Shown: positions 1-64,000 of the stretch, one piece after another | Position numbering within the stretch: the stretch's first letter is position 1 | Layout of the letters: each line of letters starts with the position of its first letter | Source of the DNA: Gemmatimonadaceae bacterium | GTDB lineage: Bacteria > Gemmatimonadota > Gemmatimonadetes > Gemmatimonadales > Gemmatimonadaceae | Direction: 5' to 3' | DNA length: 64,000 nucleotides | Assembly (NCBI GenBank): GCA_036496605.1 | Contig: DASXKV010000051.1 | Location: forward strand, 62,001-126,000 | Position numbers and translations under genes: made by a program | The notes under the pieces: model-generated | What the model was told of the DNA's origin: nothing | The model's input: the letters and a program-made list of their open reading frames with translations, nothing else | Database searches by the model: none

Positions 1-366
1 CAAGCGGTGGAGTTTTGTCACGCGTTGGTGGCGCATATCGTGCCGCGTCGCGGGGCGCCGCGGGCCCACGACGAGCGTGCTGTCGTGTGGTTCCACGTGC
101 CGGCGCGTAGTCGCAGCTCGACGCGTCAGGGATGCTACCTGTTCGCGAGCGCGGGCGCGATCACAGCCGCTGAGCGCGCCGGCCTCGACACTCCGCTGAG
201 CGGTCGCGTTATGCGGGCGGCGCTACCGCCCGATGCCGTGCTGCTTTTCGGAGATGACGCACCGACCCCGACGCCCGGACGACGACGGCCACGTCAATTG
301 GGCACGAGCAGCAGAAAGGCCCCGGCAGCATCGCCCGCTTGGCAGCCCGCGGATATCGGTGCCTAA
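1..366 (+). CDS. Hypothetical protein, 3' part only (cut by window edge)
   Basis: The reading frame is open from the first base to a TAA at 364-366, so this is probably the C-terminal part of a gene that begins outside the window. A GTG at 7 is the only internal candidate start near the edge and has no visible ribosome-binding site. The first 85 residues look like folded protein (Val-, Ala- and aromatic-containing), while the last 35 are Pro/Arg/Ser-rich and of low complexity. No motif is recognised. The stop codon lies inside a GCCTAACG motif, as at several certain genes here. It is convergent with the next gene, 29 bases away. It could also be a chance open frame in GC-rich DNA. Confidence 0.35.
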   Translation, partial: QAVEFCHALVAHIVPRRGAPRAHDERAVVWFHVPARSRSSTRQGCYLFASAGAITAAERAGLDTPLSGRVMRAALPPDAVLLFGDDAPTPTPGRRRPRQLGTSSRKAPAASPAWQPADIGA

Positions 367-395
367 CGCGCGTATCCGCGCCGCTCGATCATCGG

Positions 396-1523
396 TTAGC
401 CGACACTCGCGGCGGTCCCTAACGAGTAACCGCGTCCGCGCGCCGTGACCGGCCAGCTCGTCTCGACGTTCGCGCCCCGTACGCCGACCACTACGTCGTT
501 GAGATGCACGACGATGCAGACATGGTTGGGGATGACCCGAACGCGATCCCCAACCTCCGGACGCCACGTCGACCGACTCAGGTCGAGCAGCCCGTGCTCT
601 TCGGACATCCCCTTGACGACGACTTCGGGATGCTCGAGGAGTGAGCCGAACCCATCTTCGGCGCCCGCGCCGCGCAGTGGCTCTCGGCCAAGCGCCTTGC
701 TTCCCGCGTCGATCACCGCCTGTCCCGGAACCGCCGTGCTCACGACGGTGGCCAGCACCGTGAGTGCGCATTCGCTCCAATCACACGTGCCGATCTCTGC
801 GGTCGTTCGATCGTTGAAGATGTACGTGCCCGGCCGGAACTCGGTCACCCCGGACAGCTCGTGCGTTCGCCACATCGTTGGTGTCGAGCCGCCGCTCACG
901 GCGGTTACCGCGAGGCCAGCCTGCTCGAAGCGCGCGAGCGCATCGCTCACGCCCGTTCGCAAGGCGTCCAGCTTCGCGTCTTGCGATGCGGCTGGCTCGC
1001 GGATGTTCCCGGGATAGAACGCGATTCCTGCAAACTGCAGCGGCGCGGCCGCCCTGACGCGGCGCGCGAGCGCGATCGCGTCGTCGACAACGGGAAGTCC
1101 AACGCGATGCATGCCGAGATCGAGCTCGACATACACACCGATCTCGCGATCGGCGGCGCGGGCCGCCGCCGCGAGATCGTCTGTGGCCGTCACCGAATCG
1201 AGCGCCACGGTGAGCCGCACGTGATCGGGCAAAGCAGCGATGCGCCGCGCGCGTAACGCGCCGACCGGCGGATAGGCGAGGAGAATGTCGTCCGCGACCT
1301 CGCTCATGACTTCCGCCTCGTACGGCGTCGCGCAGGTGAGTCCTACAGCACCTCGTTTGAGCTGCTCGGCGGCGAGGCGTGGCGACTTGTGCGTCTTGAT
1401 GTGCGGACGGAGCGCCAAGTTATGGCTCGCTGCATAACGAGCGGCGCGATCGAGATTGCGCTCGAGTCGGTCGAGGTCCACGATCGGTAGCGGCGTCTCG
1501 AGCTCGGGAAAGAGGTCGGTCAC
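396..1523 (-). CDS. PLP-dependent D-serine dehydratase / D-threonine aldolase-like enzyme
   Basis: This 375-residue protein is a fold-type III (alanine-racemase-like) PLP enzyme with the C-terminal D-serine-dehydratase-like domain. The PLP lysine is expected at K43 in the segment RPHIKTHKS. The C-terminal PNHVC (H334, C336) matches the zinc-binding His-x-Cys of eukaryotic D-serine dehydratase, and GGSTPTMW lies in the phosphate-binding region. Family members deaminate D-serine or cleave D-threonine and other beta-hydroxy-D-amino acids; the substrate cannot be told from sequence. The start is GTG at 1523 with no clear ribosome-binding site. It is divergent from the ridA homologue, which removes the enamine intermediates that such dehydratases release. 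Confidence 0.85.
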   Translation of the reverse strand: MTDLFPELETPLPIVDLDRLERNLDRAARYAASHNLALRPHIKTHKSPRLAAEQLKRGAVGLTCATPYEAEVMSEVADDILLAYPPVGALRARRIAALPDHVRLTVALDSVTATDDLAAAARAADREIGVYVELDLGMHRVGLPVVDDAIALARRVRAAAPLQFAGIAFYPGNIREPAASQDAKLDALRTGVSDALARFEQAGLAVTAVSGGSTPTMWRTHELSGVTEFRPGTYIFNDRTTAEIGTCDWSECALTVLATVVSTAVPGQAVIDAGSKALGREPLRGAGAEDGFGSLLEHPEVVVKGMSEEHGLLDLSRSTWRPEVGDRVRVIPNHVCIVVHLNDVVVGVRGANVETSWPVTARGRGYSLGTAASVG

Positions 1524-1611
1524 GGGAGCAGAGGTGAGGGCGTGGCGGTGGGACTATGTTTGTCGGAGATTCTCACACTTCATCCTACCTTCTTCAACAC
1601 GAGCGTGCACG

Positions 1612-2022
1612 ATGGCCAATGCGACGACTACAAGCCCCCGCTCCTGGCAGCCGGCCTTCCTCCCGGCCGATGTGCCGAAGCCAGTGGGTGCCTATTCGCC
1701 AGCCGTTCGCGCCGGAGACTTCGTATTCATTTCCGGTCAGGTGCCCCGCGATCCGCGCACCGGCGCTTTGCCCGGCGACGACATCGAGAGCCAGGTGCGC
1801 CAGACGCTCGCGAATGTGAAGGGTGCTCTCGCCGCGGCAGGCGCCACGCTAGATGATGTCGTCTCGACGACAGTTTATCTCGCCGATGTCGATGACTGGG
1901 GCAAGTTCAACGACATTTATAGAGAGACGTTCCGGCCGCCTTACCCCACACGCACGGCAATCGGCGCGAATCTGCGAGGAATTCTGATCGAGATCAGCGC
2001 CGTGGCCCATCTCAGGCGTTGA
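1612..2022 (+). CDS. ridA: RidA family enamine/imine deaminase
   Basis: This 136-residue protein of the YjgF/YER057c/UK114 family hydrolyses reactive 2-aminoacrylate and related enamines/imines in the cytosol. Family hallmarks are PVGAYSPAVRAGDFVFISGQ at residues 23-42, the central VKGALAAAGATLDDVVSTTVY, and the C-terminal PTRTAIGANLRG...IEISAVA with the substrate-binding Arg of PTR. The frame is open upstream, but the family N-terminus fits ATG 1612. It is divergent from the PLP dehydratase-like gene and 48 bases before the S9 peptidase gene. The length is slightly above the usual 125-130 because of a 10-residue Ser/Thr-rich leader. Confidence 0.92.
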   Translation: MANATTTSPRSWQPAFLPADVPKPVGAYSPAVRAGDFVFISGQVPRDPRTGALPGDDIESQVRQTLANVKGALAAAGATLDDVVSTTVYLADVDDWGKFNDIYRETFRPPYPTRTAIGANLRGILIEISAVAHLRR

Positions 2023-2070
2023 GCGCTCACAGACAATCATCTTCCCGTCCACCCCAACGGAGTCCACAGC

Positions 2071-4230
2071 ATGCGCTGGACGCTGGCGGCAGTTGCCGCT
2101 CTCACCGCTCCGCTCGCCCTAAGTGCCCAGCAAGCGACGAAGCGCGCCTTTGCGCTCTCCGACTGGTACAAGCTCTCGACACTCAGCGGGCCGGCCATCT
2201 CGCCCGACGGTGGACGCGTCGCGTTCACGGTGCAGTCGATCAATGAGCGCGAGAACAAGTATCATCGTGAAGTCTGGGTCGTAGCGACGAGCGGCGGCGA
2301 CGCCGTTCGCTTCACGTCGCCGAGTACCGAAAGCAGCAATCCCCGGTGGTCGCCGGACGGGAGATATTTGCTCTTCACGTCGACGCGCTCCGGCGGACAT
2401 GGGACGACGTGGATGCTCCGCATGGACCAACCGGGCGGCGAGGCCTTTCAGCAGGAGAGCTTTCCACGCGGGACATCGGTCACGAGCGACGGACACCTCG
2501 CCGTGTGGAGCGAAGCGGATTCCGTACCGGCCGACAGCGCGAAACGGCAAGACGATCCGTACGGCAAAATGCAGGTGATGGCGCGGCCGCCCTACGGCGC
2601 CATCACGAAGCCGCTCGATCCGGCGCGCTTCGATGGACGGCATGTGTACGACATGCGCTACAAGTCGAACGATCAGGGCTTTCTTGCCGGTCCTCGTGAG
2701 GCACGCCGCTGGCGCCCGGTGCAGATCTGGGCGCAATCGTTCGACGACTCACCCAAACGCCGAATTACCGACACACGCTACTCGCACCGCGGCGCTGTCG
2801 TTTCGCCGGATGGCGAATGGGTCGCGTTCGTTGCCGATGCACGGCTGCGACCGGACTCCGTCGTCGAAATGGAACGCGATTCGATCGCGCAGCTCCCGTA
2901 CGAGAGGAAGCGTGACGACGTCGATCGGAACGATGTCGACATGTTCGTCGTTCCGATAGCCGGTGGAACGCCGCGAAGGGTCGCGACGTGGATGGGCGTG
3001 GAGTCGGATCTCGTCTGGTCACCCGACAGCAAGCGCATCGCATTCGTCGGACGCCCCGGACGGACGAAGAGCGCTCGCGTGTATGTCGTGTCATCGTTAG
3101 GTGGAACACCGGAGAACATCCTCGGCGCCTTCCGCAACGAGCCGGAAAACATCGATTGGCTTGCCGATGGCAGCATCGCGATGACGACGTCGGTCGGCGG
3201 CAGCAGCGCCGTGTTTCGCGTCGATCCGGCGACGAAGAAGATGACTCCGGTTCTCGGCGGTCGTCGGCGCATCAACGGAGCGAGCTTCGACGTCGCGGGC
3301 AAGAGAGTCGCGTTCGTCGCGACGGATCTGACGCACCCCACCGAGCTCTTCGTCGCCAACGCCGATGGAAGCAATGAGAAGAAACTCACGCACTTCAACG
3401 ACAAGATCGATTCCGAGGTCGCGTGGTCGGATGCGGAGCGCTTCACCTACCCGTCCGTTGGGGGCCTCGAGATCGAAGGCTGGCTGATGAAGCCGTACGG
3501 GTATCAGCCCGGAAAAAAGTATCCGCTCGTTCTGTACATTCACGGCGGCCCGCACTCGGCATACGGCGAGAACTGGTTCGACGAATTTCAGAATCTCGCG
3601 GCCACGGGCATGTTCGTGCTGTTCACCAATCCGCGCGGCTCGAGCGGCTACGGTGCCGACTTCACCTACAGCACGCGCGGCCGTTGGGGCGCGGAAGATT
3701 ACCAAGATCTAATGAAAGCGGTGGACATCGCTGCGAAGCGGCCCGATGTGGACTCGACGCGCATGGGCGTCACGGGCGGCTCATACGGCGGTTTCATGAC
3801 GGCGTGGGTGGAGACCAGGACGAATCGATTCAAGGCCGCCGAGGCCGATCGCATGATCAGCGAGTGGACGTACTGGTACGGCGCGTCCGACGCGCAGGGT
3901 CTGACCGAGTTCGAGTTCTACGGAAAGCCATGGGACAACTTCGCGATGTACGACTCATTGTCGCCGATTCGGCACGTGTCGAAGGTGAAGACGCCGACAC
4001 TCCTCGTTCAGTCCGAAGATGATTTCCGGACGCCGATTGGCAACGCGGAGCTCTGGTTTATGGCGCTCAAGAAGCAGGGCACACCCGTCGAGTTCGTGCG
4101 CTATCCGCGTTCGACGCACGAGCTGTCTCGCTCCGGCGAGCCGTGGCTCCTCGTCGATCGACTCGGACGATTGAGACAGTGGTTCGCGTACTGGTTGATG
4201 GAGCGGCCCGCCGCGACTGCCGATCGATAG
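2071..4230 (+). CDS. Exported S9 family prolyl oligopeptidase / acylaminoacyl peptidase-like
   Basis: This 719-residue serine peptidase has a Sec signal peptide (MRWTLAAVAALTAPLALSAQ). An N-terminal WD40-like beta propeller (PD40 repeats such as SPDGGRVAF, WSPDGRYLLF and WSPDSKRIAF) is followed by an alpha/beta-hydrolase domain from about residue 440. HGGPH forms the oxyanion region; the nucleophile is S571 in GGSYGGF, the acid D651 in DDFRTP and the base H683 in STHE. Family members cut small peptides, often at acyl-amino or prolyl ends, so periplasmic peptide scavenging is likely. The stop is 15 bases before the transglycosylase gene, so the two are probably co-transcribed. Confidence 0.93.
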   Translation: MRWTLAAVAALTAPLALSAQQATKRAFALSDWYKLSTLSGPAISPDGGRVAFTVQSINERENKYHREVWVVATSGGDAVRFTSPSTESSNPRWSPDGRYLLFTSTRSGGHGTTWMLRMDQPGGEAFQQESFPRGTSVTSDGHLAVWSEADSVPADSAKRQDDPYGKMQVMARPPYGAITKPLDPARFDGRHVYDMRYKSNDQGFLAGPREARRWRPVQIWAQSFDDSPKRRITDTRYSHRGAVVSPDGEWVAFVADARLRPDSVVEMERDSIAQLPYERKRDDVDRNDVDMFVVPIAGGTPRRVATWMGVESDLVWSPDSKRIAFVGRPGRTKSARVYVVSSLGGTPENILGAFRNEPENIDWLADGSIAMTTSVGGSSAVFRVDPATKKMTPVLGGRRRINGASFDVAGKRVAFVATDLTHPTELFVANADGSNEKKLTHFNDKIDSEVAWSDAERFTYPSVGGLEIEGWLMKPYGYQPGKKYPLVLYIHGGPHSAYGENWFDEFQNLAATGMFVLFTNPRGSSGYGADFTYSTRGRWGAEDYQDLMKAVDIAAKRPDVDSTRMGVTGGSYGGFMTAWVETRTNRFKAAEADRMISEWTYWYGASDAQGLTEFEFYGKPWDNFAMYDSLSPIRHVSKVKTPTLLVQSEDDFRTPIGNAELWFMALKKQGTPVEFVRYPRSTHELSRSGEPWLLVDRLGRLRQWFAYWLMERPAATADR

Positions 4231-4245
4231 GGCGCGGCTCCTCGC

Positions 4246-6558
4246 ATGTTTCGATCCGTCTGTCTTTGTCTCTTACTCACGGTCATCGTTGCCTGTCGAC
4301 AGGGTTCGGCGGAGGACGCGCGCGGTGACGTCGCGCTCAACGACCGGTCGTACGTGCGCGCGATCGCCGCGGACACGGCGCTCACCGCCGCACAACACGC
4401 GCTCGACGCCGGTCACGCGTGGCGTGCGACACGACTGCTCGCGCCCGTCTTGCGCGATCCGGCGCGTCGAACGCCCGCCGCGCTCATGCTTGCGGCGCGA
4501 GCGGCGGCGGGTTGGGAGGGGTGGACCGAAGTCGATCGTCTTCTGAAGGGTCAGCCGTGGCTCGGAACACAGTTCGCGGGCGCGGGCTATGATCTGCTGG
4601 CGCGCAGTGCGCTGGAGCGCGGGACCGACACGGTCTCCGCGGCCGTGTACGCCGATTCCGCCGTTAGGCGCGCCACCGACACGCACGCACGCGCGACGCG
4701 GCTCGTGCTACTCGCGCGCGCACTCGACCGATTGAACCAGCGGGACAGCGCGCGCGCGACGTACGAGCGAGCGAGCCTGGAGTTGCGCGATATCAAGGAT
4801 TGGCTCACCCTGCGCGCCGCGGGGGTCACCAATGACTCGGTGACGCGGACGCGATCGTTCGCGGCGATCCGCAGCGCTCCGGCCCGGGAGCGCATCGACT
4901 GGACGGACGCCCTTGCGCGCGAGCGCGCCGGCGACCTCGTTGGTGCGGCTGTCCGGTACGAGCGACTCGGCGCCATGGCGAGTGCCTTCCGTCTACGTCT
5001 TGGTCCGACGGCCGACAGCAGCACGCGCGCAGCGATCCGAGACAGTGTCGTTAGGTACCTCCGCGCAAAGGGCGGCACGGCCGACGCCCGACTGGCCGTC
5101 GACGTGCTCGACCATGCCTTTCCAGCGCTGACGCCGGACGAGGAACTGGCAGTTGCGCGAAGTGCCAACGCGGCAGGGCCGGTGGCTCGAGCGCTCGCGG
5201 GCTACGCGAAGGGTCTCGGCTCGGCGGAAGCGACGTCGAAGGACCGTCTGGATTATGGCGAGCTGCTCATCCGGGCAGGGAAGTATCACGATGCGCCCGC
5301 CGTCCTGGAACGGGTGCAGTCTCCGAGCAACCTGGCGGCCGAAGCCGCGTATCAGCGTGGGCGCGCGATGGTGTTAGGCGGCAATGGCAACGGTGCACGG
5401 ACGGCCCTGCGCGCAGTGGCGGACGAGTATCGCGCCGACACGACCGGTGCTGCATCGGCACTGTATCTCCTTGGCGATCTCGCAACGGACGACAGCAAGG
5501 ACGATGAAGCGGTTGGTTTTTTTCGCGCGCTGTATCGCGCGTACCCGACGAGCCCGCGTGCGGACGACGCGCGATTCCGCGTCGGTCTGATCGCGTACAT
5601 CAAAGGCGACGGCCGCGCCGCCGCCGTGCAGTTCGATTCGCTCGTTAGGCTCTATCCGCGATCGAGTGAGGCCACGGCCGCCAGATACTGGAGTGGTCGC
5701 GCCTGGCTGGTGGCGGGCGACCGCACCCGCGCCGACGCGGCGTGGCGCGACGTGATTGCCCGGGAGCCGCTGTCGTACTACGCCGCGACGAGCGCGAAGC
5801 GGCTCAACCTCGCGCCGTGGTCGCCGCCGGGCGGCGGTCCGGCGGTCGATCGGTTTCTCCGTGTGCCCGCCGTCGACAGCGCGATGCGTCGCATCGTGGC
5901 GCTCGAGCAGCTCGGGATGGACACCGAGGCGCGCTTCGAGTACGACGCGCTCGAGGGCGCGGCGGCGGCGACGCCCGATCGGCTACTCGCGACAGCGGCC
6001 GCGCTCCGCGACCACGGTCAAACGTCGCGTGCGATCAAGCTCGCCTGGAAAATCATCGATGCGGGTACGCGCGACGCGCGCGCCTATCGGCTGGCGTATC
6101 CCGTGATCGATCAGTCCGAGCTTGTGCGGCAGGCGCGGGCTCGGTCGATCGAGCCGACACTCGTCGCCGCGATCATTCGGCAGGAGTCGAGCTTCAATCC
6201 GCGCGCCGTCTCCGTCGCCGGGGCGCGTGGCTTGATGCAGGTCATGCCTCCCGTCGGACAGCAGATTGCTCGCTCGTTAGGCTATCCACTCTGGGACCCC
6301 GGTCTGCTGTTCGACCCCGACGCCAATCTCGAGCTCGGGGCGACTCACCTCGCGGCGTCGATTCGTCAGTACGAGGACCTTGCGCGCGTCCTCGCGGCAT
6401 ACAACGCGGGCGGCTCGCGCGTGACACGCTGGGCGGCGAAGTCCGGCACCGACGATCCGGAGATCTTCGTCGAGCGCATCTCGTTCACCGAGACGCGAGA
6501 TTACGTCCGCATCGTCGAACGAAACGCCGAGATTTACCGCGCGCTGTACTCGTGGTGA
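4246..6558 (+). CDS. Soluble lytic murein transglycosylase (Slt-like) lipoprotein
   Basis: This 770-residue exported protein starts with a hydrophobic leader ending in VIVAC, which reads as a lipobox (Cys at residue 17), so it is probably lipid-anchored. Residues 40-610 are Ala-rich helical TPR-like repeats, as in the Slt70 superhelical ring. The C-terminal SLT domain holds AIIRQESSFNP with catalytic E647, then GLMQVMP and AAYNAGG. It cleaves the beta-1,4 MurNAc-GlcNAc bond of peptidoglycan with 1,6-anhydro product formation. Rare codon pairs GTT AGG and TTA GGC occur in it only inside the recurrent CGTTAGGC motif. A strong inverted repeat follows the stop. Confidence 0.92.
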   Translation: MFRSVCLCLLLTVIVACRQGSAEDARGDVALNDRSYVRAIAADTALTAAQHALDAGHAWRATRLLAPVLRDPARRTPAALMLAARAAAGWEGWTEVDRLLKGQPWLGTQFAGAGYDLLARSALERGTDTVSAAVYADSAVRRATDTHARATRLVLLARALDRLNQRDSARATYERASLELRDIKDWLTLRAAGVTNDSVTRTRSFAAIRSAPARERIDWTDALARERAGDLVGAAVRYERLGAMASAFRLRLGPTADSSTRAAIRDSVVRYLRAKGGTADARLAVDVLDHAFPALTPDEELAVARSANAAGPVARALAGYAKGLGSAEATSKDRLDYGELLIRAGKYHDAPAVLERVQSPSNLAAEAAYQRGRAMVLGGNGNGARTALRAVADEYRADTTGAASALYLLGDLATDDSKDDEAVGFFRALYRAYPTSPRADDARFRVGLIAYIKGDGRAAAVQFDSLVRLYPRSSEATAARYWSGRAWLVAGDRTRADAAWRDVIAREPLSYYAATSAKRLNLAPWSPPGGGPAVDRFLRVPAVDSAMRRIVALEQLGMDTEARFEYDALEGAAAATPDRLLATAAALRDHGQTSRAIKLAWKIIDAGTRDARAYRLAYPVIDQSELVRQARARSIEPTLVAAIIRQESSFNPRAVSVAGARGLMQVMPPVGQQIARSLGYPLWDPGLLFDPDANLELGATHLAASIRQYEDLARVLAAYNAGGSRVTRWAAKSGTDDPEIFVERISFTETRDYVRIVERNAEIYRALYSW

Positions 6559-6565
6559 GAGCAAA

Positions 6566-6634
6566 GGGGTTAGGGGCTCGGCCATAGGGGCTAGGGAGTT
6601 CGATCCCTAGCCCCTATGCTCGAGCCCCTACCCC
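6566..6634. terminator. Long two-part hairpin between convergent genes
   Basis: The inner perfect 14-bp stem pairs 6584-6597 with 6604-6617 (ATAGGGGCTAGGGA and its complement, loop GTTCGA). The outer stem pairs 6566-6580 with 6621-6634 with one bulged T. It lies between two convergent stops and has no T-run on either side, so it may be a bidirectional terminator or a dispersed repeat of the GGGGCTAGGG family seen at 37.5, 42.2 and 52.2 kb. Confidence 0.7.
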
Positions 6635-6643
6635 CGTATTCGT

Positions 6644-9600
6644 CTACCATCCTGGCGCTAACTGGAAGCCCCAGACCCAACTCTTTCCTGGCCGTTGGAA
6701 CGGGTGGGCGAGGTACGCCTCGAAGATCATGTAGCCGAGGAAGTTCACGCGCGCAGTGACGCCCGTGCTGAACACGGGAATGCGGTCCGTGCAGACGATG
6801 CCGAAGTTCGTTTGCGTCGACACCGGCTGATTCTGACAGTTGGTCGCGACACGCTGCGCGGCGTCTGCCGGATTCGTCGAGAAGCGAAAATCCGGCGCCT
6901 GCGTGCTCGTGTAGGCGACGCCGCCGTCGAAGAACGGCGCGATTTCGGTCGGCAGGAAGGGGAAGTTCAAGAGACCGAATTCCGAGCCGCCAAAGAGCGG
7001 AATGCGAAGCTCGGCGTTGACGACTGCCATCCGGCTGCCGAGCATGCGGTCGAAGACCGGACAGGAGCTCTGCTGACTCTGGCCAACGAGACACTCCTCC
7101 TGCGTAATCGAGCCGAAGCCATAGCCTCTGATGAGTGTCTCCTCACCGAGATACAGTGGTGAGAGGCGCGAACTCTCGGCGTCCTTTCCGTACCGGCCGT
7201 AGCTGATGCCGCGGAAGGCAAGGGTCGCCGGACGCATGAAGAAGTAGCGCCGGTAGTCCGCGAGCAACGTCTGGAAGCTGATGTTGCCGATCGTCGGTGA
7301 ATACGAGAGCCGGTACCGTTGTCCCGCGACGGGAGATGTGTAGGCAGCAAAGGAGTTGTCGCCGACAAAAGCGATCTCCGGTTGTGCGTAGTAGATCGCG
7401 GGCGGCGTCGGAATGTTCGTGCGTTGTTCGTCCAGGACCTGTGAAAACGACGGGTCCGTCACCAATCGATCGAGCTCCGCCTGAAAGCCGAGTCGTGTCG
7501 CCGAAACATTGAACTCGACGCGCCTGGTCTGGTCGAAGGGATACTGCGAGAAGAGCGACGCCTGATCGATGTAGATGCGTTCGAGCACCTGGTCGATCGC
7601 GCACAGGCAGTTCACCCCTCCGACCGTCGCGGTATCGTAGAAGATACCGCCGGTGAGATACGGCACGTGCTCGAGTCCCGCGCCGTAGTTCCACCTGTTT
7701 CGCAAGTTTGTATAGTAGACGGCGCCGCCGATGTCGCGGACGGTCCCGTTGGCCTGAATCGCGGTCGCGATCGTCTGATCGCTCAACTGATCGCCGAAGA
7801 ACGCCGAGACGCCGCCGGCAACACCGGTTCCGAATGGCCCGCCCGCGACGACGCCCACCGACGGCTGACCGAGCGCGTCGAGCGAGAACGACGCCTTGTA
7901 GGGCGTCACCTTGAAATCGCCTCCGGAGGGCAGGCCATCGACCGGATCGGCGAGGTACGTCATGACGAGACTGCGCGTCACATCGCCCGGCGGGAGCTGG
8001 CTGCCTAACGCCACCTGTGCGCCGTCGGTCAACACGGCCGGCTCGCCCTGCGCCTGATCCGGCTCGAGCGCGCGGATCGTGAAGCCCTGTCCCTCGAACA
8101 CCGTGAACAGCACCCGGCCGGTTTTCTGCGCGACCGTGAGCGTCGGCGAGATCGACGTGATGCCGCTGATACCCGTCGCGACGTTCGTTAGGCGATGTAC
8201 GTCGTTCGTCGCGAGATTGAGGCGATAGATGTTCGGAATGCCGTCCGGATCGGAGACGAAGTATAGCTCGCGGCCGTCCGGCGTCCACTGCGGATTGATA
8301 TTATGAGCTGCGTGTGGGAACGGTGAGTAAACGGTAATCCGGCCCGTGGCAACTTCCATCGTTGCGATCTGGAGCGGTGAGAACTTCATCGTGTTGAAGT
8401 CCGTCTCCGGGCCGCGATCGGTTGCGAACGCGAGCATCTTGCCGTCCGGCGACCACGCCGGCTGGATGTCCGCGTTGCGGTCGTTGGTGAGCTGCTTCAC
8501 CTGCTCCGATTGCAGATCGAGCAGGAACAGGTCGCCGATCCCGCCATGCTGCCCGGAGATCGCGAGCGTCCTGCCGTCGGGTGACCACGACACGTGACTC
8601 ATCGCGCCCACGCCCGGGATCTTGATGCGCCGCTCGACGCGTGTCGAGCGCGTGTCGAGAATCGCGATCTCGTTGTTGCCGTTCGAGAACACGATGAACG
8701 CGAACTTGCTCGCGTCCGGCGACCAGTCGCCTGACGAGTTGATGAAGCTGATCGCGTCGAAGTGCGGATCGCTCTCCGGACCGCCGAGCTTCTTGATGAG
8801 CTTCCCGGTGTGCGCGTCGGCGATGTAGATGTCGGTCGTGAAGAGATTGCGCTGCGTCACGAACGCGAGGTAGTTGCCATCGGGACTCACGGACGGCGAC
8901 ACGTTCTGCTGCTCGCTCAGCTTCTTGCCCAGACCGATGATCGTCTTGCCCTCGGAATCCGGCTTGGTCCGTCCGGCGATTTGGGGCAGATACATCGCGC
9001 GGTTCGCCGCTGCCCACTCCTTCGAGAGTGAGTCGTCGTTGATGCCGAGCACGCGCACGAGCGCGGCGTCCCAGCCGACCCGCAGCGACGTGCGATATAC
9101 GTCGACGATCGCGCGATCCCCCCACTTGCCGCCGACGTACGCCCAGAGCGCCTGGCCGTAGCGATATGGGAAGAAGCGGGGATCGGTGGTGAGCTGTTTG
9201 ACCGTCGGGAACTTGTTCCGCATGACCGCGTCGCGCATCCACATCGCGGTGAGCGGATCCTGACGGCCGAGGGAGAAATACTCGGCCATGCCCTCGATGA
9301 GCCACCCGGGTAGTGCGTTGAGTCGCTGGAGTCCGCCGCCCGGAGCGCCTTCAGCAATGTTGTACTGAAAGACGTGCACCAACTCGTGGCCCAGCACGTG
9401 GTCGTTGTCGGAATAGATGCCGGTAAACGGCATGATCACGCGGGTGCGCAATCCTTCCGTCACACCGCCCGTCTCTTCGCCAAGCTGCTCGCCAATGACG
9501 TTCGTCTGCTCGAAATCCGGATGGTCGGCGTAGAAGATCAGCGACTTGCGATCGAACGCGTGACGGAAGGTGTCCGAATGTCGCGTGTACCAGCGCTCGG

Positions 9601-9817
9601 CCATGCGCCCCGCGTCCCGTACGATCAGCGACTCGGACGGATAGAAGAAATTGTCGAAGTGATCGGAGCGGAGGATTTTCCAGGCGAAACTCTCGTACTG
9701 GACCTTGTTCCGCCCGAAGTACTGCGCTGTTGCACGTGAGATCGGCGCAGTGATGAGTGAGAGCAAAGCGAGGAGCGGTATATGGCGGGCCACCCAACGC
9801 ACGCGATGCGAAAGCAT
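6644..9817 (-). CDS. Outer-membrane protein with gluzincin metalloprotease-like domain, TolB-like propeller and beta barrel
   Basis: The protein is 1057 residues from ATG 9817, chosen because GAGGAC lies upstream and a signal peptide follows at once (MLSHRV...ATAQ); an in-frame upstream ATG at 9913 would bury the signal. Residues 40-260 resemble peptidase-MA-like proteins, with HELVH at 144-148 and, further on, WLIEGMAEYF, which fits the third zinc ligand Glu. The middle third carries PD40/TolB propeller blades (SPDGNYLAF, WSPDGKMLAF, WTPDGRELYF). The last 400 residues look like a surface-antigen (Omp85/BamA-like) barrel rich in alternating aromatics and ending in Trp. A surface-anchored peptidase is inferred; substrate is unknown. 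Monocistronic and convergent with the transglycosylase. Confidence 0.85.
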   Translation of the reverse strand: MLSHRVRWVARHIPLLALLSLITAPISRATAQYFGRNKVQYESFAWKILRSDHFDNFFYPSESLIVRDAGRMAERWYTRHSDTFRHAFDRKSLIFYADHPDFEQTNVIGEQLGEETGGVTEGLRTRVIMPFTGIYSDNDHVLGHELVHVFQYNIAEGAPGGGLQRLNALPGWLIEGMAEYFSLGRQDPLTAMWMRDAVMRNKFPTVKQLTTDPRFFPYRYGQALWAYVGGKWGDRAIVDVYRTSLRVGWDAALVRVLGINDDSLSKEWAAANRAMYLPQIAGRTKPDSEGKTIIGLGKKLSEQQNVSPSVSPDGNYLAFVTQRNLFTTDIYIADAHTGKLIKKLGGPESDPHFDAISFINSSGDWSPDASKFAFIVFSNGNNEIAILDTRSTRVERRIKIPGVGAMSHVSWSPDGRTLAISGQHGGIGDLFLLDLQSEQVKQLTNDRNADIQPAWSPDGKMLAFATDRGPETDFNTMKFSPLQIATMEVATGRITVYSPFPHAAHNINPQWTPDGRELYFVSDPDGIPNIYRLNLATNDVHRLTNVATGISGITSISPTLTVAQKTGRVLFTVFEGQGFTIRALEPDQAQGEPAVLTDGAQVALGSQLPPGDVTRSLVMTYLADPVDGLPSGGDFKVTPYKASFSLDALGQPSVGVVAGGPFGTGVAGGVSAFFGDQLSDQTIATAIQANGTVRDIGGAVYYTNLRNRWNYGAGLEHVPYLTGGIFYDTATVGGVNCLCAIDQVLERIYIDQASLFSQYPFDQTRRVEFNVSATRLGFQAELDRLVTDPSFSQVLDEQRTNIPTPPAIYYAQPEIAFVGDNSFAAYTSPVAGQRYRLSYSPTIGNISFQTLLADYRRYFFMRPATLAFRGISYGRYGKDAESSRLSPLYLGEETLIRGYGFGSITQEECLVGQSQQSSCPVFDRMLGSRMAVVNAELRIPLFGGSEFGLLNFPFLPTEIAPFFDGGVAYTSTQAPDFRFSTNPADAAQRVATNCQNQPVSTQTNFGIVCTDRIPVFSTGVTARVNFLGYMIFEAYLAHPFQRPGKSWVWGFQLAPGW

Positions 9818-10203
9818 TTCGAGTCCTCGCGGACGAGCCGCAGCTAAAAGAGGTGCCAGGACGCGGGCCAATCCTGCGTGCCCGCATCCCGACGCGCTTA
9901 TGCAGGCGGGCAAGTGACGTGCCTCATAGGCTTTCGATCTGAGCTCGCCTGTCTATGAAGACACGTCCCCAATGCCTGACCCTTACGCCAGACGCGGTAT
10001 CTCAAAGCGAGTACAACAATGCTGCTTCTCAAGGGTAGTCGTCACACTTGCCCCCCGTAAACCCTCTTACGTGATAAGGAGTTCACTAAGGGACATATGG
10101 GTGTCCGAAGTCTGTAAGCGGACACCCTGCACCGTCAGCCGACGGTGCCGCCTGCCCCGGCTAGATCGTCTTCTGAGAGTTACTCCCTCAAGGAGCGATC
10201 AGT
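9818..10203. other. Intergenic region with structured leader
   Basis: This is a divergent promoter region of 386 bases. I see no convincing coding frame. The right half is less GC-rich and holds two tandem hairpins (annotated separately) and then the ribosome-binding site AAGGAG before GTG 10204. It probably contains promoters for both flanking genes, but no -35/-10 pair is clear enough to mark. Confidence 0.5.
10099..10148 (+). other. Two tandem hairpins in the 5' leader of the GT2 gene
   Basis: The first stem pairs 10099-10107 with 10119-10127 (GGGTGTCCG and complement, 11-base loop). The second pairs 10129-10136 with 10141-10148 (GCACCGTC and complement, loop AGCC). They are one base apart and end 55 bases before the GTG start. 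No known riboswitch consensus is recognised. Possible roles are attenuation, a terminator for an upstream transcript, or an operator. Confidence 0.55.
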
Positions 10204-11418
10204 GTGACCAGCGCGCTACGACTCGCCGAACCGTTCATCGCCCCGCGAGACGTCGAGATCTCAGTCGTGATGCCGTGCCTCAATGAGGCGGACACGATTG
10301 GCACTTGCGTTCGCAAGGCCATGGACACGCTGCGCAGTCACCGGATCTCGGGCGAGGTGATTGTCGCGGACAATGGTTCGACCGACGGCTCGCCAGCGAT
10401 CGCTACGCAGCTCGGGGCTCGCGTCGTCAGCGTTCGTGAAAAAGGTTACGGCGCGGCGCTCATGGGCGGGATCGCTGCCGCGCGCGGCCGATACATCCTC
10501 ATGGGCGACGCGGACGATAGCTATGACTTCCGCGAAATCCCGCGTTTCCTCGAAAAGCTGCGCGAAGGCTACGACCTTGCCCAGGGATGTCGCCTTCCGT
10601 CTGGGGGTGGAACACTGCTTCCAGGCGCGATGCCGTTCCTCCACCGCTGGTGGGGCAATCCGATGTTCTCCTGGCTCGCCCGCGGTTGGTTCAACGCGCC
10701 GGTGAGCGACGTGTACTGCGGCCTGCGCGGCTTTACCCGCGCCCACTACGAACGCCTCGCACAACGCTGCACCGGGATGGAGTTCGCTACCGAGATGATC
10801 ATCAAGACCAGTCTTCTCGGGGCGCGCGTGGCAGAGGTCCCGATCACGCTCCATCCCGATGGACGCAAGGCGCACGCGCCACATCTGCGGACCTTTCGCG
10901 ATGGCTGGCGGACGTTGCGCTTCTTCATGCTCTACAGTCCGCGCTGGCTCTTTCTCATCCCCGGCGCGCTCCTCCTGCTCCTCGGCGCGATCGGCTATGG
11001 CATCGCCATGCCAGGACTGCAGATCGGCCGAATCACCTTCGACGTGCACACGCTCCTGTTCGCCAGCCTCAGCGTCATCGGTGGTTATCAGTCGATCGTC
11101 TTTGCGTTGCTCACGAAAGTGTTCGCGATCAGCGAAGGATTGCTTCCCGCGGATCCACGCCTAACGAAATGGAGTCGCTCTGCCTCGCTCGAGCGAGGCC
11201 TGCTCGTCGGCGCGGTGACGATGCTCGCGGGACTCGCGCTCCTCGGCGGATCGGTTGCGCAGTGGTGGGCCGTCGACTTCGGACATCTGAGCTACGGCCA
11301 CACGATGCGCTGGGCCATTCCCGGCGTGACGCTCACGACGCTCGGCTTCCAGACCATTCTCTTCAGTTTCTTTCTGAGCGTACTGGGCCTGCGACGGGGT
11401 CATGCTCTGGATACCTGA
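10204..11418 (+). CDS. Polyprenyl-phosphate glycosyltransferase, GT2 (DPM1-like), membrane anchored
   Basis: This 404-residue protein has an N-terminal GT-A domain: ISVVMPCLNEADTIGTCV, ADNGSTDGS, then MGDADDSYDF supplying the DxD-type metal site. Two or more C-terminal membrane helices (LFLIPGALLLLLGAIGYGIA; LFASLSVIGGYQSIVFALL; final helices) anchor it. Family members transfer a sugar from a nucleotide donor to a polyprenyl phosphate at the inner membrane. The start is GTG 10204 preceded by AAGGAG. The 3' end overlaps the next gene by 17 bases, so the pair probably works together: one makes the lipid-linked sugar, the other uses it. Confidence 0.87.
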   Translation: MTSALRLAEPFIAPRDVEISVVMPCLNEADTIGTCVRKAMDTLRSHRISGEVIVADNGSTDGSPAIATQLGARVVSVREKGYGAALMGGIAAARGRYILMGDADDSYDFREIPRFLEKLREGYDLAQGCRLPSGGGTLLPGAMPFLHRWWGNPMFSWLARGWFNAPVSDVYCGLRGFTRAHYERLAQRCTGMEFATEMIIKTSLLGARVAEVPITLHPDGRKAHAPHLRTFRDGWRTLRFFMLYSPRWLFLIPGALLLLLGAIGYGIAMPGLQIGRITFDVHTLLFASLSVIGGYQSIVFALLTKVFAISEGLLPADPRLTKWSRSASLERGLLVGAVTMLAGLALLGGSVAQWWAVDFGHLSYGHTMRWAIPGVTLTTLGFQTILFSFFLSVLGLRRGHALDT

Positions 11419-13084
11419 GCTGATTCTCGCCGCATTCGCGGTGTTCCTTGTTCGGCGACTACGACAGAACGCAACCGAATGGGAGTCCACGAACCGCGTG
11501 CTTGCTGGCCGAGCGCCGCTCGTTGCCGCGGCGCTGCTGTCGGCAGCGGTGACGTGGACGGTGTGGCGGTCGCTGAACGACGTCGGCACGGTACACGACG
11601 AAGTCTCCTACTTGCTGCAGGCGCAGATCTTCGCACACGGAAAGTGGACCGAGCCCGCCGCCCCGATTCCGGCGTTCTTCGAGCAATTTCACGTCTTCAC
11701 CGATCCCGTCATCGCGTCCAAGTATCCGCCGGGACACAGCCTGCTGCTCGTTCCAGGCATCTGGCTCGGATTGCCCGGTCTCGTTCCGCTGCTTCTCGTG
11801 GCGGCCTGCGGAGCACTCATCTTCGCGCTGGCGCGACGGGTCTCGAATTCCTGGGTCGCGCTGCTCACGTTCTGCCTCTGGCTCCTCGGACGCACGGAGC
11901 TGCGCTTCCACAGCTCTTACTTCTCCGAGAACACGACGACTCTCTGTTGGTTGCTCGGCTTCTGGGCGCTTCTGGAATTCCGTGAGCGTCGTGAGGCGCG
12001 CTGGCTTGCGCTGGTCACGGCCTGCGTCGCGTGGGGCGGGATCACTCGACCCCTAACGATGGTCGCCTACGCCATTCCAACCGGCCTCGTCGTAATCTGG
12101 ACCCTGACCCGTTACCGCGCCTGGCACTGGCGCACGATCGCGCCCGCGGCGGCGATCGGTGCGGCCATCGTTGGGATTGTATTCGTCAGCAATGCGAAGG
12201 TGACTGGCAGCTGGCGCTCGATGCCGTGGAATGTCTGGTCGCGCGAGTATATGCCGTGGGACGTGCCTGGCTTCGGCCTGGATACGACGCCACCTCGCCG
12301 TGAGCTCTCGCCAGTGATGTCGCGATTTGCGCAGCAGTTCGGGGGGTTACACAAAAATTATACAATTGCGAATCTCCCTTCACAGACCTGGGCACGTCTC
12401 TCGGAGATCAGCGAGAGTAGTCTCGGAACCTGGCGCCGGCCGGATGTGCGGACACTACTCGCGCCATTCGCGATCATCGGACTGATACTGCTCGCGGTAG
12501 GTCGTCCGATTCGTGAGGGGCCGTACGCGCTGGCGTGCGCCGTTGCGCTCTTCGTTTCCTACTTGAGCTACGCGCACCCGCCGCCGTGGACGCTGTACTA
12601 TCTCGAGTCGTCCTGGCTACTGCCCTTTGCCGCCTCGCTGGGGCTGTGGATGGTTACGACGATGATCGTCCAGCGCGTGCGCGCGCCGAGTGCAGCGTTG
12701 CTGCATGAAGTGCAGCGTCTGCCGACGTTCGCGACTGCCGCGCTGGTTGGCGCTCTCCTCTGGTTCGCGATTCCTCGCATCAATGGCGCGCGCCAATTCG
12801 CCGACCTCAGTCACAATACGCTTCGTAGCTGGCGTAACTTCGTCAATTCGGCGATCCCCGATCGGCGAGCGATTCTTTTCGTGCGGTACGCTCCGTGGCA
12901 CTATGTGCACGAGAGTCTCGTCGCGAACGATCCCGATCTCGCGAGTGCGCGCCTGTGGATCGTGTACGATCGCGGCGCGGAGGATGCGAAGCTGGCCGCG
13001 CTGGCGCCCGATCGCGCGACGTATCTGTTCGACGAGAAGACACGCGCGCTCTCGCGACTCGGCAGCTCCCTCGCGCGTCGTTAG
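11402..13084 (+). CDS. GT-C family integral membrane glycosyltransferase (GT39/ArnT-like)
   Basis: This 560-residue protein has about ten hydrophobic helices. The first periplasmic loop carries the acidic motif HDEVSYLLQAQ, followed by KYPPGHSLLL, the pattern of GT39/ArnT-type enzymes that take a sugar from a polyprenyl-phosphate carrier. The acceptor cannot be told. It overlaps the GT2 gene by 17 bases. The stop TAG (13082-13084) sits inside a CGTTAGGG motif, and the same reading frame stays largely open and protein-like beyond it (see the next entry), which is unusual. Confidence 0.85.
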   Translation: MLWIPELILAAFAVFLVRRLRQNATEWESTNRVLAGRAPLVAAALLSAAVTWTVWRSLNDVGTVHDEVSYLLQAQIFAHGKWTEPAAPIPAFFEQFHVFTDPVIASKYPPGHSLLLVPGIWLGLPGLVPLLLVAACGALIFALARRVSNSWVALLTFCLWLLGRTELRFHSSYFSENTTTLCWLLGFWALLEFRERREARWLALVTACVAWGGITRPLTMVAYAIPTGLVVIWTLTRYRAWHWRTIAPAAAIGAAIVGIVFVSNAKVTGSWRSMPWNVWSREYMPWDVPGFGLDTTPPRRELSPVMSRFAQQFGGLHKNYTIANLPSQTWARLSEISESSLGTWRRPDVRTLLAPFAIIGLILLAVGRPIREGPYALACAVALFVSYLSYAHPPPWTLYYLESSWLLPFAASLGLWMVTTMIVQRVRAPSAALLHEVQRLPTFATAALVGALLWFAIPRINGARQFADLSHNTLRSWRNFVNSAIPDRRAILFVRYAPWHYVHESLVANDPDLASARLWIVYDRGAEDAKLAALAPDRATYLFDEKTRALSRLGSSLARR

Positions 13085-13330
13085 GGCTACCTGCAACAAC
13101 TACCTCGCGCGTTCCGCTCGTTGCGACACCGGTTGACACACGATGCCGAAGTCTTCACCGACGTCGATCGCTCGCACTGGTTCGATCGCATCGAGGAGCT
13201 TCGCGAGCGCGAAGCGGCCAGCCGCCGGCGCCGCGCCTCCGGCAAGAAAGGCGAACGTCCCAACTTCGAAGGCGACCGTTCCAACTTCGAAGGCAACCGC
13301 GGCAGAAACCTCGGCGCCGCCGCCGTCTAG
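13085..13330 (+). pseudogene. In-frame coding-like extension after the GT39 stop (small ORF or decayed C-terminal domain)
   Basis: Directly after the TAG of the upstream gene, in the same frame, 81 codons follow without a stop. They encode a protein-like stretch (THDAEVFTDVDRSHWFDR, then IEELREREAASRRRR) and two copies of the heptapeptide R-x-N-F-E-G-D/N before TAG 13328. There is no ATG; TTG 13121 or CTG 13091 are possible starts, both without a clear ribosome-binding site. It may be a small separate gene, a domain lost by a stop mutation, or a readthrough extension. No family is recognised. Confidence 0.4.
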
Positions 13331-13778
13331 GCAGCATCACCTGCCAAATCGTGAGGCGCCCGTGACGACTCGTCAGGCGACCATGACAAAAGCGTCGGCG
13401 CCGGCAGCAACTTCGATGGCGATGCGCGCAAAACCGAGGGCGCCCTTTGCTCAGAGCGAGTGCACCGCGGCAATGTATGACACGACCGCGGCAGTGTACG
13501 ACACGACGGCGGCAATATACGACACGACCGCGGCATTATATGACACGACCGCGGCATTATATGACACGACCGCGGCAATACATGACAGGACCGCGGCAAT
13601 GTATGGCACGACCGCGACAACGTTGGCAGTCACCCTGATTTGTTGGCAGGCGACGCCAGCATTTCGCAACACGACCGTGATTTCACACGACACGACCGTG
13701 ATTTCACACGACACGACCGTGACTTCACCCGACACGACTGCGGCTTCCCTCGACACGAACGCGGCTTGCCCCGACATG
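13256..13778 (+). repeat. Decaying array of 21-bp tandem repeats (heptapeptide-coding period)
   Basis: Three blocks of 21-bp units are seen: two units at 13256-13297 (CGTCCCAACTTCGAAGGC type), seven to eight at 13464-13631 (ACCGCGGCAATGTATGACAC type) and five at 13674-13778 (ACCGTGATTTCACACGACAC type). Read in the frame of the upstream GT39 gene, the units code for related heptapeptides (DRSNFEG, DRGNVxH, HDRDFTR), but the middle block has TGA codons in several units. Because the period is a multiple of three, all frames on both strands stay open for long stretches, which explains several spurious ORFs here. No insertion-sequence features flank it. Confidence 0.8.
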
Positions 13779-13817
13779 ACCGGGCGATGTCGCTGTCAGG
13801 AAGAAGGATACGTGCAG

Positions 13818-14249
13818 TCAGTCGTAGTCGCCGCGCCGGCGATCGCGCTTTCGCTCGCCACGCTGGCGCTTCTCGGATAGACGTCGCTCACGTGAGGCGC
13901 CGGTTGGACGCGTCGGGCGGCGCTTCTTCGGGACAATGAGCGCCTTCCTAACGATCTCCGCGAGTCGCTCCGCGGCGGCGTCGCGATTCTGAGACTGGCT
14001 TCGGCGGTCGCTGGCGACGACGCGCACCATGCCTTCCGCGTCGAGACGCGACGCGAGCTTCGCGAGCAGGCGAGAGCGGACGTCGTCCGTCACCGCCGTC
14101 GAGCGCGTGAGATCCCATAACAGCTCGACTCGCGTCGACGACGTGTTGACGTGCTGGCCGCCGGGCCCACCCGCTCGCGACGCGCGAAAGCTCAGCTCCG
14201 CCTGCGGGATTGTGAGCGCCGACGAGACGACGATGTCGTCGTCGCTCAT
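13818..14249 (-). CDS. arfB: Alternative ribosome-rescue factor ArfB (peptidyl-tRNA hydrolase)
   Basis: This 143-residue protein of the class I release-factor-like family frees ribosomes stalled on broken mRNA by hydrolysing peptidyl-tRNA. The catalytic GGQ lies in SRAGGPGGQHVNTSSTRVEL (residues about 24-43), and the tail is strongly basic (RRLSEKRQRGERKRDRRR), matching the ArfB C-terminal helix that enters the mRNA channel. No stop-codon-recognition domain is present, which separates it from RF1/RF2. The start ATG overlaps the stop of the CNNM/CBS gene by four bases (ATGA), so the two are translationally coupled. Confidence 0.92.
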   Translation of the reverse strand: MSDDDIVVSSALTIPQAELSFRASRAGGPGGQHVNTSSTRVELLWDLTRSTAVTDDVRSRLLAKLASRLDAEGMVRVVASDRRSQSQNRDAAAERLAEIVRKALIVPKKRRPTRPTGASRERRLSEKRQRGERKRDRRRGDYD

Positions 14250-15697
14250 GTGGCAGGCGGTGGCGGCGCCGATGAAGGCGCACTCGCCGGACGCGGCGAG
14301 CTCGCGGGCGTCCGGCGCCGGCCGCGATCGTCGACCCTAACGACGCGCACCGCGGCGACGCGACGGCCATCCATCGCCACCACTTCCAGCTCGCCCCCGG
14401 GAAAACCAGCGCGATCGCCGATCCGCGGCACGCGCCCGAGTCGCGCGAACGTGTAGCCACCGAGGGTGGTCCAGTCGCCGTCGGGAATGGGCAAGCGATA
14501 ATCGCTGCGGACGTCCACGAGCGACATCGATCCTGCCAGCTCGAGCACGCCGTTCGCCTCGATGGCTTCGCGCACGGCAAAGTCGTACTCGTCGTTGATG
14601 TCGCCGATCACTTCCTCGACGAGATCTTCGAGCGTGACGATGCCGGCGGTTCCGCCATACTCGTCGAGAACGACCGCCATGTGCGCGCGCGTCCGCCTCA
14701 GATCGTCGAGCACGCGCACCGCCGGACGGTTGTCGGGGACATACAGTGGCTTACGAATCAGCGTGCGCAGATCGAACGACGCGCCCTTCTCCTTGAGCCA
14801 CAGATCTTTTGCGACGAGCACTCCGACGACATCGTCGAGCGTTTCCTGATAGACGGGATAGCGCGAGTAGCGCTCCGATCGCATGAATTGCAATACGTCG
14901 TTTTCGCTGGCGTCGACCGGAATCGCGACGATATCGGTGCGGGGACGCATCACGTCCCGTGCGCGCTTCTCGTGAAAATCGAAGACGCCGGCGAGCATGA
15001 GGCTGTCGGACTCGTCGAGCGCCCCATGCGCGCGCGACTGCATAACGAGTAGGCGCAGTTCTTCCGGCGAGTGCACGCGCTCGAGGGAACGCGACGACCG
15101 CACGCCGAAAAGCCGCAGCACGCCGTTCGCGGCGCCATTGAGGACCGTAATGAACGGCGACAGCAATACCGAAAAGCCGATGAGTGGGCGCACGACGAGC
15201 GCGCTCGTTCGCTCCGGCCTCACGAGCGCAAGCCCTTTCGGCGTCAGTTGGCCCAGCACGATATGCAGGAACGCGATCAGGACGAATGCGATGGCTGCGG
15301 CCGCTGTCGTGTGCACCGCGGCGGCGGGCATGGACCAGCCGAGTCGGGCGAGGATGCCGTCGATGAGGAGGGCGATCGCGTCCTCGCCTAACCAGCCCAA
15401 TGCGAGAGACGCGAGCGTAATACCGACCTGAGTAACCGAGATGTAGCGGTCGAGATCCTTGAGTGTTCGTTCAACGAGCTTCGCGCTCCGATCGCCAGCC
15501 GCGACGCGATTCTCCACGCGACTGCGTCGCGTGGCGACGAGCGCGAACTCGGCGGCGACGAAGAAGGCATTGGCGAAAACGAGCGCCAGGACGACAACGA
15601 TTCGCGCCGTGACTCCCTCCGCATCGATCCCCGCCGCGCCATTTGGCGCGGCGGCCCTCAACGCAGCGAACACGAGGCATGGCAACGCACTAGACAT
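14246..15697 (-). CDS. Hemolysin-family membrane protein (CNNM/DUF21 + CBS pair + CorC/HlyC domain)
   Basis: This 483-residue inner-membrane protein has an N-terminal CNNM/DUF21 transmembrane domain beginning VVLALVFANAFFVAAEFALV, then two CBS domains (first around RPRTDIVAIPVDASENDVLQ, second around MAVVLDEYGGTAGIVTLEDL) and a C-terminal transporter-associated CorC/HlyC domain. CNNM/CorC proteins act in Mg2+ (or Co2+) efflux and nucleotide sensing by the CBS pair. The name 'hemolysin' is historical. It is the first gene of a two-gene unit with arfB and is divergent from pilS with only 35 bases between. Confidence 0.88.
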   Translation of the reverse strand: MSSALPCLVFAALRAAAPNGAAGIDAEGVTARIVVVLALVFANAFFVAAEFALVATRRSRVENRVAAGDRSAKLVERTLKDLDRYISVTQVGITLASLALGWLGEDAIALLIDGILARLGWSMPAAAVHTTAAAAIAFVLIAFLHIVLGQLTPKGLALVRPERTSALVVRPLIGFSVLLSPFITVLNGAANGVLRLFGVRSSRSLERVHSPEELRLLVMQSRAHGALDESDSLMLAGVFDFHEKRARDVMRPRTDIVAIPVDASENDVLQFMRSERYSRYPVYQETLDDVVGVLVAKDLWLKEKGASFDLRTLIRKPLYVPDNRPAVRVLDDLRRTRAHMAVVLDEYGGTAGIVTLEDLVEEVIGDINDEYDFAVREAIEANGVLELAGSMSLVDVRSDYRLPIPDGDWTTLGGYTFARLGRVPRIGDRAGFPGGELEVVAMDGRRVAAVRVVRVDDRGRRRTPASSPRPASAPSSAPPPPAT

Positions 15698-15732
15698 CAG
15701 CGCCGCCGCGTCCGTGGAAACCAGCGCCAGCC

Positions 15733-17604
15733 GTGATCGTCAACAGGCATAGCAGAATGCAAGACTCCGGACGGCTCGCACCGTCTCGCACTTTGCAACA
15801 GTCGCATCCCCACCTCGTCGTCGTGACACCGCAACCCGTTCCTCTTCGAACGCCCACGCCGTCAGCGCCTGCACCCGCCGTCGCCGCCACGTCGCGCGTC
15901 CAGCACCACTCGCTGGAAGCGATGTTGGATCCACGGCGGTTGCTGCGTTGGGTGTATATGGGACGCATGTCGGTGGCCACGGCAATTTTCGCCGCGGCAG
16001 TCTTCGTTTGGACCCGCGAAGATACCGATACACACAAGCTCCTGGTCGCCTCGCTCGCCTTCGCGCTGGCGACGGGCGTCACCGTGCTCTCGGCATGGTA
16101 CAGCGAAATATATCAAAAGGCGCTCCAGCCGACCTTCTTCTATCTCCAGTCGACGTTCGATCTCCTGCTCGTCACGGCGGTCGTGCACGTCACGAACGGG
16201 AGCACCTCGCAGTTTGCGGCACTGTATATCCTCATCATCGCGACGGCGAGTCTCCTCCTGCCGGTGGGTGGTGGCTTGCTCATCGCCGCGCTGGGCAACG
16301 TGTTGTACGTCGCGGACACGGTGCTGATCTCGGGTACATCGCTGGTCCCGGCAGTTTGGCTCCAACTCGGCGTGTTCGCCAGCGTGGCGTTGGGCAGCGC
16401 GTACCTCGGCGCGCAATTGCAGCGTGCCGGGGCGGGGAAGGAGCGACTCGTTGCGCAGTTGCAGGCGGCACGGCTCCAAGCCGATGAGATACTTCGCAAC
16501 ATCCGGAGTGGTGTCATCACCGTCGACTCCGGCGGCCGCCTACTATATGTCAATCCAACCGCCGAGCAGTTGTTAGGCGCCAATCTGCGGTCGCACATCG
16601 GCGAGCCGATTCTCGCGCGCATCGGCGCCATCGCTCCCGAGCTGTCGCAGGCGCTCGAACGTTCGGTAAAGGATCAGATCCGGACGACGCGGGCCGAGGG
16701 ATTGGTCTCGACGGTGCTCCGGCGATTTCCGATCGGCGTCACCACGACATATACGGATGGCGAGGCCGGTGAGCTCGATCGGACGGCAACCGCGATCTTC
16801 CAGGACATCTCCGATCAGAAACGGATCGACGCGTTGCGTTTGCGCGCCGAGCGGCTGGAAGGGATCGCTGAGCTGAGTGCATCGCTCGCGCACGAGATCA
16901 AGAATCCACTCGCGTCGATTCGGTCGGCGGTCGAGCAGCTCGCCAGGATGCCACGCGCCGGTGACGATGAGCGTACGCTCACCGGCCTCGTCGTGCGCGA
17001 GTCCGACCGCCTCTCGCGTCTTCTCTCGGAGTTTCTCGATTTCGCGCGCGTTCGCGTCGCGCAGACACGACCCGTGGACATGGGCGACGTTGCGCGGCAC
17101 GCCGCGCGTCTCGCCGAGGCGCGTCCCGAGCGAAAGGACGTAAGCATCGTGTGCGAGACGCCGGGTCGGGTCTCGCTCATTGTGGACGGTGACGACGATC
17201 TGCTGCATCGAGCGGTTTTCAATCTCGTGTTGAACGCGCTCCAGGCATCGCCCAACGGCGGAGTCGTTCACATCGACGTCACGCCAGGTTCGTTCGATCC
17301 GCTTCCTGTGGGCGTCACCTTCGACGCGGGCACGGTCGCCCTCCGCGTCCGCGATTCCGGCGCGGGGATCCCGCTCGAGATTCGCGATCGCCTCTTCGAT
17401 CCCTTCTTCACCACGAAGCCCGGCGGCAGTGGCCTCGGCCTGGCCGTCGTTCAGCGCGCGATCGAAGCACATCGCGGGCTCGTCTTCGTGGATAGCGGCG
17501 GCAACGGTACGCGATTCACCATCGTTTTGCCTCGAACTCAACCCATGAGGCAAGGCGTCGTCGATACGCCGGCTGCCTCCATGCCGATCATCCGCAGCGC
17601 CTAA
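15733..17604 (+). CDS. pilS: Sensor histidine kinase PilS
   Basis: The protein is up to 623 residues. After a Pro/Ser-rich N-terminus come about six membrane helices (residues about 75-235), a PAS domain (LQADEILRNIRSGVITVDSG...), HisKA with phosphorylated H387 in ASLAHEIKNPLAS, and HATPase boxes [33 protein letters not shown]. This is the PilS/NtrB architecture. It is followed 18 bases later by the sigma-54 regulator, and a sigma-54 promoter stands before pilA, so it probably controls pilin transcription. The start is uncertain: GTG 15733, ATG 15757 or ATG 15922 (just before the first helix) are possible. The stop lies in a GCCTAACG motif. Confidence 0.88.
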   Translation: MIVNRHSRMQDSGRLAPSRTLQQSHPHLVVVTPQPVPLRTPTPSAPAPAVAATSRVQHHSLEAMLDPRRLLRWVYMGRMSVATAIFAAAVFVWTREDTDTHKLLVASLAFALATGVTVLSAWYSEIYQKALQPTFFYLQSTFDLLLVTAVVHVTNGSTSQFAALYILIIATASLLLPVGGGLLIAALGNVLYVADTVLISGTSLVPAVWLQLGVFASVALGSAYLGAQLQRAGAGKERLVAQLQAARLQADEILRNIRSGVITVDSGGRLLYVNPTAEQLLGANLRSHIGEPILARIGAIAPELSQALERSVKDQIRTTRAEGLVSTVLRRFPIGVTTTYTDGEAGELDRTATAIFQDISDQKRIDALRLRAERLEGIAELSASLAHEIKNPLASIRSAVEQLARMPRAGDDERTLTGLVVRESDRLSRLLSEFLDFARVRVAQTRPVDMGDVARHAARLAEARPERKDVSIVCETPGRVSLIVDGDDDLLHRAVFNLVLNALQASPNGGVVHIDVTPGSFDPLPVGVTFDAGTVALRVRDSGAGIPLEIRDRLFDPFFTTKPGGSGLGLAVVQRAIEAHRGLVFVDSGGNGTRFTIVLPRTQPMRQGVVDTPAASMPIIRSA

Positions 17605-17622
17605 CGTTATCGGGAGCGCCTC

Positions 17623-19005
17623 GTGACCGACTCATCGAACGGCAAGCCAACCGTCCTCGTGGTGGACGACGAATCGGGAATTCTCGATTCGCTCAACATC
17701 CTTCTTCGCAACGAGGGGTTCAGCCCGCTTCTCGCGCAGGGCGGCAAGCGCGGACTCGAGCACCTGCTCGCCGCCACGCCGGACATCGTACTCACCGACA
17801 TTCGGATGCCGAATGTCACGGGCGTCGAAATCCTGGCTGCCGCGAAACAGCGTGATCCCGATTGCCCTGTCATTCTCATGACGGCACAGGCAACGCTGCA
17901 ATCGGCAATGCAAGCAGTCAATGAAGGCGCCTTCTATTACATCCAGAAACCATTCCGCAACGACGAGCTGGTCGCGATCCTGCGCCGCGCCGCGGAGCAC
18001 CGAAAGCTGCGCGTCGAGAACAAATCGCTCAAGCAAGAGATTCGTCGTCGCGAGCGCAGCGGGACGACGCGTCCCGTGGGTAGCAGCAAGAGCTGGCTCG
18101 ACGTACTGCGTCTCGCCGAGACCGTGGCTCCGACGGAATCGACGGTACTCATTCAGGGTGAATCTGGTACGGGAAAAGAAGTCGTCTCCCGTTATATCCA
18201 CGAGCTCTCCAACCGCGCCGAAGGAGCGTTTCTCTCGATCAACTGCGGTGCGCTCCCCGAAGGGCTGCTCGAGAGTGAGCTCTTCGGCCACGTGAAAGGA
18301 TCCTTCACGGGCGCGGTGAAGGACAAGGAGGGCCTCTTCACCGCCGCCGCGATGGGCACGTTCTTCCTCGACGAGATCGGAGAGACGACTCCGGCGACGC
18401 AGATCAAGCTGCTCCGTGTCCTGCAGCATCGCGAAGTCATTCCCGTGGGTGCGACGGAAGCGATTCCGATCGATACGCGCCTCATCGCCGCAACGAACCG
18501 CGATCTGGAAGAGGAGATCAAGTCGGGAGGCTTCCGTACGGACCTGTACTATCGATTGAACGTCATTGCATTGCACCTGCCGCCGCTGCGTCAGCGCGCC
18601 GACGATATCCCCATGCTCGTTGAGCATTTTCTACATCGCATTTCTGAAACACGCAGTGAAGCGCCCAAGCAGCTTGGGCCCGGCGTGCTCGAGGCTCTGC
18701 AGGAGTACCAGTGGCCCGGCAACGTGCGCGAGCTGGAGAATGCGCTCGAACGCGCGGCGATTGTCACAATCGGAAGTGAGATCACGCTGGCTTCGTTGCC
18801 CGAACGGGTAACGCAGCGAAAGGCTGAACCACTGGTGTCGCCTCGGACACCGCTCAATCCCACCCTCGAGGCGATCGAACGCGCATACATCCTCTGGGTG
18901 CTTCAGAGCGAAGGGGGCAACAAGTCTCGCGCCGCTGAGGTGCTGGGCATCGATCCCTCGACGCTCTACCGGAAGCTCTCGCGGTACGGAGTCGAAGCCG
19001 CGTGA
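17623..19005 (+). CDS. pilR: Sigma-54-dependent response regulator PilR
   Basis: This 460-residue NtrC-type activator has a receiver domain with phospho-acceptor D59 (VLTDIRMP), an AAA+ domain with Walker A GESGTGKE and Walker B FFLDEIGE, and a Fis-type helix-turn-helix at the end (SRAAEVLGIDPSTLYRKLSR). The sigma-54 contact loop reads GSFTGA instead of the usual GAFTGA; Ser at this position occurs in functional relatives. The start is GTG 17623. The stop TGA overlaps the GTG start of the next gene by four bases (GTGA), so the glycosyltransferase genes are translationally coupled to it. Confidence 0.92.
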   Translation: MTDSSNGKPTVLVVDDESGILDSLNILLRNEGFSPLLAQGGKRGLEHLLAATPDIVLTDIRMPNVTGVEILAAAKQRDPDCPVILMTAQATLQSAMQAVNEGAFYYIQKPFRNDELVAILRRAAEHRKLRVENKSLKQEIRRRERSGTTRPVGSSKSWLDVLRLAETVAPTESTVLIQGESGTGKEVVSRYIHELSNRAEGAFLSINCGALPEGLLESELFGHVKGSFTGAVKDKEGLFTAAAMGTFFLDEIGETTPATQIKLLRVLQHREVIPVGATEAIPIDTRLIAATNRDLEEEIKSGGFRTDLYYRLNVIALHLPPLRQRADDIPMLVEHFLHRISETRSEAPKQLGPGVLEALQEYQWPGNVRELENALERAAIVTIGSEITLASLPERVTQRKAEPLVSPRTPLNPTLEAIERAYILWVLQSEGGNKSRAAEVLGIDPSTLYRKLSRYGVEAA

Positions 19006-20618
19006 GTGCTGCCGCCTCTGTGGCCGTCGCTGCCACGGACGTCCGCGACGAGCCTCTTCCCCTCGCGCAAGCGCTTCGCACGTTCGCGCCGCTGCTCGCG
19101 GCGGCGCTCGTCTGTGCCGTCGCCGCTTCCATCGTCGCGCCATACCCGGTGGGAATCTTTCACGACGACGGCGTCTATCTCGTACTCGCGAAAGCCATCG
19201 CGAGCGGCAACGGGTATCGGTATCTCCACCTCCCCGGCGCGCCGATCGCGACGCACTACCCGCCCGCATATCCACTGCTGCTCGCGCTGCTCTGGACGCT
19301 CGCGCCGCGATTCCCCGGAAACCTAACGATTATCCTCCTCACGAACGCGGCACTCCTCGGTCTTGTTGCGTGGGGAAGCGCGCGCTTTCTGATCAGCCGT
19401 CTCCAATGGCCGCCTTTCGCCGCGACGGCGTTCGCTCTTGTCGGCACGCTGTCGTTGCCCCTCATCCAGCTCACGACGCTGGTGTTGTCGGAGATCACAT
19501 TTCTCGCGCTGCTTTTTCTCGTCCTCACTCGCGCGGAGCGCTCCGTCGCCTCGAGAGGTACTTCGCTGCAAGACCTTCTTCTCGGCACAGCTGCCGGTAG
19601 TCTCGCGCTCGTTCGCGCGCACGGGCTCGTGCTCGTGGCCGCGCTAGCGTTCGTCCTTGCAGTGCATCGCGAGTGGCGGCGCGCTGCGCTGACGATCGCC
19701 GGCGCCGCAATCGTTCTCGCGCCGTGGCAACTCTGGGTCGCGCTTCACGAAGCGGTATTGGCGCCAACCTTGCGCGGGAGTTACGGCTCGTACACTACGT
19801 GGTTCGTGGATGGCGTCACGGGTGGAGGGCTGCCGTTTCTTGCCCATACCGTGGCCCGCAATGCCGCTGAGACGGCGGCGCTCCTCGCCGACCGATTCGC
19901 GCCGTGGCAGATGGGTATGGTGCGCCTGGTTCCGCTCACGTTCGCGCTCGTGCTGCTCGTTCTCGGCGCATTCCGACTCCGCCGGCGCGCACCGGTGACG
20001 ATCGCCTTCGTCAGTGCATACGTCGCCGTCACGTTGCTCTGGCCGTACACGCCATGGCGCTTTATCTGGGGCGTGTGGCCGCTCGTGCTGCTGCTGGCCG
20101 TGGAGGGTGCTGCCGGCGTCGTACGCTGGAGCCCCGACCGACAACCGACACGAATCGTCAGGCACGCACTCCTCGCCGTACTTGCGCTGCTTTGTCTTGG
20201 CCTTACCCGCGCCGAAGTGCTCGCCTACCGCGATCGCTCGTGGGCCGCCCCAGTGCGCGACGCAACGCGGAGCATCGCGCCGGTCATGCGCTGGATTAGC
20301 CAGAATACCAATCCACACGACATCGTGGTCGCCGACGCCGAGCCACTCGTCTATCTGTTCACTCAGCGACCGGCGATGCCGCCCGTCTCTTTTACTGCCG
20401 CCGAATATGTGAAGGCACGCGACCCGGCCGCGGACGTCGCCGCGCTTGGCGAGCTCGTTAGGCAGTTCCATGTGCGGTACGTCGTGACGGTCGTTCCCAC
20501 GACCATCACGGCGGCCCGCGCCATCGAGCACGCGGCCTCCCAGTCACCCCACGCCGTCGGGCTACGGGAGGTCGACGCGGTTCCCGGTGTCGCCGTCTTT
20601 GCGGTGATTCGCCCATGA
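19002..20618 (+). CDS. GT39-like (protein mannosyltransferase/ArnT-type) membrane glycosyltransferase A
   Basis: This 538-residue protein has about eleven hydrophobic helices. The first periplasmic loop holds the GT-C acidic motif FHDDGVYLVLAKAIASG, then YRYLHLPGAPIATHYPPAYP, closely matching the next gene. Such enzymes move a sugar from a polyprenyl-phosphate donor to Ser/Thr of a protein or to lipid A. The C-terminal 120 residues are a soluble domain. The GTG start overlaps the pilR stop, which ties expression to pilSR. Its place just before pilA suggests that pilin or other pilus proteins are the acceptor; that is inference. Confidence 0.82.
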   Translation: MSAAASVAVAATDVRDEPLPLAQALRTFAPLLAAALVCAVAASIVAPYPVGIFHDDGVYLVLAKAIASGNGYRYLHLPGAPIATHYPPAYPLLLALLWTLAPRFPGNLTIILLTNAALLGLVAWGSARFLISRLQWPPFAATAFALVGTLSLPLIQLTTLVLSEITFLALLFLVLTRAERSVASRGTSLQDLLLGTAAGSLALVRAHGLVLVAALAFVLAVHREWRRAALTIAGAAIVLAPWQLWVALHEAVLAPTLRGSYGSYTTWFVDGVTGGGLPFLAHTVARNAAETAALLADRFAPWQMGMVRLVPLTFALVLLVLGAFRLRRRAPVTIAFVSAYVAVTLLWPYTPWRFIWGVWPLVLLLAVEGAAGVVRWSPDRQPTRIVRHALLAVLALLCLGLTRAEVLAYRDRSWAAPVRDATRSIAPVMRWISQNTNPHDIVVADAEPLVYLFTQRPAMPPVSFTAAEYVKARDPAADVAALGELVRQFHVRYVVTVVPTTITAARAIEHAASQSPHAVGLREVDAVPGVAVFAVIRP

Positions 20619-20685
20619 GAGCCGCGAGCTCGCCCTTCCTCTCCGGATCACCTCCCTCCGCAGTGACCGACATGAGCAGATCCCG

Positions 20686-22281
20686 ATGACCGGCGCCGTC
20701 CCCGCGATTCCGGCCACCGCGCGCCTGACCGTGACACGTGCGATACCCGCATGGCTCGTGGCCGTGCTCGTTGGTGCTCTGGTCTTTGCCGTCGGCGCAA
20801 TCATTGTCGACGGACTTCCGGTCGGCGTCGCGCACGACGATGGCATGTATGTCATCCTCGGCAAAGCACTCGCGACTGGTCACGGCTATCGATGGCTGCA
20901 CGTGCCCGGTGCGCCACCCGCAACGCACTTTCCGCCTGGTTATCCGGCGGTACTCGCGCTTCTCTGGTGGTTGTTCCCGGCATTTCCGGCGAACGTTGTT
21001 GTTTTCAAGCTCGCGAATGCGCTCTTCATGGGCGGCGCGGCCGCTGGTTGCTTCTGGTTCGTGCGGGCGCGCTTGGGCATGTCGGATCTTGGTGCGGCGG
21101 CATTCGCCATCGCCGCGACGCTCGGCATTCCAACGCTGACGCTCAGCGCGCTGGTGATGTCGGAGCCGCTGTTCCTCGCGCTGCTCCTTCCAACGCTTCT
21201 GCTGGCGGAGCGTGTCGTCGACGAAGACTCGAGGCGCGCGCGCGACGTCGTCGTGCTGGCGTTGCTCGTAGGGATCGCGACGCTCGTCCGCACCCACGGG
21301 ATTGCCCTGATTGGCGCAGTCGCGCTCGTGCTTGCCTCGCGCCGACGCCTGCGGGACGCCGCGATCTTTGCTGCCATTGTCGTCGCCATTCTCCTCCCTT
21401 GGCAGATCTGGGTTGCGACGCATGCCGGCGTCGTGCCGACGACGATGCGCGGGAACTACGAGTCCTATGGTCCGTGGTTCGCCTCAGGCTTACGCGCGGA
21501 AGGACTTGGCCTGATCCTTCGCACCGTGCCGCGCACGAGCGCGGACATCGCGGCGATGTTCGAGGTCTTCGCCGCAGCCGGTACACCGACCGTCGTGCGC
21601 TATCTCGCATTGAGCGCGCTTGCGGTGCTGGCGGCGATCGGTGCGCGTGTGCTCTGGCGGCGCGCAGCGGTCACCACCGTGTTCCTCGTACTCTACTGCG
21701 CGATCGTGATCGTGTGGCCCTTCAATCCCCAACGCTTTCTGTGGTGCGTGTGGCCGCTCGTGATCGCGCTGCCGGTGCTCGGTGTGCGTGAGGTGATCCG
21801 CTGGCGGCCCTCCGCGCGGTACGCGAGCGCGGCACGGATGACCGCACTTGCCGCGAGCGTTCTACTCGCCTGTGGCTATGGGGTATACAACGTGCGCGGC
21901 TATCGGCATGAGTGGTGGTCGAGCATTCCGCGTCTGATCTCGCGCAACGTGCATCCACTACTGGTCTGGGTTGCAACACACACACCGCGCGACGCCGTAC
22001 TCGCAACCGAAGCAGAAAGTGAGGTCTATCTCTATACGGGACGGCCGACGGTGCCGGTTGGCACGTTCACCGTCGACGAATACTTCGGTCAGCGTACGTC
22101 CGTGGAAGCCGCGGCGGTGATTCGCTCGGTCGTCTCGCACTATCGCCCGACCGCAGTGGTTGTCTCCTCTGGAGCGATGCGTGACGCCGCGCGCGAGCTG
22201 GTCCTCGGTCCGCCTCCGAATTTCGTAGTGGTCGACACCTTCCCCGATGGGGGATTGGTCCTCATTCCCAAGTCACGATGA
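20686..22281 (+). CDS. GT39-like membrane glycosyltransferase B (paralogue of A)
   Basis: This 531-residue protein is a tandem paralogue of the preceding gene. It has the same N-terminal loop (AHDDGMYVILGKALATGHGY, then GAPPATHFPPGYP), similar helix spacing and the same kind of soluble C-terminal tail. Two PMT-type enzymes side by side could add successive sugars, form a heterodimer as yeast Pmt1/Pmt2 do, or have different acceptors. The gap from gene A is 67 bases with no terminator seen. The stop overlaps the next start as ATGA. Confidence 0.82.
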   Translation: MTGAVPAIPATARLTVTRAIPAWLVAVLVGALVFAVGAIIVDGLPVGVAHDDGMYVILGKALATGHGYRWLHVPGAPPATHFPPGYPAVLALLWWLFPAFPANVVVFKLANALFMGGAAAGCFWFVRARLGMSDLGAAAFAIAATLGIPTLTLSALVMSEPLFLALLLPTLLLAERVVDEDSRRARDVVVLALLVGIATLVRTHGIALIGAVALVLASRRRLRDAAIFAAIVVAILLPWQIWVATHAGVVPTTMRGNYESYGPWFASGLRAEGLGLILRTVPRTSADIAAMFEVFAAAGTPTVVRYLALSALAVLAAIGARVLWRRAAVTTVFLVLYCAIVIVWPFNPQRFLWCVWPLVIALPVLGVREVIRWRPSARYASAARMTALAASVLLACGYGVYNVRGYRHEWWSSIPRLISRNVHPLLVWVATHTPRDAVLATEAESEVYLYTGRPTVPVGTFTVDEYFGQRTSVEAAAVIRSVVSHYRPTAVVVSSGAMRDAARELVLGPPPNFVVVDTFPDGGLVLIPKSR

Positions 22282-23075
22282 TTGAGATTGCACCTAGCTC
22301 GTCCGCGTCGGGACGAGATCCCGAAAGCGCCCTGGCGCGCGAGCGACGACGTCATCGCACCCCGCTCGATCGCGCCACACTCCGCCTGTCCGTGCTCGTT
22401 CCAGTGTATAACGAGCGCAACACGCTCGAGTTCATTCTCGACGAGATTCACGCGACGCCGTTCCAGAAAGAGATCATTGTCGTCGATGACTGCTCCACCG
22501 ACGGTACGCGACAGCTGTTGCAGGAGCTGTTGGACGAGGGACGCATCGACCGGCTCCATCTACAGCCCGTCAATCGCGGCAAGGGCGCGGCGATTCGCCA
22601 GGCGTTGTCGATGAGCACCGGTGATGTCGTCATCGTTCAGGACGCCGATCTCGAATACGATCCTGCCGACTGGCGCCAGCTGCTGGAGCCCATCGTCGAC
22701 GGTCGCGCCGATGCGTGTTTCGGCTCGCGCTTTCTCGGCGGACCGCATCGCGTGCTCTACTTCTGGCACTCCGTCGGCAACAAGGTGCTGACGATGTATT
22801 CGAACATGTTGTCGAACCTCAACCTCACCGACATGGAGACGTGCTACAAAGCCATGCGCGGTGATCTGGCGCGCGGCGTCATCTTGCCGAAACTGACGAC
22901 GGACCGATTCGGCTTCGAGCCAGAGGTCACCGCGCGGCTCGCGCAGGCGAAGGCGCGGATCTTCGAGGTGCAGATCAGCTACAGCGGTCGCACGTATGCC
23001 GAAGGGAAGAAAATCAACTGGCGCGATGGCATCGCCGCGTTCTGGCACATCACGCGATTCCATCTTGCGCGATGA
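22278..23075 (+). CDS. GT2 polyprenyl-phosphate mannose/glucose synthase (DPM1-like), soluble
   Basis: This 265-residue GT-A protein lacks membrane helices. Motifs are LSVLVPVYNERNTLEFILDE, VVDDCSTDGT and VQDADLEYDP (DxD metal site), then SRFLGG and YKAMRGD. This is the dolichyl-phosphate beta-D-mannosyltransferase-like group, which charges a polyprenyl phosphate with mannose or glucose from a nucleotide sugar. It overlaps its neighbours on both sides by four bases (ATGA), so it likely makes the lipid donor for the GT39-like and TMTC-like enzymes in the same transcript. The nucleotide-sugar specificity is not visible. Confidence 0.88.
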   Translation: MIEIAPSSSASGRDPESALARERRRHRTPLDRATLRLSVLVPVYNERNTLEFILDEIHATPFQKEIIVVDDCSTDGTRQLLQELLDEGRIDRLHLQPVNRGKGAAIRQALSMSTGDVVIVQDADLEYDPADWRQLLEPIVDGRADACFGSRFLGGPHRVLYFWHSVGNKVLTMYSNMLSNLNLTDMETCYKAMRGDLARGVILPKLTTDRFGFEPEVTARLAQAKARIFEVQISYSGRTYAEGKKINWRDGIAAFWHITRFHLAR

Positions 23076-24910
23076 GACGTCTCGCCATCGCACTCCGCAA
23101 CCCGTCGCCGCGAACGCGATGGTGGCTGCTCGCGGCAGTTCTGCTCGTCATCGTTGCGCTCTCGTCAGGCATCGGCGTCCGGAGCGGCTTCACCTACGAT
23201 GACGTGTACATCATTCAGAGGAACGGCACCGTTCATACGCTCCAGGGCTGGTGGCACGTCTTCGCGCGGCCCTACTGGCCGAAGGCCTACGGCAGCGACG
23301 GCTATCGGCCGCTGACGATGCTCGCATTCACTACCGAGTGGGTCCTGGGAAACGGAGCTGCGTGGGTCTTCCACGCCGTCAACATCGCACTGTACGGCGC
23401 GATCACCATCGCGATTTTCTGGATCGCCGGAATGCTGCTGCCGTTGGCCGTCGCGTGGATCGTCGCGGCTCTTTTCGCGGTGCATCCCGTGCACGTCGAA
23501 GCCGTCGCGAACGTCGTGGGGCAGTCGGAGCTGTGGGTCGCGTTCCTGCTGCTCATCGCTGTCGGCATCTACGCGCGCCGTCGCCTAACGGGCACCGATC
23601 TTTCCATCCGCGAAGGCGCCGCCATCTGCGCGTGCTACGCGGCCGCGCTCTTCTTCAAGGAGCACGCGATCGTGCTGCCCGCGCTGGTGGTCGCGGTCGA
23701 GGCCATTCTCGTGAGCGAGCAACGTTCATTGCGTGCGCGTCTTGCGTCGGCCCGCCCGCTGCTGCTCTGGCAGACGCTGATTGCGGTGCTTTTCCTCGCC
23801 GCGCGCGACGTGGTGAAACACGGTGACATCTCCGGCTTTCAGCCGTTCATTGTCTTTCAGGCGTTGGGCCTGAGCTACGCGAACCGCGTGCTGACGATGT
23901 TGGGCGTCGTCCCCGAGTGGATCCGTCTGCTACTGTGGCCGGCGCATCTCTCCACGGAGTACGCGCCGCCGTACATCGATATCGCGCAGGGGCCGAGCCT
24001 CGTTCAACTCCCAGGGCTTCTACTCCTCGTCGGCATTCTTGGCCTCGGCGTCGTGCTGTGGAAGCAGCGCGGAGCGGCCCGTGTCGCGAGCTTCGGCGTG
24101 GCGTGGCTCTGCCTAACGCTGCTGCCCACGAGCAATTTTGTCGTGCCTGCCGGTATCATCCTGTCCGAGCGAACGCTCTTTCTGCCGAGCTTCGGCGCGA
24201 TGCTCGTCATCGGAGCGATCATTCGCTGGGTGGTGAACGCCGCTGCGCGCGCGCACTCGAATGGTGCCGCGCGCAACGTACGGCTTGTCGCGATCGCAGC
24301 GCTCGCTGGCATATTGGTCGCCGGTTCCTGGCGCAGTGTCACCCGCACCATGGTTTGGCACGACAATGAACGATTGTTCACACAATCCGTCGTCGACTCC
24401 CCGCAGAGCTATCGCGCTCAGTACATGCTGGGCGCGTGGATGTTCGAGACAGGTCGCAAGAAGGAGGGAGAGCACTACTATCGTCGCGCGCTGGCACTCT
24501 TCCCGTATGATCCGTTCATGGCGTACAACCTCGCGATGCAGTACCAAACCAACGGGATGTACTCTGCCGCCATCCCGTTGTACAAATGGGCCTTCGCGAT
24601 CGCTCCGCGTTTCAGGCAGGGGGAGGGGAGGCAGAATCTCGCGTTGTGTCTGGCCTATGCGAACCAGCCCGTGGAAGCGCGCGAACAGGCGTTGTTGGCC
24701 ATGGAGTACGGTGGTGCGCGACTCAAGGAGCTGCGCCGCATCGTACAGTACGCTGACAGCGTCATGGGCAAGGCGCCGTCTGGCGGGGCAAGGTTGCCTA
24801 ACGATAGGACAAAGAGCCCGCATCCGCGCGCCGCGATGTCCTCCTTTGACGATGGCAAAAAGCTAGGGACCTCGCAATTCGCTCGTGTGGCGAACGTCAC
24901 CGGCCGCTGA
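23072..24910 (+). CDS. TMTC-like multi-spanning membrane protein with C-terminal TPR repeats
   Basis: This 612-residue protein has about ten N-terminal helices and a C-terminal TPR part (residues about 440-560). The first loop has FTYDDVYIIQRN, the paired-Asp GT-C signature, and HPVHVEAVANVVGQSELWVA is the segment typical of eukaryotic TMTC proteins (O-mannosyltransferases of cadherins) and their bacterial relatives. The TPR part may bind the acceptor protein. ATGA overlap with the GT2 gene and the position 138 bases before pilA support a role in pilus glycosylation. The final 40 residues are polar and poorly conserved in appearance. Confidence 0.8.
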   Translation: MRRLAIALRNPSPRTRWWLLAAVLLVIVALSSGIGVRSGFTYDDVYIIQRNGTVHTLQGWWHVFARPYWPKAYGSDGYRPLTMLAFTTEWVLGNGAAWVFHAVNIALYGAITIAIFWIAGMLLPLAVAWIVAALFAVHPVHVEAVANVVGQSELWVAFLLLIAVGIYARRRLTGTDLSIREGAAICACYAAALFFKEHAIVLPALVVAVEAILVSEQRSLRARLASARPLLLWQTLIAVLFLAARDVVKHGDISGFQPFIVFQALGLSYANRVLTMLGVVPEWIRLLLWPAHLSTEYAPPYIDIAQGPSLVQLPGLLLLVGILGLGVVLWKQRGAARVASFGVAWLCLTLLPTSNFVVPAGIILSERTLFLPSFGAMLVIGAIIRWVVNAAARAHSNGAARNVRLVAIAALAGILVAGSWRSVTRTMVWHDNERLFTQSVVDSPQSYRAQYMLGAWMFETGRKKEGEHYYRRALALFPYDPFMAYNLAMQYQTNGMYSAAIPLYKWAFAIAPRFRQGEGRQNLALCLAYANQPVEAREQALLAMEYGGARLKELRRIVQYADSVMGKAPSGGARLPNDRTKSPHPRAAMSSFDDGKKLGTSQFARVANVTGR

Positions 24911-24961
24911 CCGTTCCGCCTAAGCCGTGCTGCCACGCGTTTTTAGAAAGTAATAATCACG

Positions 24962-24977
24962 TGGCCCATCCGTTGCC
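24962..24977 (+). promoter_or_regulatory. Sigma-54 (-24/-12) promoter of pilA
   Basis: TGGCCC at 24962-24967, five bases, then TTGCC at 24973-24977 matches TGGCAC-N5-TTGCA with the invariant GG and GC exactly ten bases apart. The transcript would begin near 24988 and give a leader of about 60 bases with GGAGAG before ATG 25048. A PilSR pair is encoded upstream. No PilR-binding repeat was identified in the TMTC 3' end. Confidence 0.8.
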
Positions 24978-25047
24978 TTGCTTAGTACCGAATAAACAGC
25001 GGAGCCACGCGCTCCCATTTCGTTCACTTCCCCCGGAGAGTAGAAAA

Positions 25048-25446
25048 ATGCTCCGCAATCGAAAGGGCTTCACGCTCATCGAGCTGCTGATCGTAGTCGT
25101 GATTATCGGCATCTTGGCGGCGATCGCGATTCCGAAGTTCGCGAACACCAAGAACAAGGCGTACGTCACGGCGATGAAGTCGGACCTGCGCAACCTCGTC
25201 ACGGCTGAGGAAGCGTTCTTCTCGGATTCGACGTACTACACGACCGCGACGACGCTCGTCGCGCGTAACGGGTTCAAGAACTCGTCTGGCGTCGGCGTCC
25301 CAGGCGTGACCCCCGGGCCGGGCTACTGGTCGGCGACGGTTACGCACAGTCAGCTTTCTGGTTCAACCTGCGGTATCGGCGTCAACACCACGAGCCCGAT
25401 CATCACCACGGCTGGCGACGGTGAGCCCGCCTGCTACGTGCCCTAA
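25048..25446 (+). CDS. pilA: Type IV major pilin PilA
   Basis: This 132-residue prepilin has a short basic leader MLRNRKG, the cleavage site G|FTLIE and the hydrophobic N-terminal helix (LLIVVVIIGILAAIAIPKF) with the conserved Glu at mature position 5. The C-terminal domain is small and Ser/Thr-rich, with two Cys near the end that could form the pilin disulfide loop. ATG 25048 is chosen for the leader and the GGAGAG at 25035. It has its own sigma-54 promoter and a downstream terminator, as expected for a highly expressed structural gene. The many Ser/Thr residues make it a plausible target for the O-glycosylation genes upstream. Confidence 0.95.
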   Translation: MLRNRKGFTLIELLIVVVIIGILAAIAIPKFANTKNKAYVTAMKSDLRNLVTAEEAFFSDSTYYTTATTLVARNGFKNSSGVGVPGVTPGPGYWSATVTHSQLSGSTCGIGVNTTSPIITTAGDGEPACYVP

Positions 25447-25491
25447 TGCGTAGCGTGGAATGCGCAGAGCGCTGAGCGCGATGCGGAGGAA

Positions 25492-25522
25492 GCCCCGTGA
25501 CCTAGTCACGGGGCCTTTCCTT
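25492..25522 (+). terminator. Rho-independent terminator of pilA
   Basis: A perfect 9-bp GC-rich stem pairs GCCCCGTGA (25492-25500) with TCACGGGGC (25506-25514), loop CCTAG, followed by the pyrimidine tract CTTTCCTTT. It lies 46 bases after the pilA stop. Confidence 0.88.
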
Positions 25523-25601
25523 TGTCACCCTCAACCCTCAACCCTCGACGCCTCACGTCACTCGCGGCCCAGGGAATCGTCATTGTGAGGAGCCTTCGCC
25601 G
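25523..25601. repeat. Short CCCTCAA-type repeat before the kinase gene
   Basis: Three near-identical CCCTCAA units at about 25529-25550 (ACCCTCAACCCTCAACCCTC) resemble the CCCTCTA repeats at 37.5, 37.9 and 42.2 kb. The region also holds the ribosome-binding site of the next gene. Function unknown. Confidence 0.5.
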
Positions 25602-26849
25602 ATGACATCGCCCCTCGACCGTCCTCACCGATCGCTCCAAACGGAGCTGCTGATCCGGTTCGCCATGCTGCTCGCGGCCGCGGTCATTCTTCCCGTGGCG
25701 CTACTGTCGGTTCCGCGCCGCCTGCTTGCGGTGCACGATCCCGCGATCCTCGCTGTCGTCGTCGCCGTGGACGTCGTTCTCTTCGTCGCCTGGGCGACGC
25801 TCGTTGTGCGCGACGCGATCATCCGTCCGTTGCGCGCGCTTGCAAAGGCTGCCGAAGAGATCGTCGCGGGAGACCTCGCTCGACGCATGCCGGCGACATC
25901 GGTTGTCGAACTGCACGACGTGGCATCGACAATCGATCGATTGACCGCGCGTGCGCTCGAGGACCAGACGCAGCTCGTTCGCGCCGAGAAGTTGGCCAGC
26001 ATTGGCCGACTGGCGGCAAGCGTCGCGCACGAGATCGGCAATCCGCTCGGCGCGATCCTCGGCCACGTCCACCACCTCCGAGCTGGTCTTCGCGAGCGTA
26101 GTGATTCGATCGAGCTGCTGACGGCGCTCGAGCGCGAGGGCGCGCGCATCGAGCGAATCGTCCGAGGTCTGCTCGATTACGCACGCGCTCGGCCGCCGGC
26201 ACCGGAACCAGTTGCCGTCGACGACGTCGTTCGTGCTTCGGTCGCGCTCCTACGCTCACAACACGCCTTCACGTCGGTCGACGTCGTCCTCGAGCTCACC
26301 GAACAGCCACTGTACGTCTCCGGCGATCGACACGATCTGGAGCAGCTCTTCGTCAATCTGCTGGTCAACGCCGTTGACGCAATGAATGGACGTGGCCAGA
26401 TCGTCGTTAGGCTCGAGTGCGCGGCGCGCTTCACCCTGCGCCAGCCGGCGACGCGGCGCACCGCCGACGGTGGTGACCACATCATCGAACATCCCCCCTC
26501 GCTCCGTGCGCAGCGCTGGCTCGCCGGCCACGACGCCATCGAGATCGCCAAAATCATAGTTGCCGATTCGGGACCGGGCATTCCACGCGAGATCGCGGAG
26601 CACGTCTTCGACCCGTTTTTCACGACCAAGCCAGCCGGGAAGGGAACCGGCCTTGGCCTCGCGATCGTATCGCGAATCGTGGACAACTTTCAGGGTACGA
26701 TCTGGGTGACGACCGCTCGTGAGGGTGGCGCAGCCTTTCACGTGCTGTTCCCAGTCATCGCGGCACCGGTTGCGGAAGCACCCCAGTCGCGCGGAGCTCG
26801 CCGACGTCCTACGCCGCCTGTCGGTTGGGCGCGTAAGGCACATCACTGA
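25602..26849 (+). CDS. Orphan sensor histidine kinase (HAMP-HisKA-HATPase)
   Basis: This 415-residue protein has two N-terminal membrane helices (residues about 18-36 and 48-68) with almost no periplasmic loop, a HAMP-like linker ([20 protein letters not shown]), HisKA with H143 in [13 protein letters not shown], and HATPase boxes [35 protein letters not shown]. No response regulator lies next to it. It is NtrB/PilS-like in the catalytic core, so one possibility is a second input to PilR; another is an unlinked partner. The lack of a sensory loop suggests that it senses something in the membrane or cytosol. Confidence 0.87.
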
Positions 26850-26951
26850 GCGGTCCGCGTCGAAACAATTCGGACGGCAACCAAAGGCTCATTCAGCCCG
26901 CCGCGAGGTGAGTAGCTTGGCGCCATTCACGCGAGCGAGGCAACCGGCGCG

Positions 26952-27356
26952 ATGCGTCCAGGCACTGGCGTTCCATCTCATCATCGATTGCTCGGGTCGT
27001 CGCCGCATGCGCGCTCGCGCCGCGGTTTCACGATCATCGAGTTGCTCGTTGCGCTCGTATTGCTCGACGTCGGGCTGATCGCGCTGGTCGGCATGGTGGC
27101 GGCGAGCACACGAGACGCCGACGCATTGCGGCGCGACGTAGCCGCCCTTCGCCTGGCCTCCGTTCGGCTCGAGCGCGCTGCCAGCGTTGGCTGCGGGGCG
27201 ACGGGTATCGGCGTCGCGCGCGCCGGCACGGGCGTCACCGAGTGGTACGCCGAGGTCATTGGGCCTAACGAGACACGTGTCATCGGTGACAGCGTCGTGG
27301 CCGCAACGACGCGTGGTCCGCGCGTGACCGTAGTGCGGACTGGCGCGCGATGTTAG
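26952..27356 (+). CDS. Minor pilin/pseudopilin, PilV-like (cluster A)
   Basis: This 134-residue prepilin-like protein has a long 24-residue basic leader ending RRG, the cleavage site G|FTIIE and the helix LLVALVLLDVGLIALVGMVA. Position, size and the LD-GL helix variant fit PilV/GspI-type minor pilins. It overlaps the next gene by seven bases and is the first of three minor-pilin genes. Minor pilins prime pilus assembly at the inner membrane and may sit at the tip. A paralogue with the same neighbours is on the minus strand at 45.7-46.1 kb. Confidence 0.82.
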   Translation: MRPGTGVPSHHRLLGSSPHARSRRGFTIIELLVALVLLDVGLIALVGMVAASTRDADALRRDVAALRLASVRLERAASVGCGATGIGVARAGTGVTEWYAEVIGPNETRVIGDSVVAATTRGPRVTVVRTGARC

Positions 27357-28243
27357 TCCGTCCGGCCTCCGCGGGCAGATCGCGCCCGGGGTTCACTCTT
27401 GCCGAGGTGAGTATCTCGCTGGTGCTGGGTGCACTCGTGCTGAGCCTCGTATTCGCAATCGGCGGCCATCTCGACGCGCAATTGAGGAGAGAGGCCATTC
27501 GCGTCGCCGTGAGCGAGCAGCTCAGTGGGGCGGCCGAGGTTTTGCCAATCGACCTGCGCGGCCTCTCGCCGGCCAGCGGCGACATCGCGATCGGAGAAGC
27601 GCGCGACAGCTCGATCCAACTTCGCCAAACGATCGCGAACGCGCTCGTGTGCGGTGGAACTGCGTCGACGTGGATTCTCGCGCCATTTCTTGGCGCCGGG
27701 GCTAGATCGGCGGTCCCTGCCGTCGAGGACGGCGACACTGCTTGGGTTCTGCTCGACAGCGACTCCGGCGAGCAGTGGCGCGTGTTGCGTCTCAGAGCGA
27801 TACGCCGGGCGTCCGACAGCTGTGCCGCCGTGACCGACGCCGATGGTGCAACCGTCTTCGACGTCACCCATCTCTGGGCAGCCGATCTGCGTGACAGTCT
27901 CGTCGCCACTCCAGGCGCAGTCCTCCGCGTCACACGCCCGCTGCGCTTCAGCTTTTATCGGGGCGGCGACGGCCGCTGGTACCTCGGCATGCGCAGTTGG
28001 AGCACTACGACTCTGCAATTCAACGGCATTCAGCCAGTCAGCGGACCGTTCGCCGCGGTCTCCGGCGATCGCGGCACGCGCTTCGTGTTTTTCGACAGCG
28101 CGGGCGAACGCATCAATTCCGGCGCTGCTGACACCCGCACGATTGCGCGGATTGAGTCCGTGCTCATTTCTGATACTGCGCCGGCGGCGATGGTCGCGCG
28201 TGAGTCGCTGACCGTTGTCGTGGCCCTGCGCAACCGCCAATGA
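27350..28243 (+). CDS. Minor pilin, PilW-like (cluster A)
   Basis: This 297-residue protein has a prepilin leader ending RPG, the cleavage site G|FTLAE and a hydrophobic helix (VSISLVLGALVLSLVFAIGG). It is the size of PilW/GspJ-type proteins. The end (RESLTVVVALRN) resembles the end of the minus-strand pilW-like product (DSLRVEVGLRN), showing common origin. It overlaps the pilV-like gene by seven bases and the pilX-like gene by four (ATGA), so the trio is one operon. Confidence 0.82.
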   Translation: MLVRPASAGRSRPGFTLAEVSISLVLGALVLSLVFAIGGHLDAQLRREAIRVAVSEQLSGAAEVLPIDLRGLSPASGDIAIGEARDSSIQLRQTIANALVCGGTASTWILAPFLGAGARSAVPAVEDGDTAWVLLDSDSGEQWRVLRLRAIRRASDSCAAVTDADGATVFDVTHLWAADLRDSLVATPGAVLRVTRPLRFSFYRGGDGRWYLGMRSWSTTTLQFNGIQPVSGPFAAVSGDRGTRFVFFDSAGERINSGAADTRTIARIESVLISDTAPAAMVARESLTVVVALRNRQ

Positions 28244-29373
28244 GCGAAGACTCAGCTTGGAGTGCAGCGAGCGTTCCTGGGCAGCCCGGCGTAGCCCTCG
28301 TCTCCGTATTGTACTTCCTCGTCGTCTGCGCTCTGACGAGCGTGGCGGTACTCTTTGCGCAGCGTTTAGCCCATCGCAACGCGATTGCGACGGGGCACGG
28401 TGCCCAGCTGCTCGCCGCCGCCGAGGCGGCGGTCTATGCGACCGTGAGCAGTTGGAGCTCGGCGGAGCGAAGCCGTCAGGCGGTGGGCAGCAGCATTCGC
28501 ATCATCGTGCCACCCAACGAGAACGTGATGACGACGATTCACATCACGCGCCTCACGATGCGCGTCTTTTCGATCACGGCGGAGTCGCGGCTCGTCGCAA
28601 CGAACATTGCACGACGCGTCAATCTGCTGGTTCGCCTTCCGATCGAAGCCCCGCGATTGCATGGCGGGCTCGTTTCAGCCGTTGGCGTCATCGTCGGGCC
28701 GCAGGTGCGCTTCGTTCTGGATACGGGACAGTGCAGCGATTCGACATCATCAGCAGTACTTCTGTCGCCCAATGCGACGATCACGCTCGACGCGGACATT
28801 CCGCCCGGCACCGCGCCATCGGTAACGCACGATTCGCTCGCCGCGGACTCGGGCAGCTACCTGCGTATCGCGAACGCGTGGTGGAGCGAGCTCGCGAGTC
28901 GCGCGGATATTCAACTCGGTCGTGATGCGCGCGTCGCACCAGCACCGAGTATTGTCGACGGACGTTGCGTCGCGACGAACGCCAACTGGGGCGCTCCGTT
29001 GACACCGTCGTCGGCGTGCGGCACGCGCGTGCCGCTCGTATTTGCATCGGGCGATCTCACGATCGACGGTGGGGCCGGGCAAGGTGTCCTGCTGGTCGAC
29101 GGACATCTCGCGATCACCGGGCCGTTCACGTTTTCCGGTCAGATTGTCGCGAGGCGCGGCATCGAGACGCTCGCTGACAACATTACGATCAGCGGGGCGG
29201 TGTACGCGTGGCGCGAGAGCAGCGATACGACCGATTCTCATGCGGCGACAAATGAGGTGATACTCACACACACGACGACGTTGCGTCGCTCACGCTGTGA
29301 CGCTGAACACGGCATCGCGTCATGGCTGCAACCTCATCGCGTGCGTGAACGCGCATGGTCGGAGCTGTTTTGA
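28240..29373 (+). CDS. PilX-like pilus assembly protein (cluster A)
   Basis: This 377-residue protein starts with a PilX-type N-terminal segment (PGVALVSVLYFLVVCALTSV, no clear prepilin site), a helix and a long soluble part. Near the C-terminus, GQGVLLVDGHLAITGPFTFSG matches GQGILLVDGDL in the two minus-strand copies, so all three are homologues with a beta-rich C-terminal domain. Such proteins are thought to act with minor pilins in pilus priming or adhesion. Coupled to the pilW-like gene by ATGA overlap. Confidence 0.78.
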   Translation: MSEDSAWSAASVPGQPGVALVSVLYFLVVCALTSVAVLFAQRLAHRNAIATGHGAQLLAAAEAAVYATVSSWSSAERSRQAVGSSIRIIVPPNENVMTTIHITRLTMRVFSITAESRLVATNIARRVNLLVRLPIEAPRLHGGLVSAVGVIVGPQVRFVLDTGQCSDSTSSAVLLSPNATITLDADIPPGTAPSVTHDSLAADSGSYLRIANAWWSELASRADIQLGRDARVAPAPSIVDGRCVATNANWGAPLTPSSACGTRVPLVFASGDLTIDGGAGQGVLLVDGHLAITGPFTFSGQIVARRGIETLADNITISGAVYAWRESSDTTDSHAATNEVILTHTTTLRRSRCDAEHGIASWLQPHRVRERAWSELF

Positions 29374-29669
29374 GAGTGGCGACACCGTGTCAGTTCACTA
29401 CAGATGCGATGTTACGCTTGGGGTCGTTGGTCGTTCTACCCGGTAGAAGTGACCCACTCGCGCGGTCAGCGTGCCCCGCTTCGGGCGTGCGTCGTGATGT
29501 GAAGGAACGGAGCAAGCGCGATGTGTCACAGCATGTTAGGCATGTGTATTAGTAAGTTTACAACATAGAAGCGCGCGGACAAACTACCCGTCCGCGTTTC
29601 CCTCCTCCCGCGACGATTGCGTGGACGTTCGGTGATCGGTCGTCGCGCTTCCAGGTCCGTACCGCTCCC
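29374..29669 (+). promoter_or_regulatory. Intergenic region before pilM with a hairpin
   Basis: These 296 bases without a gene hold the less GC-rich stretch 29530-29570 and a 7-bp hairpin pairing CGCGGAC (29574-29580) with GTCCGCG (29590-29596), followed by TTTCCCTCCTCCC. The hairpin could end the minor-pilin transcript. A promoter for pilM is expected, but no confident -35/-10 or -24/-12 pair was found. One GTTAGGC motif lies at 29534. Confidence 0.45.
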
Positions 29670-30710
29670 ATGGGACTATTCGGTCGCAAGAAGACGACGG
29701 TCGGTCTCGACATCGGCTCCGGGCTGGTGAAGGTCGCCGTCATCGACCACTCGAAACGGGAGCCCGAGCTCATCAAGGCTGCGGTCGCCCCGCTGCTCGC
29801 CGACGCGATCGTCGAAGGCGAAGTCATGGACCCTGGCATCGTTGCCGAGGCCGTGCAAACGGCGCTCGCCGCCGCGGGCGTGAAATCGAAACACGTCGTG
29901 ACCGCCGTCGGCGGCCGCGATGTGATCATTAAGAAGATTCAAATCGAGCGCGTCAAGGAACAGCAGGCGCGTGAGCTCATGCGCTGGGAAGCGGAGCAGC
30001 ACGTCCCGTTCGACATGGAGTCGGTCGAGCTGGATTTCCAGATTCTGGATCCGGACGGCGAGGGCCTCGAGATGAGCGTGCTCCTCGTCGCCGCCAAGCG
30101 CGAGCTGATCGAATCGAAGGTGCGCGTCCTCGGCGATGCCGGCTTGCAGCCCGCGGCCGTCGACGTCGACGCGTTTGCGCTCCACAACGCATTCGAGATC
30201 AATCATCCGGACGCACTCGGCGGTCTGGTCGCGCTGGTGAACATCGGTCACGAGGTGACGAACGTGAACATCCTCGACGAGGGTGTTCCGATTCTTACCC
30301 GCGACATTACCGTCGGTACACGCCGGTTCCGTGAAGATCTGCAGCGCGAGCGCGGCCTCGGTCCGGACGAGGCGCAAGCGCTGCTTCAGGGATACGATCG
30401 CTCGCCGCACATCGAAGCGGTGCTCGCGAGCCGCGGCGAAGAGATCGCCGTCGGCGTCGAGCGCGCGGTCGCGTTTCTCGCGTCGAATTCGCGTACGGCG
30501 CAGATCCGGGCGATGTACACCTGCGGTGGCGGATCGCGCATCCCGGGGCTCAGTGAGTTCCTCGCGAATCGCCTGCACTTGCGGGTCGAACAAGCCAATC
30601 CGCTCGCGAACCTCAAAGTGCGGGACGGCGCGCTCGACACGCTCGTGACTGACGAGATCGCGCCGCTGTTGATGCTTCCCATCGGCCTTGCCCTGCGCAA
30701 GGTCGCCTAA
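29670..30710 (+). CDS. pilM: Type IV pilus inner-membrane platform protein PilM
   Basis: This 346-residue actin/FtsA-like ATPase begins MGLFGRKKTTVGLDIGSGLVKVA, the PilM start with its PilN-binding groove nearby. Further family marks are VGGRDVIIKKIQIERV, the MRWEAEQHVPFDME segment, NIGHEVTNVNIL and TCGGGSRIPGLSEFLANRL. It forms a cytoplasmic ring that binds the N-terminal peptide of PilN. It heads the pilMNOPQ operon; the stop lies in GCCTAACG and pilN starts 35 bases on. Confidence 0.95.
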   Translation: MGLFGRKKTTVGLDIGSGLVKVAVIDHSKREPELIKAAVAPLLADAIVEGEVMDPGIVAEAVQTALAAAGVKSKHVVTAVGGRDVIIKKIQIERVKEQQARELMRWEAEQHVPFDMESVELDFQILDPDGEGLEMSVLLVAAKRELIESKVRVLGDAGLQPAAVDVDAFALHNAFEINHPDALGGLVALVNIGHEVTNVNILDEGVPILTRDITVGTRRFREDLQRERGLGPDEAQALLQGYDRSPHIEAVLASRGEEIAVGVERAVAFLASNSRTAQIRAMYTCGGGSRIPGLSEFLANRLHLRVEQANPLANLKVRDGALDTLVTDEIAPLLMLPIGLALRKVA

Positions 30711-30745
30711 CGAATGACCGCCGTGTCGCCGAGTCAGCGCCTCTC

Positions 30746-31510
30746 ATGATCGAAATCAATCTCCTCCCCGGATCGGGCAAGAAGAAGTCGGGCCGCAGCG
30801 GTAGTGGCGGCGCGGCGAGGAAGATCAATTTCGGCGCGCTGCTCGCCGGGATCACGCAGAAGATTCGTGATCCGTGGCTGATCAGCGCCGTCGGCAGTGT
30901 CGTGTTGAGCGTCGCGGTCGTCGGCACGACCTATCTCTACCAGGAGCAGCGCGTCTCCTCGCTCAATGCGGCCGAGCAAGCCGCACTCGCCGATTCGTCG
31001 CGCTATGCCGCCGCGTTGAAGGAACGTCAGCGCGCGGACGCGCGTCGCGACACGCTGTTGCGCCGGATGAACCTCATCCGCGCCATCGACGAGGACCGGT
31101 TCATCTGGCCGCACGTGCTCGACGAAGTGAGCAAGGCGTTGCCTCCGTATACCTGGCTCTCCTCGCTCTCATTCATGGGAACGCCCCAGGGTTCCGTGAA
31201 CGTCGCCGCCGGCGCCAAGCCGGAGACGGGAGACGAGAAGAAAGGCAAGAAAGCAAAGAAGGTCGACGTCGAGGTGCCACGCGACGAAGTGCGCATTCGA
31301 ATGATCGGGCTCACTCCCGACATCCAGGCGCTCACGCGCTTCATGCGACAGCTCGAGGCGTCGCCCTTCTTCGGTGATGTGCAATTGAACAACTCGCAGC
31401 TCTCGCAGGATCAGGGAAAAGACGTGACGCAGTTCACACTCGACGTGACGTACACCCGTCCGGATACGTCGGTGATTAAGCGTATTCCTTTGACCGCGTC
31501 AGAGAAGTAA
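30746..31510 (+). CDS. pilN: Type IV pilus alignment protein PilN
   Basis: This 254-residue protein begins MIEINLLPG, the PilN motif that docks into PilM. A transmembrane helix at about residues 48-66 (ISAVGSVVLSVAVVGTTYLY), a coiled-coil and a periplasmic ferredoxin-like domain follow. A Lys/Glu-rich insertion (about residues 160-180, KKGKKAKKVDVE) makes it longer than the usual 180-210. It is followed by pilO after two bases. Confidence 0.93.
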   Translation: MIEINLLPGSGKKKSGRSGSGGAARKINFGALLAGITQKIRDPWLISAVGSVVLSVAVVGTTYLYQEQRVSSLNAAEQAALADSSRYAAALKERQRADARRDTLLRRMNLIRAIDEDRFIWPHVLDEVSKALPPYTWLSSLSFMGTPQGSVNVAAGAKPETGDEKKGKKAKKVDVEVPRDEVRIRMIGLTPDIQALTRFMRQLEASPFFGDVQLNNSQLSQDQGKDVTQFTLDVTYTRPDTSVIKRIPLTASEK

Positions 31511-31512
31511 CC

Positions 31513-32154
31513 ATGGCCCTCCTTCCTACCAGGCAACGCGATCAGATTCTGCTCATCGTGATCGTGCTCTCACTGGGCGCGATTGGTGGGTATTTCATGT
31601 ACATGTTCGGCGACAAGGCGCAGGAGATCGCGACGCTGGACACGCATGTCACCGCCCTCCAGACGATGAATGACAAGGTGAAGGCCGACATCAAGGCCGG
31701 CGCCTTCGATCGCGCGCGGAAGGACGCGCAGCGCTACGAACGCAATCTCGCTCTGCTGAGTCGTTTGGTGCCGTCGACGAACGAAGTCCCGGCGCTGCTC
31801 GACCAAGTCTCCACGGCGGCGCGGCGCGCCGGTCTCGAGCTTCAGGACGTCGCGCCAGCCGGACCGCAGCCAGGTGAGGAGTTCGATACCTACAAATACA
31901 AAGTCGGCGTGCTCGGCGGCTATCACGAGATCGCGCAGTTCCTCACGAATATCGCGACCCTCGATCGTATCGTCGCGCCGATGAACATCAATCTCATCGT
32001 CACCGGCGGAAAGGGCGAGAAGAAAGCGCGCTCCGGCGAATCACTGCTCGACGCGCGATTCGAGATTCAGACATACGTCGCGCACGGCGGCGTGCAGCCG
32101 GCCGCCGCAACCTCGGGCGAGACCGCGAAGCCGACGAGGCAGGGGGCTCCATGA
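31513..32154 (+). CDS. pilO: Type IV pilus alignment protein PilO
   Basis: This 213-residue protein has a short cytoplasmic start, one membrane helix (ILLIVIVLSLGAIGGYFMYM), a coiled coil and a periplasmic core with YKVGVLGGYHEIAQFLTNIA, the typical PilO segment. It dimerises with PilN and links the inner membrane to PilP/PilQ. Its stop overlaps the next start (ATGA). Confidence 0.93.
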   Translation: MALLPTRQRDQILLIVIVLSLGAIGGYFMYMFGDKAQEIATLDTHVTALQTMNDKVKADIKAGAFDRARKDAQRYERNLALLSRLVPSTNEVPALLDQVSTAARRAGLELQDVAPAGPQPGEEFDTYKYKVGVLGGYHEIAQFLTNIATLDRIVAPMNINLIVTGGKGEKKARSGESLLDARFEIQTYVAHGGVQPAAATSGETAKPTRQGAP

Positions 32155-32984
32155 AGAAGGTGAATGGCATTGGCGCCGTCCTCGTTCTCATCGCGGCGAT
32201 CGCCTACAAGTTCAACCTCGTGTTGAGCAAGCTCGGTTCATTGCTCAAGCTCGGGGTGGTGCTGCTCGCGCTGCTGCATCTCAGCTCGCCGACGGATTCG
32301 ACGGCGCTGGCCGCCAAGCCGCACGCGGCCAAGTCGCCTCGTCAGGTGGCTCAGAACGTGACGCCCAATACGAATGGTGCCGCGAAAGTCGTCGGCGCCA
32401 TGGCGCCCGCCCAATCGGGCGGACCCGCGATCCTGCCGTCTGCCCCGTTAGGCGCTGGCCCGATCCAGGCCGCCCGGAACGCCGCCGCCGCGCAGAACGC
32501 GCAGCTTGCGAAAGAGACGGGTCAGGCTGTGCCGACGGCGCCCGGTGCGCGGCCGGCACCAGCGCCCGCGCAGTCGCCGGCGTCGAACCAATCGACGGTG
32601 GTGCAGCAAGGCACGGCAAAGCCCGCGACCAACACCGCCAACAATACCAACGTCGACGCGCCCGTTATGCGCGAATCATTCGATTACGCGCGCGACACGC
32701 GTCGCGATCCGTTCGTCTCGCTCATGACAACGAGCGATCTCCGGCCAACGCTCAGCGATTTACGCCTGACCGGAATTCTCTATGACTTATCGGGGCGTCG
32801 CCCCGTCGCCATCCTCCGCGACATCGCGGGTGGGCAGTGGCGCGTCACGACCGGCATGACCCTTGGCCGGATGCGCGTCACGCAGATCAAACCCAAGACC
32901 ATCATCTTCACCATCGAGGAGTTCGGCTTCAATCGTCAGGATTCGCTCGTCCTCGGTGACACCACGAGAGTGAGGCACAGATGA
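32151..32984 (+). CDS. pilP: PilP-like pilus assembly protein
   Basis: This 277-residue protein occupies the pilP slot. The N-terminus has two hydrophobic stretches and no lipobox, unlike the classic lipoprotein PilP. Residues 55-175 are an Ala/Pro/Gln-rich linker. The C-terminal 100 residues (RRDPFVSLM, LRLTGILYDLSGRRPVAILR, GGQWRVTTGMTLGRMRVTQI) fit the PilP beta domain that binds the secretin. ATGA overlaps join it to pilO and pilQ. The longer linker and double-helix N-terminus are lineage features. Confidence 0.8.
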   Translation: MKKVNGIGAVLVLIAAIAYKFNLVLSKLGSLLKLGVVLLALLHLSSPTDSTALAAKPHAAKSPRQVAQNVTPNTNGAAKVVGAMAPAQSGGPAILPSAPLGAGPIQAARNAAAAQNAQLAKETGQAVPTAPGARPAPAPAQSPASNQSTVVQQGTAKPATNTANNTNVDAPVMRESFDYARDTRRDPFVSLMTTSDLRPTLSDLRLTGILYDLSGRRPVAILRDIAGGQWRVTTGMTLGRMRVTQIKPKTIIFTIEEFGFNRQDSLVLGDTTRVRHR

Positions 32985-34972
32985 TTCGAGGCCTGACGCT
33001 GGTCACGACGTCCCTCGTCGCGCTCGGCTTGAGCGTGACTTCGGCACGTCCCGCGAGCGCCACGCCGGGTGCGGCCGGCCGCTCGATCCCTGCGGAACAC
33101 GACACCCGCGGCCTCCGCGAATCCAGAACGCCGGGCACACCGGCGGTCATCTCGCTGAGTGTCGTCCCCACGACCGATCGCACCGAGATGATCATCGGCG
33201 TCGACGGACCCGTCGAGGTCGAGAACTTCGCGCTCAGCAATCCGGACAAGATCGTCATCGACATCAATGGAGCCACGTTAGGCATCCCGACGGAAGTGTA
33301 CGATCGAATCGCGCGCGCTGGCATCACCAACGTGCGCTACTCGCAGTACCGGAAGAATATCGTCCGCGTCGTGCTCACTCTGGAGAGCGCGCGGCCCTAT
33401 GCGGTCGTGCGCGGCAAGAACGAAGTCCGTGTCTCGGTCGAAGGGAAGAGCGATCGCCTCGAGCCATGGCACATCGGCTACGACATGCCAGCGAGCACGA
33501 TCGCCGACCGCGCGGCCAAAGTCGAGGTGACGGAATCGCGCACGCCGACAGCCAAGGTGAGCGAGCCACGCCGTGAGCCGACCCTTGGTGCGTCGAAATT
33601 CACGTCGATGCAGCAACGCTCGCAGCAGCCACGCATCACGATCGCTTGGGAGAATGCCGACATTCACGACGTGCTCGCTGCCTTCGCTGCCTTCTCGGGA
33701 CGTACGATCATCCCCGCGAAGGAAGTGACTGGCAACGTCACGGCCGAGATCTCGAATCAGCCGTGGGACGTCGCGATGCGCGCCATTCTGAACGCGAATG
33801 GTTTCGATGCCGTCGAAGATCAGAACGGCATCATCATCGTCGACACGTTCTCGCATCTCGTCAGCCGCCAAAACGCCGAGCCGCTCTTGACGCGGACGCT
33901 GCGCTTGAACTACGCGCGCTCCACCACCGTCGCCGAGATGGTGAAGGAGCGTCTGTCGCGCGACTGCAGCCGCGTCACCATCGGCGGCGCCGCACCGACC
34001 CCGACGCAGCCCAACGGGACGCCCGCCATTCAGTTGAATCCCAACTGCCCGATACGAGGCGCAGTCACCGCCGACTCACTCACAAACAGCATCAGCATCA
34101 CCGACATCCCCACGAACCTCGACGAGCTCGAGTCGTACACCAAGAGCGTCGACCTGCGCCAGCCGCAGGTGAACATCAAAGCGAAGATCGTTCTTGTCGA
34201 TCGCACGCAACTCGAGGGTCTCGGCCTGCGGTACGATCTCGGGAGTCAGGCGCAGTTCTTCAGCGACATTGTCCAGCGGACGGATTCCAGCGGCGCCACG
34301 AACACGGGCAATTCGATCGCGTTAGGCGGCAATCAGCTCGCCGCGATCGCGAATGCCGCGGCCCGCGTGCCTTCGGCGGCGCTGCAGCTCGTCTACTCGA
34401 CCGCGATCGGTGGCTTCGACTTCACCTCGTTCCTCGAAGCGCTCCAGCAAGTATCGCTTCTCGACGTGCAGGCCGAGCCCAGTGCGAGTGTGCTCAACAA
34501 CCGGACGGCCAACCTCACCGCGGGCACTCAGGTCCCGATTCGCGTCATCGACGCGTCGTCGGGAGGAACGGCCAACGGTGCGTTCCCGCAGGCGACGGTG
34601 CGAATTCAGGAAACGGGTGTCATCCTCACCGTGACACCGCGGGTGACGGCCAACGGCCAGATCCAGATGCGCGTGCACGTCGAGAACTCGGACGTGCAGG
34701 ATCTCGGCGGCGATATCGGCGCGGTGTTCCCGCGACAGAGCGTCGACAATGAGGTCCTGGTTGGCGATGGCGAAACGGCGGTCATGGGTGGACTCACCCA
34801 GACCACGATCCGACTCGCCAAATCCGGAATCCCTCTCCTGGTCGACCTCCCGCTGATCGGGAAGCTCTTCGGAGTCACACAGCGCACGGAAGCGAAGCGC
34901 GATCTGCTGATTCTCATCACGCCTCACATCATCGACGACGGTCAGCAGCCGTCGGACCAGATCCGTCGCTAA
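32981..34972 (+). CDS. pilQ: Type IV pilus secretin PilQ
   Basis: This 663-residue outer-membrane secretin has a Sec signal (VTTSLVALGLSVTSARPASA), an AMIN domain (residues about 60-165) that binds peptidoglycan, an STN/N0 domain beginning ITIAWENADIHDVLAAFAAF, a NolW-like segment, and the secretin core ending LPLIGKLFGVTQRTEAKRDL, LLILITPHII. The conserved VPIRVI and PFxG-type regions are present. It forms the ring through which the pilus crosses the outer membrane. Only one AMIN domain is seen; many PilQ proteins have two. Confidence 0.95.
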   Translation: MIRGLTLVTTSLVALGLSVTSARPASATPGAAGRSIPAEHDTRGLRESRTPGTPAVISLSVVPTTDRTEMIIGVDGPVEVENFALSNPDKIVIDINGATLGIPTEVYDRIARAGITNVRYSQYRKNIVRVVLTLESARPYAVVRGKNEVRVSVEGKSDRLEPWHIGYDMPASTIADRAAKVEVTESRTPTAKVSEPRREPTLGASKFTSMQQRSQQPRITIAWENADIHDVLAAFAAFSGRTIIPAKEVTGNVTAEISNQPWDVAMRAILNANGFDAVEDQNGIIIVDTFSHLVSRQNAEPLLTRTLRLNYARSTTVAEMVKERLSRDCSRVTIGGAAPTPTQPNGTPAIQLNPNCPIRGAVTADSLTNSISITDIPTNLDELESYTKSVDLRQPQVNIKAKIVLVDRTQLEGLGLRYDLGSQAQFFSDIVQRTDSSGATNTGNSIALGGNQLAAIANAAARVPSAALQLVYSTAIGGFDFTSFLEALQQVSLLDVQAEPSASVLNNRTANLTAGTQVPIRVIDASSGGTANGAFPQATVRIQETGVILTVTPRVTANGQIQMRVHVENSDVQDLGGDIGAVFPRQSVDNEVLVGDGETAVMGGLTQTTIRLAKSGIPLLVDLPLIGKLFGVTQRTEAKRDLLILITPHIIDDGQQPSDQIRR

Positions 34973-35008
34973 GACGGATCCGACACGACGGCTGACCGGA
35001 GTGTACCT

Positions 35009-37516
35009 ATGAAGCGAGTTCATCTGATACGATGCGCGGCGGTGGTTGCCGCGGTTGCGCTGGTCGCCTCGTGCGACCAGCGTACGCCATTGAATCCGTT
35101 TATCGGTGGTGGATCGGGTGGCGGAGGGGTGAAGGGTGCCCCAGTGGTGTCGATCGACACGCTGCAGCCCAGTCCCGTCAACGTCGGCGACTCGATTCTC
35201 GTTGCCGTGCACGTCGTCGAGGATTCCTCGATTGCGAGCGTGCAGCTGTTCGGCCTGACGGTCAACGGCAGCGCGGATCTGGGTACCCTGTCGATCAGCA
35301 ATCGGTATAACCCAATTACCGTCGGCGGATTCCGATCGGGACTCCGCGACACGGTGATCCGGCGCTATCTGCACCCTGCCACTCCAGTCGATACGTCGCT
35401 GGACAGCCTCGTCGTCGTCGCCACGGCTACCGACAACTCGTCGAAGACCGGCGCCGACACGGCTGTGGTGCGTGTCGTCACCGGACCCAAAGTCAACTTC
35501 ATCACGCCGCTGCCGACGACGCAGGTGTTCGCCGGTGGCGACATGGGCGTCACTGCCCATGCGACGCATGCCGACGGCGTGGCGAGCTTGACGATCAACG
35601 TCCAGAGCCTGGGTGCGTGGCCGACACCAGTCAATTACACGACGACTGGCAGTTTCCCGTTAGGCCCGAAAGACACCACCTGGACTGGAAGCGTCAACGT
35701 TCCGTTGAACGCGCCAGTCGGCGGGCGCCTACAGTTCACGGCGTCGGGCATCGACGTCAACGGCAAGCCCGGCTCGATCGCGTTGCTGACTCTGCTCGTG
35801 AAGGGTCAGGACACGACGCCGCCACTGGTGACTCAAGTGGTGTCGCCGCGCATCGAGCTCACCGACTCCGTGCTCGTGAACTCGTCCGGATCGAGCGCCA
35901 CGGTGACGGCCGGCGTCATCGTGAAGGACAGTATCGGCGTCGAGATTCGACGCGATAGCATTGCCGTTGCAACTCCGCTCAACAACGTCTCGCAGTGGGT
36001 TCACCTGCCGCTCACGAACGCGGAGCAGGGCCGGAACCTGCGCATCAGCACATTTGCAATAGACCGGTTAGGGAGGAAGGGGTACTCCGTCTCGAATGGA
36101 ACGACCGTCGCGCAGCCGACGATGGCCCGAGCCTGGACCGATACGACAGTCGTCGTGTACGGTCGCACATACCCGCTGCCGTACGGCGGCATCAATACGA
36201 CCGTCGGTGACATCGCAATCGATACCGCGCACGGCAACGTGTTCGTGTCGAACATCAACAACAATCGACTCGAGATCTGGCAGGGCTCGACGAAGACCTT
36301 CGCAAGCAGCGGTATCCCGGTCGGGTCGGAGCCGTGGGGACTCGCGTTCGGCAACAGCAACGACACGCTGTACGTCGCTAACTCCGGCGGTACGAACATA
36401 AGTCGCGTGTATGTCGGCACGGGGACGAAAGCCGAAGTCCTCAGCCAGCGAATTCTCACGCGCAACACGTACGCGTTCATCGTCAGCCAGACGCAGGACA
36501 TCAACACGGGAAGAATCACGCTCTCGCTGCAAGGGCCGGTCAGCTACTCCGACCGTCCGCAGTACCTCGCCGTGTCAAAGGCTGGTCGTGTGTTCTACTC
36601 CACGATGCCGACTGCGTCGGCACCCGCGGGTACGATTCGCTGGCTCGATCCAGCGCTCCCGGTGCCAGACCCTCAGCAAATCTGGCAATATGGGACGTCG
36701 ACTGGTTCGGGAAGCGCGCAGTGGGTGCTCTTCAACATCGACTCCGCGTTCATCACGAAATTCACTGGGACGATCAAATCGGATCTGCTCACGGTCTACG
36801 ACCATCCGTATGGCCAGCTGGCCGGCAATCTCGTGGGGCAAGATTCCGACGTCGTGAGTGCCGTCTCCAAGCTTGGTAGTACGAGCGACGCGGAGCTCAT
36901 TGCGAACCTCGACATCAATTCACTCGCGCTCACCGATACCACGTTCCTCGCCGAGAGCGGCGATCACACCTGGGTGGCATTCGGCGAAGGAAACACTGGT
37001 GGCGCGGGCCGAATCATGATGGTGAACGATGCCTGCTGCGCCATGCCGGGATTCTTCTCGCCAGGCGTCGCGGTCACGGACCTCATCGACAACGCCAACG
37101 AACGAGTCTTCGGCGTCGCCGTGGACAGCACAGGCACGACCCTGGCCGCGCACGGCAATGAATCGTACTTCGCGGCGATTCAGAATCCCTTCCACCTGCG
37201 TCTGCAAGGGAAATACAACTCGTTCGACAATGGCGCCGGCGTCGCATTCCATCCGGGTGCCAACGGCAATGCGACAGTCTCGACTGATCGACTGGCATTC
37301 GCCGGGTCGCAAGATGGGCACATCGAGATCATCGACATCGCGTACTTCCTCCAGCGTGGGAGGCTCACGTTGAAGGGCAATCTGTATGGCCCACTACGCG
37401 CGAGTCGTCCGTTCCCCGGCGATCCGCCGGGAACTCTGCTCAAGCTGTTCGGTCTCTCGAGTGCCGGGCTTGTCGTCATCGATCTCACCGCCACCGATAT
37501 CAAGCCGGGTCCGTAG
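35009..37516 (+). CDS. Large lipoprotein with Ig-like domains and a beta-propeller, pilus-operon associated
   Basis: This 835-residue protein has a lipoprotein signal (VALVASCDQ, Cys at residue 23), a Gly-rich linker, then two or three Ig-like domains (residues 45-370; repeated TDSVLV and DTAVVRV strands) and a C-terminal half of propeller-like repeats (VGDIAIDTAHGNVFVSNINN, EPWGLAFGNSNDTLYVANSG, VFGVAVDSTGTTLAAHGNES). It starts 36 bases after pilQ and precedes a strong hairpin, so it is probably the last gene of the pil operon. No PilY1 signature is seen, yet the propeller and position make a PilY1-like, adhesive or secretin-stabilising role possible. I do not recognise the family. Confidence 0.75.
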   Translation: MKRVHLIRCAAVVAAVALVASCDQRTPLNPFIGGGSGGGGVKGAPVVSIDTLQPSPVNVGDSILVAVHVVEDSSIASVQLFGLTVNGSADLGTLSISNRYNPITVGGFRSGLRDTVIRRYLHPATPVDTSLDSLVVVATATDNSSKTGADTAVVRVVTGPKVNFITPLPTTQVFAGGDMGVTAHATHADGVASLTINVQSLGAWPTPVNYTTTGSFPLGPKDTTWTGSVNVPLNAPVGGRLQFTASGIDVNGKPGSIALLTLLVKGQDTTPPLVTQVVSPRIELTDSVLVNSSGSSATVTAGVIVKDSIGVEIRRDSIAVATPLNNVSQWVHLPLTNAEQGRNLRISTFAIDRLGRKGYSVSNGTTVAQPTMARAWTDTTVVVYGRTYPLPYGGINTTVGDIAIDTAHGNVFVSNINNNRLEIWQGSTKTFASSGIPVGSEPWGLAFGNSNDTLYVANSGGTNISRVYVGTGTKAEVLSQRILTRNTYAFIVSQTQDINTGRITLSLQGPVSYSDRPQYLAVSKAGRVFYSTMPTASAPAGTIRWLDPALPVPDPQQIWQYGTSTGSGSAQWVLFNIDSAFITKFTGTIKSDLLTVYDHPYGQLAGNLVGQDSDVVSAVSKLGSTSDAELIANLDINSLALTDTTFLAESGDHTWVAFGEGNTGGAGRIMMVNDACCAMPGFFSPGVAVTDLIDNANERVFGVAVDSTGTTLAAHGNESYFAAIQNPFHLRLQGKYNSFDNGAGVAFHPGANGNATVSTDRLAFAGSQDGHIEIIDIAYFLQRGRLTLKGNLYGPLRASRPFPGDPPGTLLKLFGLSSAGLVVIDLTATDIKPGP

Positions 37517-37520
37517 GCGA

Positions 37521-37563
37521 GGGGCTAGGGTAGAGGGTAGAGGGTTGTCACCCTCTACCCTCT
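37521..37563 (+). terminator. Hairpin of GGGTAGA repeats after the pil operon
   Basis: A perfect 14-bp stem pairs AGAGGGTAGAGGGT (37532-37545) with its complement (37550-37563), loop TGTC, preceded by GGGGCTAGGGT. The G-runs of one strand could also form a quadruplex. The right arm with GTCACCCTCTACCCTC recurs inside aroC at 37898. Confidence 0.75.
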
Positions 37564-37604
37564 GCCGTTTTGAGGCGGGACTTTCTCCGCTTATAGTCCG
37601 CCAC

Positions 37605-38825
37605 ATGCTTCGCTTCACCACCGCCGGCGAATCGCACGGCCCAGCGCTCCTCGCCATTCTCGAGGGGATGCCCGCCGGTCTCTCACTCGTCGCCGACCAA
37701 GTGAACGTCGAGCTTGCGCGACGCCAGCAGGGCTATGGCCGCGGCCGACGAATGCAGATCGAGAAAGATGCTGTCGAGTTTCTCTCGGGCGTGCGCGCCG
37801 GCCAGACGATCGGTTCGCCGATCGCGATGTTGATTCACAATCGCGACTGGAAAAACTGGCAGGAGATCATGGATCCCGCGCTTCGCGATGAGGAGGTGTC
37901 ACCCTCTACCCTCCACCCTCCACCTTCTATCCAACGTAAGCGGGCCGTCACACGCGTGCGCCCGGGCCACGCGGATCTTTCAGGTTTGCTGAAGTACGAC
38001 CGCGAGGATGCTCGCGACATTCTCGAGCGCGCGTCGGCGCGCGAAACGACCGCGCGCGTCGCCGCCGCGGCGATATGCAAGCGGTTCCTCACCGAATTCG
38101 GCGTCTCGATCGGGAGTCACGTCATCCACCTCGGCGGCATCGATGCGAAGCGTCCCGATCCCATGCCAAACGACATCAACGCGGCGGCCGATGCATCGCC
38201 GCTGCGTACGCTCGATTCGGACGCTGAGCAGGCCATGATCGCGAAAATCGATGTCACCAAGCGCGAGGGAAACACACTCGGCGGAATTTGCGAAGTCATC
38301 TGCGATGGCCTTCCCGTCGGACTCGGATCACACGTATCGTGGGATCGGAAGCTCGACGGACGACTCGCCGGCGCACTCATGTCCATTCCCGCGGTGAAGG
38401 CCGTAGAGATCGGAATAGGCTTCGAGGCCTCGCATCGCACCGGCGCCGAGGTTCACGACGAGATCGACCCACAGCCGAAACGTCCCCTCGCTGGAAACGT
38501 ACGGCGCCGCAGCAACCGCGCTGGTGGGCTCGAGGGTGGTATCACCAACGGGGAACCACTCGTCTTACATGTAGGGATGAAGCCGATCTCTACCCTCATG
38601 CGGCCCCTGGCCACCGTGGACGTCAGCACCGGTCAGCCTGCCGCCGCAGTCGCCGAGCGAAGCGACGTTACCGCCGTTCCTGCTATGGGTGTAATCGCGG
38701 AGGCAATGGCGGCCCTGGTGCTCGCTCAGGCTTTCCTCGAGAAGTTCGGTGGTGACTCCCTTGCGGAGACGAGGCGTAACTATGACGGCTACCTTTCGTA
38801 CCTCCAATCCCGTATCGGCGGCTGA
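37605..38825 (+). CDS. aroC: Chorismate synthase
   Basis: This 406-residue enzyme converts 5-enolpyruvylshikimate-3-phosphate to chorismate using reduced FMN. ATG 37605 is chosen over the longer open frame because the family starts MLRFTTAGESHGP. Motifs GESHG, RQQGYGRGRRM, RPGHADLSG, RETTARVAAAAICKRF and SNRAGGLEGGITNGE are present. Between NWQEIMDPALRDEE and RKRAVTRVRPGHADL there is an extra stretch VSPSTLHPPPSIQ encoded by the CCCTCTA repeat also found 350 bases upstream; it lies in a region that varies in length in the family. The 3' end overlaps aroK by 44 bases. Confidence 0.95.
   Translation: MLRFTTAGESHGPALLAILEGMPAGLSLVADQVNVELARRQQGYGRGRRMQIEKDAVEFLSGVRAGQTIGSPIAMLIHNRDWKNWQEIMDPALRDEEVSPSTLHPPPSIQRKRAVTRVRPGHADLSGLLKYDREDARDILERASARETTARVAAAAICKRFLTEFGVSIGSHVIHLGGIDAKRPDPMPNDINAAADASPLRTLDSDAEQAMIAKIDVTKREGNTLGGICEVICDGLPVGLGSHVSWDRKLDGRLAGALMSIPAVKAVEIGIGFEASHRTGAEVHDEIDPQPKRPLAGNVRRRSNRAGGLEGGITNGEPLVLHVGMKPISTLMRPLATVDVSTGQPAAAVAERSDVTAVPAMGVIAEAMAALVLAQAFLEKFGGDSLAETRRNYDGYLSYLQSRIGG
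37896..37935 (+). repeat. aroC: CCCTCTA-type repeat inserted in frame within aroC
   Basis: The 16-base string GTCACCCTCTACCCTC at 37898-37913 is identical to 37547-37562 in the upstream intergenic hairpin, and is followed by CACCCTCCACC. It adds about 12 residues without a frameshift, so a normally intergenic repeat has entered a coding region. Confidence 0.75.
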
Positions 38826-39345
38826 TCCTCGGCGGCCGCATCTGGTACTGGTGGGGCTGCCCGGCGCGGGTAAATCAACGGTGGCAAAGGCGGTCGCCGA
38901 GCGACTCGCGCGTACGTTCCTCGACTTCGATCACGAGATCGAACGTCGGGAGGGTAAGACGATCGCCGAGATTTTCGGCGAGAAAGGCGAGGGTCACTTC
39001 CGGGAGCTCGAGCGCGCGCTCACCGAGGAGCTGAGCCAGATGGGCAACATGATTCTCGCACCTGGCGGCGGGTGGGTGTCCAACCCGCAGGTGGTAGCCC
39101 TCATTCGACCACCAGCGCGCCTGATCTATCTGCGCGTGAGACCAGAAACCGCGCTCAAGCGTCTGGGTGCCGAGCGGAGCAGCCGGCCGCTACTGATGCG
39201 TCCGGATCCCCTCGGCGAGATTCGCAGGTTGCTGGACTCGCGGAAGGCCGCATACGAGTCTGCCGACCATGTAATTGAGGCGGAACTTCTTAGCGTCGAA
39301 GAGGTTATCAAGAAAGTTTCGTCCCTCGCGCTGGGCACGCGGTAA
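38782..39345 (+). CDS. aroK: Shikimate kinase
   Basis: This 187-residue P-loop kinase phosphorylates shikimate at O3, two steps before AroC. Walker A is GLPGAGKST; the shikimate-binding DFDHEIERREG, the FRELE segment and APGGGWV follow, and the lid holds RPLL. ATG 38782 is chosen because the upstream ATG (38749) gives a basic extension unrelated to the family. It overlaps aroC by 44 bases, so the two shikimate-pathway enzymes are co-translated. It is slightly longer than usual because of a 20-residue N-terminal tail. Confidence 0.93.
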   Translation: MTATFRTSNPVSAADPRRPHLVLVGLPGAGKSTVAKAVAERLARTFLDFDHEIERREGKTIAEIFGEKGEGHFRELERALTEELSQMGNMILAPGGGWVSNPQVVALIRPPARLIYLRVRPETALKRLGAERSSRPLLMRPDPLGEIRRLLDSRKAAYESADHVIEAELLSVEEVIKKVSSLALGTR

Positions 39346-39354
39346 TAGAGTCGC

Positions 39355-39702
39355 TTGCGGCCGACGTGCGCTGGATTGACCATTGCCGGAGTATTTGGGC
39401 ACGGTTCCCTTGCTCTGGTCGTCTATGTTTCCCCGTGCTTTTGGACCAATAACCTTTTTCGTTCCTTGAATTTTAGAGTCCTCGGTCCACACGAGCGCGG
39501 CCGCTTCGCTCCAGAAGCGTGGGGCCATTTGCTGGCGCTGAACGGCAGCGGTGCGCTGAGTGCCGCTGACCTAGAGCACATCATCGAGCGCGCGCTCGCG
39601 CAGATCGACGGTCGTATCGCGCTGGATGATTTGCGTTCTCTAATGGAAGGCGCGGGCTACGAAGATCAAACGTCGGGGGGCGACAACCAAACCGTTCATT
39701 AG
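39355..39702 (+). CDS. DUF494/Smg-like protein, apparently missing its N-terminal half
   Basis: The C-terminal 70 residues (RVLGPHERGRFAPEAWGHLL, LNGSGALSAADLEHIIERAL, then IALDDLRSLM) match the DUF494/Smg family, as does the position just before topA. The N-terminal half expected of that family is absent: the upstream 120 bases are less GC-rich, Cys/Phe-rich when translated, and have no ATG in frame. Starts could be TTG 39355 or TTG 39468 (MNFRVLGPHERG). Either the gene is shortened or the N-terminal part has decayed. The function of Smg is unknown; it is often linked to dprA/topA. Confidence 0.6.
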   Translation: MRPTCAGLTIAGVFGHGSLALVVYVSPCFWTNNLFRSLNFRVLGPHERGRFAPEAWGHLLALNGSGALSAADLEHIIERALAQIDGRIALDDLRSLMEGAGYEDQTSGGDNQTVH

Positions 39703-39741
39703 TAAGGCATCACTCCGTACTCGAGACCAAGGCTGCCCAGA

Positions 39742-42183
39742 ATGGCTGCTCGAAAAACCGGTACTAGAACCCGCACGTCGGCTCGCAAGGCGACTGGCTC
39801 CGCGTCCCGCAAGGGCACGCGAGGCCGGCACGTCGCGGCCGAAGTGCATGAGGACGAGCTTTCTCCAGCGCCGGCTGGATCTCAGTCGCTCGTCATCGTC
39901 GAATCGCCCGCCAAGGCGAAAACCATCGGCAAGTACCTTGGCCGCGGATATCGCGTTCGCGCGACCGTTGGCCACATCATGGATTTACCCGAGAAGAAGC
40001 TCGGCATCGATATCGAAAAGGGGTTTGAGCCGGAGCTCATTCCCATTCCTGGAAAGGAAAAGACGATCGCGGAGCTGAAGAGCGCCGCGAAGGATTCACG
40101 CGAAGTCTTTATCGCCACCGACCCTGATCGTGAGGGCGAAGCGATTGCCGCTCACGTTGCGTTCCAAATCAAGCCGAAGCGTGGCGCAACGAACGTACCG
40201 ATCAAGCGCGTGCTCTTTCACGAAATCACGCGGGACGCGGTACGGAATGCCATCGAGCAAGCGGGGTCGATCGACGAGAAAAAAGTCGCGGCACAGCAGG
40301 CGCGTCGCGTGCTCGATCGGCTCGTCGGCTACAAGGCGAGCCCCGTTCTATGGAGGACGGTGAAGAAGGGGCTGTCTGCGGGCCGCGTGCAGACCGTGGC
40401 GCTGAGACTCATCGTCGAGCGCGAGCGCGAGATTCGCGCGTTCAAGCCGGTCGAGTACTGGACCGTCGAGGCGCTGCTCGAGAAGGACAAGCAGCAATTC
40501 ACGGCCAAGCTTCATCACATCGACGGCAAGAAGGCCGAGATCCCGAACAAGGCGGAGGCAGATCGCATCCTCGGTGACCTGAAGGGCAAAAAGACTTTCA
40601 CGGTCACGGATGTGAAGCGCCGCGAGCGACGCAAGAATCCGGCGGCGCCCTTCACGACGTCGACGTTACAGCAGGAGGCAGCGAAGAAGCTCTCGTTTGG
40701 GTCGAAGCGCACCATGCGCGTCGCTCAAGATCTCTACGAGGGAGTGGATCTCGGCGACGAGGGTGCGGTCGGTCTGATTACGTATATGCGAACCGACTCG
40801 ACGCGCGTGGCCGAAATCGCGGCGGGACAGGCGCGCGAATACCTGCACACGCTCTTCGGTAAGGAATTCCTCGCCGCCGGCCCGCAGCTGTACGGCAAGA
40901 ACAAGGGGAACGCGCAAGACGCGCACGAGAGCGTCCGGCCAACGGATCCTTCACGCCGACCGGAAACCATCAAGCGTCATCTCACGCCCGACCAGTTCAA
41001 ACTTTATCAACTGGTCTGGCAGCGCTTCATGGCGTCGCAGATGGCGCCGGCGGTATTCGATACCACGACAGTCGACTTCGACATTCCGGCATCGAAGCAG
41101 CCGGACATTGGCCGTCGCAGCTATCTGTTCCGCGCCACCGGCTCGATCGTGAAGTTCCAGGGCTATCTGGTGCTCTATCGTGAGGCGCACGAGGAAGGCG
41201 AGCACAAGACGCTCGAGGACGAGCAGGCGCTGCCCGTCGTGGCCGTCGGCGAGAATGTGCCATGCAGGGGCATCACGCCAACGCAGCACTTTACCGAGCC
41301 GCCCCCGCGGTACTCGGAGGCGAGCCTGGTAAAGGAGCTGGAACAGTTAGGCATTGGCCGCCCCTCGACGTACGCATCGATCATATCCGTTCTTGCCGAT
41401 CGGCGGTATGTCGAGCTGCAGCAGCGGCGTTTCTTCCCCACCGAGCTGGGTGAGACGGTGGAGAAGGTGATGGTCAAGCAGTTCCCCGACATCTTCAACG
41501 TGAGCTTTACGTCGGAGATGGAAGAAGAGCTGGACAAGATCGAGGGCGGTGAGCTCGAGTGGCAGAAGGTATTGAAGGACTTCTATAAGCCATTTGAGAA
41601 GTCACTCAACAAGGTCGACGCGGGCGCGTTGATCGCGGCCGCGCACGATCTGTCCGAGGTCGCGAACCTGCGCTGTCCGGACTGTGGCGGAAAGCTGGAG
41701 CCGCGTGGCGGCTTCTTCGGCCCGTTCCTCGCCTGCGAGAACCATCCGAAAAAGTGCAAGTACACGCGGCCACTCAAGGGCGAGCGTGCGAAGCCCGTGA
41801 TGACCGAGTACAAGTGTCATCTCTGCGGCTCGCCGATGGTCATTCGGCAAGGACGCAGCGGTCAATTCCTCGGCTGCAGCACGTTCCCCAAATGCCGCGG
41901 GACGCGTTCGATGCCGACGGGTGTGTTCTGCCCGAAGGACGGGGGCGAGCTGGTCGAGCGTCGCTCACGGAAGCGCGGCACGGCGTTCTACGCGTGCTCG
42001 AACGAGAACTGCGACTTCGTCGTCTGGAACAAACCCGTCGCGGAGAAATGTCCCGAGTGCGGATATCTCGGCGCAGAAGTGAAGTTCAGCAAGGCGCGCG
42101 GCGAATACCGCAAGTGCCTCAAGTGCGGCAACGAGTGGGATGTGCCGCAAAAGGAAGATTCGGCGGAGGCGCTTGCCGGGTAG
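39742..42183 (+). CDS. topA: DNA topoisomerase I
   Basis: This 813-residue type IA topoisomerase relaxes negative supercoils. A 50-residue basic Ser/Thr/Ala-rich leader precedes the TOPRIM domain (LVIVESPAKAKTIGKYLG; ATDPDREGEAIAAH). The catalytic Tyr is Y348 in GLITYMRTDSTR. The C-terminus carries four Cys4 zinc modules (CPDCGGKLEPRGGFFGPFLA; CHLCGSPMVIRQGRSGQFLG; CPKDGGELVER; CPECGYLG...CLKCGNEW). ATG 39742 follows the DUF494 gene by 39 bases. It is convergent with the second minor-pilin cluster. Confidence 0.96.
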   Translation: MAARKTGTRTRTSARKATGSASRKGTRGRHVAAEVHEDELSPAPAGSQSLVIVESPAKAKTIGKYLGRGYRVRATVGHIMDLPEKKLGIDIEKGFEPELIPIPGKEKTIAELKSAAKDSREVFIATDPDREGEAIAAHVAFQIKPKRGATNVPIKRVLFHEITRDAVRNAIEQAGSIDEKKVAAQQARRVLDRLVGYKASPVLWRTVKKGLSAGRVQTVALRLIVEREREIRAFKPVEYWTVEALLEKDKQQFTAKLHHIDGKKAEIPNKAEADRILGDLKGKKTFTVTDVKRRERRKNPAAPFTTSTLQQEAAKKLSFGSKRTMRVAQDLYEGVDLGDEGAVGLITYMRTDSTRVAEIAAGQAREYLHTLFGKEFLAAGPQLYGKNKGNAQDAHESVRPTDPSRRPETIKRHLTPDQFKLYQLVWQRFMASQMAPAVFDTTTVDFDIPASKQPDIGRRSYLFRATGSIVKFQGYLVLYREAHEEGEHKTLEDEQALPVVAVGENVPCRGITPTQHFTEPPPRYSEASLVKELEQLGIGRPSTYASIISVLADRRYVELQQRRFFPTELGETVEKVMVKQFPDIFNVSFTSEMEEELDKIEGGELEWQKVLKDFYKPFEKSLNKVDAGALIAAAHDLSEVANLRCPDCGGKLEPRGGFFGPFLACENHPKKCKYTRPLKGERAKPVMTEYKCHLCGSPMVIRQGRSGQFLGCSTFPKCRGTRSMPTGVFCPKDGGELVERRSRKRGTAFYACSNENCDFVVWNKPVAEKCPECGYLGAEVKFSKARGEYRKCLKCGNEWDVPQKEDSAEALAG

Positions 42184-42340
42184 AGGGCAGAGCACAGAGG
42201 GTAGGGCGCTGAGGGTAGAGGGACTAAGGGCAGAGAGCGCGGGTCGCGAAGCCGTTCGGACCCTCCGCCCTCTGCACTCTGCCTACGGCCCTCTGGCATT
42301 CTCTACCTTCTGCCCTCTGCCCGCCGCCCTCTGCCCAGCT
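42180..42340. repeat. Large imperfect inverted repeat of GAGGGTAGAGGG units
   Basis: The left half (42180-42238) is a run of GGGTAGAGGG/GGGCAGAG units; the right half (42270-42338) is its imperfect complement (CCCTCTGC, CTCTACC). Transcribed, it would fold into a long hairpin between the convergent topA and pilX-like genes. It contains many G-triplets and belongs to the same family as the 6.6 and 37.5 kb elements. Confidence 0.7.
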
Positions 42341-43469
42341 AGTACAGATTCACCCAGGCGCGCCCCTTCGCCGTTGTGAGTGCCGAGGAAGCCGACAGCG
42401 CCTGTTGGACCGCGCAGGACGAATACTGAATCGACGTGCTTCCGGAGAGCGTCACCGCATCACCCTCGTCGAGCGCCGCCGCCATCTCGACGCCGATAAT
42501 GCCGTTGTTGCTGCCGCTCGATCGGATCGTGCCGCGCGCGATCACCACTCCGGTGAAGCTGAAGTTTCCTGATTTGGTCAAGTCGCCGTCGACCAGTAGT
42601 ATGCCCTGTCCAGTACCGTTAGTGAGTGTCGCATTGCCGGTGATGTGAATGATCGGCATGTAACTCTCGCACGCCGCCGCGGGAGTGTGGCGGACGGGAT
42701 CGCCCCAGTTCTGGTTTGTTTTTTGACAGACGCCGCTACTCACCGCCGGCGCCATGCCGTTGTATGTCCCGCCTCCGAGCGTGATGTTTGCCAACGCCGC
42801 AAGCGATGAATAAGTCGATCCGCCGTAATTGAAGTAGGTATTCGAATCGCCAGCTGCAACACTGGTGGTGAACGGTGGATTCCCGTTGATCGTCACGGAA
42901 CCGTTGACCGTGGTCGTCGCCGTCGGCGTGATGACCGATCCCGGCACGTTGGTGAGCGATCCACTGCAAGCCCATCCAGACGGGTTGGCATCCATTCCGT
43001 TCACGTTGACGTTTCCGCTCACGCGAATGTTGCCGGCCGCCGTCACCGCGCCGAGAAAGTTGAGGGCCGGCGTGTTCAGACGGAATAACGAGCCGAATCG
43101 GCGCCGAGCACCGTATTGGAGGCTGTTGCCGCGCGTTTGCGCCTCCGACACCGCCCAGAAGAAGGGCCCGGGTAAGCGGGTCACGAACACGTTCACGGTG
43201 GCCCCGCTCACGTCGGTATAGCTCTTCGTGAGCGTGTCGCCAACGGCCATCGTCGTGTTCTTCGATTGATCCCAGTCGGTCGTTAGGCGATTGAGCCCCA
43301 ACTCGGCAGCCGTTTCCGCCCGCGTCTCGTTGAGCGTGTTGGCGCCGACGCGATAGTCTTGCGTCGCCAAATACATCACGCCAGTGATCAACGTCCCGAC
43401 GATCACGATTGCGCCGAGCACCATTGGTAAGGCCATTCCCGCACGGGGGCTACGCGTCATCGCGTTCAT
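42339..43469 (-). CDS. PilX-like pilus assembly protein, tandem copy 2 (cluster B)
   Basis: This 376-residue protein starts at ATG 43469 after GGAGG (reading the minus strand); the longer frame encodes the relic described next. It begins MNAMTRSPRAGMALPMVLGA, an N-terminal helix of PilX type, then conserved blocks TRGNSLQYGARRRFGSLFRL and GQGILLVDGDLTKSGNFSFT. It is very similar along its whole length to the gene at 43602-44735, so the two arose by recent duplication. Differences are many substitutions in the middle, with the ends nearly identical. It probably takes part in pilus priming or tip structure. Confidence 0.82.
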   Translation of the reverse strand: MNAMTRSPRAGMALPMVLGAIVIVGTLITGVMYLATQDYRVGANTLNETRAETAAELGLNRLTTDWDQSKNTTMAVGDTLTKSYTDVSGATVNVFVTRLPGPFFWAVSEAQTRGNSLQYGARRRFGSLFRLNTPALNFLGAVTAAGNIRVSGNVNVNGMDANPSGWACSGSLTNVPGSVITPTATTTVNGSVTINGNPPFTTSVAAGDSNTYFNYGGSTYSSLAALANITLGGGTYNGMAPAVSSGVCQKTNQNWGDPVRHTPAAACESYMPIIHITGNATLTNGTGQGILLVDGDLTKSGNFSFTGVVIARGTIRSSGSNNGIIGVEMAAALDEGDAVTLSGSTSIQYSSCAVQQALSASSALTTAKGRAWVNLY

Positions 43470-43565
43470 ATAATCCTCCAATTGCGGAGCCCAACTCGAC
43501 CCGCAGTGAATCGCGGACCTCGGTGGTGAGCCCGGCAACTTGAATTGTCCTGGTGCGCTAACCCG
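43470..43565 (-). pseudogene. Relic of the 3' end of a pilW-like gene between the two pilX copies
   Basis: Read on the minus strand, this spacer encodes RTIQVAGLTTEVRDSLRVEL, which parallels RTIQLAGGSPQTFQDSLRVE at the C-terminus of the intact pilW-like product (44743-45708). The DNA up to CTCCGCAATTGGA also matches the junction before the other pilX copy. The duplicated unit therefore ran from the pilW tail through pilX, and the tail has since decayed. Confidence 0.75.
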
Positions 43566-43601
43566 GCAACATACTGGTCTTCGGTGCCGGAGACGTTCGA
43601 C

Positions 43602-44735
43602 CTAGTAGAGATTCACCCAGGCTCGACCCTTCGCCGTCGTCAGATTCGATGAGGCCGACAGAACCTGCTGGACCGCGCAGGACGAATATTGAATGTTCGT
43701 GCTTCCGCTGAGCGTCACCGCGTCACCGAGGTCGACCGCCGCGGCCATCTCCACGCCGATGACGGCGTTACTGTTGCCACTCGAGCGAATCGTACCGCGC
43801 ACGATCACCACGCCGGTGAAGCTGAAGTTTCCTGATTCAGTCAGGTCGCCGTCGACGAGCAGAATTCCCTGCCCGGCACCCGTACTGAGATGCGCGTCGC
43901 CGGTGATATGAATGATCGGGAAATCGCTCTCGCACGCCGCCGCGGGAGTGTGTCGTACGGGATCGCCCCAGTTGCTCGTGTTGGTCTTCTGGCAGACGCC
44001 AGCGTTCACGACGGGACCCATGCCGTTGTACGTCCCGCTGCCGAGCGTGATGTTCGCCAACGCCGCAAGCGATGAATAACTCAAGCCGCCGTAATTGAAG
44101 TACGTGTTCGTGTCGTTAGCGGCCACATTCGTGGTGTAGGGCGGATTGCCGCTGACGGTCGCCACACCGTTGAAGGTTACAGTGGCCGTGGGACTGAGGA
44201 CTGCGCCAGGCACGTTGGTGAGCGTTGTACTGCAAGCCCATCCAGACGGGTTGGCATCGTTTCCGCTCACGGTCACGTTGCCGCTCGCCTTGACATTGCC
44301 GGCCGCCGTCACCGCGCCGAGAAAGTTGAGGGCCGGCGTGTTCAGGCGGAATAACGAGCCGAATCGGCGCCGAGAACCGTACTGGAGACTGTTGCCGCGC
44401 GTTTGCGCCTCCGAGACGGCCCAGAAGAAGGGGCCCGCCAAACGGGTCACGAACACGTTCACGCTCGCGCCGCCGACGTCGGTATAGCTCACTCGGAGCG
44501 TGTCGCCGGTGACCATCGACGTGTTCTTGGATTGATCCCAGTCACTCGTTAGGCGGTTGAGTCCCAGCTCGGCCGCCGACTCGGCGCGCGCCTCGTTGAG
44601 CGTGTTCGCGCCGACGCGATACTCCTGCGTCGCGAGATACATCACGCCGGTAATCAGCGTCCCGACGATGACGATAGCGCCAAGCACCATCGGCAGCGCC
44701 ATACCAGCGCGGCGGCTACGCGTCATTGCGTTCAT
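43602..44735 (-). CDS. PilX-like pilus assembly protein, tandem copy 1 (cluster B)
   Basis: This 377-residue protein starts at ATG 44735 after GAGGAC, eight bases after the pilW-like stop. It opens MNAMTRSRRAGMALPMVLGA and shares almost all blocks with the copy downstream (TRGNSLQYGSRRRFGSLFRL, GDPVRHTPAAACES, GQGILLVDGDLTESGNFSFT). It is likely the original copy because it keeps the intact pilW gene in front. The role is as a minor-pilin-like component; the C-terminal beta-rich domain is shared with the cluster A protein. Confidence 0.82.
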   Translation of the reverse strand: MNAMTRSRRAGMALPMVLGAIVIVGTLITGVMYLATQEYRVGANTLNEARAESAAELGLNRLTSDWDQSKNTSMVTGDTLRVSYTDVGGASVNVFVTRLAGPFFWAVSEAQTRGNSLQYGSRRRFGSLFRLNTPALNFLGAVTAAGNVKASGNVTVSGNDANPSGWACSTTLTNVPGAVLSPTATVTFNGVATVSGNPPYTTNVAANDTNTYFNYGGLSYSSLAALANITLGSGTYNGMGPVVNAGVCQKTNTSNWGDPVRHTPAAACESDFPIIHITGDAHLSTGAGQGILLVDGDLTESGNFSFTGVVIVRGTIRSSGNSNAVIGVEMAAAVDLGDAVTLSGSTNIQYSSCAVQQVLSASSNLTTAKGRAWVNLY

Positions 44736-44742
44736 AAAGTCC

Positions 44743-45708
44743 TCATTTCCAATTGCGGAGGCCGACCTCGACGCGCAGCGAATCCTGGAACGTCTGCGGC
44801 GAGCCCCCGGCAAGCTGTATGGTTCGTGTTCCTTGACCCTGCAAAAGAATGCTGATCCGGCTGACACTCGTCCTGGTCGCCGTCACGTTACCGAGGGTGT
44901 CGTAGTACGTGAAACGCACACCGGCGAGCTCCGGGTGTCCGCTGACGTACGGGCGCAGCGGCCCCGCAATCGGCTGGATCGCATTGCACACCGGCACTCG
45001 GCCCGTGATGCAGTCGTAATAGCCGAGATACCAGGAACCATCGGCCGCGTTGTACAGACTGTAGTGCACCTTCTTGAAGAATCGCACCGCCGCGCCCGTG
45101 CTCACGGTCGCGGACTGCGTCGGCGAGAGAGTAAAGTTGAAACTCGGATTGGACCCCGAAACGTCCGTCGACTTCATCAGCCCGCTCGCGGACGTGCAGC
45201 CAGGACTCGCATTCGAGAAGGCAATGCCCGTGGCCGTGATCTTGTGTAGCGATACCGTATCGTCTTTCGCCGACGTGCTGGTCGAATCCACGTAGAGCAT
45301 CAGTGAATCACCGATGCTCGGCTGCCGCGACCAGACCGTGAGCGCCGAGCCTTTCGCGAGCGTGACCGCTGGAATGGCGATCTGCGAGCTCGCTCTGGTG
45401 CTCGAGCAGATGAAGGAGCTGCCGAATGTCGCTCGGAACTCGATCGACGTGTCGCTCATGGCGTAGATGTCGCCACCCTTGCCGGAAATCGAGCGGAGAT
45501 CGCTCGGCATCATCACTGCTGCTTGTCTTACCTGCGTCCGCGTGAGCAGTATCTCGTTGGCGCCCGTGTAGAAGCGGTCCTGCTTGAGCAGGAAGCCGAT
45601 GATCAGGCCACCCAAAAGGCCAAGCAGGACCATCGAGACCATGAGCTCGATGAGCGTGAGACCCGCGCGAGCCGGTCGGTCGGCGCGTCTCGTGGCTGGC
45701 TTCAACAT
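44743..45708 (-). CDS. Minor pilin, PilW-like (cluster B)
   Basis: This 321-residue prepilin-like protein has a basic leader ending RAG, the cleavage site G|LTLIE and the helix LMVSMVLLGLLGGLIIGFLL. It is PilW-sized and its C-terminus (DSLRVEVGLRN) resembles that of the cluster A protein. Its ATG overlaps the stop of the pilV-like gene (ATGTTGA). Six Cys residues in the soluble part could form disulfides in the periplasm. Confidence 0.85.
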   Translation of the reverse strand: MLKPATRRADRPARAGLTLIELMVSMVLLGLLGGLIIGFLLKQDRFYTGANEILLTRTQVRQAAVMMPSDLRSISGKGGDIYAMSDTSIEFRATFGSSFICSSTRASSQIAIPAVTLAKGSALTVWSRQPSIGDSLMLYVDSTSTSAKDDTVSLHKITATGIAFSNASPGCTSASGLMKSTDVSGSNPSFNFTLSPTQSATVSTGAAVRFFKKVHYSLYNAADGSWYLGYYDCITGRVPVCNAIQPIAGPLRPYVSGHPELAGVRFTYYDTLGNVTATRTSVSRISILLQGQGTRTIQLAGGSPQTFQDSLRVEVGLRNWK

Positions 45709-46079
45709 GAGATGAAGCTCCTATAGATGCGCGTCTGGGTCCGACGATTGGCGACGAAGGTCACTCGAACCGTGACGTCGTCGGCACGGGCGAGGTTCAC
45801 CACTGTCCACGTCTGGTTGATGCCGTTGGTCTTGGCCGAGTCCGACGTGTGCGCGGAGCACGACTGCGATCGCATACGCTCGAAACGCGCCTCGGCAAGC
45901 GAGGCCGCGAGCGATCTGTTCTTGGCGGCCGTCATTAGCGTGATGACGTTCGCCGACGTGGCAACCATCGCAAGTGCGCCCACCGAGAAGACCATCAACG
46001 CGACGAGAAGCTCGACGAGAGTCCAGCCGCGCCGCGCGCGTATTCGGTGTTGCTTGTTGGGTTCGAGCTGAGCGGGCAT
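45702..46079 (-). CDS. Minor pilin, PilV-like (cluster B)
   Basis: This 125-residue prepilin-like protein has the cleavage site RRG|WTLVE (Trp replaces the usual Phe at mature position 1) and the helix LLVALMVFSVGALAMVATSA. ATG 46079 is preceded by AAGGGG; ATG 46088 is also possible and would overlap the upstream stop. It lies between fimT-like and pilW-like genes with overlaps on both sides, so the cluster is one transcript. Confidence 0.82.
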   Translation of the reverse strand: MPAQLEPNKQHRIRARRGWTLVELLVALMVFSVGALAMVATSANVITLMTAAKNRSLAASLAEARFERMRSQSCSAHTSDSAKTNGINQTWTVVNLARADDVTVRVTFVANRRTQTRIYRSFISC

Positions 46080-46081
46080 CG

Positions 46082-46648
46082 TCAGCATCCCCTTGCGCGC
46101 GTGTTGCCCAGCCCCGTTGCGCACACGGTGTCGGATTTGGATCCTTTGCTGACGATGATCTTGAGGGAGGTCGGCGTGCCGGTGATCAGGCCACGCGAGT
46201 CGAACGAGACGGTCGTGTCGGTGACGGTTGGCGCCGCCACGGTGCTGAGCGTCACGCCGAAGCGCTGCGCGAGATCGACCGTCTTCCCAAGCTGGACGTG
46301 GACACCTAACGAGTCACCAAGGACTTTTAGGGTATTGCCGCTGCGCACGAACCAGGATTGCCGGCTGCGCTGAATGGCAATGGCGCGAGCCTGAAAGAGC
46401 GTCGCGCTTACGACCCGCGTCGCGGAACTGCGCGAGTTGCCCGAGAAGGCGCCGGAAACACTCTTGCCAGTGATCGCGATAATGACGCCAGCGATCGTCA
46501 TGACGACGACCAGCTCGAGGATAGTGAATGCGGCTCGGTGGTAGGCGCCCGTTCTATCGTCGTGCCGCGGTGGCAACGCGATGCCGTGAAGGGCGATCGA
46601 CGTTTTGCAATCGAGCTCGGACACCGCGAAGCATCGTCGCTTCAGCAT
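46082..46648 (-). CDS. Minor pilin, FimT/GspH-like (cluster B)
   Basis: This 188-residue prepilin-like protein has a long 38-residue leader ending HRAA, then FTILELVVVMTIAGVIIAIT. Ala replaces the Gly that normally precedes the cleavage site; some prepilin peptidases accept Ala. The soluble part (SATRVVSATLFQARAIAIQR, then VSFDSRGLITG) is typical of GspH/FimT, which in some bacteria bind DNA or prime pili. It is the first gene of cluster B and has no counterpart in cluster A. ATG 46648 follows AAGGATTC-free sequence with weak GCGAGGTC. Confidence 0.8.
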   Translation of the reverse strand: MLKRRCFAVSELDCKTSIALHGIALPPRHDDRTGAYHRAAFTILELVVVMTIAGVIIAITGKSVSGAFSGNSRSSATRVVSATLFQARAIAIQRSRQSWFVRSGNTLKVLGDSLGVHVQLGKTVDLAQRFGVTLSTVAAPTVTDTTVSFDSRGLITGTPTSLKIIVSKGSKSDTVCATGLGNTRARGC

Positions 46649-47022
46649 GGTGAGACCTCGCTGGAACGTTATTAGTGAAAAGAATCCTTACAGTGTGCGG
46701 CCAAACTACATTACCAGAGTCAATCCTCGTACCAATTGCCGAAACGCTTGAACTCGGAACGACATGGGCGCACATGAGCAAGTGCGTCTTTGCCTAACTG
46801 TCACGAGGACTACACGATAGCCACGTGCAGTTTTTCGTCGGGTGAAATGACCCAGCGGAAAGCACGAAATAGGCTGACGTTAGGCATCGTCTTGCGGCTC
46901 ATGAACCTGCGTTCCGCGCCGCAGATTGCCTGCGATCGTGCAATCTGCTGGTAACGTGCAGATGTTTATCGTTCCGGCGCAGGAACGGCCAGACGGCGCA
47001 AGCTCTCGCGGGACGTCGTCTG
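46649..47022. promoter_or_regulatory. Gene-free upstream region of minor-pilin cluster B
   Basis: These 374 bases include a clearly less GC-rich stretch (46660-46740), as expected of a promoter for the minus-strand minor-pilin operon. On the minus strand, TTGACT lies about 80 bases before the fimT-like start, but no well-spaced -10 and no -24/-12 pair was found. Two CCTAAC/GTTAGG motifs lie at 46793 and 46881. No coding frame is convincing. Confidence 0.4.
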
Positions 47023-47298
47023 CTAGGAGCGGATCGCTGCCAGCTTCAAAGCCCTCTCGAGAGCTCCCTCGAGGTAGACTGGTTCCAGCCCTCCCGCCCA
47101 GTATTCGACCGCCTTGCGATCGGGCTGTGATGTCTCCTGCTCGGTTGACAGCACGATTCCGCGGCCGCCGGCCGGAACGAATTCAATCCAGCCACTCCAA
47201 GTGCCATCGCCGCGAACGTCGGCACATGTACGCGGACGGTATTCGGTGCCGTCGCGGGCTCTTACGCGTGCGGTGTGCTCGTGAATGAGGTACGACAT
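47023..47298 (-). CDS. Small conserved-looking hypothetical protein
   Basis: This 91-residue protein begins MSYLIHEHTARVRARDGTEY and contains GDGTWSGWIEFVP, ETSQPDRKAVEYWAGGLEP and VYLEGALERAL. The sequence has a well-mixed, folded character (two short beta-rich parts and a C-terminal helix), and I recall similar small proteins in soil and Gram-negative bacteria without an assigned function. A competing plus-strand frame here is Arg/Pro-rich and less credible. No signal peptide, so probably cytoplasmic. Confidence 0.7.
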   Translation of the reverse strand: MSYLIHEHTARVRARDGTEYRPRTCADVRGDGTWSGWIEFVPAGGRGIVLSTEQETSQPDRKAVEYWAGGLEPVYLEGALERALKLAAIRS

Positions 47299-47497
47299 GT
47301 TGCCATCTCGCTGCGGTCCCTTCGCGAACCCCTCGGCTGTTCGTTCAGCATCGAGCGGGTATCACAGGATGCAATTGCAACACCTTCGCCAACGCCGCAC
47401 CAAAATGTCGACAACGGGGACGACCGGGAGGGAGTGGCACCCACGGCGCGAGCGCTTCGCCTCTCATTGTTCGACTTGCTCCCTTTATGCCGAACGA
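47299..47497. other. Gene-poor spacer
   Basis: I see no supported gene here. Several short open frames on both strands have unbalanced composition. It would contain the promoter of the small minus-strand gene. Confidence 0.4.
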
Positions 47498-47537
47498 CAG
47501 CGAAGCGTTGATGGACAAGTCCATCAACGCTTCGCTG
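47498..47537. terminator. Perfect 19-bp inverted repeat with a 2-base loop
   Basis: CAGCGAAGCGTTGATGGAC (47498-47516) pairs perfectly with its complement at 47519-47537, loop AA. Partly matching flanks extend the stem further. It lies 17 bases past the stop of the minus-strand 43-codon ORF and has no T-run. A terminator is the simplest reading; a protein-binding palindrome is possible. Confidence 0.7.
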
Positions 47538-47553
47538 CGGTTAGGCGACTGCG

Positions 47554-47685
47554 TTATCCGACCGCGATGATGTAGCCCGAAGAGGGGCTCGGAGCCGTCG
47601 GTCGCTTGTCACATTGGGGCGGCGGTGCCGGTAGCTGCAGCAATCGGAAGTTGTTGTCGAGTGTTGGGAGCTCAATAGGAAGCAT
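47554..47685 (-). CDS. Small 43-residue ORF overlapping the lipoprotein gene
   Basis: On the minus strand, ATG 47685 is preceded by an excellent ribosome-binding site (GGAGGGATCGGCG then ATG) that lies inside the end of the lipoprotein gene; the two frames overlap by 14 bases. The product begins MLPIELPTLDNNFRLLQLP, has a Pro-rich centre, one Cys, and ends SGYIIAVG, echoing SGYMVAAA near the lipoprotein C-terminus. A strong hairpin follows the stop. No signal peptide or known family. It may be a coupled small protein or a decayed C-terminal duplicate of the lipoprotein. Confidence 0.5.
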   Translation of the reverse strand: MLPIELPTLDNNFRLLQLPAPPPQCDKRPTAPSPSSGYIIAVG

Positions 47686-48352
47686 CGCCGATCCCTCCGA
47701 ACCCTGAGTACGCAGCCGCGACCATATAGCCGCTGAAGTGCTTCACTCGGCGATACACCGTATTGTGGAGCGGGTCGAGCCATGCACGAAGCGTTGGATC
47801 GGCGATGGACTCGTCCACGTATCCGTCGTCACCGGCGTCGTACAGAATGCTGTACGCGCCGGACGTATGAAGCTGCCGGTCCGTGTACAAGGACAGCACA
47901 ACCCAACGATATACAGTCCGCGCATCCGCCGGCACGAAACGCAACTCCGGCGAGAATTGCGCGAAGGCGTAGCCACCCTTGCTCGACCAACGTACCGTGA
48001 CCTGAATCGGATGATTCACGGGCGTGCAGGGCGAATCCCACTGCGTCACTCCATAACCCGATGTCGCGGGGTCGCAGATAGACTGAGCCGGGAAGTAGAT
48101 CCAGTTCGACCCAAAGGCATACGTACGGGAGACGTTCGGATCGATCGTGAGCGTTGCGACGTCATCCCCGCCATCCTGTTTCGACGACTTCGAGTCGGAG
48201 CTCGATCGCGACGCCTCAGGCTGTAGAGCTTGAACATCGAATGCCGGCCGTTCGGCGGCCGGCGGCGCGCTCGTGGCATCTGAGCACGCGCTCGCGCCCA
48301 CCAGGGCCACGAGCAGGGCAGCGCTCCGCCGTACCAGCGTCGATACGTGCAT
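47672..48352 (-). CDS. Hypothetical lipoprotein
   Basis: This 226-residue exported protein starts at ATG 48352 after GAGGAC, with a signal ending VGASACSD (lipobox Cys at residue 23). A Ser/Asp/Lys-rich linker (about residues 45-65) leads to a Trp/Tyr-rich domain (TYAFGSNWIYFPAQSICDP; HPIQVTVRWSSKGGYAFAQF; YRWVVLSLYTDRQ) that looks beta-sandwich-like, with two Cys that could pair. No catalytic motif is seen. It is divergent from trmFO. I do not recognise a family. Confidence 0.75.
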   Translation of the reverse strand: MHVSTLVRRSAALLVALVGASACSDATSAPPAAERPAFDVQALQPEASRSSSDSKSSKQDGGDDVATLTIDPNVSRTYAFGSNWIYFPAQSICDPATSGYGVTQWDSPCTPVNHPIQVTVRWSSKGGYAFAQFSPELRFVPADARTVYRWVVLSLYTDRQLHTSGAYSILYDAGDDGYVDESIADPTLRAWLDPLHNTVYRRVKHFSGYMVAAAYSGFGGIGDASY

Positions 48353-48676
48353 GCGAAAGTCCTCGGGAATCGTGAACGTGTCATCGGCGCACGCGTACAC
48401 TGCGGCGCGTCAGAACGGGCGTGCCCTGACGATCGGGCGTCCCGCGCGCCAATGGTTAGGCAAGCGCCATTCCTAATGAGAGAGTTCGTTGCACGCTGCG
48501 AAAATCCGGTCATGGTGTCGAAATCGTTCGGAACGCGCTGTCCGAATGAGTGCTCGTTACGCCACTATTTTCTGGTGCGTCAGCGCACGCAATGGTTCCT
48601 GCGCTTCGCGTTTCGCGAGACTTTCTGGCGTTCTGCGATGGTCAACCTCAACGCCGGCGACGTACATTGGACTGCG
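48353..48676. other. Divergent intergenic region before trmFO
   Basis: These 324 bases separate the lipoprotein and trmFO. The trmFO frame stays open through it, but the translation lacks TrmFO similarity and the FAD-binding start fixes ATG 48677. It contains one GTTAGGC motif at 48456 and probably both promoters; none is distinct enough to mark. Confidence 0.4.
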
Positions 48677-50035
48677 ATGCGGCAACCTATAGAGGTCATC
48701 GGTGGTGGGCTCGCCGGCAGCGAAGCGGCCTGGCAACTCGCCGAGCGTGGCCACGATGTGGTCATCCACGAGATGCGGCCACTTCGCCCGACGCCGGCTC
48801 ACAAGACGGATCGGCTGGCGGAGCTCGTGTGCTCGAACACCTTCAAGAGCACTGAGACCACCAACGCGCACGGCCTGCTCAAGGCGGAGATGCGCATCCT
48901 TGGCTCGCTCATTCTCGAGGCGGCCGATTCGGCGCGCGTGCCCGGTGGTACAGCGCTGACCGTCGACCGCAACGTCTTCTCGCAAGCGGTACACGATCGC
49001 CTAACGGCGCACCCGCGCGTCCGAGTGACGCGGGATGAGGCGACGTCGCTCCCGGAGAGGGGCGTGGTCGCGACCGGCCCGTTGACGTCGGATTCCCTTG
49101 CGACCGCGATCGCCGCGGCGCTGGGCGTCGAGTCGCTCGCGTTCTACGACGCCATTGCGCCGATCGTTGCGGCGGACTCGATCGACGAAGCCGTCACCTT
49201 TCGGGCGTCGCGCTACGGCAAGGAGACGATGCCTAACGCGGCCGAGGATGAGAAGAGCCAGGCGGGGGCCTACATCAACTGCCCGATGACGCAGGAGCAA
49301 TACGACGCCTTCCTCGACGCGCTCGTACAGGCCGATCGGGCAAGCGCCCATGACTTCGACTCGCTCCCATACTTCGAAGGCTGCATGCCGGTCGAGGAAA
49401 TGGCGCGGCGCGGACGCGACACGCTTCGCTTCGGGCCGATGAAGCCTGTCGGGCTTCGAGATCCGCGGACTGGGCGTCAGGCGCATGCGGTCGTTCAACT
49501 GCGGCGAGAGGATCGTGCTGGCCGTATGTGGAATCTCGTTGGATTCCAGACTCGGCTGCGCTATCCGGAGCAGCAGCGTGTCTTTCGGATGATACCCGGT
49601 CTCGAGAACGCCGAGTTCTTGCGCTACGGCTCGATACATCGAAACTCCTACATCAATTCGCCGGCGGCGCTGTCGCCATATCTTGCGCTGCGCACGCGGG
49701 AGACGACGCTCTTCGCCGGGCAGCTGACTGGCGTCGAGGGTTATACCGAGAGCTCGGCGACTGGGCTTCTTGCCGGGATCAATCTTTCACGAATGCTCAA
49801 CCGCGAGGAGCCGCGCGTGCCGCCGCCGACAACGATGCTCGGCGCGCTGTACCGGTATCTTCGCGATGCCGATCCGCGCTACTTTCAGCCGATGAATGCG
49901 AATTTCGGCCTCCTCGACGAACTGAGCACACCCGTGCGCGATAAGCGGGTGAAGCGCGAGCAGCTCGCCGAGCGCGCGCTCGCCGACATGCGGAAATGGA
50001 TACATGACGAAACGCTCGTCGCCGCGCACGGCTGA
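48677..50035 (+). CDS. trmFO: Folate-dependent tRNA (uracil-54-C5)-methyltransferase TrmFO
   Basis: This 452-residue flavoprotein makes m5U54 in the tRNA T-loop from methylenetetrahydrofolate. It opens with the FAD-binding IEVIGGGLAGSEAAWQLAER, followed by the family blocks HKTDRLAELVCSNTFKS and GLLKAEMRILGSLI, YFEGCMPVEEMARRG and FAGQLTGVEGYTESSATGLL. ATG 48677 is chosen because the family starts a few residues before this motif. It leads the trmFO-xer-hslV-hslU order known also in Firmicutes. The 3' end overlaps the Xer gene by 32 bases. Confidence 0.95.
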   Translation: MRQPIEVIGGGLAGSEAAWQLAERGHDVVIHEMRPLRPTPAHKTDRLAELVCSNTFKSTETTNAHGLLKAEMRILGSLILEAADSARVPGGTALTVDRNVFSQAVHDRLTAHPRVRVTRDEATSLPERGVVATGPLTSDSLATAIAAALGVESLAFYDAIAPIVAADSIDEAVTFRASRYGKETMPNAAEDEKSQAGAYINCPMTQEQYDAFLDALVQADRASAHDFDSLPYFEGCMPVEEMARRGRDTLRFGPMKPVGLRDPRTGRQAHAVVQLRREDRAGRMWNLVGFQTRLRYPEQQRVFRMIPGLENAEFLRYGSIHRNSYINSPAALSPYLALRTRETTLFAGQLTGVEGYTESSATGLLAGINLSRMLNREEPRVPPPTTMLGALYRYLRDADPRYFQPMNANFGLLDELSTPVRDKRVKREQLAERALADMRKWIHDETLVAAHG

Positions 50036-50990
50036 CACGCCGCCGCACGACTCGCCCGAGTCAGAGGCGCCTCTGCCGGGCGAGATTACGGATTTTCTCA
50101 TCCATCTCGAGAAGGAGCGCGACGTTTCGCCGAACACTGTCAAGGCGTACCGCCGCGATCTGCGCGAGCTGTTCGATTTTCTCGCCCAGCACTACGGCGC
50201 CGACGCATGGACATGGCAGGGCGTCGATCGGCTTGCGATGCGAGGCTTTCTCGCGCGCCTGGCACGGCGTGGATTGAGCAAACGATCGATGACGCGCACG
50301 CTCTCGGCGGTGCGGAGCTTTTACAAATACATGCACCGGAACGAGATCGTCGATGCCAACCCCGCGCGTGCCGTCGGCGCGCCGCGACTGGAGCGCTATC
50401 TGCCAGGGTATCTGGATCGTGCGCAGATCGATCTGCTCTTCCAGACCGCGGAAGTGCGGGCGTGGGAAGGGGGCTTCGTCGATGTCCGAAACCTCGCCAT
50501 CCTCGAGCTGTTCTACTCGACGGGCATGCGGCTTTCCGAGCTCCAGGGGCTCAGCCGTTCGGATCTCGATCTCGTCTCGCAGCAGGTAAAGGTGCGCGGC
50601 AAAGGACGCAAGGAGCGCATCGTTCCCATCGGCGACGCGGCCACGCTCGCTCTGCGAAACTACGAGGCCAAGCGAGACGCGCTGCTACGGTCGATCGCCC
50701 CGCGCGGCGACCGAATGGCCGTATTTCTCGCGCGCACGGGGCGTCGCATCGGGGTGCGTGCCATACAAAAGGCCGTGACCGCTTTCCTGCGAGAGATCGA
50801 CGAAGAGGCTGGCCTAACGGTGCACTCGCTTCGCCACACGTTCGCGACGCATCTGCTCGACGCAGGCGCTGACCTGCGCGCGGTGCAGGAACTGCTTGGC
50901 CATGCGTCAATCTCGACGACCCAGATCTACACGCACACGTCGGTCGAGCGGCTGAAGAAGGTCTATCAGAAGGCGCACCCGCGGGCGTAG
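50004..50990 (+). CDS. xerC: Tyrosine recombinase XerC/XerD
   Basis: This 328-residue recombinase resolves chromosome dimers at dif. The N-terminal SAM-like domain (FLIHLEKERDVSPNTVKAYR) is followed by the catalytic domain with the full set: Arg in STGMRLSELQGL, Lys in KGRKERIVP, HxxR in HSLRHTFATHLL, His in LLGHASISTTQIY and Tyr in QIYTHTS. About 25 polar residues precede the usual start. XerC versus XerD cannot be settled from this sequence alone; the trmFO/hslV context favours the XerC/CodV-type gene. It overlaps trmFO. Confidence 0.93.
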   Translation: MTKRSSPRTADTPPHDSPESEAPLPGEITDFLIHLEKERDVSPNTVKAYRRDLRELFDFLAQHYGADAWTWQGVDRLAMRGFLARLARRGLSKRSMTRTLSAVRSFYKYMHRNEIVDANPARAVGAPRLERYLPGYLDRAQIDLLFQTAEVRAWEGGFVDVRNLAILELFYSTGMRLSELQGLSRSDLDLVSQQVKVRGKGRKERIVPIGDAATLALRNYEAKRDALLRSIAPRGDRMAVFLARTGRRIGVRAIQKAVTAFLREIDEEAGLTVHSLRHTFATHLLDAGADLRAVQELLGHASISTTQIYTHTSVERLKKVYQKAHPRA

Positions 50991-51035
50991 AACGCAGGCC
51001 GCCGCGAAAGGCCGCGGCCCGCGGAGTGCATTGGA

Positions 51036-51587
51036 TTGTCGAGCACGTCGCTGCTCCATCACAATCCTCATCCCGTGCGAGTCGAGACGTTTCCCCTCAT
51101 CATTGGCGTCCTCGTTGCCATGCTCGGCATCGGCATCTTGTTCGATGCATGGACGCCAGATACGGTGGTCGCGCACGAGCGCCGGCGTCGGCGACGCATC
51201 GAGCGCCACCGTAACGGCGAGGCGATGATTGGGCTCGGTGTGCTCGCGCTCGCCGCGGCGTTCATCGGACGCGACAATTGGCGTTACTCGATCCTCGTCG
51301 TGATTATCGGCGCCGCGTTCCTCGTCATCGGGACGGCGCTCAACGGACGTTACGTACGCGAGCTCTTCGTGAATCGGGGACCACTGCGGCGGCGCGAGGA
51401 AGCGGAGCAGAACAGCGAGCTAGTCACGTCTCCCCCAGTCGCTGGCGAGGTTGAGCGCCCGGTTGCGGGAGACGCGACGCGCTCCGTAGGGAGCGGTTGG
51501 CCGGCTACCGACCGTCGGAAGAAGCCTCGGGAGGGCGATCGCCAGATTCCGCGACCATCTGCACCGGACGACCCGCGCCTCAAATAA
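51036..51587 (+). CDS. Small membrane protein of unknown function
   Basis: This protein is up to 183 residues. Three hydrophobic segments (FPLIIGVLVAMLGIGILFDA; AMIGLGVLALAAAFIG; YSILVVIIGAAFLVIGTAL) and a highly charged loop RRRRRRIERHR lie in the first half; the C-terminal 75 residues are polar, Pro/Arg/Glu-rich and probably disordered. GTG 51075 may be the real start, placing the first helix near the N-terminus. It sits between xer and hslV, but I know of no link to either. Confidence 0.7.
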   Translation: MSSTSLLHHNPHPVRVETFPLIIGVLVAMLGIGILFDAWTPDTVVAHERRRRRRIERHRNGEAMIGLGVLALAAAFIGRDNWRYSILVVIIGAAFLVIGTALNGRYVRELFVNRGPLRRREEAEQNSELVTSPPVAGEVERPVAGDATRSVGSGWPATDRRKKPREGDRQIPRPSAPDDPRLK

Positions 51588-51620
51588 CTAAGTCCTAGCC
51601 ACCGCAGTATCTTCCGGTGC

Positions 51621-52166
51621 ATGACAGACCTGCTGCCGCGGATACGTGCGACCACCATTCTGGCGGTGCGCAAGAACGGAAAGGTTGCGCTGGGTGGGGA
51701 CGGCCAGGTGACCGTCGGCGAGACGGTCATGAAGTCGAACGCGCTGAAAGTCCGACCGCTGCGGAATGGAAGAATGCTTGCGGGATTCGCTGGTTCCGCG
51801 GCTGACGGAATGCGACTGTTCGAAAAATTCGAGGAAAAGCTCGAGCGGTATCCCGAGAACATGCCGCGCGCTGCCGTGGAGCTGGCGAAGGATTGGCGAA
51901 GCGATCGCGTGCTCCGGCGTCTCGAGGCCCTTCTCGTCGTGGTGGACCGCGATCACGGATTTGTGATCTCGGGAACCGGAGAGCTGATCGAGCCGGATGA
52001 TGGTGTACTGGCTATCGGCTCTGGCGGTCCGTACGCTCTCGCCGCGGCAAGGGCGCTGATCGCGAACACCGATCTCGAACCGAAGCAGATCGTCGAGCGA
52101 AGCTTGCGAATCGCTGGCGAGATCTGCGTGTATACCAATACGAACGTCACGATCCTGGAAGCGTGA
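51621..52166 (+). CDS. hslV: ATP-dependent protease peptidase subunit HslV
   Basis: This 181-residue N-terminal-nucleophile peptidase forms a double hexamer capped by HslU. The catalytic Thr is expected at T11 ([20 protein letters not shown]), so a ten-residue propeptide would be removed. Family blocks [33 protein letters not shown] and [14 protein letters not shown] follow. It degrades misfolded proteins. hslU starts 20 bases downstream. Confidence 0.96.
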
Positions 52167-52179
52167 GGGGCTAGCCCCT
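52166..52179. repeat. 14-bp palindrome between hslV and hslU
   Basis: AGGGGCTAGCCCCT is a perfect palindrome that begins at the last base of the hslV stop and ends seven bases before ATG of hslU. It shares GGGGCTAG with the 6.6 and 37.5 kb elements. It could fold in mRNA and moderate the HslU:HslV ratio. Confidence 0.6.
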
Positions 52180-52185
52180 TCTTTC

Positions 52186-53658
52186 ATGCCATCTAACCGC
52201 ACCGAACAAACTCTCGCTCGACTCGCCGATCTGACGCCGAAGCAGATCGCTTCGGAGCTCGATCGGTACATCGTTGGGCAGGGCGACGCGAAGAAAGCGG
52301 TCGCGATCGCCCTGCGCAATCGGTGGCGCCGGCAACGAGCGCCCGAGTCCATCCGCGAGGAGATCAGCCCGAACAACATCATCCTCATCGGCCCAACCGG
52401 GGTTGGAAAGACCGAGATCGCGCGTCGCCTCGCCAAGCTCGCGGGTGCGCCATTCATCAAGGTCGAGGCGTCGAAGTTCACCGAGGTTGGCTACGTGGGT
52501 CGCGACGTCGAAGGGATGGTGCGCGACCTCGTCGAGAGCGCCATCGACATGGTGCGCGGCGAACGCGAAGGTGAAGTCGAGGATCTGGCGAACGAGCGCG
52601 TCGACGAGCGACTCCTCGACCTGCTGCTTCCGCCGCCACCGAAGACGGTCGACGGCAGCGCACGCAAGGAGGTCACCGAGTCGAACGGGGGCGAGGAGAC
52701 GGACACGTTAGGCGTATTCGTCGTGTCGGGGAGTGGCGCGGTCACGAAGGAGCGCACGGATCCGGCAACGGAGCGATATCAGCGGACGCGCGAGAAGCTC
52801 CGCCAGCTGCTCCGCGATGGACAGCTGGAGACGCGCGAGGTCGAGGTCGAAGTGCCGGCGACGGCGCCCATGTTCGACATGTTCGCGTCTCAGGGTGCTC
52901 CCGAGGGCATGGAGAACTTCACCGAGATGCTGCAGGGCATGCTCCCGAAGCGCACGAAGAAGCGCACCGTGAAGGTGAGCGAGGCGCGCCGCGTGTTGTT
53001 CGAGCAGGAGCTCGAGAGGTTGATCGATCTGGAGGATGTCACCTCCGACGCCCTCGAACGGGTCGAGAAGTTAGGCATCATCTTCCTCGACGAGATCGAT
53101 AAGATTGCCGGCGAGCGGTCGCAAATGGGCGGACCCGACGTTTCACGCGAGGGTGTGCAACGCGACTTGTTGCCGATCGTGGAGGGCTCCAACGTCCAGA
53201 CGAAATACGGGATGGTAAAGACCGATCACGTCCTCTTCATTGCTGCCGGGGCGTTTCACGTGTCGAAGCCGAGCGATCTCATTCCAGAGCTGCAGGGACG
53301 ATTCCCGATTCGCGTCGAGCTGAAGCCACTCACCGAGAAAGACTTCGTCCGCATCATGACGGAGCCGGAGAATGCACTCACGAAGCAATACGCGGCGCTC
53401 GTCGCCGCGGATGGTGCGTCACTCGACTTCACCGACGAAGGCATTCGCGAGATCGCGCGTATAGCAGCGCAGGTGAACGAGCGGATGGAGAACATCGGCG
53501 CTCGTCGTCTGCACACCGTCATGACGACGTTGCTCGAAGAAGTCCTCTACGAGCTCCCTGACGGCACGGCGGCCCGTATCGTCGTCGATCCGGCAATGGT
53601 GCGTGAGCGGCTCAAAACGATTGCCGAAGACGAGGATCTGCGCAAATGGATTCTCTGA
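52186..53658 (+). CDS. hslU: ATP-dependent protease ATPase subunit HslU
   Basis: This 490-residue AAA+ unfoldase has Walker A GPTGVGKTE at residues 69-77, Walker B IIFLDEIDKI, the pore loop region FTEVGYVGRDVEGM, and the C-terminal RRLHTVMTTLLEEVLYELPD and KWIL that docks into HslV. The inserted I domain (about residues 115-260) is somewhat longer than in E. coli and acidic. It unfolds substrates and feeds HslV. A perfect hairpin follows the stop. Confidence 0.96.
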   Translation: MPSNRTEQTLARLADLTPKQIASELDRYIVGQGDAKKAVAIALRNRWRRQRAPESIREEISPNNIILIGPTGVGKTEIARRLAKLAGAPFIKVEASKFTEVGYVGRDVEGMVRDLVESAIDMVRGEREGEVEDLANERVDERLLDLLLPPPPKTVDGSARKEVTESNGGEETDTLGVFVVSGSGAVTKERTDPATERYQRTREKLRQLLRDGQLETREVEVEVPATAPMFDMFASQGAPEGMENFTEMLQGMLPKRTKKRTVKVSEARRVLFEQELERLIDLEDVTSDALERVEKLGIIFLDEIDKIAGERSQMGGPDVSREGVQRDLLPIVEGSNVQTKYGMVKTDHVLFIAAGAFHVSKPSDLIPELQGRFPIRVELKPLTEKDFVRIMTEPENALTKQYAALVAADGASLDFTDEGIREIARIAAQVNERMENIGARRLHTVMTTLLEEVLYELPDGTAARIVVDPAMVRERLKTIAEDEDLRKWIL

Positions 53659-53702
53659 GCGCCTCCGACCACTCGGGTAATAAGCGAGTTGATATATAGA
53701 AT

Positions 53703-53740
53703 ACCAAACGGCTCGGCGAGTTCTCGCCGAGCCGTTTGGT
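53703..53740. terminator. Perfect 18-bp hairpin after hslU
   Basis: ACCAAACGGCTCGGCGAG (53703-53720) pairs with its complement at 53723-53740, loop TT. It lies 44 bases after the hslU stop, follows a short A/T-rich stretch (GATATATAGA) and has no T-run. It probably ends the trmFO-hslU transcript and, on the other strand, the small gene below. Confidence 0.8.
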
Positions 53741-53804
53741 CGCAGCGGGCGGCCCCTCAACCGCCACGCTGCCTGTCCCTCCCTCGATCCACTTCCTCCA
53801 CTTG

Positions 53805-54011
53805 CTACAGCAGTTTCAGCATTGGCCGCGTCGACCGGCGTCGCACCGCGCTCGCGCGCAGGCGGGCCGAAGCCGCGGCAAAGATTCTCGCAGACGCCCG
53901 AAGCGAGGTCGTCGCTTCGGCAAGGCGGTCGCCGCTCGCGCCTAACGCGCGCAGCTGTGCCTCGAGGTCGGCGAACGCATTCGCCGAGCGTTTGGTTCGA
54001 AGTGTGAACAT
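53805..54011 (-). CDS. Small Ala/Arg-rich helical protein
   Basis: This 68-residue ORF begins at ATG 54011 directly behind a very strong ribosome-binding site (GGAGGAGGTCACG then ATG). The product (MFTLRTKRSANAFADLEAQL, LGASGDRLAEATTSLRASAR, then a basic tail) is predicted to be mostly helical, possibly coiled coil, and basic at the end. Its stop faces the hslU hairpin. Two in-frame ATGs lie further upstream. No family is recognised; the ribosome-binding site is the main evidence. Confidence 0.5.
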   Translation of the reverse strand: MFTLRTKRSANAFADLEAQLRALGASGDRLAEATTSLRASARIFAAASARLRASAVRRRSTRPMLKLL

Positions 54012-54483
54012 CGTGACCTCCTCCCGCGTCATCGCGGTGAGTCGAGTAAAAACGCGAAAGGCATCTCGCGTGAGCCGGGAACGTCGCCGCTCAGCGTGGA
54101 TGCCTAGGAGGTCCTGGCGCGCTCGTGCGGTCGATCTCGCGATCGGACCGGCCATGCGCGGCTCGGTTCACCTTCGGCAACCGGACGACGTCGTCGGGCA
54201 TTTCACCCTTCGACGCTCCTGGCTTTGCGGCCCCGCCTCGCGACGGGTGTGCTAGTATCGAGTGAGATGGTCTTTCAGTTTGGCCTCGTATAAAGCAACG
54301 CGCGGGCCGGGCGGCGGGCTGTTGGTAATCCGTTGATGCGGGCCCGCTTCTGCGGTGCCGTCCAGGAACGTTACAGCCATTGCTGCTTGCAGACTGCCTG
54401 ACCTCTTGGATGTTGCGAGAGTCGCTAGCTTAACCGCTTCCGCGGCTCGCTCGCTCCCATTCCTCTCGCATTTGCAACTCGAA
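54012..54483. other. Intergenic region before argF
   Basis: About 470 bases without a supported gene. The argF frame is open from 54355, but the extra translation has no OTCase similarity. Around 54241-54300 the sequence is less GC-rich (GCTAGTATCG; CTCGTATAAAGC) and could hold the argF promoter. I found no ARG box or T-box-like leader. Confidence 0.4.
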
Positions 54484-55395
<912 letters not shown>

Positions 55396-55408
55396 ACCGC
55401 TCGATCGG

Positions 55409-57136
55409 TCAGTCGATGTTGATCGCGAATCGATCGGCACGTCCATACAGGGCGAGCGCGGCATCGGCCCAGACCTGGTGAGCGTGTACGATCCCCGCGT
55501 TCTCGTACACGAGCCCAATCCGCGCGAGTTCGCCAAGTGCGGTCGTGAGCTCGGCGCGGTTCAGGGGTGCCACATCCGCCAACGATCGCGCGGTGGCGCT
55601 CCCGCCTAACGATGCAAGGAGACGCAGGACGTCGAGGGGAGCAGCGGCCAGGCGCGCGATCCAGTCGTCGACGATTCGGGCCGTCGAGCGCGGAAGCTCG
55701 TCGACCGAGCGCGCGAACGCACAGAGCAGCGCTGGGTGTCCGCCCACGCGCGCAAAAATGTCATCGAAATCTAGGAGACAGCATCCCCGTCGCCTGCCGT
55801 CGACGAGCAGTGCGGCCTCCGTGCGGTGCAGGCAGCCGATCGCAACACGATGAAGGAGACTGGCTTCGGGAAGCGTCAGGAGCTCTGCTTCGCGCAGTGC
55901 CCGATAACCGAGCAGCCAGTGGACGCGGTGATCGGTGCTCCAGCGAAACATGGCGCGCCAAAACGGCCAGATCGCGCCGTCGACGACATGCATGTCGTCG
56001 ATCAGAATCATCAACGGTCCTTCCTCGGCGATTGCCTCGAGCAACTCGATGAGCAGGTCATAAAGTACGTCGGGGGATAGCGATTCAGCTGGCAAGCCGT
56101 TAGGCGACTTCGGTGTCGCGAGCCGTTGCAGAGCCGCGAAGGCCTCTGGTACACATCCGGCAGCGCCGGGCTCATCGAGCAGCCGCGCGATCAGCTCGAC
56201 GACGAGCGAGAACGGTCGGAGCGCGTGGACTGCTTGCGCGCCGACGCGAACGACGCGAACCGACTCGATCATGCGCACGCGTTCGACCTCGCGGAGCAGG
56301 CGTGTCTTTCCTATGCCGGCCGGGCCCCAGAGAACGATCGCGCCACCAAGTCCCTCGCGCGCCATCGAGACAGCGGACCAGATCCGGCGCAGCACGTCGT
56401 CGCGGCCGATCAATACCGAGCAGTCGACGTCCTTAGCCGGCGAACCACTCGCTCGTGCCTCGACGATTCGCTGCCGCAAGATCGTCGCCGGCATACTCTG
56501 CTCGTTCGCGCCGAGAAGTCCGGCGAATTCGTCGAGCGTCCGAAGCGCCGCAGCCTCATCGCTCGTTATGCATTGTGCTTCGGCCAGGCTGAGCCAGGCG
56601 TCCTCGCTCGCGTCATCGAATACCAGTGCGAGGCGAGCCAATCGCTCGACGAGAGCCCAGTCTCCTTCCGCCCTGGCAACGCCGATGGCGGTGCGCAACC
56701 AGCGCATCACCGTCGCCGTGATCACGTCGCGTACGTCATCGATGCGGTCGGCAAGTAGGGATGACGCGGTGAGGTAAAGATTCGGCAAAACAGCGCCGAT
56801 GATGGGGACGTCTGCCCGCACGTCCGCGACAGACCGTGGACTCTTCGTGAGGCGCCGATAGTCGACGGCAATTTCCTCCAGCACCACCGTGACCTCGGAG
56901 CATACGAGGGGAACGCCCAGCCGCCTCAGACGGTGAAGCAGCGACCGGAAGCGGTGATTTCGATCGCGGTCGCCGACATCGGGCCAGAGCAGGGACGCCA
57001 GCTCGCGACGCGTCAACGGCGCGGGGCTGCTGGTCGCGAGCAGGAAGACCAAAGCGAATGCAATCGGCTGCTCCGGACCAATTCGCTCGTCGCCAACATG
57101 AATCTCGCTCGCGCCGAGCGTGCGAAGCTGTAGCAT
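55409..57136 (-). CDS. BTAD/SARP-type transcriptional regulator with AAA ATPase domain
   Basis: This 575-residue protein starts at ATG 57136 (the longer frame is low-complexity). Residues 1-100 look like an OmpR/SARP-type winged helix (LQLRTLGASEIHVGDERIGP; LTRRELASLLWPDVGDRDR), then a helical BTAD-like domain to about 230, then a STAND/AAA module with Walker A LWGPAGIGKTRLL and Walker B LMILIDDMHVVD. The C-terminal TPR part of large AfsR proteins is missing, so it is short for the class. It is divergent from the sialidase-fold gene, 103 bases away, and probably controls the exported-protein genes to the right. Confidence 0.82.
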   Translation of the reverse strand: MLQLRTLGASEIHVGDERIGPEQPIAFALVFLLATSSPAPLTRRELASLLWPDVGDRDRNHRFRSLLHRLRRLGVPLVCSEVTVVLEEIAVDYRRLTKSPRSVADVRADVPIIGAVLPNLYLTASSLLADRIDDVRDVITATVMRWLRTAIGVARAEGDWALVERLARLALVFDDASEDAWLSLAEAQCITSDEAAALRTLDEFAGLLGANEQSMPATILRQRIVEARASGSPAKDVDCSVLIGRDDVLRRIWSAVSMAREGLGGAIVLWGPAGIGKTRLLREVERVRMIESVRVVRVGAQAVHALRPFSLVVELIARLLDEPGAAGCVPEAFAALQRLATPKSPNGLPAESLSPDVLYDLLIELLEAIAEEGPLMILIDDMHVVDGAIWPFWRAMFRWSTDHRVHWLLGYRALREAELLTLPEASLLHRVAIGCLHRTEAALLVDGRRRGCCLLDFDDIFARVGGHPALLCAFARSVDELPRSTARIVDDWIARLAAAPLDVLRLLASLGGSATARSLADVAPLNRAELTTALGELARIGLVYENAGIVHAHQVWADAALALYGRADRFAINID

Positions 57137-57239
57137 GGGAGCCAGCTGGTGAAGTGACGCATCACGCCGGATGAGGTGTCGGGCGCCTGACGGGACTCGA
57201 TAACGTCGGCCGCATGACGCAACACCATCGGAGCGGCGA

Positions 57240-58556
57240 ATGACGGTGCGGAACGTTGCGGCGCTGAGCGCGCTCGCTTCACTGGTCGCCAGTGCGTGCA
57301 TCGCCGTGGGGCAGAGAGTGGAGGACACGGCCACTTCGTGCGTTGGCGAACGGTGGCTGTCTCCACATGAGCTGCGGACGCCTGACGGCTTCACAGTCTT
57401 CGTGGCGCATCCGTCGATCACACGGGTGCGCGGCGACGTATTCATCGCGGGCTGGCCGATCGAAACCTTCGACTCGCTCGGTGCGCGCGTCTGGCCATTA
57501 ACGTCCGGCAAGCGGCAACCGTCCCTCAAGCCCGAGGAATACCCGGCGGGAGTCAGGATCGGGAAAGACCGCGGAGTGCAACTCGTGCCGTGGCCGGCTG
57601 ATCTCGCATCGGGTCCTTGGATGCCAGTGGCGACGAGCGATGCCGACGGTTACGCACACGTCGTATGGGGAAGCCGCGACAGTGTGGAGATGTCGTCGCT
57701 CTTCATGGTGCGCAGCCTCTGGTATTCACGATTCGACGGGGCAACGCTGGGCCCTCCCGCGCGCCTTCTCACGACTGAAGGGTTGATCCGATGGACTACG
57801 GCGCAGGCTTCGCCGATCGTGGCTCGCGATCGTTCACTGCACCTGATGGTTGGAATCCAGGGCGAGGAACTGCGATACGTTCGCTTCGACGGTGGCGCGT
57901 GGACGGTCCGTCGTGTGGGAATCGACCCGCTTTACGTGGGCTATCCGCGACTCGCCGTGCTCAGCACGGGGCGCGTCGTGCTCCTCATCCAGGGCAATAT
58001 GACGCGCCCGCCCGTTCGAGCCATCGATGGATTTTTCATAACGAGCAGCGACGACGGTGGTAGGAACTGGTCGCCACCCGCCCCGATCTCTCGTGTCGAA
58101 GACGGCCCTGACTTCGATGGTCGACTGCTGGTCGACGACAAGGATGTGGTGTACGCGTTCTGGTACCAGCAGACCGACGCGTCCGGGAAACCGGCACAGG
58201 GTGTGTCGTTAGGCGGGAGCCCGGGACGCATCTATGCGACGCAGTCGTTCGATCGAGGTGCGACGTGGCGGCGGGCGATGCCGACGTCGCTGATCGCGAA
58301 CGCGGATGAGTTGCAGGTATTGCTGCGGCCCGACCACTCGGTGTTGTCGGTCCTGGCAGATGGAGATGGCAAGCGCATGCTCGCCAGCACATGGTCAAAT
58401 GGTTGGAGCGACTTCGCGATCATCGACGCGAAGCTCAGCCCGTACAACCCAGCACTCGGAACGGACGATGCGCAGCGTCCGCTCCTCACCTGGGGCATTC
58501 GGCGCGAACCCAGCTGGGTCGGCACGATGACGACAAGCCTTGTCCCGTGTCACTGA
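57240..58556 (+). CDS. Exported sialidase-fold (BNR/Asp-box) protein
   Basis: This 438-residue protein has an N-terminal signal (ALASLVASACIAVGQ), possibly a lipobox. Two Asp-box motifs are seen: SSDDGGRNWSPPAP and SFDRGATWRRAMP, the S-x-D-x-G-x-x-W mark of six-bladed sialidase-like propellers. The catalytic Arg triad and Tyr of true sialidases could not be assigned, so enzymatic activity is doubtful. It starts right after GGCGA in a region divergent from the regulator and is followed by two more exported proteins. Confidence 0.75.
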   Translation: MTVRNVAALSALASLVASACIAVGQRVEDTATSCVGERWLSPHELRTPDGFTVFVAHPSITRVRGDVFIAGWPIETFDSLGARVWPLTSGKRQPSLKPEEYPAGVRIGKDRGVQLVPWPADLASGPWMPVATSDADGYAHVVWGSRDSVEMSSLFMVRSLWYSRFDGATLGPPARLLTTEGLIRWTTAQASPIVARDRSLHLMVGIQGEELRYVRFDGGAWTVRRVGIDPLYVGYPRLAVLSTGRVVLLIQGNMTRPPVRAIDGFFITSSDDGGRNWSPPAPISRVEDGPDFDGRLLVDDKDVVYAFWYQQTDASGKPAQGVSLGGSPGRIYATQSFDRGATWRRAMPTSLIANADELQVLLRPDHSVLSVLADGDGKRMLASTWSNGWSDFAIIDAKLSPYNPALGTDDAQRPLLTWGIRREPSWVGTMTTSLVPCH

Positions 58557-58672
58557 GCTGGGCGCGCGCCGTCGCCCCTCTCTCCTCGCACCGTTAACGC
58601 GTCCGGGGCGTTCCGCGGTCGAGGCACACCTAACGACGCGCGCGATGGCGCGCGAACAGGAGGAATCATACG

Positions 58673-59710
58673 ATGCACGAAAGATCATCGACGGCTTTCC
58701 GGGCCGCCGTCCTGCTCACGCTGGCTGTCGCGGCGTGCAACGACGCGCCACTCGCACCTCGCGGCCGAACGCCGCAACCGAAGTCGGAAGCGTCTCTGCG
58801 GCAAGGCAACACGCAGACCTTCAGTGGACGCCAGGCGGATTCGGTGATGCGGGTGTTCGACGTCGCTTGGGCACGCAGCCACCCGGAGTATCAAAACGCG
58901 CGACGCGCCTGGCGGAAGGCGAACGGAATTCCGGACAGCGCCGGCGATCCGAGGTTGACGCCCATCCCGATCACGCCTAACGCATTGCTCGCTGGCGACG
59001 AGAGCGGCACATACCGTTCGCCACCGAAAATCATCTCGCATTACGAGGCGCTGCACTTCGGTCAGGTCGACAAGTCCAGCAACGTGCCGGACGGCATCGA
59101 GGCAGAAGCCGTATTCGTCGGCGATCAGGCCGAAATCTCGGTACAGAGCGTTACCATAACGGGAAAGGATGGTAGCACGTATTCCTCGTCCGGAGAAATG
59201 GCGCAGGGTCCGGGGCAACTCATCAATTGCACCGACGCCGTCCTTGGCACCTGCGACAATCGGCGACGGCTCAATGGCGTGATGGCTCTCAATGGTGCGC
59301 CTACCTGTAGTGCCTCTGGTAGCGCCACGGTCGGCTACTATGTCTCAAATGTGAATCTGCCCGTCAGCATCGGTCTCGGCCCGGTCTCGACCGGGAGCAG
59401 CGGCAACAACGAGTCGAGCGTTGCGGCCAACGCACAGGTGACGAGTCAAGCGTCACCGTGTTCGTCAGGCGACGACGGCGGTCAACAGCCCACAGACTCC
59501 ACGAACGCCACGCCGCCGACAGGACCCGTTGGTGTTCCGTCAGGTCCGCCGCCTCCGCCGACAGGTCCGAATGCGCCGTACTATCCGCCCGTGTCTTATC
59601 CGCCGACGACCGGTGGCACCGGCACCGTCAGTTTCCACTGCGAACAGGGAGACATCTACTACTACGGTGCGCTCTTCGAGACGAGAATCACGTGTTACCC
59701 AGACCCCTGA
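58673..59710 (+). CDS. Hypothetical lipoprotein with Pro-rich C-terminal segment
   Basis: This 345-residue protein has a strong ribosome-binding site (AGGAGG), a signal ending TLAVAACND (lipobox Cys at residue 22), a helical stretch with RVFDVAWARSHPEYQNARRA, a beta-rich centre with paired Cys (NCTDAVLGTC), and a Pro/Gly/Ser linker (GPPPPPTGPN) leading to a short Cys-containing end (SFHCEQGDIYYYG). This resembles a surface-exposed stalk with small domains. No family is recognised. The next gene begins 13 bases later. Confidence 0.75.
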   Translation: MHERSSTAFRAAVLLTLAVAACNDAPLAPRGRTPQPKSEASLRQGNTQTFSGRQADSVMRVFDVAWARSHPEYQNARRAWRKANGIPDSAGDPRLTPIPITPNALLAGDESGTYRSPPKIISHYEALHFGQVDKSSNVPDGIEAEAVFVGDQAEISVQSVTITGKDGSTYSSSGEMAQGPGQLINCTDAVLGTCDNRRRLNGVMALNGAPTCSASGSATVGYYVSNVNLPVSIGLGPVSTGSSGNNESSVAANAQVTSQASPCSSGDDGGQQPTDSTNATPPTGPVGVPSGPPPPPTGPNAPYYPPVSYPPTTGGTGTVSFHCEQGDIYYYGALFETRITCYPDP

Positions 59711-59723
59711 GAGGAGATACGAG

Positions 59724-60179
59724 ATGTCTGCGAACAGAACACATTGGTCGGCGCTGATCTGGTTCCTGCTGCCGGCGCTCGCTGGAATGCCACAGCCGAT
59801 CGCGGCACAAACGAGAGAAATGACGATCGCGCTCGTGAAGGCACTGGCCGATTCCTCGGCGACGGCGACGATCATCCGGGAACCTGGTCCGACGGGACGG
59901 ACGTTGCTTCTGCTGCCCGAAGGCGCTGACGCGACCGCGCTCGCCACCGCGCTCGCCTCGCTGCACCGATCGCGAGAGATCGACGGCGAAGCGCTCGCGA
60001 ACCGGGTGGTAATCACGTTGCACGGTCGGCGCTCACCATACTCGCTGAGCGCCGACGAACAGCACCTTGCCGAGGAGTATGTTTCGCGTTTGCGAAAGCA
60101 ACAGGATGAGCAACTTGCGGGAGTTGGACCCGCGAAAACGCTCGTCGTGACGATGGCGCACGTCCACCGCAGCGGCTAG
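59724..60179 (+). CDS. Small exported protein of unknown function
   Basis: This 151-residue protein starts at ATG 59724 after GAGGAG and has a Sec signal (LIWFLLPALAGMPQPIAAQT). The mature part has alternating helix and strand (EMTIALVKALADSSATATII; GRTLLLLPEGADATALATAL; LANRVVITLHGRR) and no Cys. It probably folds as a small alpha/beta domain in the periplasm. It is the third of three exported-protein genes in a row and is followed by a hairpin. Confidence 0.72.
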   Translation: MSANRTHWSALIWFLLPALAGMPQPIAAQTREMTIALVKALADSSATATIIREPGPTGRTLLLLPEGADATALATALASLHRSREIDGEALANRVVITLHGRRSPYSLSADEQHLAEEYVSRLRKQQDEQLAGVGPAKTLVVTMAHVHRSG

Positions 60180-60193
60180 TACTGCAACCAACG

Positions 60194-60231
60194 GCGACGG
60201 GTCTGGATTCCTCGTTCAGACCCATCGTCGC
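60194..60231 (+). terminator. Hairpin after the exported-protein genes
   Basis: GCGACGGGTCTGGA (60194-60207) pairs imperfectly with TTCAGACCCATCGTCGC (60215-60231) with a two-base bulge. It is 15 bases after the stop. No T-run follows, so the call rests on position and structure. Confidence 0.6.
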
Positions 60232-60300
60232 GGCTGGCACCGCGTGCTAGCTTCGAGGCCTGCTCGGCACTGAGTACACCATTCACACGAGATCATCGAC

Positions 60301-60777
60301 ATGTTGAACGAAGGAAATCGGGCACCCGCCTTTACCGCCATCACCGACACCGGCGAGACGATCTCCTTGTCTGCGCTCCGCGGCCGTTCCGTCGTGCTGT
60401 ACTTCTATCCCAAGGACGACACGCCGGGCTGCACGGTGGAAGCATGCGAGTTTCGCGACGCGCTTCCACAATTCGAGGACCTGGATGCGATTGTGCTCGG
60501 TGTGAGTCCGGATTCCGTGAAGAAGCACCAGCGTTTCAAGACGAAGTACAAACTGCCGTTCACCCTCTTGGCCGATCCCGATCACGCAATCGCCGAGTCG
60601 TATGGTGTGTGGGGCGAGAAGATGATGTTTGGGCGAAAGTATATGGGAGTACTGCGAACCACCTTCGTCATCGACGGGGAAGGCCGCATCGCGAAAATCT
60701 TCCGCACCGTGAAGCCTGAGGGACACGCCCAGGAGGTCGAGCGAGCGCTAGCGGAATCAGCGCGCGCCACGCGTTAG
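60301..60777 (+). CDS. bcp: Thioredoxin-dependent peroxiredoxin (Bcp/PrxQ type)
   Basis: This 158-residue peroxiredoxin reduces H2O2 and organic peroxides. The active-site stretch is YFYPKDDTPGCTVEACEFRD, with the peroxidatic Cys in TPGC and the resolving Cys five residues later, as in PrxQ/Bcp. LLADPDHAIAESYGVWGEK and TFVIDGEGRIAKIF are further family marks. It lies alone between two hairpin/spacer regions; the stop is in a CGTTAGGG motif. Confidence 0.95.
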   Translation: MLNEGNRAPAFTAITDTGETISLSALRGRSVVLYFYPKDDTPGCTVEACEFRDALPQFEDLDAIVLGVSPDSVKKHQRFKTKYKLPFTLLADPDHAIAESYGVWGEKMMFGRKYMGVLRTTFVIDGEGRIAKIFRTVKPEGHAQEVERALAESARATR

Positions 60778-60839
60778 GGTGGAAACCGGGGCCGTCGCGA
60801 TCTTGTGCCTTCGGCATCCCGGCGCAATCATCGTCGACG

Positions 60840-62792
60840 ATGAGCAAGAGTCGCCGACTCTCCTCGCGAGAGCGCTACCGCGATTTCGTCGAGGATTACA
60901 AGCACAAGCGCCTCGACGATTCCACGAACGCCGAGGCCGCGAAGCGCGTGGAACCGTCTCTGACGGACAACGGGGACGACAAGACTGCGGCGGCCGCAAA
61001 GCAGCGTGGCAACCGGCGTAAATACGTCCGCGATTACCTGCATTGGCTCCGGCCACACCGCTACGCTCTGGCCGCGGTCTTCCTACTCGCTCTGATCTCG
61101 GGTGCGCTGCAGATGGTCGAGCCGCTCTTCATGCGGTTCATCATCGACCACGTATTGCTGAACAAGGTGCTCGACGTCGCGGCTCGGTTGTCTCGCCTGC
61201 AGATCGCGGGTCTGACGTTCCTGGTCGTGATCGTGATCTCGAATTCCCTCGGTGCGTTGAAGGACTATCGTCAGCGTTTGCTCAATGTTGGCGTGATGCT
61301 CTCGTTGCGTCGCGCCCTGTTCGAGCGGCTGCTGCACCTTCCGCTATCCAAGCTGTGGGACATGAAGACGGGCGGCATCCTGTCGCGCCTCTCCGGCGAC
61401 ATCGATACCACGACCGGCCTCTTGCAAATGGCGATCGTATCGCCTGCAGTCTCGTTCATTCGGCTCATCATTGCCGTCGTCGTGCTGGTGTCGCTCAACT
61501 GGCGGCTCGCGCTCACCGCGCTGGCTGTCATTCCCGGCGTCGTGCTGGCGAGCCTCACGTTCGCGCGGCGCGTGCGACCGATTTATCGGTCTTTGAGGAA
61601 GGACGCCGAGATGATCGATGGCCGCGTCGGCGAGACGTTCTCGGGCATCCGCGTCGTTAGGGCGTTCCGCGCCGAGACGCGTGAGCTCCTCGACTATCTT
61701 CGCGGCCGACACACGGTGCTGCGAAAAGAATTGTTCGCGCACCGCCGCGAGCTCGTGCTGTGGACCTCATGGTCGCTGCTGCTCAGCGGCGTGAACGTGG
61801 TGATCGTGTGGTACGGAGGGTACCTCAACATCGCCGGTCGTGCGTCGATCGGCGACATCATGGCCTTCCAGTGGTACACCTTTCTGCTGCTCAATCCGGT
61901 CTGGTCGATCGTCAACTCATTCTCCGAGCTGCAGCGCTCCCTCGCGGCGATGGAGCGCGTCTTCGAGCTCCTGGCGACGGACGCCGACAAGCCCGACCGG
62001 CCCGACGCGCGTGAAGCGCCGCGAGTCGTGCGCGAGATCCGCTTCGAGAAGGTGGAGTTCGAGTACGTCGAGGGCCGTCCGGTTGTCCGCGAGTTCAATG
62101 TCGCCGTGCCTGCCGGGTCGGTGATTGCCCTGGTTGGCCGAAGCGGTGCCGGCAAGACAACAGTCACCGATCTCGTGGCGCGTTTCCACGATCCCTCGCG
62201 CGGCCGCATCCTGCTGAACGGGACGGACATTCGTGACCTGCGGCTGCACACGTACCGCGACCTGCTCGGCATTGTGCAGCAGGACGTGTTTCTCTTCGAT
62301 GGCTCGGTGCGCGACAACATCGCGTATGCGCGCCACGACGCCACTGATGCCGACGTCGAGGATGCGGCCCGCCGCGCGAACGCGCACGAGTTCATCGTCA
62401 GGCTTCCGGATGGCTATGACACCTTCATCGGAGAGCGTGGCGTCAAACTCTCCGGTGGACAGCAGCAACGACTCGCGATCGCGCGCGCGATCCTCGCGTC
62501 TCCGCAGATACTCATCCTCGACGAAGCAACCAGCAATCTCGATACGGAAAGCGAGCAGCTCATCCAGGACTCGATGGCAACGCTGCTCGCCGGTCGTACG
62601 ACTTTCGTAATTGCTCATCGCCTCTCCACCATTCGGCGCGCCGTTCTCATTCTCGTAATGGAGGACGGGCGCGTCATCGAGCGCGGGACGCATCAGCAGC
62701 TCATGACCGAGCGCGGTGGCTACCATAGTATGGTGCTGCGACAGATGGAGGTCGCGAAACACGAAGGCCAAGAGGTTCCGCTGATTCGGTGA
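60840..62792 (+). CDS. ABC exporter, fused permease and ATPase (MsbA/MDR type)
   Basis: This 650-residue half-transporter has a charged 60-residue N-terminal tail, six membrane helices (residues about 75-360) and an ATPase domain with Walker A GRSGAGKTT, signature LSGGQQQRLAI, Walker B ILILDEATSNLD and the H-loop AHRLST. It would work as a homodimer exporting lipids or drugs; the substrate is not visible. No partner ABC gene is adjacent. Confidence 0.9.
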   Translation: MSKSRRLSSRERYRDFVEDYKHKRLDDSTNAEAAKRVEPSLTDNGDDKTAAAAKQRGNRRKYVRDYLHWLRPHRYALAAVFLLALISGALQMVEPLFMRFIIDHVLLNKVLDVAARLSRLQIAGLTFLVVIVISNSLGALKDYRQRLLNVGVMLSLRRALFERLLHLPLSKLWDMKTGGILSRLSGDIDTTTGLLQMAIVSPAVSFIRLIIAVVVLVSLNWRLALTALAVIPGVVLASLTFARRVRPIYRSLRKDAEMIDGRVGETFSGIRVVRAFRAETRELLDYLRGRHTVLRKELFAHRRELVLWTSWSLLLSGVNVVIVWYGGYLNIAGRASIGDIMAFQWYTFLLLNPVWSIVNSFSELQRSLAAMERVFELLATDADKPDRPDAREAPRVVREIRFEKVEFEYVEGRPVVREFNVAVPAGSVIALVGRSGAGKTTVTDLVARFHDPSRGRILLNGTDIRDLRLHTYRDLLGIVQQDVFLFDGSVRDNIAYARHDATDADVEDAARRANAHEFIVRLPDGYDTFIGERGVKLSGGQQQRLAIARAILASPQILILDEATSNLDTESEQLIQDSMATLLAGRTTFVIAHRLSTIRRAVLILVMEDGRVIERGTHQQLMTERGGYHSMVLRQMEVAKHEGQEVPLIR

Positions 62793-62866
62793 CGGGGGCG
62801 GCATCGGCACGGAGCCTGCCCGTAGGTGATCGGTACCAACCACCAGTCACCCGCTAACGAACCACC

Positions 62867-63433
62867 ATGTCAGACTCTCACGTCGACGACCTGTACGACC
62901 TCATCGACGGCATCGAAGTCGCGATGCTCACCACGCGGCGCTCGGATGGCCAGCTCGTGTCACGCGCCATGCAGACTCAGCGCCGCACCGCGGGCGCCGA
63001 TCTCTGGTTCGTCACCAACATCGAGTCCAATACGTTCGAGGAGCTTGCCTTCGATCCGCATGTGAATGTCTCGTACTACCGCGACCGCACACGCGAATGG
63101 GTGTCGGTGAGCGGCAGGGCAATTCTCTCGCGTGATCGCGATCTCATCCGCGGGCTTCACAAGCCGGACTGGAAAATCTGGTTCCGTGAAGCGCGTCCAG
63201 GCGACAAGAACGCAGGCACGGTGGACGATCCCCGGATCGCGCTGATTCTCGTCGAGGCTCAAGCGGTGGCCTACTTCAAGCGCGACCGGCCGCTACCTTT
63301 GGTGCTGTTCGATCTTGCGCGCGCAATGGTCGGTGGCGCGCCACCGGACATCGGCGACCAGCGCGAGGTGACCGCCGACGAGTTGCGTGCGGCGGCACGA
63401 CGTCATCAGTCGGAGAACGAGCTGAGGACCTGA
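62867..63433 (+). CDS. Pyridoxamine 5'-phosphate oxidase-like flavin-binding protein (general stress protein 26 type)
   Basis: This 188-residue protein has the split-barrel FMN-binding fold: VAMLTTRRSDGQLVSRAM, DLWFVTNIESNTFEELAFDP, VNVSYYRDRTREWVSVSGRA and the Lys-Trp segment LHKPDWKIWF. This matches the stress-protein-26 group rather than true PdxH. It probably binds FMN or another cofactor as a reductase or stress protein. Its TGA overlaps the next frame. Confidence 0.88.
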   Translation: MSDSHVDDLYDLIDGIEVAMLTTRRSDGQLVSRAMQTQRRTAGADLWFVTNIESNTFEELAFDPHVNVSYYRDRTREWVSVSGRAILSRDRDLIRGLHKPDWKIWFREARPGDKNAGTVDDPRIALILVEAQAVAYFKRDRPLPLVLFDLARAMVGGAPPDIGDQREVTADELRAAARRHQSENELRT

Positions 63434-64000
63434 TCGCGCACGACGACAGCGAAGTCGTAAGCTGGTACGAGACGCGGGCCGCGGACTTCGCCGCAGCCGC
63501 AGCAGTCATGGGAAGACGCGCCGACGCGCTTGCGAGCATGCGTCTCGGCAACTTTCTCGTCTGCGTTCTCTGCGGAGCCTGGCTCTTCTCCGACGCGAGA
63601 CGTGCGATGCTCGCCGCCCCTGCGCTCGTCGCGAGCGTCATCGCCTTCTTCGTGCTCATCGCACTGCATGGTCGCGCGCGAAACGCAGCGGCCCACGCGC
63701 GGGCATTGTATGAGCTCAATGCGCGCGGGTCGGCACGCGTACGTCGCACGTGGGCGTCGCTGCCGAACGCTCGCGAAGGCGCTCCCGCAAGTCACCCATA
63801 TGCGACCGATCTCGACGTGTGTGGCACGCCGGCGTCGCTCTTCCGTCTCCTCGATGTGGTGAGTGCGCCGACGGGACGGCCAACGCTGCTGCGTTGGTTG
63901 CTCGACCCGGCCGCCGCCGCGGATGAACTGAAGAATCGACAGATCGCGGTCGCCGAGCTCGCGTCCGTCACGGCACTCCGAGAGGAGCTCGCCGTCCTGG
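63430..64000 (+). CDS. MutS-like ATPase family protein, 5' part (cut by window edge)
   Basis: The frame runs to the window end and codes for an N-terminal region with two membrane helices (LGNFLVCVLCGAWLF; LAAPALVASVIAFFVLIALH), followed by DLDVCGTPASLFRLLDVVSA and RPTLLRWLLDPA, the start of the MutS core/lever-like region of membrane-linked MutS relatives. The ATPase part lies outside. The start is unclear: no ATG or GTG precedes SWYETRAADF; CTG 63430 overlaps the previous stop (CTGA) after GAGGAC, and ATG 63508 is the first standard start. Confidence 0.7.
   Translation, partial: MIAHDDSEVVSWYETRAADFAAAAAVMGRRADALASMRLGNFLVCVLCGAWLFSDARRAMLAAPALVASVIAFFVLIALHGRARNAAAHARALYELNARGSARVRRTWASLPNAREGAPASHPYATDLDVCGTPASLFRLLDVVSAPTGRPTLLRWLLDPAAAADELKNRQIAVAELASVTALREELAVL

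Follow-up and report, generated by a model that had tools for sequence, protein, structure and literature searches.

A piece of a genome-specific heptamer repeat, whose units normally form palindromes (G-rich arm, loop, C-rich arm) between genes, has probably entered, by insertion or copying and with the frame kept, a length-tolerant loop of chorismate synthase (AroC), directly ahead of the conserved RPGHAD motif, in a Gemmatimonadaceae bacterium. The window, a stretch of 64,000 nucleotides, belongs to contig 51 in a MAG of 5.97 Mb (G000), and its features are collected in Table 1. The insertion reading is supported by the extra AroC sequence, which is the genome's own expanded heptamer, and by the presence of other heptamers at the AroC loop and in the linker of methionine synthase (MetH). 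The genomes used for comparison are mostly MAGs, one per species.

The best-known case of palindromic repeats invading genes in frame is that of Rickettsia. The present cases come from free-living soil bacteria, and their units are short and species-specific enough for each event to be traced to a repeat of the same genome. Independent inserts at the same loop and the same linker make it testable how selfish repeats turn into protein sequence, and also how the stop codons of a repeat determine whether it, or one of its arms, can enter a gene. Junk-like DNA would seem to become part of working proteins repeatedly in this way.

Table 1. Features of the window around aroC and further heptamer repeats
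Feature	Position	Strand	Remarks
aroC, chorismate synthase, 406 aa	37605..38825	+	ORF, single uninterrupted frame
AroC loop of variable length (29 residues in G000), residues 90-118	37872..37958	+	loop lengths in ~110 relatives
Repeat-derived in-frame stretch V98-Q110 (VSPSTLHPPPSIQ)	37896..37934	+	C-rich arm, nearly no G-rich arm
Conserved RPGHAD motif	37959..37976	+	adjoins loop end; alignment
Intergenic heptamer hairpin 5' of aroC	37529..37566	.	units TAGAGGG/CCCTCTA
G-rich arm of this hairpin	37529-37545		
Loop of this hairpin, TGTC	37546-37549		
C-rich arm of this hairpin	37550-37566		
Shared 17-base string, hairpin copy	37546..37562	+	exact identity
Shared 17-base string, aroC copy	37897..37913	+	exact identity
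Further CCCTCTA-family copy, C-rich arm only, GTCACCCTCAACCCTCAACCCTC	25524..25546	+	directly 3' of terminator-like hairpin
Degenerate two-armed heptamer palindrome, CCCTCTA family	42178..42339	.	
Heptamer palindrome GGGGCTA/TAGCCCC	6566..6635	.	separate from CCCTCTA family

The repeat in aroC and in the intergenic hairpin

The hairpin upstream of aroC and the gene itself have 17 identical bases in common, TGTCACCCTCTACCCTC (Table 1). The initial annotation had described a 16-base string that recurs exactly inside aroC; its two copies lie at 37547-37562 and 37898-37913, the full identity being 17 bases, and the 16-mer occurs at these two sites only in the whole genome. The intergenic hairpin is a strong DNA fold (z -6.5), none of 200 shuffled sequences folding equally well. 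For the aroC stretch V98-Q110, the DNA fold gives no hairpin (z -0.4), and the heptamer period is evident from an identity of 0.58 at lag 7 (p 0.0002).

The heptamer is expanded in this genome. The sequence CCCTCTACCCTC, with CCCTCTA as its unit, has 137 copies genome-wide, compared to 0 for the reversed control, a count that is approximate because the assembly breaks at repeats (the ends of contigs C2 and C51, L144 and L180, have one heptamer array and its flank in common). Two congeners have 5 copies and 1 copy, and near-matches in the window number 8 against 0.11 expected from shuffles. Of 37 CCCTCTA clusters, 27 are two-armed, and the G-rich arm comes first in all 27; the same order is found in 12/12 two-armed elements of G060, a member of another genus. 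The period of seven also stands out in 267 kb of G000 that were not selected for repeats, with 15 sites at lag 7 and between 0 and 4 at lags 4, 5, 8, 10, 11 and 13.

AroC loops in related genomes

The loop was measured between the NWQEIM helix and RPGHAD in ~110 AroC sequences. Its length is 18-25 residues except in four lineages, namely G000 (29 residues), the congener G002 (43), G157 (33) and G060 (39; JAICWO010000003.1, same as G159). In a survey of 179 genomes of the family, the remaining AroC loops among the matches listed were short. The alignment across relatives thus places the G000 loop above nearly all others, the extra sequence being the genome's own expanded heptamer. The gain of residues proposed earlier is seen, but its size of about 12 is not borne out, since the net difference is 9-10 residues (29 versus 19-20 in sister lineages).

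The AroC loop of G060 consists of a full hairpin of TGGAGAG/CTCTCCA-type units (fold z -8.0), and the 14-mer of this heptamer has 62 copies in its own genome and 0 in 11 others. In G157, the loop contains a decayed palindrome of a G-rich and a C-rich arm (fold z -2.3, lag-7 p 0.01). The loop of G002 was considered as another heptamer, and dropped (lag-7 p 0.054, no hairpin excess). In a tree of AroC that leaves the loop out, the insert-bearing sequences fall into two genera, with insert-free sisters. The branches with good support require a minimum of 2 changes, and parsimony gives 3. By itself, the tree also fits one early gain followed by losses, but the units differ and are genome-specific, and on these sequence comparisons we argue for separate insertion events at the AroC loop.

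A close relative with a loop of the same length but unrelated sequence would speak against an insertion. This exact case was not encountered, but in G002, which alone among the congeners has aroC, the loop is unrelated and longer still, and the loop expansion may therefore be older than the CCCTCTA heptamer. It is conceivable, though unlikely, that the ancestor of the genus already had a loop expanded by unrelated sequence, and that slippage during replication later let the heptamer grow within this loop, or converted it there, so that nothing moved in. The location of the G002 loop at the same place and an acidic run before the loop that is common to both congeners agree with such a history, and heptamer slippage has already been proposed in print (PMC4692102, PMC4679880). 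However, the insert has TGTCA plus heptamer units, a junction that it has in common with the adjoining hairpin. Moreover, G060 and G160 hold both palindrome arms, in the latter case in metH (see below), and slippage alone makes none such.

Tolerance of the insert

AroC of the window resembles solved chorismate synthases (E 9e-120), and aroC has one match in the genome, so that it is the only copy found. The gene is open throughout, and the repeat is kept in frame ahead of the conserved motif, as had been claimed. Residues R119, P120, G121, H122 and D124 are invariant in 40 sequences, and the length at the loop point also differs among solved chorismate synthases. As this is the only AroC found, its conserved residues are intact and the solved synthases vary in length at this point, the insert is most likely tolerated, and it would probably be neutral, or almost neutral, in its effect on the enzyme as far as can be judged from sequence. 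In the AlphaFold model, residues 91-141 have pLDDT <50, which says only that the loop placement is not confident.

A domesticated insert, in which the loop extension or an mRNA structure would tune AroC, is improbable. The position directly before RPGHAD, with its invariant histidine, and the recurrence of inserts at this site could hint at a function, but the inserted sequences are wholly different between species, most relatives do without an insert, and the G000 aroC copy has no hairpin.

In-frame repeats in MetH and other proteins

Besides the AroC loop, the MetH interdomain linker is a hot spot for in-frame heptamer arrays and palindromes. Linkers were taken from 16 genomes and read where both flanks matched. 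In G060, a repeat cluster lies inside the 1220-residue MetH, in the linker that separates the S-methyl_trans domain (up to residue 358) from the Pterin_bind domain (from residue 410). The linkers of G060 and G160 contain full heptamer palindromes (z -5.6 in both). For the G160 unit, 125 copies were counted in G160 itself, 30 in G016 and <=6 in each of the other 14 genomes, and its copies at C12:228003-228036 sit within metH. Heptamer-periodic linkers (lag 7, p <=0.005) are found in G000, G001, G158, G029 and G007, and the control linker of G022 has no lag-7 excess. The metH array of G000 is degenerate (fold z -0.9) and made of CAGAGGG-type units. The CCCTCTA repeat, initially considered as otherwise intergenic, is thus mostly located between genes, but a degenerate version is also present inside metH of the same genome.

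A different palindrome family, TGTCATCC(C/T)GAGCG, is also in frame in the MetH linker, as a full palindrome in G016 (L282, z -5.1) and as a half in G002 (L277). This repeat type is unrelated to the heptamers, and similar strings occur at G000 repeat sites. In G018, an FG-GAP protein of 1269 residues (L249:9028-12834) has a GGAGCGT heptamer palindrome (z -11.7) in frame, directly following its UnbV/ASPIC domain. Among 40 ORFs surveyed at other repeat sites, most of those that bear Pfam domains show the repeat ahead of the domain and close to a start codon that is itself in doubt; these were left uncounted as in-gene cases.

The common end of MAG contigs C2 and C51 might raise suspicion of an assembly or binning artefact at the repeat, but this is very improbable, as the contig runs for tens of kb to either side of aroC, the reading frame is intact, and equivalent inserts are present in independent assemblies (the 339 kb contig of G060, G160 and G157). 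Finally, loop sequence and length do differ from one chorismate synthase to the next, solved structures included, but plain drift of a proline/serine-rich loop to a chance resemblance with the repeat is scarcely credible in view of the 17 identical bases, the lag-7 periodicity of V98-Q110, the genome-specific unit, and the like pattern in other genomes and in MetH.

Reading frame and stop codons

Arrays of TAGAGGG and TTGAGGG have one stop codon per 21 bases in any frame. In the TAGAGGG/CCCTCTA family, only the C-rich arm would therefore be able to stay in a gene. Stop-free units are CCCTCTA, CAGAGGG, and both strands of the G060, G160 and G018 heptamers. Heptamer palindromes that land in genes would be filtered according to their reading frame, their stop codons and the way they fold. 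Full palindromes stayed in frame in G060, G160 and G018, and G000 aroC keeps the C-rich arm only. In these few cases, the arm pattern is consistent with what open-frame selection would leave.

Route of copying

The initial annotation had concluded that the repeat can move or be copied into genes. Presence in genes holds for aroC and MetH and for several genomes, but a move does not follow from it, since insertion, copying of a hairpin and slippage on site look alike. The likeliest route, proposed tentatively and still somewhat doubtful, is that the aroC stretch arose by template-switch copying of the hairpin ~350 bp upstream, or by slippage growth after seeding, and not by REP-type transposition. 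Template switching at hairpins could yield two arms. The TGTCA junction that hairpin and insert have in common speaks for a copy made from this hairpin, 350 bp away. Junctions of this kind are not unusual, however: GTCACCCTC has 10 occurrences in 337 kb of repeat-rich sequence, so that the common loop bases are at most suggestive of local copying. Mobilisation by RAYT proteins was rejected, since a search for the Y1 (RAYT) transposase (PF01797) gave no match in G000, G060 or G157, all of them incomplete MAGs.

Beyond the single gene, there may be an active process in Gemmatimonadaceae that makes heptamer palindromes of species-varying sequence and repeatedly feeds the same protein loops and linkers, a serious possibility that we stop short of calling probable. 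If it is true, intergenic palindromes would continually supply free-living bacteria with new protein segments.

Relation to known repeats

The closest precedent is provided by the Rickettsia palindromic elements (RPE), palindromic repeats that lie between genes and also in frame within metabolic genes (PMC10969869). The in-frame palindromes in aroC and metH of G060, in metH of G160 and in the UnbV/ASPIC protein of G018 are similar in this respect; the aroC copy of G000 has one arm only. In contrast to RPE, which are ~150 bp long and have a conserved family sequence and peptide, the inserts described here comprise ~30-100 bases of species-specific heptamers, and one and the same loop or linker has taken up independent heptamer families.

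Heptamer tandem repeats form genome-specific, mostly intergenic arrays, for which polymerase slippage has been proposed; named examples are the cyanobacterial STRR, GGGAATC in Xanthomonas, GGGGA(T/C)T in Nostoc and TAACTGA in Beggiatoaceae (PMC4692102, PMC4679880). The repeats of Gemmatimonadaceae are similar in their period of seven, many copies, mostly intergenic location, and a unit that is specific to a genome or group. However, STRR-type repeats are described as direct, whereas most clusters here are two-armed with the G-rich arm first, and in-frame copies are present in protein loops. STRRs in the RNase P RNA gene are reportedly the subject of a 1997 article by Vioque, to judge by its title. 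In the open-access literature, we found no reports of such heptamer repeats in Gemmatimonadota. The short intergenic hairpins and the many copies are also reminiscent of REP elements with RAYT (TnpA-REP) transposases, but the units here are of 7 bases, and the three carrier genomes G000, G060 and G157 have no Y1 match.

Other heptamer families

The genome of the window contains further heptamer families, TGGTTGG and GGGGCTA. Of the sites initially listed for the CCCTCTA repeat, those at 25.5, 37.5, 37.9 and 42.2 kb are CCCTCTA-like, but those at 6.6 and 52.2 kb belong to the GGGGCTA family. According to crude gene calls, repeats of this genome lie between convergent genes in 18/48 cases, compared to 20/94 gaps (p 0.046), a difference on which no weight is placed here. 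TGGTTGG/CCAACCA is a second large palindrome family of the genome (L216:5604-5761, L219:4424-4552, L221:16353-16438, L222:11851-11984). In many relatives, heptamer runs with other units are found directly 5' of the aroC start codon (L075, L078, L084, L086, L096, L107, L122).
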